A DNA stretch of 64,000 bases, taken from the NCBI RefSeq assembly GCF_045679555.1, contig NC_092093.1, forward strand, positions 60,049,566 through 60,113,565, in the 5' to 3' direction. Source of the DNA: Salvelinus alpinus. Taxonomy: Eukaryota > Chordata > Actinopteri > Salmoniformes > Salmonidae. Shown here in pieces: positions 1-64,000 of this stretch (the stretch's first letter is position 1; each line of letters begins with the position of its first letter). The position numbers and the translations under genes were made by a program. The notes beneath the pieces are model-generated. The model saw only the letters and a list, made by a program, of their open reading frames with translations, did no database searches and was not told the DNA's origin.

Positions 1-59
1 TGAGGTTTTTGTGTGACTACTCTCATGCTAATTTCAGGTAGAGAAGAGTGTATTCTTAC

Positions 60-25251
<25,192 letters not shown>

Positions 25252-25900
25252 GGTTTCCAAAATGTGTTATATTCAATGAAATTGCAGGAGAAACTTGTCC
25301 ATAGTCTTGGGCGAACAATACTAAGTTTGTGTGATGTATCTAACCCCGTTTTACGTCCAGGGGGAGGTAATAGGTGTAGCCTGTTTGGGTGGGACTTAGT
25401 TGCGCTGGCACTCTCTCTTTTCCCGGCGAAGGGTCCTCTCTTTTTTCTCTAGAATAGCAGTCGGAGCAACTTTCAACTGTTTTGACGTCATTCGGAAGGA
25501 GGATCGTTCGACAGCAATGCAGGTAAGTAGATAGTTATTTCAAGCATTGCCTTTCACAGTCATAGGCTTTGCCTCAAATATTTAAACCTTCAAATAACAC
25601 GTTGTTTCGGTTGTTTATGGTCGTATTGTAAAGTAGACTAGGTATGCCTAGGCTACTTTAATGCAAGCTATTGTATAAGACACCAGTTTGTTTGTTGAAG
25701 ATGTTTGTTGTTGTTATTATGTTATTATGACATTCCAGCTCACTCACAATGGAATGTCAGTAAACACCGTCTTATTCCTTAAACTGTGCATCGTCTGGTG
25801 ATCAGATGTGAAATGCAGACGCAGGCTATCACAACATGCCCTTCTATGGTGAGTGGCAGGATCTGTTGTTGAGCAGGTCAACGAACTCTGTATTTCATTT
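25252..25900. promoter_or_regulatory. Probable egfr promoter and 5' UTR
   Basis: The region directly upstream of the egfr ATG. It contains GGGGGAGG and GGGTGGGAC words and no clear TATA box at a fixed distance. On the plus strand, ATGCAG at 25517-25522 is followed by a perfect GTAAGT, so a divergent transcript could start here. No transcript data are available. Confidence 0.4.
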
Positions 25901-25901
25901 C

Positions 25902-26486
25902 AGCCTGGTCTCATAGACTAGATGTAACATAGTACATGTAAATCCGGGACACTTAAATTAGTATGATACTGTTTGGTATGGTTACATACGATAGATGGTA
26001 ACTTAAGGGATGGGATATAACACGAAGATCTAACATCCCAAAGGTTGCGCGTTCGAATCTCATCACGGACAACTGTAGCATTTTAGCAACTTTTCAACTA
26101 CTTACTACATTTTAGCTACTTTGCAACTACTTAACATGTTAGCTAACCCTTCCCCTAACCATAGCCTTTTTAGCTAACCCTTACCCAAACCCTAACCTTA
26201 ACCCTTCAATTTAACTCCTAAACTTAGCCCTAACCTTAACCCCTAGCCTAGCTAACATTAGCAAGCTAGATAGCTAATGTTAGCCACCTAGGCAGAATTC
26301 TTAACATATTGTACTTTTTGCAAATGTTTAATATATTGTACATTTGGCAAATTCGTAACATATAATACCAATTGTAATTCGTGCGATGGACATCCACAAA
26401 TGAATACATACCATATGAAATGTAGCATATAATACTAAATGGAGTGTCTCTGATTTACGTACAGAAAATGCTCTGAGACCAGGTTG
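25902..26486. mobile_element. Inverted-terminus element with a tRNA-like B box
   Basis: Ends AGCCTGGTCTCATAGACTAG and TGCTCTGAGACCAGGTT are inverted. Inside, GGTTGCGCGTTCGAATCTCA resembles the T-arm/B box of a tRNA, followed by many TTAGCTAACCCT-like words. Intergenic, just upstream of egfr. Confidence 0.7.
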
Positions 26487-26694
26487 TTCATTTGCATATG
26501 GTAAAATAATAAGATCCTGACAAGGCAAACCTGGTGAAGACCTCTAGATTTGACAAGCCCTCATGAATCACAAATGCTGCAGGTAACTTCAAATAAACCA
26601 CAAGTGCCACCCCCCTCCTGCTCCAGGCAGGTAGGATTAGTTTAAATTCTCCTCTCAGCTACTGTAGTAGGCACATCTGTACTCTCCCTGTCAA

Positions 26695-26945
26695 CTGTAG
26701 GATCTTTTGTTGCTGAGAATTTTCCTGCACGTCAGGAAACGAGGTTTAAAAAGGCTTCTACAGTTTGTAATTTCCACTTTAAAATGTCAGACATGATTTG
26801 CCCTAACAAAAAATGTATCAACCCCTACAAAAAATGTCCATTAATTATAATTCACATAATTCACATTTCCTGTTGCTGCAGGATTATTTTCCTGCTGTAG
26901 CAAACTGGTTCAAATTAAGATCCTACATCTCTAAGTATTATTCTA
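26695..26945 (-). mobile_element. Short non-autonomous element, copy A
   Basis: TGTAGGATCTTTTGTTGCTG to TTAAGATCCTACATCT: inverted ends around GTTGCTGCAGGATTATTTTC. It is the reverse complement of copy B at 40615-40860. Confidence 0.72.
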
Positions 26946-27167
26946 AACTAATAATAATAATAATAACACATTTCATTTGTGAAGAAATTCGCTCACACCC
27001 AAGGTTCTGAAGAAAATCAGAAAGACAATTATAATAATAAACAATCCAAAACACAGAACATTGTAAATAGACAACAATCAAAGCTATATACAGGTGTCGT
27101 CAGATCCGGTGGACAGGAGAACAAAATTAACATAGGACCTTGAAAGTGTTTCTGAACAGCTTTGTCT

Positions 27168-27500
27168 TTAGCTTATGTCTTAAACAAGGCCAGAGACTCT
27201 GCAGCCCTGACAGTGGCTATAAGTGCGTTCCACAGCCGAGGAGCCACACATCTCAAAGCCCTGTCACCCATAGTTTTTAGTTTGCTGTGAGTCTGCTGAA
27301 GGGAGACTGACCTGGAGGAGTGATGGGTGCGTGTGGGGCAGGAGGGTAGGATGAGGTCAGACAGGTACTGTCTGTGCATAGCTTGGTAGGTGTGAACCAG
27401 GATTTTAAATGGCAGAGCAATAGAATGGCAGTTTTGATATAAACCCACACAGCACCAGTCTCCATGAAACAATTTCCTCAATCAAGGGATCACTTGATTT
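27168..27500 (-). mobile_element. LINE remnant (reverse transcriptase C terminus)
   Basis: The minus strand encodes LPFKILVHTYQAMHRQYLSD and KLKTMGDRALRCVAPRLWNA, then AESLALFKT, the typical ending of an L2/CR1-type non-LTR reverse transcriptase. It is about 100 codons long and truncated upstream. Intergenic. Confidence 0.82.
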
Positions 27501-28059
27501 GGATGACACAACAAATCGGATGTATCAGACATACCATTGAATACTGTACTCAGATTGCACATCAATGACAAATGTTATGAAAACAGTTGGGCATACTATT
27601 CACTTGTTCTGGACAATTTGTTTGAGATTCAGGAAATGGCAGGCTGATGGTGCAACCACAGAGCAAGTATATACAAGGCCCTAAATGCAACACAGTGATT
27701 AAAAACATTACATAAATTAAAAAATAACATTGTGGCAACATACACCCCCTACTAGGGGATTATATACGTTTATTGTCGATCATGCATTTGATTATGGTTA
27801 TACAGGTCTGAACACATTGTAGTTTAGTGTTGTCACAAAAACAAGTGGGACGTGATTCTCAGCCAAAGCAAATTACCTAATCTCCTCCCAGTAGGTATTA
27901 GCGCTACAATGGTAAAGGGCCCTTGTTGAATCGAGTTACTGTACAGCACAGTTAGAACTTTAAGATTTATGAGTATAGCAGTGATTCACATCCGGTCTTG
28001 TCACTTTTCCTTGAAACTTGTGTAAAGGCAAGATTTTAGATTTGATAGTGTTTTATGTT

Positions 28060-28260
28060 TTTTGAAATCATATCAAATCATATTTTATTTGTCACTGAAT
28101 ACAACAGGTTTAGACGTTACTGTGAAATTATTGCTTATGAGCCCTTCCCAATGATAACACAATTATTACAAATATATAAATAACGCAAGAGTAATAAAAT
28201 ACACAATAATTAAGCTATATACACAGAGTACCAGTACCATATCTCTGTCCAGGGGTACCA
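28060..28260 (-). mobile_element. LINE 3' end fragment
   Basis: CAAATCATATTTTATTTGTC and later TGTGAAATTATTGCTTATGA GCCCTTCC are the antisense 3' end of the salmonid LINE whose other copies are at 55095-55450 and 56528-56605. The matching reverse transcriptase lies at 29335-29850, across a Tc1 insertion. Confidence 0.6.
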
Positions 28261-28267
28261 GGTATTT

Positions 28268-29165
28268 GAGGTAAATATACTATGTATTCTGAACAAAAAT
28301 AGAAATGCAACCATTTTAAAGTTACAGTTCATATGAGGAAATCAGTCCATTGAAATAAATAAATTAGGCCCTAATCTATGGATTTCACATGACTGGGAAT
28401 ACAGATATGCATCTGTTGGTAACAGATACCTTAAAAAAAAGGTACGGGTGTGGATCAGAAAACCATTCGGTATCTTGTGTGGCCACGATTTGCCTCATGT
28501 AGCGTGACACATCTCCTTTGCAAGAGTTGATCAGGCTGTTGATTGTGGCCTGTGGAATGTTGTCCCACTCCTCTTCAATGGCCATGTGAAGTTGCTGCAA
28601 ATTGGCGGGAACTGGAACTCGCTGTCTTACAAGTCAATCCAGAATATCACAAACATGCTCAATCGGTGACATGTCTGGTGAGTATGCAGGCCATGGAAGA
28701 ACTGGGACATTTTCAGCTTCCAGGAAATTTGTACAGAAGATCCTTGCGGCATGGGGCCGTGCATTATCATGCTGAAACATGAGCTGATGACGGCGGATGA
28801 ATGGCATGACAATGGGCATCAGGATCTCGTCACGGTATCTCTGTGCATTCAAATTGCCGTCGATAAAATACAATTGTGTTCATTGTCTGTAGCTTATGCC
28901 TGCCCATACCATAACCCCACTGCCACCGTGGGGCACATTTTAGAGTAGCCCTATACAGCCCCCAGCACAAGGCGCACCTGTGTAATAACCAGGCTGTTTA
29001 ATCAGCTTCAGGACAAGCCCCACCTGTCAGGTTGATGGATTATCTTGTCAAAGGAGAAATCACTAACAGGGATGTAAACAAATTTGTGCTCAACATTTGA
29101 GATAAATCAGCGTTTTGTGCGTATGTAACATTTCTGGGATCTTCTATTTCAGCTCATGTAACATG
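28268..29165 (-). mobile_element. Tc1/mariner-like transposon relic
   Basis: The left end has CTGAACAAAAATAGAAATGC and the right end TGGGATCTTCTATTTCAGCT. The minus strand at 28634-28873 encodes NLNAQRYRDEILMPIVMPFI, FQHDNARPHAARIF and LPWPAYSPDMSPIEHV, so part of the catalytic core is readable; the rest is in other frames (EEEWDNIPQATINSLINSC at about 28500-28590). It appears to interrupt a LINE whose pieces flank it. Confidence 0.83.
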
Positions 29166-29334
29166 GGGCCAACACTTTACATTTTGCATTTATATTTTTA
29201 ATTATTGTACATAAAGGCAGGGTAACTTGATTTGGCATCAGGATAGATAATAATAATAATAGTAAAATAAAGAACCGAGTAGCATCAGCCAATGATAAGT
29301 ATGAAAGTATGTGTGTGTGTTTGCGTATGTTTGT

Positions 29335-29850
29335 TTGCTGGATTGTAGCAGAAGTCTTTGGCAATTCAGGCCTTCCTCTGACACCGCCTGATATAGAGGT
29401 CCTGGATGGCAGGGAGCTCGGTCCCAGTGATGTACTGGGCTGTCCGCACCACCCTCTGTAGCATTTTGTGGTCGAGGGTGGTGCATTTGCCATACCAAGC
29501 GGTGATGCAGCCAGTCAAGTTGCTCTTGATGGTGCAGCTGTAGAACTTTTTGAGGATCCGAGGGCCCATGCCAAATCTTTTCAGACTCCTGAGGGAGAAG
29601 AGGCGCTGCCGTGCCATTTTCACGACTGTGCGGGTGTGTGTGGACCATGTTAATTCCTTAGTGATAAGGAACTTGAAGCTCATATTTCTCTTCCACAATT
29701 TCTCTTCATCCACGTAGTGGAGAGAAATATAATTTGATGTAAAAGCCACTCTGTTATCACAAACTATTCCTAAATCAGACTTTACATAAAATATAGTTTG
29801 AGGTCTACTGTGTTGTAAACATGATGCACTCACTGGACCTTCAAAGCACA
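29335..29850 (-). mobile_element. LINE remnant (reverse transcriptase C-terminal region)
   Basis: The minus strand encodes LTWSTHTRTVVKMARQRLFS, LRSLKRFGMGPRILKKFYSC and LQRVVRTAQYITGTELPAIQ. This is the C-terminal region of a fish non-LTR reverse transcriptase. A 161-codon frame remains open, but the catalytic core upstream is absent. Confidence 0.82.
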
Positions 29851-29859
29851 ATGCATTAT

Positions 29860-30760
29860 TAAACTATGTTTGTTCGAGTTTAAAAAAGCTTTCAACATGC
29901 GACAAATTACTTTGCGAACTATGCATTTCTGAGTACACAAAGCATTATGGCAAATGGGTTACCTTTCTTATTTTCGTACATTTAGGTGACAGTGAATGAA
30001 ATTAATTTGGAAGTGCCTTCTTAACCACTGAGCGGAAGCAAAAACTCAAGACCTGCAGACGGAAAATCTGGGCTGAAATATCCACTTTATTGACAATTTA
30101 AAACAGAATTTGTCCAAGAAATGTGCAGATAACTTATTTAAATATCTCTGTCTTACATTTTATTTACTTGTCTTATAGTTGCTGGGAAATGGCTGTAGTA
30201 AAGGACACATAATCCCACATTGCTAAGAAACAAAAACTGTCCAACCAAGGTCATCTGAATCATAATGCTAAAAGGTTTACCACGTGTTCTAACCAGTGTG
30301 AGTATCCAACGGGATGCCTAAGAGCAAAATTAATGAACTACTCTGTCGGAATGTTTTCATGCAATTGTTTTGTTCAAATCACAACCTGCAGTGTATGATA
30401 AGGTAAGAGAAGTCCAGTGGAAAATAAAGTCCCCAGTTGACCAGTTGGGATGACCTGTTTGTTCAAAATGTGTTGCAGTATGTGACCTGCTGTAATATGA
30501 TACACCATACAACACATCTCAGAAGTTCTTCTTCTTATGGACATTGCGAAACAACATTTGTCCTTAAATACACGTTTTCCTTTAGAAACTCACAAAGCAG
30601 TGCCCAAACATGCCTCTGTACTTAACACTTTACAACAGAGAATGACAGTTAATCTTTTTTCAGGGAATGAGTGAATCATGGTATTCACCTGGAAATATCC
30701 TGTCAGTCAGAGCAAACACTGGTTCAATGCTGGAAGACGTGTTTGTCTTCAAGACCTCTT
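29860..30760. other. Intergenic stretch, nothing assigned
   Basis: AT-rich sequence between the LINE remnant and the 53-bp satellite locus. No coding or repeat signature that I can support. Confidence 0.45.
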
Positions 30761-30799
30761 TCACACATCAGATGAATCCACACCTACAGGGCTGAATGC

Positions 30800-31248
30800 C
30801 AGGGTTGGGGGTCAATTCCATATTCATTTCAAATACAATTCTTCAATTTATTCATGAAGTGGAGAATTTACATTGAATTCCATTCTATTTTCAACATTCT
30901 TGAAGTTATGGAATTGGAATTGTAAATGTCTCAGTTAATGGAATTAATACACCTAGTATCATTTCAACTTGTATTTCTATATTTCCAGGATACTGTAGCT
31001 AGGCTATCTGAACAGTGACATGATCAGTCGGAAAGCCCGAGGGAGTTAAATTCGAATTGGAATTTGTGGAATTGTAAGGGATAATATTTAATTACGAGTT
31101 ACATTCTTGGAATTTACCTAACATTAGAGTTGAGAAGTTGAATTATCTCTGAATTCAAAGACTGACCTGGAATTTGAATTGAATTAAATGGAATTTACAG
31201 GGAGAGAGAATTTAATTAGAATTGAATTTGTGGAATTAACCCAAACCC
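30800..31248. mobile_element. AATT-rich palindromic element inside the 53-bp satellite locus
   Basis: CAGGGTTGGGGGTCAATTCC at the left and GTGGAATTAACCCAAACCCG at the right are inverted. The interior is dense in GGAATT/AATTCC words. One diverged 53-bp satellite unit lies on its left (about 30760-30799) and 17 on its right. Confidence 0.7.
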
Positions 31249-32161
31249 GGCTGAGTACATAAACTGGTTCTGAGGCACATCAGATTGATCCACACTTATA
31301 GGGCTGAGTACATAAACTGGTTCTGAGGCACATCAGATTGATCCACATCTATAGGGCTGAGTACATAAACTGGTTCTGAGACACATCAGATTGATCCACA
31401 CCTATAGGGCTGAGTACATAAACTGGTTGTGAGGCACATCAGATTGATCCACACCTATAGGGCTGAGTACATAAACTGGTTCTGAGGCACATCAGATTGA
31501 TCCACACCTATAGGGCTGAGTACATGAACTGGTTCTGAGGCACATCAGATTGATCCACACCTATAGGGCTGAGTACATAAACTGGTTCTGAGGCACATCA
31601 GATTGATCCACACCTATAGGGCTGAGAACATAAACTGGTTCTGAGACACATCAGATTGTTCCACACCTATAGGGCTGAGTACATAAACTGGTTCTGAGGC
31701 ACATCAGATTGATCCACACCTATAGGGCTGAGTACATAAACTGGTTCTGAGACACATCAGATTGATCCACACCTATAGGGCTGAGTACATAAACTGGTTC
31801 TGAGGCACATCAGATTGATCCACATCTATAGGGCTGAGTACATAAACTGGTTCTGAGACACATCAGATTGATCCACACCTATAGGGCTGAGTACATAAAC
31901 TGGTTCTGAGGCACATCAGATTGATCCACATCTATAGGGCTGAGTACATAAACTGGTTCTGAGACACATCAGATTGATCCACACCTATAGGGCTGAGTAC
32001 ATAAACTGGTTCTGAGGCACATCAGATTGATCCACATCTATAGGGCTGAGTACATAAACTGGTTCTGAGACACATCAGATTGATCCACACCTATAGGGCT
32101 GAGTACATAAACTGGTTCTGAGGCACATCAGATTGATCCACACCTATAGGGCTGAGTACAT
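31249..32161. repeat. 53-bp minisatellite, about 17 units, part in dimers
   Basis: Unit GGGCTGAGTACATAAACTGG, TTCTGAGGCACATCAGATTG, ATCCACACCTATA. Units alternate GAGGCAC...CACATC with GAGACAC...CACACC from about 31740 to 32090, giving a 106-bp dimer repeated several times. A single diverged unit sits at about 30760-30799, beyond an inserted palindromic element. Intergenic. Confidence 0.95.
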
Positions 32162-32636
32162 GCTCTTTAGTTAAAAAAAGAAAGAATAACAAGAGTAACA
32201 CGTAAGGGTACTGACACGCTGGCGTTGGTGTGTGTGCATGCACACACGCACGCACGCACACACACACACTCACTCACTCACTCAAACCTGTGCAAAAACA
32301 TTCAAGTTGAGACCCCTCAGTGAGATTTGATCATGCATGAAGCACAAGTGGGAAAAGTAAGTGGGAATAAAGAATGAGGGCCAAGAGTTGGCACATGCTC
32401 TCACACTCAATACACTATTTTTAAAGCCCAATTCAATTAACCTGCTTTCACCTGCATCTCACTACTTGCACTTACGGCAAATGCACAATTTTTTGTTGTT
32501 GGTAAAGCCGGCAGTCATCTATTCTCCAGTTTTGACAGAGCTAAGTAAACACCCAGAACTGGCAGGCCATGGCATACTCCATAAAGATAAAACAAAATAT
32601 TATACTTATATTAGTATTACATTGAATACTCGTAAA

Positions 32637-33608
32637 CAATGTTCCCTCTAAACTGCACGCTGAGATTTTCTTGTTAGCAGAGCACATTGAAGTAGAATAC
32701 TATTGCATTGACAGGCACGACTTAAGTCCCATATTCTACACAGACCAGTGCACCATAACCAATCAGAGCTGCAGTAGGCCTATATGCAAATAGACCATTG
32801 CCATATATGGATCTGTGCCATTTACAAAACATGTACATTTCTAGACATCTTTGAAAAGCCAGTCTGGTTACAGGTAAAGAGCTTTTTTTGTCTTAAAGGG
32901 GCAGTATGGTATTTTGAGACGGTCTTGAATACACTAAGTAGACAATAGGCAGAGCATAGCATAATTTGTCTGATTCTCTGTAATAATGGTATGGGAATAA
33001 TAATACATTTTATAAAGTGGTTTCTTGCATCAAACATTTTCAGTCACCTTGTCTGAAGGACGAGTGGATAAACAGGTTCATGTCAAGCCCTGCATGTTTT
33101 TTTCTCTCAAAAGTCTCATGGAATGTAGACCTACATTGAACACCACACATTGGCTGCTACTGTAGGCTGAATGATAAAACAGCTATTTCCATGTTAAAAT
33201 GTTATGAGATGAGTTTTTCTCCATTGTTTTTATTGTAGGCCACTCTGGTAGATCTGCATTATGATCAAATAGACAAAATAGCCTACTTGGCCACTTTTAA
33301 AACTGTAACTTAAAGCGGGTACAGCCTCAGTGTTCACAGTAAAACTGTAACTTAAAGCGGGTACAGCCTCAATGTTCACAGTAAAACTAACTTAAAGCAG
33401 CTACAGCCTCAGTGTTCACAGTAAAACTGTAACTTAAAGCGGGTACAGCCTCAGTGTTCACAGTAAAACTGTAACTTAAAGCAGCTACAGCCTCAGTGTT
33501 CACAGTAAACGAGAGCCGGAAGTTGCACAGAATTTTCACAATATTCAAGTTTGCGCTCAGCAGACCTGACATTCGCTCAGTGGCCAAAAGAAAGTAGAGG
33601 GAACATTG
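32637..33608. mobile_element. Inverted-terminus element containing a tandem repeat
   Basis: CAATGTTCCCTCT at the left and AGAGGGAACATTG at the right are exact 13-bp inverted ends 972 bp apart. The interior includes TAAAGGGGCAGTATGGTATT and the 42-bp repeat. No transposase frame. Confidence 0.75.
33299..33510. repeat. 42-bp tandem repeat, 5 units
   Basis: Unit AACTGTAACTTAAAGCGGGT followed by ACAGCCTCAGTGTTCACAGTAA, with GCAGCT replacing GCGGGT in some units. It lies inside the element at 32637-33608. Confidence 0.93.
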
Positions 33609-34350
33609 CTTGTAAATGGATGGAACTGACCTCAACACTTAATGTTGTGTAGTAATAATAATAAGCTGTGTGTTATAGTCATGTTGACAGAACTCCTAGG
33701 TATTGGCACAAGATCACCTGGTACCATAGAAATAAAATACGATTTATAAATGTCTAATAAACATCTGAAGCGCTTGTGCAGTCAGTCTCTGAGATCACCG
33801 TCATAATCACAACCCTCCTCTTTTTTGCAAAGACAAAGGAACACAGCCATATACTGCAATGCTTAGAATAAACTGTGGCATACATAAGGATGGGAAAGGG
33901 CCAGGATACCCACTGTGTCCAGTATGGTTTCACAGCTGTGTTATAGACTTGGTCACTGATAGCTGAATGCACTTGGTCTGTCTTTAGATGGTCGTTAATG
34001 TATTTGTTGTGAGCATCCATTTTGAGCTATGAATATGAATGTGCTACTTGATTCTTTAAAATGTTTTATGTAGCTGACGATTGTTATTGGCAATCTCAGT
34101 GGCCATGTAGGTCAACTGTTATTCTTCAAGGTAACCAGGGAATCGCCTTTCCTGAAGCGGTTGAAAGGCAATGAAGTGAGCTGAAACCGTATGTGTTTCT
34201 CTTCACTGCAAAAGGTTGTTTTTTTACACTGAATGTTTTTACTTTAACAACTAGCCTAAATATCTCTGCAGATTTAGCCTGCATTCCATGGTGGTTCCTT
34301 CAAGGGAGCATTCTAATGTTGATGTTTAGGTAATGATGCAGTTCTTTCTT
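33609..34350. other. Intergenic stretch, nothing assigned
   Basis: Between two transposon relics. One minus-strand frame (33754-34020) has no recognisable family and no supporting context. Confidence 0.45.
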
Positions 34351-34480
34351 CAAATCAAATCAAGTTTATTTTATATAGCCCTTCGTACATCAGCTAATAT
34401 CTCGAAGTGCTGTACAGAAACCCAGCCTAAAACCCCAAACAGCAAGCAATGCAGGTGTAGAAGCACGGTGGACAAGATAT
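34350..34480 (-). mobile_element. Dispersed salmonid repeat fragment
   Basis: AAATCAAGTTTATTTTATAT followed by AGCCC, then GAAACCCAGCCTAAAACCCC AAACAGCAAGCAATGCAGG. It matches 54935-55085. Probably a LINE 3' end. Confidence 0.65.
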
Positions 34481-34810
34481 TGATCAAATGTAGCACATCC
34501 ACAACTAACTAATCTATCCACCAAATCTATAGATACATCTACTCTCTCTAATTTAATCTTTGGCCTATTAGGACCAATTAGTTTATACAAGAAAGTATTT
34601 ATTTAGCTGAAGGGATTGGGTTCAACTTCCCTTGAACCCAAAGATATACACTATTATTACACTCTTAATATGAAACCTCTTGCAAGGCAACAGATACACT
34701 GATTGGTTTGGGATTTGAATTTCAATGCACTAAGCATGTACAAGAAGAATCCCTACAGACAATCACAACAGAATAACATTTCCCTGCTCTATCCCAAGAC
34801 ATTTCACAGA

Positions 34811-35312
34811 TATAAACTGAGCGTACAAAACATTAAGAACACCTGCTCTTTCCAATGACATAGACTGACCAGGTAAATCCATGTGAAAGCTATGATCCCT
34901 TATTGATGTCACTTGTTAATTCCACTTCAATCAGTGTAGATGAGACAGGTTAAAGAAGGATTTTTAACCCTTGAGACAATTGAGACATGGATTGTGTATG
35001 TGTGCCATTCAGAGGGTGAATGGGAAAGAAGAAATATTGAAGTGCCTTTGAATGGCGTACGGTAGTAAGTGCCAGGCTCACCGGTTTGTGTCAAGAACTA
35101 TAACGCTGCTGGGTTTCACACTCAACAGTTTCCCCATGTGTATCAAGAATGGTCCACCACCCAGAGGACATCCATCCAACTTGACACAACTGTGGGAAGC
35201 AGTGGAGTCAACATGGGCCAGCATCCCTGTGGAATGCTTTTGAAGCCTTCCACGAAAAAGGGGCCGGGTGCAACTCAATATTAGAAAGGTGTCCTTAATG
35301 TTTTGTGCACTA
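34811..35312. mobile_element. Short terminal-inverted-repeat element, copy 2
   Basis: Left end AACTGAGCGTACAAAACATT and right end AATGTTTTGTGCACTATTG. The interior matches copy 1 in reverse, for example CCACCCAGAGGACATCCATC and CAACTTGACACAACTGTGG. Intergenic, just beyond the 3' end of atp6v0a4. Confidence 0.85.
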
Positions 35313-35399
35313 TTGTTGGATCTAAATGTTGTTCATTGTTTTTTAATCTAATTCAACTCTTAAGACATTTCCGGAAGTAGATGCTCATCTAAATCTCCT

Positions 35400-35411
35400 T
35401 GTATTTATTGT
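35400..35411 (-). promoter_or_regulatory. Possible polyadenylation signal of atp6v0a4
   Basis: Minus-strand AATAAA (plus TTTATT, about 35404-35409) lies about 255 bases past the TGA at 35663. It is the first canonical hexamer I found in the right direction. No transcript evidence is available, so this is a candidate only. Confidence 0.35.
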
Positions 35412-35662
35412 GTTCTTTTGGCAATTCTTATGTTGCCTACTTTTAGAACCATGACTGACTAATAATTGTGTGCTGCCATCTTGTGGCAAATGCTGCACCT
35501 TGCTTGCACAGATTTTTCATTCCATTGCGACAGTTATAGAGTACGATCTACATACCGAAAACAACTTAATGTGATCAATGACTAACACAAAGACATATCA
35601 ACATAAACAATAAATGAATATGAGAACGGACTCGTAGCAATAACACGTTTATCTATCTGAAA

Positions 35663-36864
35663 TCACTGCATGTCTCTCATCCTGTCGAAGGAAAGCGGTG
35701 TGAACTTGTACCCAGATCCTTTGTAGAACTTGTTTTGGAATTCAACCCTGTAAAAGACAAATGAGACAGAAAAACATAACCTTTGGAAATATCACTCAAG
35801 TGTAATTCACTTGTTATATTCTTTACATCATTGCTGCTTCAGTTGTGTCAATAAGCTGAAGGTCTGTACGTGGATGAAGTGCTGCAGAATCCAAAGGCTA
35901 TATCAGGTGTGTATGTGTGATTGTGCGCATTTGCGCTTGGAGATGCATGTGTGTTTGTATCGCTTGTCCCTACCAGTGCAGCCGTAGGGCGTGGAGGAAG
36001 GCAGAGAGACCCTCCATGACCAGGAGAATGGTGACTGTGAGGACAGTGAAGGCAGCAAAGGTCACTGCCAGCAGAACAGAACCCATCCCCGAGGTGACCC
36101 TCAGAGCCACCTGCAGAACCATCTTCCACAGCACCTCAGACAGCTCTACACAGACAACATACACAGGAACATAGAATACAGTTAAATGAATTTGAACATA
36201 ACAGGTGATGGCAGGTAGCCTAGCAGTTTGGAGCGTTGGGCCAGTAACCGAAAGGTCACTGGTTTGAATCCCAGAACCGATTAGTTGAATAGCCTGTTAA
36301 TGGCCCTTGAGCATGGCACTTAAGAGCATCTGCTGAATGACTTAAATGTAACTACTTATTTATTTATTTTAAATCCTGGAATGATTGCTATTGAAGTTTA
36401 CTCTATACACCATCTTATGTCATCCTTTTCACTATGGGGATCAGAAAGTCGAGCGGAGGCAAGGTCATAGCCATAACAGCCACATGGATATAGCTTTTAT
36501 TGTGTTGTGCAGAATAATACACTACCAGCATGAGCTAGACTGAGAGCCCACAGGCGGAGGTAGGAGGCTGTGTTGGAGATGCAGCCCAGGCAGTACTCGA
36601 TGGTGTGGATGCCCTGGTACACGAAAATGTCAGCCATACTGACCTGCAATGAGAAAAGGCTTTTTTCACACCAAACAAAAGTGAAAGACAAAACAGTAGA
36701 GATAAAAACCTGGTAAAAATAGTGTGCAGGTGAGGTTGGAAGCCTACAAGTGCTGATATGAAAACCACACCACAAATATAAGTACAAAAACAAACGTTTC
36801 TTGAAATTAGTTAAACAGCATATTAATTATACATAATGTAGTCAGTATACAAGAAACACTGTGC

Positions 36865-36935
<71 letters not shown>

Positions 36936-39900
36936 TGAGACAGTGAGAGAGTTAGGCTACAGAGGGGATTATTGGGTAGTTTGGTTCATCAGGCTGATCC
37001 CCTTTCTTTGCTTGAGTATGGTACCTCTGTATCTGATAGAGAATTGACTATTGGAGATGTAGCAGTAGGGAAGGTGAAGGTTATCGCAGTGTCTTGTGTT
37101 ATATAGATGGATTTCAGAATGAACCTGGAATAATCCATTGAAAGGTAAACTGTCTGGAAGGTATGAGTAGTTGTAGATGAAAGTTAATAACTGGTGTACA
37201 TTAATGTTGTAAATAGACACGATATCGAGTTTATTTAACAAAGGTGCAGATGGAGCCAGGAATCTAGAGGAGGCGGCTAGTCTTGCACATGTATTTTGCA
37301 TGATGAGTAATTTGTCTGGGTAGGAGGCATATGTACTGGCCTAATATTACAGGAAATGAGATATGGGTAAATTAAGCTATAGTATAGAGTTAGGAAGCAA
37401 GCCTGATTAACCAAACCACTAATCTTTCTGATGATACCTACAGTTTTCATCACTTTGCTGCAGACAAATTGAATATGATCTTTCCAGGATACCTTTTCAT
37501 CACTTAGAACTCCAGTGGATGTGACTTGCTCCATTTCGTTCCCACCAATTGAGATTCTGGTTCTTTTTTTATTTATTTTTTACAATATTTCTTATTATTG
37601 CTATTTAATACAATAAAGTTATATTTTTAACATTTAATGGCATTTGCAAAACACATAGCTATGATAAATTACAGAACATATTTTCTGACCATGTATATTT
37701 ATTTCTAGACACTTGTTTTAGAAGTGACTTACCTTCTCTTTCCTGCTATCTGAAGCCTCTTGGTTGGAGATCCCAGAAACCTGCATGGGAAGCTTGTTTG
37801 TTGAGGGCTTCTGTTGGAATCATTATTATATTAATTTTCATAAAAACATGTATTTTAATGGCAGTTATATAGGCAAGAACAGTCACTTACAGAGTACACA
37901 TTGATATAAAAAAAAACAGCCTTGTCAATCCAATACTTTTGATCACAAACGTCTACTTATAAAATGCATTATTCTAATCTAGTTGACTTACCAGCTTTGA
38001 TAGCTTGTGTTTTCTATACAAGAGCAGGGGCTTGGCAAACAGTAGCCAAGGCACCATAAGCACAGCAACAACCACCAGAAATATTTGCACAGGTCTCTGT
38101 ATAATAAAATGTTTAAAAATGAGAAAATTACAGTTTTTGCTTAGAACTTAATGCATAGCCAGGTTTATGTTGCGTCTGGGCATCTATTATTTTTTTGTGT
38201 CCAAATGCATACGTTAAATTGAAACAATTTCTGTGATTTCCTTGGATGAAAAACATGATTACATTATGTCACTTAGCAGAGTATTCTATCCAAAGGTCTT
38301 AAAGCACAGTGAGTGCATACATTTGAGTATGTATATGTGTTCCAATCTGGGAAATGAACCGGCAAATTATATTTTAAGAACCCATGACATTTTAGGTTGA
38401 AGAAACCCATTGTACCTGTGTTCTGTAAAGTACAGTGCCCTCAGAGCTGTAGTCAAAGAGTATCATGTTGATGAAGAGGAGCAGGATGCTAGGAGCAGAT
38501 TCAGACTTCATCACTACACACCACTTGTAGAGGATGAGGAAGATCAGGTATCCAAACAGAGAGAGCATGAAAATCACCTCTGGAATGAACTGCAACGCAA
38601 CATCCTTTAAGTTTCTGAAGAATCTGCAATGAAACGATACAGTTGGAGGCAATCAGTTGGCACTACATTTTAAGTGACAGTGTACTGGTTTATCATAAAC
38701 AGTGCTGTACAGTGTTTTTGTAAGTACTGTAGTTCTCCTGGCAAAAATACATGTACTTTTCTTTATTACCCTGTTACTCTTACATGAAATTATCACAGTG
38801 ATATTCCTGCCTCTGTGTTAGTATTAAGGGCTTGCCAAACAGGAATCGGCGACAGAGTTTCCTATTCACTTTCAAAGGAGCTAGGCGGGGGGTGGAATTA
38901 TATCCAGGAGGAGTAGTCGGCGGTGCTCGTGAAAGCCACCTGGCGGAGGCGGAGAAAATAGGAATCTGCTCTATTTTGGCGAACTTGGGGAGTTTCGCTT
39001 CCTGTCTGGGAAGCACTTTACTTACATGTAGTTCACCAGACTCAGAGTGACTCCAAAGAGCATGTGGGCCACTCCCATGATAACAGACATCTTCATCTTG
39101 TAAGAGTTCAGGAACGACAGCTTATTCGATGCAATATTCCAAATCTGTATCAGACATCAGTTTGAAATAGAAAAAGTTGGATCAGGTTACATTGTATATA
39201 AGATCATCTTTAATTAAAAAAGTTAAGTAACTGCATCCCAGCTGGTTAATAACTTAATACTCAAGCATTTATAATACAAAATGCACGAAAGAAACAAAAC
39301 CCAGAATAAAATACACTGAAGGAAAGCCCACCTTACTGAGTAGCAGAGAAAAGCACTTTTCATGACATGATATGAACAGTAACACAATGCTGTTCACTTT
39401 TTTTCACAACTGCAAATAGAGATCAATATATTTGACACTTCGCCCTTAAATCTATGTGGGGTTAGAAGAGTTTGCACACACTAACCGGGTCAACACCAAA
39501 TGGGTAGGGATTGCCAGAGTAGACTCCAGACACCAGGGGGTCCAGATGAAGATGGCCTGAGTCATGCAACGTGTCATTACTGGGGAGAAAGAACAAAACA
39601 AACAATTTACATTGTTATTCCAACTCATTTGTTACAATACTATTACAGCTTTAATAAAGGAGGAAACTCACGTCCACGGGCCGTGTGGATGGAACATGGG
39701 TCGGACGCTCCACGAGGATCCAAAGACGTTGAAGGACTTGGAGAAGCAGTCGTTGTAGATGAGGCCAGTGTATATGGAGAAGAGGCCCATCAGGAATATA
39801 ATGTAGCGTCCATCCACCAGCATGTCAATCAGCTGCAGGGACGAGTAACTAACGTTACAGTCAAAACAATGCACCGCATTGTCTTTCAATGTTAGTGTAG

Positions 39901-41404
39901 TTGTAACACCCTCATTAAAAAAAAAAAAAAAATGTTTCCACTAACATTTTGTACAACATCACATTTACAGCTTCAAAAGTTGACTTTTCACTAGTGGCAC
40001 TTAAACAACACAATTGACTTGACATATACTATTCATCCTCAGGGCTCAGACCATCCTCTGACAGAGTGCTTTTCATACCTCATTCTTCAGCTTCCTGAAG
40101 TGTTCTTGGTGTAGGATCAGCCATAAAGCGAGCAGAGTCATGACGAGACCGTGACCACAGTCTCCAAACATGACCGCAAACAGGAAGGGGAAGGTCACCA
40201 TGGTGTATGGAGCTGAAAAGATATCACATTCGAACAGGATTTCAATAGTTGTGATCTCTGCCAAAACGACTTGAGGGACTTCTCTTATTCTTTACAATAT
40301 TACCAACAGCTAAAAAAGGAAACAAACAAAGGCTAATCAGATCTGGGTCAGTCACATTATGTCATTAAGGGATCCTGAGTGGCGCAGCGGTCTAAGGCAC
40401 TGCATTACAGTGCTAGAGGCATCACTACAGATCGGGTTCAATCCCAAGCTGTATCACAACCGGCCGTGATCGGGAGTCCCATAGGGCGGCGCACAATTCG
40501 CCCAGCGTCGACCGGGTTAGTGGAGGGTTTGGCCTGGGTAGGCCGTCATTGTAAATAAGAATTTGTTCTTAACTGACTTGCCTAATTTAAAAAAAAAAGT
40601 CAAATACTTCTAAATACACACGTAGGATCTTAAATTTGAACCAGTTTGCTACAGCAGGAAAATAATCCTGCAGCAACAGGAAATGTGGATTGTAACGAAT
40701 GAAAATGTTTGTAGAGGTAGATACATTTTTCATGAAGGAAAATCAAGTCTGAAATTTCAATGTGGAAATTACAAACTTCAGAAGCCTTTTAATCCTCAAA
40801 TACACTACAAGTTTTACAGTTCCTGCATTGCGGGAATGTTCTCCTGCAACAGGGTGATCAAATGGAAGTCCCCAAAGTGCACACTCCAATGTAAATCAAG
40901 CGCACACAGGAGATGTGGTGTTGTTACCTGGGTTTATTTCCTGATAGTTGCCGACCCCATAGGCATCAATGATGCTCTGGAAACCTGAGGTAAAGGAGTT
41001 AACCCTGTTGAATGTTGGGGGTGTCTGCTGGGTTTGGATTCTGTTCACGACGGGGCTAAGACTGGAGCCGCTCTGCTCCTAATGTTAAAAGAGCACCAAC
41101 ACACAGAAAGATAAACACACACAGTTCATTTTAAAAAATCTGCATGTACACCCTGAATGCTGAGTCATTTAAGCAAGTTTGGGAGACTTACTGATCCATG
41201 TATCAGTGCAGTGTGCACAGAGTTTAGGTCAGACACTGGACACCAAATCTCAGCAACAATCAGCTTCTGTGTGATGTCTATGTTACACAGGTTCAATGTG
41301 TAATAGATGGCCTTCATCTTCTTTACTTTAGTGGTCCACTCCTGGAGGTTGGCTGCTGCTGCAGTCAGGACAGTCGCACGGAACTCCTCTGTCCTCTTCA
41401 GGAC
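35663..41404 (-). CDS. atp6v0a4: atp6v0a4 coding exons 9-20 (membrane domain and C terminus)
   Basis: Twelve exons encode the end of the cytosolic arm ([37 protein letters not shown]), the TM1-TM6 region, a short linker ([20 protein letters not shown]), and the proton-channel helices with [12 protein letters not shown]. That motif contains the Arg equivalent to the essential Arg735 of yeast Vph1. The last exon ends [20 protein letters not shown] and TGA at 35665-35663. Every exon is bounded by GT and AG. Confidence 0.9.
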
Positions 41405-44400
41405 CTGACAGAAGATTAATGACCAGAAAGAAAGAAAAGTGTTTTGTTTTCTTCCATCCCTCTAACCTCTTATTTAAAATATTGTTCTACTTCCATCTGT
41501 GACATTACATTAGGACTAATTAAAGCAGGATAGAGAAAGTCCTGACATATTACTGACATTTAATGTACAGTTGAAGTCGAAAGTTTACATACACCTTATC
41601 CAAATACATTTAAACTCAGTTTTTCCACAATTCCTGACATTTAATCCGAGTAAAAATTCCCTGTCTTAGGTCAGTTAGGATCACCACTTTATTTTAAGAA
41701 TGTGAAATGTCAGAACAATAGTAGAGAGAATTATTTATTTCAGCTTTATTTCTTTCATCACATTCCCAGTGGAAGTTTACATACACTCAATTAGTACTTG
41801 GTAGCTTGGCCTTTAAATAGTTTAACTTGGGTCAAACGTTTCGGGTAGCCTTCCACAATAAGTTGGGTTAATTTTGGCACATTCCTCCGGACAGAGCTGG
41901 TGTAACTGAGTCAAGTTTGTAGGCCTCCTTGCTCGCACAAGTTTTTTCAGTTCTGCCCACAAATTTTCCATAGGATTGAGGTCAGGGCTTTGTGATGGCC
42001 ACTCCAATACCTTGACTTTGTTTCCCTTAAGCCATTTTGCCACAACTTTGGAAGTATGCTTGGGGTCATTGTCCATTTGGAAGACCCATTTGCGACCAAG
42101 CTTTAACTTCCTGACTGATGCCTTGAGATGTTGCTTCAATATATCCTCATAATTTTCCTCTCTCATGATGCCATCTATTTTGTGAAGTGCACCTGTCCCT
42201 CCTGCAGAAAAGCACCCCCACAACATGATGCTGCCACGCCCGTGCTTCACAGTTGGGATGGGGTTCTTCAGCTCACAAGCCTCCCCCTTTTTCCTCCAAA
42301 CATAACGATGGTCATTATGGCCAAACAGTTCTATTTTTGTTTCATCAGACCAGTGGACATTTCTCCAAAAAGTATGATCGTTGTCCCCATGTGCAGTTGC
42401 AAACTGTAGTCTGGCTTTTTTATGGCAGTTTTGGAGCAGTGGCTTCTTCCTTGCTGAGCGGCCTTTCAGGTTATGTCGATATAGGGCTTGTTTTACTGTG
42501 GATATAGATACTTTTGTACCCGTTTCCTCCAGCATCTTCACAAGGTACTTGCTGTTGTTCTAGGATTGATTTGCACTTTTCGCACCAAAGTACGTTAATC
42601 TCTAGGAGACAGAACTTTTGACGGCTGCGTGGTCCCATGGTGTTTATACTTGCATACTATTGTTTGTACAGATGAACGTGGTACATTCAGGCGTTTAGAA
42701 ATTGCTCTCAAGGATGAACCAGACTTGTGGAGGTCTACAATTCTTTTCTGAGGTCTTGGTTTGATTTTCCCATGATGTCAAGCAAAGAGACACTGAGTTT
42801 GAAGGTAGGCCTTGAAATACATCCACAGGTACACTTCCAATTGACTCAAATGATGTCAATTAGCTTATTAGAAGCTTCTAAAGCCATGACGTCATTTTCT
42901 GGATTTTTCCAAGCTGTTCAAAGGCACAGTGAGCTTAGTGTATGTAAACTCCTGACCCACTGGAATTGTGATACTGTGAATTTTAAGTGAAATAATCTGT
43001 CTGTAAACAAATGTTGGAAACATTACTTGTGTCATGCACAAAGTAGATGTCCTAACCGACTTGCCAAAACTATAGTTTGTTAACAAGAAATTTGTGGAGT
43101 GGTTGAAAAGCGAGTTTTAATGACTCCAACCTAAGTGCATGTAAACTTCCCACTTCAACTGTATGTATTCGCATGCATACCTTTATTTAACTAGGCAAGT
43201 CAGTTAAGAACACATTTTTATTTACAATGATGGCCTACCCCGGCCAAACCCTAACCCGGACGACGCTGGGCCAATTGTGTGCTGCCCTATGGTACTCCCA
43301 ATCACGGCCGGTTGTGATACAGCCTGGAATCGAACCAGGGTCTGTAGTGATGCCTTAGACCGCTGTGCCGCTCGGGAGCAGCTTCATTGTCAAAGGATTC
43401 TATAATGAACTTTTACCAATCGAAGGTCTTCGATGCGTGTGTTGGCGTTTGTTCTCATTTCCTTTCTTGCGTACGCATTGTTGGGACATGGATACATGCT
43501 GGCATGAAACCTGAAGTAGAACATAATATTAATATTTTTTGCTAATTTACTTATTTTCAAGGCTTTTGACATACTCAAGGGATCTTTTCACTCACCCATC
43601 ACAAAGCTTTCTGATCTTTCCTCTGATCTGGTCTCCTTGGACAAATACTACGAACACATCCTTCTTCACTGGATCCTCCTGTGAGCATAAAACAATGTTT
43701 GTTTACTTAACACGCATCTGCAATTATAAGCTAATGAACAACCTTTTTGTTTAATGGTTGTTTGCCTTTAAATAGAGGAGATCCTTATGTTTGAACATGT
43801 GCTTTATAGTGAACCATTTCCTTACAGCCATGTTCTCCTCCTCATGGGGCTTGATTTCAGCATGGCGGAGGACAAAGTTTCCATGAAACAGTCGCCACAG
43901 GATCTTTTCGAAGGCAGGGAAACGTTCATGCTTGATTACTCCTGCAACAAACCTGCCATGGGGATAGAAAAGGAAGGCATCAAATACTTTACTTGGTTAT
44001 CTGATGTCTCTACAACCTGATAGCAACCTGAAAAAAAAGTAGGGTGGTGGCCCCTACTTTAAACCAATTCCAGTGTTGTTTTGTGGTTAGCCTAACTAGT
44101 AACATTAGGCTAATAATTCACCCAAGTTTCAGGGGTCCGTTGGTGCTGGTGTAACTGGTGCGTCGGCTTGTCACCCTGGAAGAGTACACCGAGTCTTCAG
44201 AAGGAAGCTCAGAGATGGAAAGCTGGGACTCAGCCTATAGGCACAACATGAGAAGAAACAGGACTGTTTATGCTATCATTCTTTATAACATTCTTCTTTC
44301 CATCCCAGTATTTGTTAGGAGGACATAAGTCAAATGCAGTCAGTCATTTACCTCCTCAAAAAAGTCATCAGTCATCTGCAGGAGATGGTTGATCTCCATT

Positions 44401-47400
44401 AGTTGAGTGAAGTTCTGCCTGAGGGTGTCTCGGTTTGAGTTGATCTCCTTCAGCTCCTGCTCCAGTTTATCAAAGCTAGACTGTAACATACATGGAGAAA
44501 AAGGGGATCCCAACATGAGTTTATTGTATTAAACGGTAGTCATTGGACTAACTTGGTATAAACCAGTTACATTAACATAACTAGCCTACTGGGTTTGCTG
44601 CACTCATTATGTCTAGGGGTCTTAGGCCTAGCTACATGGTCTGTAACTTGATTAGATATGTTTAATAAATATGAGACATAAGCATATGCGACCAGGTGGT
44701 CAGAGCCTGTGCCCAGAAGACAGTCACCTTACCTGAGGTCCAGGGCCAGCTCAGCCATGACTCCCATTGTCAGCCAGTCCAAGCAGATTAGTATCCATTC
44801 AAAGTGGTGACCCAAAGTAAATATATACAAAAAAAAAACTACAAAGAGGCATGCCTAAACTAAAGAGGTGAACCAACACAAAACAACTCCAAACAAGCCG
44901 AGAGGCCTCTCGTCACGCATTGCCAATCAAACCTGATTGGCACCACCTGTAGTGCTTATCAAGGCTTCCTGGTAGAGCACAGACCGTGACCTGGTTGCTG
45001 CTGCCACCTGGGGATGAAGTGTGGAAGTGCATCCTGGTAGTGTGTTTGTCTATGTCCTAACACTAACCTTCCTCCCATATCATAACACGAATTAAGCTAG
45101 ACTTTAACATACATGGAGAAAGGGGGATTGCAAAATGAGTTCATTGTATTAAATGGTTGTCATTGGCCTAACTTGGTATAAACAAGTTACATCAAACTAA
45201 TGATGACACAGCTGGGAAAGAATCCGACCAACTATGAGAGCAAGCATCTTACCTCTAAATCCAGAACATCTCGTGGAAAAGGTATTGTCTCACTGGTAAA
45301 GTCTGCTGGGATGGGGATGTTTGATTTGACAACCTCATTTTCCAAGAACCCTAGTAGAAATGAGCCCAATGTTTAGAGAGGGGATTTTCTAGGTATTTAT
45401 TTAGAAGGGGCATTTGTCCAGACTCCTATTTTAAATCTTCCTTTAAAAACCACATACTTACGAAGAATTCTCTCCATCTCCTCACATTTCTTCACCTCCT
45501 TCACAAATCTGCGCTGAAAGGCGACTGTTCCAGGATTTAGCTAAAACATATGAAAATATATACTTAAATTGGTTGACATGTGTTAGGTGTTAGTAGCCTC
45601 GGTTGCAGTTCACATAATGACTTCAGTGTAAACTATTTTCTCATATTCTGTGTGAAGTGTTTACCTTCAATAGAAAACAAAAACTCACACTGAACTAAGT
45701 ACTGTAACCAAACTGAATTGCTCTGGGTTGAAGTTCTCATCTACAGATCTAAACTCAGCTTCCCCTCCCACCACATAAATTAACAATCGCGTTTTAATAC
45801 GATCAGTTATGTAATTGCATTAAAGTAAGTATGCGTAAAAGTAACCGTTTGTTTTTGCATGGTGAATGTGTAATTGTTGGTTTGTGCACAAACATAATGA
45901 AATATTTTTGGGAAGGTTCTTTACAGGCAAAATATATTAACCTTAATGTGAGAGGGGAATCAATAGACCTACACATGTAAAACACAGTATCTCCACGTTT
46001 CACATGTTATTTGTCATTAGAACGCACAAGAATTTGGATAGGTTCAACTTTTTCCTTTAATGACTCTATATTATGTCAACTTACAGTGTTAATGACTCTA
46101 TATTATTTCAACTTACAGTGTTAATGACTCTATATTATTTCAACTTACAGTGTTAATGACTCTATATTATTTCAACTTACAGTGTTAATGACTCTATATT
46201 ATATCAACTTACAGTGTTAATGACTCTATATTATTTCAACTTACAGTGTTAATGACTCTATATTATTTCAACTTACAGTGTTAATGACTCTATATTATTT
46301 CAACTTAGTGTTAATGACTCTATATTATTTCAACTTACAGTGTTAATGACTCTATATTATATCAACTTACAGTGTTAATGACTCTATATTATTTCAACTT
46401 ACAGTGTTAATGACTCTATATTATTTCAACTTACAGTGTTAATGACTCTATATTATTTCAACTTAGTGTTAATGACTCTATATTATTTCAACTTACAGTG
46501 TTAATGACTCTATATTATTTCAACTTACAGTGTTAATGACTCTATATTATGTCAACTTACAGTGTTAATGACTCTATATTATGTCAACTTATAGTGTTAA
46601 TGACTCTATATTATTTCAACTTACAGTGTTAATGACTCTATATTATTTCAACTTACAGTGTTAATGACTCTATATTATGTCAACTTACAGTGTTAATGAC
46701 TCTATATTATTTCAACTTACAGTGTTAATGACTCTATATTATTTCAACTTACAGTGTTAATGACTCTATATTATTTCAACTTACAGTGTTAATGACTCTA
46801 TATTATGTCAACTTACAGTGTTAATGACTCTATATTATTTCAACTTACAGTGTTAATGACTCTATATTATTTCAACTTACAGTGTTAATGACTCTATATT
46901 ATTTCAACTTACAGTGTTAATGACTCTATATTATATCAACTTACAGTGTTAATGACTCTATATTATTTCAACTTACAGTGTTAATGACTCTATATTATTT
47001 CAACTTACAGTGTTAATGACTCTATATTATTTCAACTTAGTTTTAATGACTCTATATTATGTCAACTTATAGTGTTAATGACTCTATATTATTTCAACTT
47101 ACAGTGTTAATGACTCTATATTATTTCAACTTACAGTGTTAATGACTCTATATTATGTCAACTTACAGTGTTAATGACTCTATATTATTTCAACTTACAG
47201 TGTTAATGACTCTATATTATTTCAACTTACAGTGTTAATGACTCTATATTATTTCAACTTACAGTGTTAATGACTCTATATTATGTCAACTTACAGTGTT
47301 AATGACTCTATATTATTTCAACTTACAGTGTTAATGACTCTATATTATTTCAACTTACAGTGTTAATGACTCTATATTATGTTAACTTACAGTGTTAATG

Positions 47401-50400
47401 ACTCTATATTATGTCAACTTACAGTGTTAATGACTCTATATTATTTCAACTTACAGTGTTAATGACTCTATATTATTTCAACTTACAGTGTTAATGACTC
47501 TATATTATTTCAACTTACAGTGTTAATGACTCTATATTATTTCAACTTACAGTGTTAATGATTCTATATTATTTCAACTTACAGTGTTAATGACTCTATA
47601 TTATTTCAACTTACAGTGTTAATGACTCTATATTATGTCAACTTACAGTGTTAATGACTCTATATTATTTCAACTTACAGTGTTAATGACTCTATATTAT
47701 TTCAACTTACAGTGTTAATGACTCTATATTATTTCAACTTACAGTGTTAATGACTCTATATTATATCAACTTACAGTGTTTATGACTCTATATTATTTCA
47801 ACTTACAGTGTTAATGACTCTATATTATTTCAACTTACAGTGTTAATGACTCTATATTATTTCAACTTAGTGTTAATGACTCTATATTATTTCAACTTAC
47901 AGTGTTAATGACTCTATATTATATCAACTTACAGTGTTAATGACTCTATATTATTTCAACTTACAGTGTTAATGACTCTATATTATTTCAACTTACAGTG
48001 TTAATGACTCTATATTATTTCAACTTAGTGTTAATGACTCTATATTATTTCAACTTACAGTGTTAATGACTCTATATTATTTCAACTTACAGTGTTAATG
48101 ACTCTATATTATGTCAACTTACAGTGTTAATGACTCTATATTATTTCAACTTACCGTGTTAATGACTCTATATTATTTCAACTTACAGTGTTAATGACTC
48201 TATATTATTTCAACTTACAGTGTTAATGACTCTATATTATTTCAACTTACAGTGTTAATGACTCTATATGATTTCAACTTACAGTGTTAATGACTCTATA
48301 TTATATCAACTTACAGTGTTAATGACTCTATATTATGTCAACTTACAGTGTTAATGACTATATTATTTCAACTTACAGTGTTAATGACTCTATATTATTT
48401 CAACTAACAGGTGTTAATGACTCTATATTATTTCAACTTACAGTGTTAATGACTCTATATTATTTCAACTTACAGTGTTAATGACTCTATATTATTTCAA
48501 CTTACAGTGTTAATGACTCTATATTATTTCAACTTAGTGTTAATGACTCTATATTATTTCAACTTACAGTGTTAATGACTCTATATTATTTCAACTTACA
48601 GTGTTAATGACTCTATATTATGTCAACTTACAGTGTTAATGACTCTATATTATTTCAACTTACCGTGTTAATGACTCTATATTATTTCAACTTACAGTGT
48701 TAATGACTCTATATTATTTCAACTTACAGTGTTAATGACTCTATATTATTTCAACTTACAGTGTTAATGACTCTATATGATTTCAACTTACAGTGTTAAT
48801 GACTCTATATTATATCAACTTACAGTGTTAATGACTCTATATTATGTCAACTTACAGTGTTAATGACTATATTATTTCAACTTACAGTGTTAATGACTCT
48901 ATATTATTTCAACTAACAGGTGTTAATGACTCTATATTATTTCAACTTACAGTGTTAATGAAACTATATTATTTCAACTTACAGTGTTAATGACTCTATA
49001 TTATTTCAACTTACAGTGTTAATGACTCTATATTATTTCAACTTACAGTGTTAATGACTCTATATTATTTCAACTTACAGTGTTAATGATTCTATATTAT
49101 TTAAACTTACAGTGTTAATGACTCTATATTATTTCAACTTACAGTGTTAATGACTCTATATTATGTCAACTTACAGTGTTAATGACTCTATATTATTTCA
49201 ACTTACAGTGTTAATGACTCTATATTATATCAACTTACAGTGTTTATTACTATATTATTTCAACTTACAGTGTTAATGACTCTATATTATTTCAACTTAC
49301 AGTGTTAATGACTCTATATTATTTCAACTTAGTGTTAATGACTCTATATTATTTCAACTTACAGTGTTAATGACTCTATATTATATCAACTTACAGTGTT
49401 AATGACTCTATATTATTTCAACTTACAGTGTTAATGACTCTATATTATTTCAACTTACAGTGTTAATGACTCTATATTATTTCAACTTAGTGTTAATGAC
49501 TCTATATTATTTCAACTTACAGTGTTAATGACTCTATATTATTTCAACTTACAGTGTTAATGACTCTATATTATGTCAACTTACAGTGTTAATGACTCTA
49601 TATTATTTCAACTTACCGTGTTAATGACTCTATATTATTTCAACTTACAGTGTTAATGACTCTATATTATTTCAACTTACAGTGTTAATGACTCTATATT
49701 ATTTCAACTTACAGTGTTAATGACTCTATATGATTTCAACTTACAGTGTTAATGACTCTATATTATATCAACTTACAGTGTTAATGACTCTATATTATGT
49801 CAACTTACAGTGTTAATGACTATATTATTTCAACTTACAGTGTTAATGACTCTATATTATTTCAACTAACAGGTGTTAATGACTCTATATTATTTCAACT
49901 TACAGTGTTAATGACTCTATATTATTTCAACTTACAGTGTTAATGACTCTATATTATTTCAACTTACAGTGTTAATGACTCTATATTATTTCAACTTACA
50001 GTGTTAATGACTCTATATTATATCAACTTACAGTGTTAATGACTCTATATTATGTCAACTTACAGTGTTAATGACTATATTATTTCAACTTACAGTGTTA
50101 ATGACTCTATATTATTTCAACTAACAGGTGTTAATGACTCTATATTATTTCAACTTACAGTGTTAATGACTCTATATTATTTCAACTTACAGTGTTAATG
50201 ACTCTATATTATTTCAACTTACAGTGTTAATGACTCTATATTATTTCAACTTAGTGTTAATGACTCTATATTATTTCAACTTACAGTGTTAATGACTCTA
50301 TATTATTTCAACTTAGTGTTAATGACTCTATATTATTTCAACTTACAGTGTTAATGACTCTATATTATTTCAACTTAGTGTTAATGACTCTATATTATTT

Positions 50401-52025
50401 CAACTTACAGTGTTAATGACTCTATATTATTTCAACTTACCGTGTTAATGACTCTATATTATGTCAACTTACAGTGTTAATGACTCTATATTATTTCAAC
50501 TTACCGTGTTAATGACTCTATATTATTTCAACTTACAGTGTTAATGACTCTATATTATTTCAACTTACAGTGTTAATGACTCTATATTATTTCAACTTAC
50601 AGTGTTAATGACTCTATATGATTTCAACTTACAGTGTTAATGACTCTATATTATATCAACTTACAGTGTTAATGACTCTATATTATGTCAACTTACAGTG
50701 TTAATGACTATATTATTTCAACTTACAGTGTTAATGACTCTATATTATTTCAACTAACAGGTGTTAATGACTCTATATTATTTCAACTTACAGTGTTAAT
50801 GACTCTATATTATTTCAACTTACAGTGTTAATGACTCTATATTATTTCAACTTACAGTGTTAATGACTCTATATTATTTCAACTTAGTGTTAATGACTCT
50901 ATATTATTTCAACTTACAGTGTTAATGACTCTATATTATTTCAACTTACAGTGTTAATGACTCTATATTATGTCAACTTACAGTGTTAATGACTCTATAT
51001 TATTTCAACTTACCGTGTTAATGACTCTATATTATTTAAACTTACAGTGTTAATGACTCTATATTATTTCAACTTACAGTGTTAATGACTCTATATTATT
51101 TCAACTTACAGTGTTAATGACTCTATATGATTTCAACTTACAGTGTTAATGACTCTATATTATATCAACTTACAGTGTTAATGACTCTATATTATGTCAA
51201 CTTACAGTGTTAATGACTATATTACTTCAACTTACAGTGTTAATGACTCTATATTATTTCAACTAACAGGTGTTAATGACTCTATATTATTTCAACTTAC
51301 AGTGTTAATGACTCTATATTATTTCAACTTACAGTGTTAATGACTCTATATTATTTCAACTTACAGTGTTAATGACTCTATATTATTTCAACTTAGTGTT
51401 AATGACTCTATATTATTTCAACTTACAGTGTTAATGACTCTATATTATTTCAACTTACAGTGTTAATGACTCTATATTATATCAACTTACAGTGTTAATG
51501 ACTCTATATTATTTCAACTTACCGTGTTAATGACTCTATATTATTTCAACTTACAGTGTTAATGACTCTATATTATGTCAACTTACAGCAACGTGTCAAT
51601 ATTAAGCCAGTGTACATGGTGGAATCAATATGTATTAGACTGGCATGCAGTTAAATGGATTTGACCTTCATACCATTAGCCATACTGTGCTCGGTTTAAT
51701 ATGGGCTATTTCAACTACAAAAGGTCTGTGTTTATTTTGTTAACTTCTACTAATACCCAATACTTGAAAAATATTGAAAAAGTCATACTATAAAATGGTT
51801 AGACGAGTAACCTCAAATGTAAAGAACTTTCCGTTAACATAGTTTAGTTACTATAGTATATACCACATTTCCATAAGTTTCCCTGGAAATGTGGTTGTTT
51901 TTACTCACATCTTTAAATTGCACCAGTCCTAGATGCCCAAGCTCATTGATGCAGTTGTGAGCTGACTCAGTTTGGAAAAACAGCTGGACAAGACACATCT
52001 CTTCACTCCGAAAAAAGGAATACAT
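35663..52025 (-). CDS. atp6v0a4: V-type proton ATPase 116-kDa subunit a, isoform a4-like (complete)
   Basis: The membrane a subunit of the V-ATPase forms the proton half-channels beside the c-ring. Twenty coding exons: 51909-52025, 45462-45540, 45253-45350, 44352-44480, 44122-44234, 43826-43952, 43596-43678, 43417-43510, 41192-41404, 40928-41078, 40079-40212, 39672-39832, 39486-39579, 39026-39144, 38416-38623, 37992-38096, 37733-37810, 36526-36643, 35974-36145, 35663-35747. They sum to 2478 bp, 825 residues plus TGA, with every phase matching; family proteins are about 830-840. Start [18 protein letters not shown] lines up with the family MxxxFRSEEM start. Hallmarks: [99 protein letters not shown] and LQFIPE favour a4 over a1, a2 and TCIRG1. 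Mammalian a4 serves acid-secreting kidney and inner-ear cells; a role in fish ionocytes is an inference. Glutamate replaces the usual Gln after LSLAHA. Confidence 0.9.
36204..36352 (+). mobile_element. tRNA-derived SINE, shortened
   Basis: GATGGCAGGTAGCCTAGCAG, then GGGCCAGTAACCGAAAGGTC and GGTTTGAATCCC make a tRNA-like head. The tail GCATCTGCTGAATGACTTAA is the common teleost SINE end. It lies in the atp6v0a4 intron between 35974-36145 and 36526-36643. Confidence 0.8.
36861..36950. repeat. (TG)n microsatellite followed by GA-rich tail
   Basis: About 32 TG dinucleotides (36861-36925), then GAGAGAGAGTGAGACAGTGAG. It lies in the atp6v0a4 intron between 36526 and 37810, next to a LINE relic. 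Confidence 0.97.
36960..37560 (-). mobile_element. LINE remnant (reverse transcriptase C terminus)
   Basis: Two overlapping minus-strand frames encode [37 protein letters not shown] and then [41 protein letters not shown], in the order of a non-LTR reverse transcriptase tail, joined by a frameshift near 37290. It lies in the atp6v0a4 intron between 36643 and 37733. Confidence 0.82.
40371..40600 (+). mobile_element. tRNA-derived SINE
   Basis: Head GATCCTGAGTGGCGCAGCGG TCTAAGGCACTGC, B-box region GGGTTCAATCCC, body CGGCCGTGATCGGGAGTCCC, tail TTCTTAACTGACTTGCC plus an A run. It lies in the atp6v0a4 intron between 40079-40212 and 40928-41078. Confidence 0.87.
40615..40860 (+). mobile_element. 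Short non-autonomous element, copy B
   Basis: It starts ACACGTAGGATCTTAAATTT, continues GCTACAGCAGGAAAATAATC and CTGCAGCAACAGGAAATG, and ends near CTCCTGCAACAGGGTGATC. It lies in an atp6v0a4 intron. Confidence 0.7.
41568..43161 (-). mobile_element. Sleeping Beauty-type Tc1 transposon, 1594 bp
   Basis: Ends CAGTTGAAGTCGAAAGTTTA and TAAACTTCCCACTTCAACTG are inverted repeats flanked by TA target duplications at 41566-41567 and 43162-43163. An inner GTTTACATACAC motif recurs as a second direct repeat, as in Sleeping Beauty elements. It lies in the atp6v0a4 intron between the exons at 41192-41404 and 43417-43510, with its transposase on the same strand as the gene. Confidence 0.95.
41822..42780 (-). 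pseudogene. Sleeping Beauty-type transposase, frameshifted at both ends
   Basis: An open run of 239 codons (42541-41822) covers the catalytic core: [36 protein letters not shown] and [18 protein letters not shown], so the DD34E triad is readable. The original start (ATGGGAAAATCAAACCAAGA near 42775) runs into a stop after about a dozen codons, so the paired DNA-binding domain is lost. The C terminus departs from the family at [11 protein letters not shown] because of a small deletion. Full-length relatives have about 340 residues. It is inactive as it stands. Confidence 0.93.
43172..43388 (-). mobile_element. tRNA-derived SINE
   Basis: Reverse orientation: TTTAACTAGGCAAGTCAGTT at the left, CAATCACGGCCGGTTGTGAT in the middle, and ACCGCTGTGCCGCTCGGGAG at the right. 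It sits 11 bp from the right end of the Sleeping Beauty-type element. Confidence 0.87.
43417..45540 (-). CDS. atp6v0a4: atp6v0a4 coding exons 2-8 (cytosolic N-terminal arm)
   Basis: Seven small exons encode the cytosolic N-terminal half that bridges to the V1 sector. In order: [57 protein letters not shown], heptad-like and probably coiled coil; [78 protein letters not shown]. The family motifs F.AGVI..ER...FE.ILWR and F..QG.Q...KI.K.C.GF are easy to see. The intron between exons 3 and 4 holds a duplicated segment (44580-45195). Confidence 0.88.
44471..45195. repeat. Direct duplication flanking about 500 bp in an atp6v0a4 intron
   Basis: About 100 bp starting AGCTAGACTGTAACATACAT at 44475 recurs, diverged, at 45097 (AGCTAGACTTTAACATACAT); both continue TTAATACAATGAACTC-like and GGTATAAAC sequence. 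The first copy includes the exon 4 acceptor and its first coding bases. The sequence between (44580-45095) has no coding signal that I recognise. Confidence 0.75.
46056..51588. repeat. 32-bp AT-rich satellite, about 173 units, with higher-order structure
   Basis: Unit GTTAATGACTCTATATTATT followed by TCAACTTACAGT. Variants: ATATCAAC, ATGTCAAC, a 29-bp form lacking ACA (CAACTTAGTG), TTACCGTG, TATATGATTT and CAACTAACAGG. The last recurs at 48402, 48911, 49864, 50119, 50752 and 51261, two of the intervals being exactly 509 bp. The array fills most of the intron after the first atp6v0a4 coding exon. On the gene's sense strand most units contain GTAAGT. Confidence 0.97.
51909..52025 (-). CDS. atp6v0a4: atp6v0a4 coding exon 1 (start codon)
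   Basis: ATG at 52025-52023, 39 codons ending LVQFKD before donor GTGAGT at 51908. The next codons, [13 protein letters not shown], come from the exon at 45462-45540, across a 6.4-kb intron mostly made of a 32-bp satellite. No in-frame ATG further upstream fits the family start. A non-coding first exon may lie between here and tmeff1. Confidence 0.88.
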
Positions 52026-52320
52026 ATTTTAGTCAAACTTGTCCTGATTTGCCTTAGGTAATCCTATAACAAAACCATGTGTTGTGGTCTTGGAATAAGA
52101 ACATTCACAGCAAGCACCTCACATTTCTGATACAGGCTAGACTACCCTTCAATGTGTCTTTTGAAGGGCAGCCCAAACATGAAATGGAAAGAGTGGTTGT
52201 GTCATCAGGATCAATAATGACACTGCTGCTGTGGTACTCACCAACACCACATGATATACTGTGCCGTATAAGGGCTGAGTGAGCCATAGAGATTAGCCAT
52301 TTAATAAGCCATTGAATAAG

Positions 52321-52545
52321 TAAGCCATGTTATAAACCACGTTATAAACCACGTTATAAACCATGTTATAAACCATGTTATAAGCCATGTTATAAGCCAT
52401 GTTATAAGCCATGTTATAAGCCATGTTATAAGCCATGTTATAAGCCATGTTATAAACCATGTTATAAGCCATGTTATAAACCATGTTATAAACCATGTTA
52501 TAAGCCATGTTATAAACCATGTTATAAACCATGATCAAAATCATG
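52321..52545. repeat. 12-bp tandem repeat, about 18 units
   Basis: Unit AACCATGTTATA or AGCCATGTTATA, mixed, with two ACGTTATA units at the start. It is upstream of the atp6v0a4 start codon. Its minus strand reads as a false MVYNMAYN peptide. Confidence 0.95.
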
Positions 52546-52589
52546 TTATAAGCCTCTAGTGAGGCTACTCTTGAGGCAAACTGCTACTG

Positions 52590-53222
52590 AAAGACAGTGC
52601 CATAATAATCAGTGTTTTTAATATAAAGACAGTGCCATAATAATCAGTGTTTAGAATGTAAAGACAGTGTCATAATAATCAGTGTTTAGAATATAAAGAC
52701 AGTGTCATAATAATCAGTGTTTTTAATATAAAGACAGTGCCATAATAATCAGTGTTTTTAATATAAAGACAGTGCCATAATAATCAGTGTTTTTAATATA
52801 AAGACAGTACTATAACAATCAGTGTGTTTAATATAAAGACAGTGTCATAATAATCAGTGTTTTTAATATAAAGACAGTGCCATAATAATCAGTGTTTTTA
52901 ATATAAAGACAGTGCCATAATAATCAGTGTGTTTAATATAAAGACAGTGCCATAATAATCAGTGTTTAGAATGTAAAGACAGTGTCATAATAATCAGTGT
53001 TTAGAATATAAAGACAGTGCCATAACAATCAGTGTTTTTAATATAAAGACAGTGCCATAATAATCAGTGTGTTTAATATAAAGACAGTGTCATAATAATC
53101 AGTGTTTTTAATATAAAGACAGTGCCATAATAATCAGTGTTTTTAATATAAAGACAGTGCCATAATAATCAGTGTGTTTAATATAAAGACAGTGTCATAA
53201 TAATCAGTGTTTAGAATGTAAA
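52590..53222. repeat. 35-bp tandem repeat, about 18 units
   Basis: Unit ATAATAATCAGTGTTTTTAA followed by TATAAAGACAGTGCC. Variants TTTAGAATG and GTGTTTAATA recur in an ordered way. It lies between the atp6v0a4 start and the tmeff1 promoter region. Confidence 0.95.
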
Positions 53223-54231
53223 GCTTTTTAGAAATGGTATAATTGTGAATCTGGGATATAATTTGTTAAGAATAACATGACTTGGAAATAATCAATTGAA
53301 CATGGATTGGTAAAATGTATATCTGTATTCTCCATCTGCCAGATATAGGCTACCCCTTATTTTCTGATCTGTGCAAAAGAGCACATAAGGCCTGCATCTG
53401 AATAAAAACATTTTTTTTAAAGAAAAAATAATTCTAATAATTCTAATTTCTTTAGGCTTAATTGTCTTAATTTCCATGTTACAAAATACAGTTTAGATTT
53501 AGGCTGTAACCTCCGCCTGGTCTCATAGGTGGTAGGCTTTATACAGGATTAGTAACTGTCGCGTTATAACGTGTCCTACCAGGGTACAATCGGAATCCCC
53601 TCCCCACACATATTTTATTTATAAGGGGTTATATTGCCCCTCCATCGCAAAGCGTGCTTCAATGATGGGGGTGGTCTCGCGTCATGTGATCCCCAAGCTC
53701 CACCGAAGTCCTTTGTTGATGGTGATACACAAAACCTCACTAGGACATTGTCTGGGTAAATTGCTACAACAACACAATATATTTTCGCCTTTGCTGGGAT
53801 TGTGTTGATGAAGGAGGGACATTTTAACCAAGGATATTTTCCGCTGGGATAAAATAGAGAAAGGCAGGCACGTCAAAGGTAAAGGCGACAGTCAAAATAG
53901 CCCATGATCGCACACCCTATCGGTACGACGGTCAGTCGAGCGACCAGTAGAGTCAACCCGACATTTGGTTTATGCAATTTGTGTGCTAAAGTCCGAGATA
54001 ATGGTGTTTTTTCTATGGCTATCCTGGGAGAAAATCCCCTTTCTGCGTTGGAGATGAAACCTTTTTTTTAGCCGTGGGTGAAACCGTTTGCAAATAACAT
54101 CGCGTTTTGTTCGTTGGGTGTCCATACACATCTGGTGGATTCGTTGGAATATTTCTGCAATTTGAAAAAAGCATAGGTTAGGAAACATAGGAAACGACAG
54201 TGTGTCCATTCTACACATCATTGTAAGCATC
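53222..54231. promoter_or_regulatory. Upstream region shared by atp6v0a4 (-) and tmeff1 (+)
   Basis: About 1 kb of mostly single-copy sequence between the 35-bp satellite and the tmeff1 ATG. It probably holds the tmeff1 5' UTR and promoter, and possibly the a4 promoter as well. GTCATGTGAT at 53681-53690 contains TCATGTGA, the M-box bound by MITF/TFE factors that control V-ATPase genes in vertebrates. I see no clear TATA box. A fragment like the CCTGGTCTCATAG terminus of the 25902 element lies near 53515. Confidence 0.4.
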
Positions 54232-54388
54232 ATGTCCAGAGGATATCCCCTCTCATCTCACGGACCCTCCGCAGGCCGTTTTCTCTCCTTGGTCCTCTGC
54301 CTTTTGGCCGTCTCTACACTGCATGGAGCACAAGCTTCATACTCTCAGAGCAGCGAATGTGTCTCAGGAAAAGGCAAGGGCTGCCTAG
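54232..54388 (+). CDS. tmeff1: tmeff1 exon 1: start codon and signal peptide
   Basis: 52 codons plus one base, followed by donor GTGAGT at 54389. A hydrophobic core at residues 17-30 is followed by HGAQASYSQ, a plausible signal-peptidase site. The split codon G|AT gives D of [13 protein letters not shown] in exon 2. Confidence 0.85.
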
Positions 54389-57300
54389 GTGAGTATCAAC
54401 ACATTTACTTTATCAGTTCACTTTGACAAAGCAAGTTCTTATAGGGAAATAATTTGGGTTTATCAAACAAATTGTGTTTTTGCTACATAGGACCCTGGAG
54501 GTAGGTTATCCTCCTTGCTGAATTAACGCTGATCGGTAATTGGGCATCCTTGACCAGCAGACAAAGAACATCATGCTCACTTAGTCTGAATTAGTCGGAA
54601 ATACGGCACTGAGTGGTCCTGCTTCATACGCGGAATCACTGTGGATCAATGCATGTTTTTTGAGAAATTAGATTGGATAGGCCTATGTGTATTTGGGGGA
54701 TGCCTCGATCTGTCCCCTCTGGTGAGGTGCATGCAGGGAAATAATTTCCACCTGTGAACCCCACCCTGGATTGTCCTGCTCTCTTTGGTTGTGTTTCATT
54801 ATTAAATGGAAACTGCCAGTGCTCAGTTTCCTGGTTATGAGTAATGACTTTTGTTTGTATACAGTGCCATCATTGGTCAAATTGGGGGGTGTGGTTCCAC
54901 CATCAGGATGATCTGGATGGAAGACAACATTCAGTGTGACTTTCAATCAATCACATTTATTTATAAAGCTCTTTTTACATCATCAGATGTCACAAAGTGC
55001 TTATACAGACCCTTATACAAACCCAGCCTAAAACCCCAGACAGCAAGCAATGCAGATGTAGAAGCATGGTGGCTAGGAAAAACTCCCTAGAAAATCCAGG
55101 AACCTAAATCAAATCAAAATCAAATCAAATGTTATTGGTCACATACACATGGTTAGCACATGTTATTGGGAGTGTAGTGAAATGCTTGCGCTTCTAGTTC
55201 CGACAGTGCAGCAATATCTAACAAGTAATATCTAACAATTCCACAACAGATACCTAATACACACAAATCTAAGTAAAGGAATGGAATAAGAATATATAAA
55301 TATAAATATATAGATGAGCAATGACAGAGCGGCATAGGCAAGATGCAATAGATGGTACAAAATACAGTATATAATGAGATGAGTAATGCAAGATATGTAA
55401 ACATTATTCAAGTGGCATTATTAAAGTGACTAGTGTTCCATTTATTAAAGTGGCCTAGGAAGAAATCTAGAGAGGAACCAGATTTGACCTATGATTTGGC
55501 CTATGCTTGATGACATTAGAGATGAATGGAAACACAATGTGGATATATTTCCACCCTCTACCTAATCCCAATTGCTCTGAGTGTTCCCATAGCATCTGTT
55601 TTAAAAGGAGGCCTATATGTATGGTATTCGTTAAGTAACCTAGGGTTTTACTTTTCATTTCAAAGCATTCCGATTTATAAAGAAGAGCATGTCGGCATAG
55701 CTTTCCTGATAAAACCAATAGTCGTTGTTTTCTTCGTGTTAAGCTATTTGTTTACTTTCGCTACTCACCCGATTCACTTCCTTCAATAAACAGAGCCATT
55801 CCTTTTCCCCGTGGTACTGGTTGTTCTTCACTGCACATGAAAACAACCTATAATTGGGTGCTGATCAGGCTCAGAAAACCCCATAGCAGATGTGACCTTA
55901 GCAACCATAAATCTCCCAGATATAAAGGGTAAAATTCCTTTCAGAATTGAATGGAAAATACAAGCACCATATTTCCTGCCGGTGTGTTTATCTTTTCCAT
56001 GGTTTTCAGGTTGAGGCATTTAGCTGGATCTAGGTCACACAACTGATAATGTGGGACGTGGATTAAGCTTGACCTGACATTAGACTACTTCTAAAAAAAT
56101 ATCTGACAAAATTTACATTTTGGAGTTAACTGTCCCTTTAAATACAGTGAATTGTGGCATTTCCCCACTTTCTCACTGAGAAACACAGATTTTATTTGTC
56201 AAAGCATGCATTGATTGGGTTGAATTCAGTGGAAGCATGGTTGTTGTGAACCTGCACTGCTGCTCTGCTGTAGCCGAGTTGGTAGAGCAGGGTGCTTGCA
56301 ACAGCAGGGTTGTCCGTTTGATTCCCCACAGGGGACCAGTGAAAATAAAATGTATGCACTCACTACTGTAAGTCGCTCTGGATAAGAGCATCTGCTAAAT
56401 GACTAAAATGTCTCTGAAGAACAAATATTGGTAAAACAGCAATAATTACCATACTTACATTACTAATGCTTCTATAGTGCTGGTCAGGATCAATATTGTT
56501 TGACTGAATTCTAGGCCTGGTCCTGCTCAAATAAAACAAGATGTTATCGGTCACATACACGTGTGTAGCAGATGTTATTGCGGGTGTGGTGAAATGCTTG
56601 TAAATGCTCTCTGACTACTACAGTGTTTTGAAGACGTCTGATCCTATACAGTGGTGCTATTTCTTGATTACAGAGGAGTTTTAGGTCAGGACCCGTATTT
56701 AAATCGTCTAGCTTCAGGACCCCCAGGGCGTGACTTTAATGAGGAAATTAGCTGTTTGGTCAATAGTCCTTTATGTACAGGGTGACTGAGATGGGGGATA
56801 GCTACCTTTATAACAGAGACTGGGACCATTGGTTGAGTAACATTTTTACATTTGAGTAATTTAGCAGACGCTCTTATCCAGAGCATTTTACAGTAGTGAG
56901 TAGAGGTCGACCGATTAATCGGAATGGCCATTATTATTATTATTTATTTTTTAAATGTTTTTTAACCTTTATTTAACTAGGCAAGTCAGTTAAGAACACA
57001 TTCTTATTTTCAAATACGGCCTAGGAACGGTGGGTTAACTGCCTTGTTCAGGGGCAGAACGACAGATTTTTACCTTGTCAGCTCGGGGATTCAATCTTGC
57101 AACCTTACGGTTAACTAGTCCAACGCTCTAACCACCTGCCTTACATTGCACTCCACAAGGAGCCTGACTGTTATGCGAATGCAGTAAGAAGCCAAGGTAA
57201 GTTGCTAGCTAGCATTAAACTTATCTTATAAAAATCAATCAATCAATCATAATCACTAGTTAACTACACATGGTTGATGATATTACTAGTTTATCTAGCG

Positions 57301-60300
57301 TGTCCTGCGTTGCATATAATCGATGCGGTGCGCATTCGCGAAAAAGGACTGTCGTTGCTCCAATGTGTACCTAACCATAAACATCAATGCCTTTCTTAAA
57401 ATCAATACACAAGTATATATTTTTAAACCTGCATATTTAGTTAATATTGCCTGCTAACATGAATTTCTTTCAACTATGGAAATTATGTCACTTCTCTTGC
57501 AACAGAGTCAGTGTATATGCAGCAGTTTGGGCTGCCTGGCTCGTTGCGAACTGTGTGAAGACTATTTCTTCCTAACAAAGACAGCCAACTTCGCCAAACG
57601 GGGGATGATTTAACGAAAGCGCATTTGTGAAAAAAGCACAATCGTTGCACGACTGTACCTAACCATAAACATCAATGTCTTTCTTAAAATCAATACACAG
57701 AAGTATATATTTTTAAACCTGCATATTTAGCTAAAAGAAATCCAGGTTAGCAGGCAATATTAACCAGGTGAAATTGTGTCACTTCTCTTGCATTCATTGC
57801 ACGCAGATTCAGGGTATATGCAACAGTTTGGGCCGCCTGGCTCGTTGCGAACTAATTTGCCAGAATTTTACGTAATTATGACATAACATTGAAGGTTGTG
57901 CAATGTATCAGGAATATTTAGACTTATGGATGCCACCCATTAGATAAAATACGGAACGGTTCCGTATTTCACTGAAAGAATAAATGTTTTGTTTTCGAGA
58001 TGATAGTTTCCGGATTCGACCATATTAATGACCTATGGATCGTATTTCTGTGTGTTATTATGTTATAATTAAGTCTATGATTTGATAGAGCAGTCTGGTA
58101 GGCACCAGCAGGATCGTAAGCATTCATTCAAACAGCACTTTTGTGCGTTTTGCCAGCAGCTCTTCGCAATGCTTCAAGCATTGCGCTGTTTATGACTTCA
58201 AGCCTATCAACTCCCGAGATTAGGCTGGTGTAACCGATGTGAAATGGCTAGCTAGTTAGCGGGGTGCGCGCTAATAGCGTTTCAACCGTCACTGAGACTT
58301 GGAGTAGTTGTTCCCCTTGCTCTGCATGGGTAATGCTGCTTCGAGGGTGGCTGTTGTCGATGTGTTCCTGGTTCGAGCCCAGGTTGGAGCGAGGAGAGGG
58401 ACGGAAGCTATACTGTTGCACTGGCAATACTAAAGTGCCTATAAGAACATCTAATAGTCAAAGGTATATGAAATACATATCGTATAGAGAGAAATAGTCC
58501 TATAATTCCTATAATAACTACAACCTAAAACTTCTTAGCTGGGAATATTGAAGACTCATGTTAAAAGGAACCACCAGCTTTCATATGTTCTCATGTTCTG
58601 AGCAAGGAACTTAAACGTTAGCTTTCTTACATGGCACATATTGCACTTTTACTTTCTTCTCCAACAATTAGTTTTTGTATTATTTAAACCAAATTTAACA
58701 TGTTTCATTATTTATTTGAGGCTAAATAGATTTTATTGATGTATTATATTAAGTTAAAATAAGTGTTCATTCAGTATTGTTGTAATTGTCATTATTACAA
58801 ATACATTTTAAAAATCGGCCGATTAATCGGTATCGGCTTTTTTTGGTCCTCCAATAATCGGTACCGGTATCGGCGTTGAAAAATCATAATCGGTCGACCT
58901 CTAGTAGTGAGAGCATACATTTTCATACTTTCTTTGTACTGGTCCCCCACAACCCTGTAGTTGCAAGTGACATAGTCTACCAACTGAGCTACACAGGACT
59001 GCCTATCAGTAACAGACTGGTCTATTGAGAAGAGGAGCTAATTGTTAGGAATGGCTGATGATAATCTTTGGCCTGGAACTACTTTGCCTCCCATTTGTTC
59101 AAAGGTTGGGTTATTAGCCCCTGTGGCGCGTTTACCTGTCTCAAGCTATTGGATTAGCAGCATACTATTGTCTTCCTGTTGTCTTGGGAATAAGACTCTT
59201 GGGAATAAGATAACATAAAGCTCCTATTGCAGATCATGTGTGTTGAAAATGGTTCTCTCTCATGGGGACTGGCAACGAGAACAGAAGGGAACTTCAGGTC
59301 AAACCTCAGTGCAGTATGATTCCTCCATTCCCATCACCTCTCATTTTCTCTCTCTTTCTTTCCCTCTCTCCTATGTTTCTCTTCCTCTCTCTCTCCGCAT
59401 CTCTCTCCCTCCCTCCGTCCCCCCCCCCCCACCACCCTCTAAATCTCACAGGCCAGGGTTTTTCCCAATGTGCTGTTAGTTGATAGGAAGGCTAGGAGAT
59501 AATGCTGTTGACCCCAGGAGGATGTAAATGGCTGCAGTCCAACCTGCCTGGAAGGCTGGGAAGGCCTTCTCACTCCTCCATTACAACTCTGTGTTTACCT
59601 TTCCTCCGGAGTCAAACACTCTCCCTCAGGGTGTCCATGAACCTAGAGTTGTTCTAGTACAACAATCATTTTCCACTCCTGCTGTAGTTATCAAAGCTAG
59701 GGAAAAAACTAAATATACTGCAACTGCATGTCAACAGGGGGAATTAAACAGTTTACTGAAAGCCTACGGGTTGTACAGCACTGGCTTTGTTTTCACTAAA
59801 TATCAGGATTACATAACACATAATTCCGTACACATTGTGATGGCATACCTGGCTCTGTGCTGGTAAGCCTACCGTGGCTACCTGAAATCCTCATCAATCC
59901 TATCAGTGATGCTTCTTACACATAATGTGCTTCAGCTCCTGATTAAAGATTCTCACATTGCCTTCTCCTCCAATCTTTTCTGGTCAACTATCTAGGTCCC
60001 TGTTGATCGTACTTGGCTTTGGACTCCCGTGATCATGTAATGCCAAGGCATTTGTAAATGAGGTCCGAATGACTAGTGGCTAAATTTCTCAGTCCGGTTA
60101 TACTGGGCAGAGACAGTAGCACAATGCACATTGCACTGTCTTTCTCAATGTGTAGCTAAGCTCTCTCTGTACCAGATCTCTCATTAGTAGACCCATTGAC
60201 GAAGTGATGAGATTACTACTATTGATGTGTTGTGGTGAAGCAGTCCGGTGGCTACGTGCTGCTAGCGACCCGCATCTTCGCTCTTTTAGTGCCATTGATT

Positions 60301-62221
60301 TTTGCTTCTTCCTCTGATAAATACTGCCTAGTATGAGAGATGTTCAAGTGTATTTCTGGCTAAAGGGGAAGCTTGTTATTGGCTTTGGAGCTTATACAAG
60401 TGATGAAAGTCATTACTGGAAGGAGTGTCTGTGAACTCTTGAGTTGCAAGGAGTTAATTAACTTTGGTTCATACTGGATTTTAGCCTGGAATCCTAACTG
60501 ATTTACTCCGTTTCATGGTGAAACAAAGCATATTGATTTGGATTCCAGGCTAACTGTATTTAAGGTAAGATACAAATGAGGGAAAATACTGTGTTTGTGT
60601 ACAAATTTGAGTGGGAAGTTGAGGGTGTGTTATGGAACATGAATTATACAAGCATAGCTATACAGGGTTTCACACTATTTCATATACTCTTAGTAAAAAT
60701 AGAGCTTAGGCTCAATTATTCATATGTTATTCTCAAAGATAGAAAAGCTATATCACATGGATACTAGTAGCCTACACTAGATACATTGTCAAAAATATTT
60801 AGATGGTTTTATTGTAACCTGGAAAATATATCTCTACTTAATCTCTTTGTAAAACAATGGTATTTCATTGCCTTGCTGATAAGAACACCTTTCTGTTTTA
60901 CAGATGCATCTGAGAAGAAGAGTGACCTGAGAGTGTGTGATGCTGCAACATGTCGTTACGGGGGAACCTGTCGAGAGAACGGGGCTGACCTGAAATGTGT
61001 CTGCCAGTTCCATGTAAGTAACACAGTGGGAAAAATGTTATCATGTTCTCTGTTGTGAAATAAGACTGCCATCACTATGAGCAAGAAAGCAAGCAGGAAT
61101 GGTTTATCCAAATGTGGCACAACCCTTTGCCATCCGTTAGCATGGCATTTGCTTATAAATTATTTCTGAAGTCTATAGGCATTAATAATGTTATATGCGC
61201 TTTCAGGTTCCTGTCCTCAGAAATGGTAAGGTCTAGGCTACGATGGTTCAGTAACTCTAAAATCCTACCATTACCCGTTGTGTTCCAGTGCTCTAAGAAG
61301 TACATCTCTGTTTGTGGGTCCAACGGAGACACCTTCCAGAATGAGTGCTTCATGAGGAGAGCAGCGTGCAAGCAGCAGAAGTCCATATCACAGGTCTCTG
61401 AAGGGGCCTGCTCTACAGGTGAGTGTCAGGATGCAGCAGAAGTCCATATCACAGGTCTCTGAAGGGGCCTGCTCTACAGGTGAGTGTCAGGATGCAGCAG
61501 AAGTCCATATCACAGGTCTCTGAAGGGGCCTGCTCTACAGGTGAGTGTCAGGATGCAGCAGAAGTCCATATCACAGGTCTCTGAAGGGGCCTGCTCTACA
61601 GGTGAGTGTCAGGATGCAGCAGAAGTCCATATCACAGGTCTCTGAAGGGGCCTGCTCTACAGGTGAGTGTCAGGATGCAGCAGAAGTCCATATCACAGGT
61701 CTCTGAAGGGGCCTGCTCTACAGGTGAGTGTCAGGATGCAGCAGAAGTCCATATCACAGGTCTCTGAAGGGGCCTGCTCTACAGGTGAGTGTCAGGATGC
61801 AGCAGACAGATCACTTTTTCCTCTCTCTAAACTGTCCCTAGTCATTGCCTTATTACTCATTTAGATTAAGCTGAAACTAACTCATTTTCTATGCTCTAAC
61901 TCACAGATGGCAGTTCCGGATCGGGTGACGGAGGTATAGTGCTGTAACTTGGTCTTACTTCACTTTAATAAGTTGGACTTGCCAACCCATGTTACAATGT
62001 TACAGAAAGAGCTTGCTAAAAATAGCTTGCTAAAAGAAAAGCTTTGCAAATCCAAACACTAATGGAACAATATTAACTTTGTTGACAGCTAACAGCACAT
62101 TTTTGTTATACTCCTTTCCTACAGATGATGAAGGATCAGGCACAGGCAGAGGGAAAAAGCCTACAAAATGTGGCACCTGCAAGTTTGGAGCAGAATGCGA
62201 TGTGGACTCTGAGGATATCTT
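54232..62221 (+). CDS. tmeff1: Tomoregulin-1-like transmembrane protein with EGF-like and follistatin-like domains, 5' part
   Basis: Tomoregulins are single-pass membrane proteins with two follistatin/Kazal modules and one EGF module that modulate TGF-beta family and ErbB signalling. Coding exons: 54232-54388, 60904-61013, 61289-61418, 61907-61933, 62125-62221, all GT-AG and phase-consistent. Exon 1 encodes [11 protein letters not shown], a hydrophobic signal core ([14 protein letters not shown]) and SGKGKGCL. Exon 2: [20 protein letters not shown] through CVCQFH. Exon 3: Kazal core [28 protein letters not shown]. Exon 4: acidic Gly-Ser linker. Exon 5: [18 protein letters not shown], start of the second follistatin module. 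The remainder is off the right edge. SDLRVCD, the GKGK exon 1 end and KCG.CK fit TMEFF1 better than TMEFF2. ATG at 54232 is preferred because the upstream in-frame codons begin only with GTG and would precede the signal peptide. Confidence 0.85.
54935..55450 (-). mobile_element. LINE 3' end fragments, two types side by side
   Basis: 54935-55085 (TCACATTTATTTATAAAGCT, AAACCCAGCCTAAAACCCCA) is the same repeat as at 34350-34480. 55095-55450 (CAAATGTTATTGGTCACATA, GGCAAGATGCAATAGATGG) is the salmonid LINE 3' region. No coding capacity. tmeff1 intron 1. Confidence 0.65.
56262..56412 (+). mobile_element. tRNA-derived SINE
   Basis: Head TGTAGCCGAGTTGGTAGAGC with B-box-like GGTTGTCCGTTTGATTCCCC; tail AAGTCGCTCTGGATAAGAGC ATCTGCTAAATGAC. 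tmeff1 intron 1. Confidence 0.83.
56528..56605 (-). mobile_element. LINE 3' end fragment
   Basis: TGTTATCGGTCACATACACG and GTGGTGAAATGCTTGTAAAT match the start of the element at 55095-55450. Confidence 0.55.
56901..58903. mobile_element. hAT-type element with 8-bp target duplication, inserted in a SINE
   Basis: Ends TAGAGGTCGACCGATTAATC and ATAATCGGTCGACCTCTA are inverted. GTAGTGAG occurs on both sides (56893-56900 and 58904-58911), the 8-bp duplication typical of hAT. The 2003-bp interior has no transposase frame, contains a SINE (56945-57145), and includes an internal duplication of about 200 bp (about 57355-57550 and 57645-57860, both with ACCTAACCATAAACATCAAT). tmeff1 intron 1. Confidence 0.9.
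56945..57145 (-). mobile_element. tRNA-derived SINE inside the hAT element
   Basis: Minus-strand salmonid SINE: the plus strand reads TTTAACTAGGCAAGTCAGTT, AAGAACACA, then GTGGGTTAACTGCCTTGTTC and a degraded tRNA-like head. It therefore inserted after, or moved with, the hAT copy. Confidence 0.82.
59001..60903. other. tmeff1 intron 1, unassigned stretch
   Basis: Apart from the CT-rich tract near 59335-59440, I see no exon or named repeat before the tmeff1 exon 2 acceptor at 60903. Confidence 0.5.
59335..59440. repeat. CT-rich simple sequence
   Basis: Mixed TCTC, CCTCC and a run of 14 C in tmeff1 intron 1. Low complexity with no coding signal. Confidence 0.85.
60904..61013 (+). CDS. tmeff1: tmeff1 exon 2 (first follistatin module)
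   Basis: 110 bp from acceptor TTTTACAG to donor GTAAGT. It encodes the six-cysteine follistatin N-lobe [16 protein letters not shown] and LKCVCQFH. The phase joins cleanly to TGC of exon 3. Confidence 0.9.
61289..61418 (+). CDS. tmeff1: tmeff1 exon 3 (first Kazal core)
   Basis: 130 bp from acceptor GTTCCAG to donor GTGAGT at 61419. It encodes [20 protein letters not shown] and [23 protein letters not shown]. Its last 40 bp and donor are repeated six more times directly downstream. Reading through the first donor meets TGA at 61460-61462, before the second donor, so only the first donor leaves an open frame. Confidence 0.9.
61379..61805 (+). repeat. 61-bp tandem repeat carrying the exon 3 end and splice donor of tmeff1, 7 units
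   Basis: Units start at 61379, 61440, 61501, 61562, 61623, 61684 and 61745. Each holds 40 bp of exon 3 coding sequence (AAGTCCATATCACAGGTCTC through CTCTACAG), then the donor GTGAGTGTC and GGATGCAGCAG. The units look nearly identical. The first is the functional exon end; the other six are intronic by the gene model. Confidence 0.95.
61907..62221 (+). CDS. tmeff1: tmeff1 exons 4 and 5 (linker and start of second follistatin module)
   Basis: Exon 4 (61907-61933, 27 bp) encodes the linker (D)GSSGSGDG. Exon 5 (62125-62221, 97 bp) encodes [20 protein letters not shown] and [12 protein letters not shown]. Both sit between AG and GT (donors GTATAG and GTGAGT). The acidic Gly-Ser linker between the two follistatin modules matches tomoregulins. 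Confidence 0.82.
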
Positions 62222-62920
62222 GTGAGTACTTTCTTCTGGAATTATACCCTTTACAGAAAGACTTCACGGTATGTTGCCTATAAAATAAATCAGGCTATGT
62301 TTTTTAGAACCTAATTCATACAGGCCCATTTTTGCCACATCCTTTCCAGGAAAAGCTTTCACCATCACAAAGAAATCCATTATGTTTTAGGCAGGTCCTA
62401 AGAAACATTATAAGACTAATAACATTTATTTTTATAAGATTAGAATGGCATATTTTGAGTTGAATTATATTACTGGCCTGTGCATCCTATAGGATACATG
62501 GCTGTGCCATGCACATGAAATCAAGTTATTTAGTTCAGTAAACAGACAAGACTACCCTGATCACAGTAAACACACATATATTTTACAGTAGGCTAAGAAT
62601 ATAATTAAATATAACAGAATAAAATACAAATAATGCTTTTCCCATACAACTTGCATCACACAACGGCAGCGTGTGGAACTGCTGTCAAATAAAGAAAGGT
62701 GATATTTTGAAACTGAACCCATGCTTTTATTATCCACGTTTTGTATTTTTCCTGACCTCACTCCGCTTTGTTAGGGAGCAGGTGTAGTGTCTTACATTGA
62801 GAGTATCTTCATCACGATACCAAAATAATATCTATCTATTGTATATTTTCAAAAGCATGTGAATTTCATGTTTATATTTCACAAACTTTGCAGGCTTTTG
62901 GAGTTGCTCAAGCAAAATAA

Positions 62921-63267
62921 TAGACCTACAGTTGATTTAGGCTACATTACAGCATGCTAAATGTTTCTGATCAGTGCTAGACCTACAGTTGATTTAGGCT
63001 ACATTACAGCATGCTAAATGTTTCTGATCAGTGCTAGACCTACAGTTGATTTAGGCTACATTACAGCATGCTAAATGTTTCTGATCAGTGCTAGACCTAC
63101 AGTTGATTTAGGCTACATTACAGCATGCTAAGTGTTTCTGATCAGTGCTAGACCTACAGTTGATTTAGGCTACATTACAGCATGCTAAATGTTTCTGATC
63201 AGTGATAGACCTACAGTTGATTTAGGCTACATTACAGCATGCTAAATGTTTCTGATCAGTGATAGAT
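62921..63267. repeat. 57-bp tandem repeat, 6 units
   Basis: Unit TAGACCTACAGTTGATTTAG, GCTACATTACAGCATGCTAA, ATGTTTCTGATCAGTGC. The units differ by single bases. It lies in tmeff1 intron 5. Confidence 0.95.
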
Positions 63268-64000
63268 GAGCTATACCACCTCCACTTATCTGCCCAGCCA
63301 GAGAATTAACCAAATATATAGACGGATGGATATTCAGTGAAGCAAAATCACATTGATTGATTTAGACAAGTCACAGGATTTTGGTCAGGAGAAGGCCTAG
63401 GCCACTAAGCGACTATGAGTGAAGAGAAAAATGATCCACTTGTTAAGTTACATAACATGCAGGCAAAATGTTCTGACCAGTGCTAATGAATGAACCAACT
63501 AGACAAGGTGATCATGAGCAGCACTCACCTCAACTTAGCTAACATTTCCACAGCCTAATTGTTGCCTAACTAATATCCAAATGGAGAATATTATGACATT
63601 GATTGATCTCCACACTTGTCTCAAAGCAGCACAAAACGCTGCTGAAATAGTTGCTATTGCTTCAAATGTATTATAACAATTAGATGACTTTTGGAGTTAC
63701 AGTAACCAATAATTTGATGCCTTCAATTGCATTAGCCTACTTTATTCCAGTATTTTCTGTCATTCAGTAATATTTATTCCCACAGTAATTATTTATGGAT
63801 CCATCCAGTTGTGGTTAAGAAAACAGTGTGTGTGGTGACATGCCTCGCAAAGTTTACAACTGCCAGGAGGATAGTAGTAACGGGCGCTGCCTAGCAACCA
63901 GAGCATAGTGCGCGCCAATGCCGCCTCAGCATTACGGCTACATTTCATACTAAGCCATAGGCAGAACTTTATCACAATCATGGCTAGGTCGGTTTGCGGA
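63268..64000. other. tmeff1 intron 5, unassigned
   Basis: No sixth exon is recognisable before the window ends, so the second follistatin module must continue to the right. Confidence 0.5.

Follow-up and report, generated by a model that had tools for sequence, protein, structure and literature searches.

A 61-bp minisatellite of seven exact units straddles the boundary between exon 3 and intron 3 of a TMEFF-family gene in the 64,000-nt stretch of Salvelinus alpinus DNA analysed here (the window), placing seven identical consensus splice donors behind one acceptor. We think it probable that this is a young minisatellite, which arose by duplication between two 8-bp repeats, expanded to seven units, and is mostly tolerated, with the first donor in use. 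It is a known kind of structure and an unusually clean example of it.

Results

At the structural level, the period-61 tandem repeat is exact over positions 61372-61806 of the forward strand: 435 bp, equal to 7 x 61 + 8 (copy number 7.13), without a single mismatch. An earlier sequence-only reading had placed seven units at 61379-61805 (7 x 61 = 427 bp), which agrees with our count, the exact periodic run being slightly longer. It was also right about the composition of the unit, which consists of the final 40 bases of coding exon 3, GTGAGT, and a further 15 bases. Its description of the copies as near-identical was too cautious: all seven are identical, and neighbouring units differ at 0 of 374 positions. 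By the definition given in PMC6868369 (head-to-tail units of 10-100 bp), the array is a minisatellite. Seven perfect head-to-tail 61-mers are not a chance match, so either a tandem duplication or an assembly artefact mimicking one is needed. The perfect identity of the units suggests a young array or a consensus error.

Tandem repeats are abundant in this region, taking up 14,817 of the 64,000 window bases once the rows of the repeat finder are merged (about 23%). With such a load, a repeat lying over some exon boundary is unsurprising by itself, and our reading is of a young minisatellite that came to straddle an exon-intron boundary by chance. We measured eight other arrays in the 64 kb, with units of 12-57 bp and unit mismatches from 1.0% to 22%; among the nine compared, the 61-bp array alone has none.

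Several other repeats in the window deserve mention. A second nearly uniform minisatellite (62921-63266; 57 bp x 6, 3/289 mismatches) lies past exon 5 of the same gene. On the 5' side of the probable exon 1, a 5.5-kb array (46057-51588) is built from about 174 copies of a 32-bp unit that contains TTTCAACTTACAGTG, an acceptor-like stretch. A 4.4-kb C-rich array with strong GC skew occupies 4723-9114 (about 193 copies of a 23-bp unit); the forward-strand frame of 1,570 codons that it keeps open from stop to stop is most likely not a gene. On the reverse strand, 41822-42559 holds a Tc1-type transposase frame (Pfam DDE_3 and HTH_Tnp_Tc3_2).

Both ends of the 61-bp array carry the same 8 bp, GCAGCAGA. 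The left copy is on the exon side (61372-61379) and the right copy on the intron side (61799-61806), both on the forward strand; in the one-unit state they would be 61 bp apart, one exonic and one intronic. Duplication between short direct repeats would leave such a pattern. Breakpoint homology of at least 8 bases occurred at 0 of 47,032 other window positions with 61-bp spacing, and of exactly 7 bases at 48, these positions being consecutive rather than independent and the repeat mask sampling four points per position. In shuffles of the one-unit arrangement (made one base too long), some 8-mer was repeated at a spacing of 40-90 nt in 78 of 500, so that a repeat of this sort is not rare by itself. 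A duplication between short direct repeats, followed by expansion, would be a simple account of how the array originated.

For the host gene, we placed exons 2-5 from reading frames and splice sites on the forward strand. Coding exon 2 (60904-61013) is an open frame between an acceptor and a donor. Coding exon 3 (61289-61418; 130 nt, phase 0 to 1) encodes the end of the first follistatin/Kazal module; its acceptor falls between 61288 and 61289, and 61418 is the final exon base before donor 1. It would be followed by a coding micro-exon 4 of 27 nt (61907-61933, phase 1 to 1) and by coding exon 5 (62125-62221), both placed by frame and sites. A probable coding exon 1 with a signal-peptide-like N terminus lies at 54232-54388 and ends at a phase 1 donor, CTAG/GTGAGT (the slash marks the splice junction); its start is the sole upstream ATG that passed a hydrophobic-stretch filter, and its phase is compatible with exon 2. 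Spliced through donor 1, the five putative exons make a single open frame, which fits a gene that is still used. Beyond exon 5, inspection by eye of the three frames of 62222-64000, the 1.8 kb up to the window end, gave no additional exon, such as would be expected for the second module, the EGF domain, and the transmembrane segment of the family. The donor of micro-exon 4, GAG/GTATAG, scores weakly, and since the exon runs from phase 1 to phase 1 it could be skipped without a frame shift.

The sequence-only reading had named the gene tmeff1. The family part of that name is reasonably safe. In Pfam, the translation of exons 2-5 in joined form hits Kazal_2 (E 2.9e-11), so the follistatin/Kazal module of the TMEFF (tomoregulin) family is present. 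The translation of exons 3-5 hits PDB entries for agrin and follistatin modules (E up to 0.01), with the TMEFF name absent among the 25 PDB sequences listed for that query at this threshold. The paralogue tmeff1 is plausible and not firm, since against fragments of the human paralogues the identity favours TMEFF1 (56% to human TMEFF1, 50% to TMEFF2) and the bit score favours TMEFF2 (134 for TMEFF1, 138 for TMEFF2). Human TMEFF1 is described in PMC11306101 as preferentially expressed by cortical neurons.

The stretch CAGGTGAGT is present seven times and gives seven identical consensus donors, CAG/GTGAGT, after one acceptor. Their first intron bases are 61419, 61480, 61541, 61602, 61663, 61724, and 61785 (61419 + 61k), exactly where the earlier reading had put them. 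The nine-base motifs occupy 61416-61424 for donor 1, which keeps the normal frame, and 61477-61485, 61538-61546, 61599-61607, 61660-61668, 61721-61729, and 61782-61790 for donors 2 to 7, each of these also forming an AG/GT junction. In a simple vertebrate matrix, the array donors score 12.5, against 9.1, 3.6, and 6.9 for the donors of exons 2, 4, and 5. All seven score equally, so donor 1 has no sequence advantage. Length cues conflict: with donor 1 the exon would have 130 nt and the intron 488 nt, with donor 7 they would have 496 nt and 122 nt, next to neighbouring introns of 275 nt (intron 2) and 191 nt (intron 4), so that exon length would favour donor 1 and intron length donor 7. The sequence by itself picks no winner.

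Eperon et al. reportedly found in 1993 that, of two equally strong donors, the intron-proximal one tends to win. In DOK7, SRSF1 bound beside the intron-distal of two donors suppresses that donor, according to PMC5585400; this suggests that exonic protein binding, repeated here in every unit, could matter for the choice. We rejected a special RNA structure that hides or exposes donors, since the region folds no better than shuffled sequence: four pieces showed nothing unusual (z 0.29 to 0.75), and each of 20 shuffles of 61289-61933 folds better than the real sequence (z +3.28). Splicing from donor 7 would leave an intron (61785-61906) exactly twice as long as the unit, probably by coincidence.

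A length of 61 is not a multiple of 3, so reading past donor 1 changes the frame, as noted previously. Every transcript that does so meets an in-frame TGA at 61460-61462 on the forward strand (codon 58 of exon 3), before donor 2, and the codon at which translation stops is unchanged across all the copy numbers we computed, from 2 to 12. Over this range the sequence itself implies, as the earlier reading claimed, that downstream donors give mRNA that is truncated or prone to decay. From the stop to the exon 3/4 junction there are 17 nt for donor 2 and up to 322 nt for donor 7, and the end of exon 5 lies at least 141 nt downstream of the TGA (141 nt for donor 2). At least one exon end is thus more than 50 nt past the stop for each of donors 2-7, and the 50-nt rule for nonsense-mediated decay applies in all cases. 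We predict that donors 2-7 lead to decay or to one fixed truncated product, which on escape from decay would consist of the first module and a 14-residue tail. Donors 4 and 7 restore the normal frame downstream of the stop.

Two ideas about the protein were rejected with these frames. The array is not exonised as an in-frame protein repeat, since the frame of exon 3 hits the TGA in unit 2 for copy numbers 2-12; nor is product length set by unit number, since the stop stays at the same codon over that range.

Discussion

The account that we favour, as the probable one, begins with a tandem duplication, by slippage or end-joining, between the two GCAGCAGA copies, of which the first lies in exon 3 and the second shortly after the start of intron 3. 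The duplicated segment would then have expanded to seven units. The first unit preserves the exon end, the donor, and the start of the intron, so normal mRNA would still be possible from donor 1 with a 488-nt intron. Transcripts from donors 2-7 would all reach one stop and be degraded by nonsense-mediated decay. As donor 1 remains intact, the array would be mostly tolerated and close to neutral, at most costing some productive mRNA.

The junctions can also be read in another way. The earlier reading was right that they are donors, and it overlooked that each AG/GT is also a potential acceptor. If each CAG/GTGAGT could be used at either end of an intron, splicing could remove runs of units (GT...AG, 61 x j nt) and so erase the expansion from the RNA. 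AG/GT is found at every unit boundary, the 61-nt unit reads GTGAGT...CTACAG, and the GT...AG distance is always a multiple of the unit, as in dual-specific sites of the UBC type. Any run of units is thus a potential GT...AG intron whose removal would be traceless, restoring the end of exon 3 and its donor, and such removal would buffer output rather than dial it. In the simple matrix, the acceptor at the unit end (5.9) ranks slightly above the inferred acceptors of exon 3 (5.2) and exon 4 (4.9); however, those of exons 2 and 5 reach 12.1 and 10.8. The matrix is weakly selective: the 19 AGs scoring above 3 in 60901-62300 comprise four exon acceptors, seven unit ends, and eight that are neither, some of which outscore the unit-end acceptor (up to 7.3). 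The unit also lacks a YTNAY branch motif and offers no more than a TNAY at 28 nt and a CTGA at 17 nt from its end, although intron 2 likewise has no YTNAY near its end, so that the motif weighs on neither side. One unit of 61 nt roughly equals, or falls short of, the shortest vertebrate introns, so steps of at least two units would be needed. In addition, dual-specific sites reportedly have weaker motifs than single-purpose ones (PMC10809524), whereas the array donors are near-perfect. We hold this use of the junctions to be unlikely; it is compatible with the tolerated minisatellite rather than exclusive of it. Recursive splicing is a separate matter: its ratchet points are described for long introns (PMC6110456), and we rejected it because AG/GT is present but intron 3 has only 122-488 nt.

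The array could also be pictured, as the earlier reading suggested, as a copy-number dial, in which the share of donors 2-7 rises with unit number and decay of those transcripts sets the amount of productive mRNA. The donors are identical and would compete, all except the first lead to the stop, and the distances past it exceed 50 nt at both extremes (141 nt to the exon 5 end for donor 2, 322 nt to the exon 3 end for donor 7). A repeat array in intron 6 of TERT has been linked to TERT splicing (PMC11830802). Nevertheless, an unregulated leak would be a fixed cost and not a control in use, and we consider the dial improbable. The same low likelihood goes to the combined picture of an expanding array in which each unit is both a competing donor and a traceless intron, with unit number tuning productive mRNA against decay and the protein unchanged. 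Finally, the assembly could be wrong, with a real unit number that differs, perhaps one or two, and an identity that comes from consensus copying. The lack of mismatches, unique to this array among the nine compared, would fit such an error, and tandem repeats are known to cause assembly errors (PMC6868369). However, 435 bp is short relative to long reads, the arrays of 4.4 and 5.5 kb in the window suggest that long-read data stand behind the assembly, and the neighbouring 57-bp array is also nearly uniform. An assembly error seems to us very doubtful.

Comparable arrangements have been described in other genomes. Tandem dual-specific splice sites were proposed in UBC and VCX3A (Duan et al. 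2024, PMC10809524). As in these genes, our tandem units carry AG/GT and the removable stretch is a multiple of the unit. However, the UBC sites delimit whole ubiquitin monomers of a polyubiquitin, whereas our unit lies across a boundary between exon and intron that already existed, has a length not divisible by 3, and brings a stop when read through, its acceptor role being putative (PMC10809524). In human segmental-duplication genes, tandem repeats at boundaries are associated with novel introns and alternative splicing (PMC2812944). Those internal repeats also lie over exon-intron boundaries; there, paralogues were compared and transcripts gave support, whereas here there is one sequence, known from DNA alone (PMC2812944).

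Intron gain by tandem duplication (the Rogers model; ATP2A1 and a potato RdRp gene) resembles our case in that a duplicated AGGT or boundary segment supplies splice signals (PMC4974935). In the reports on ATP2A1 and potato RdRp the outcome was a new intron, and the acceptor boundary was duplicated; in the present array there are seven copies, the new intron is only potential, and it is the donor boundary that was duplicated (PMC4974935). DOK7 intron 4 likewise offers more than one donor to an exon, with a truncated product from one choice, and the choice depends on SRSF1 and site strength (PMC5585400). In contrast, DOK7 has two unequal donors 11 nt apart and we have seven identical ones 61 nt apart; the productive site is the intron-proximal one in DOK7 and the most intron-distal one here (PMC5585400). 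Among the matches listed from the open-licence literature, none described this array or a consensus donor present in seven tandem copies.

The array is a natural and uniform test of donor competition, with seven identical donors at 61-nt spacing, one acceptor, one productive choice, and one fixed stop. It raises the issue of which donor prevails in vivo, the intron-distal or the intron-proximal one; were donor 7 to prevail, the allele would be nearly null. It also poses the question of traceless splicing of AG/GT repeats, a step that has been proposed in de novo intron formation. Should unit number differ within the species, natural alleles would provide a direct dose-response.
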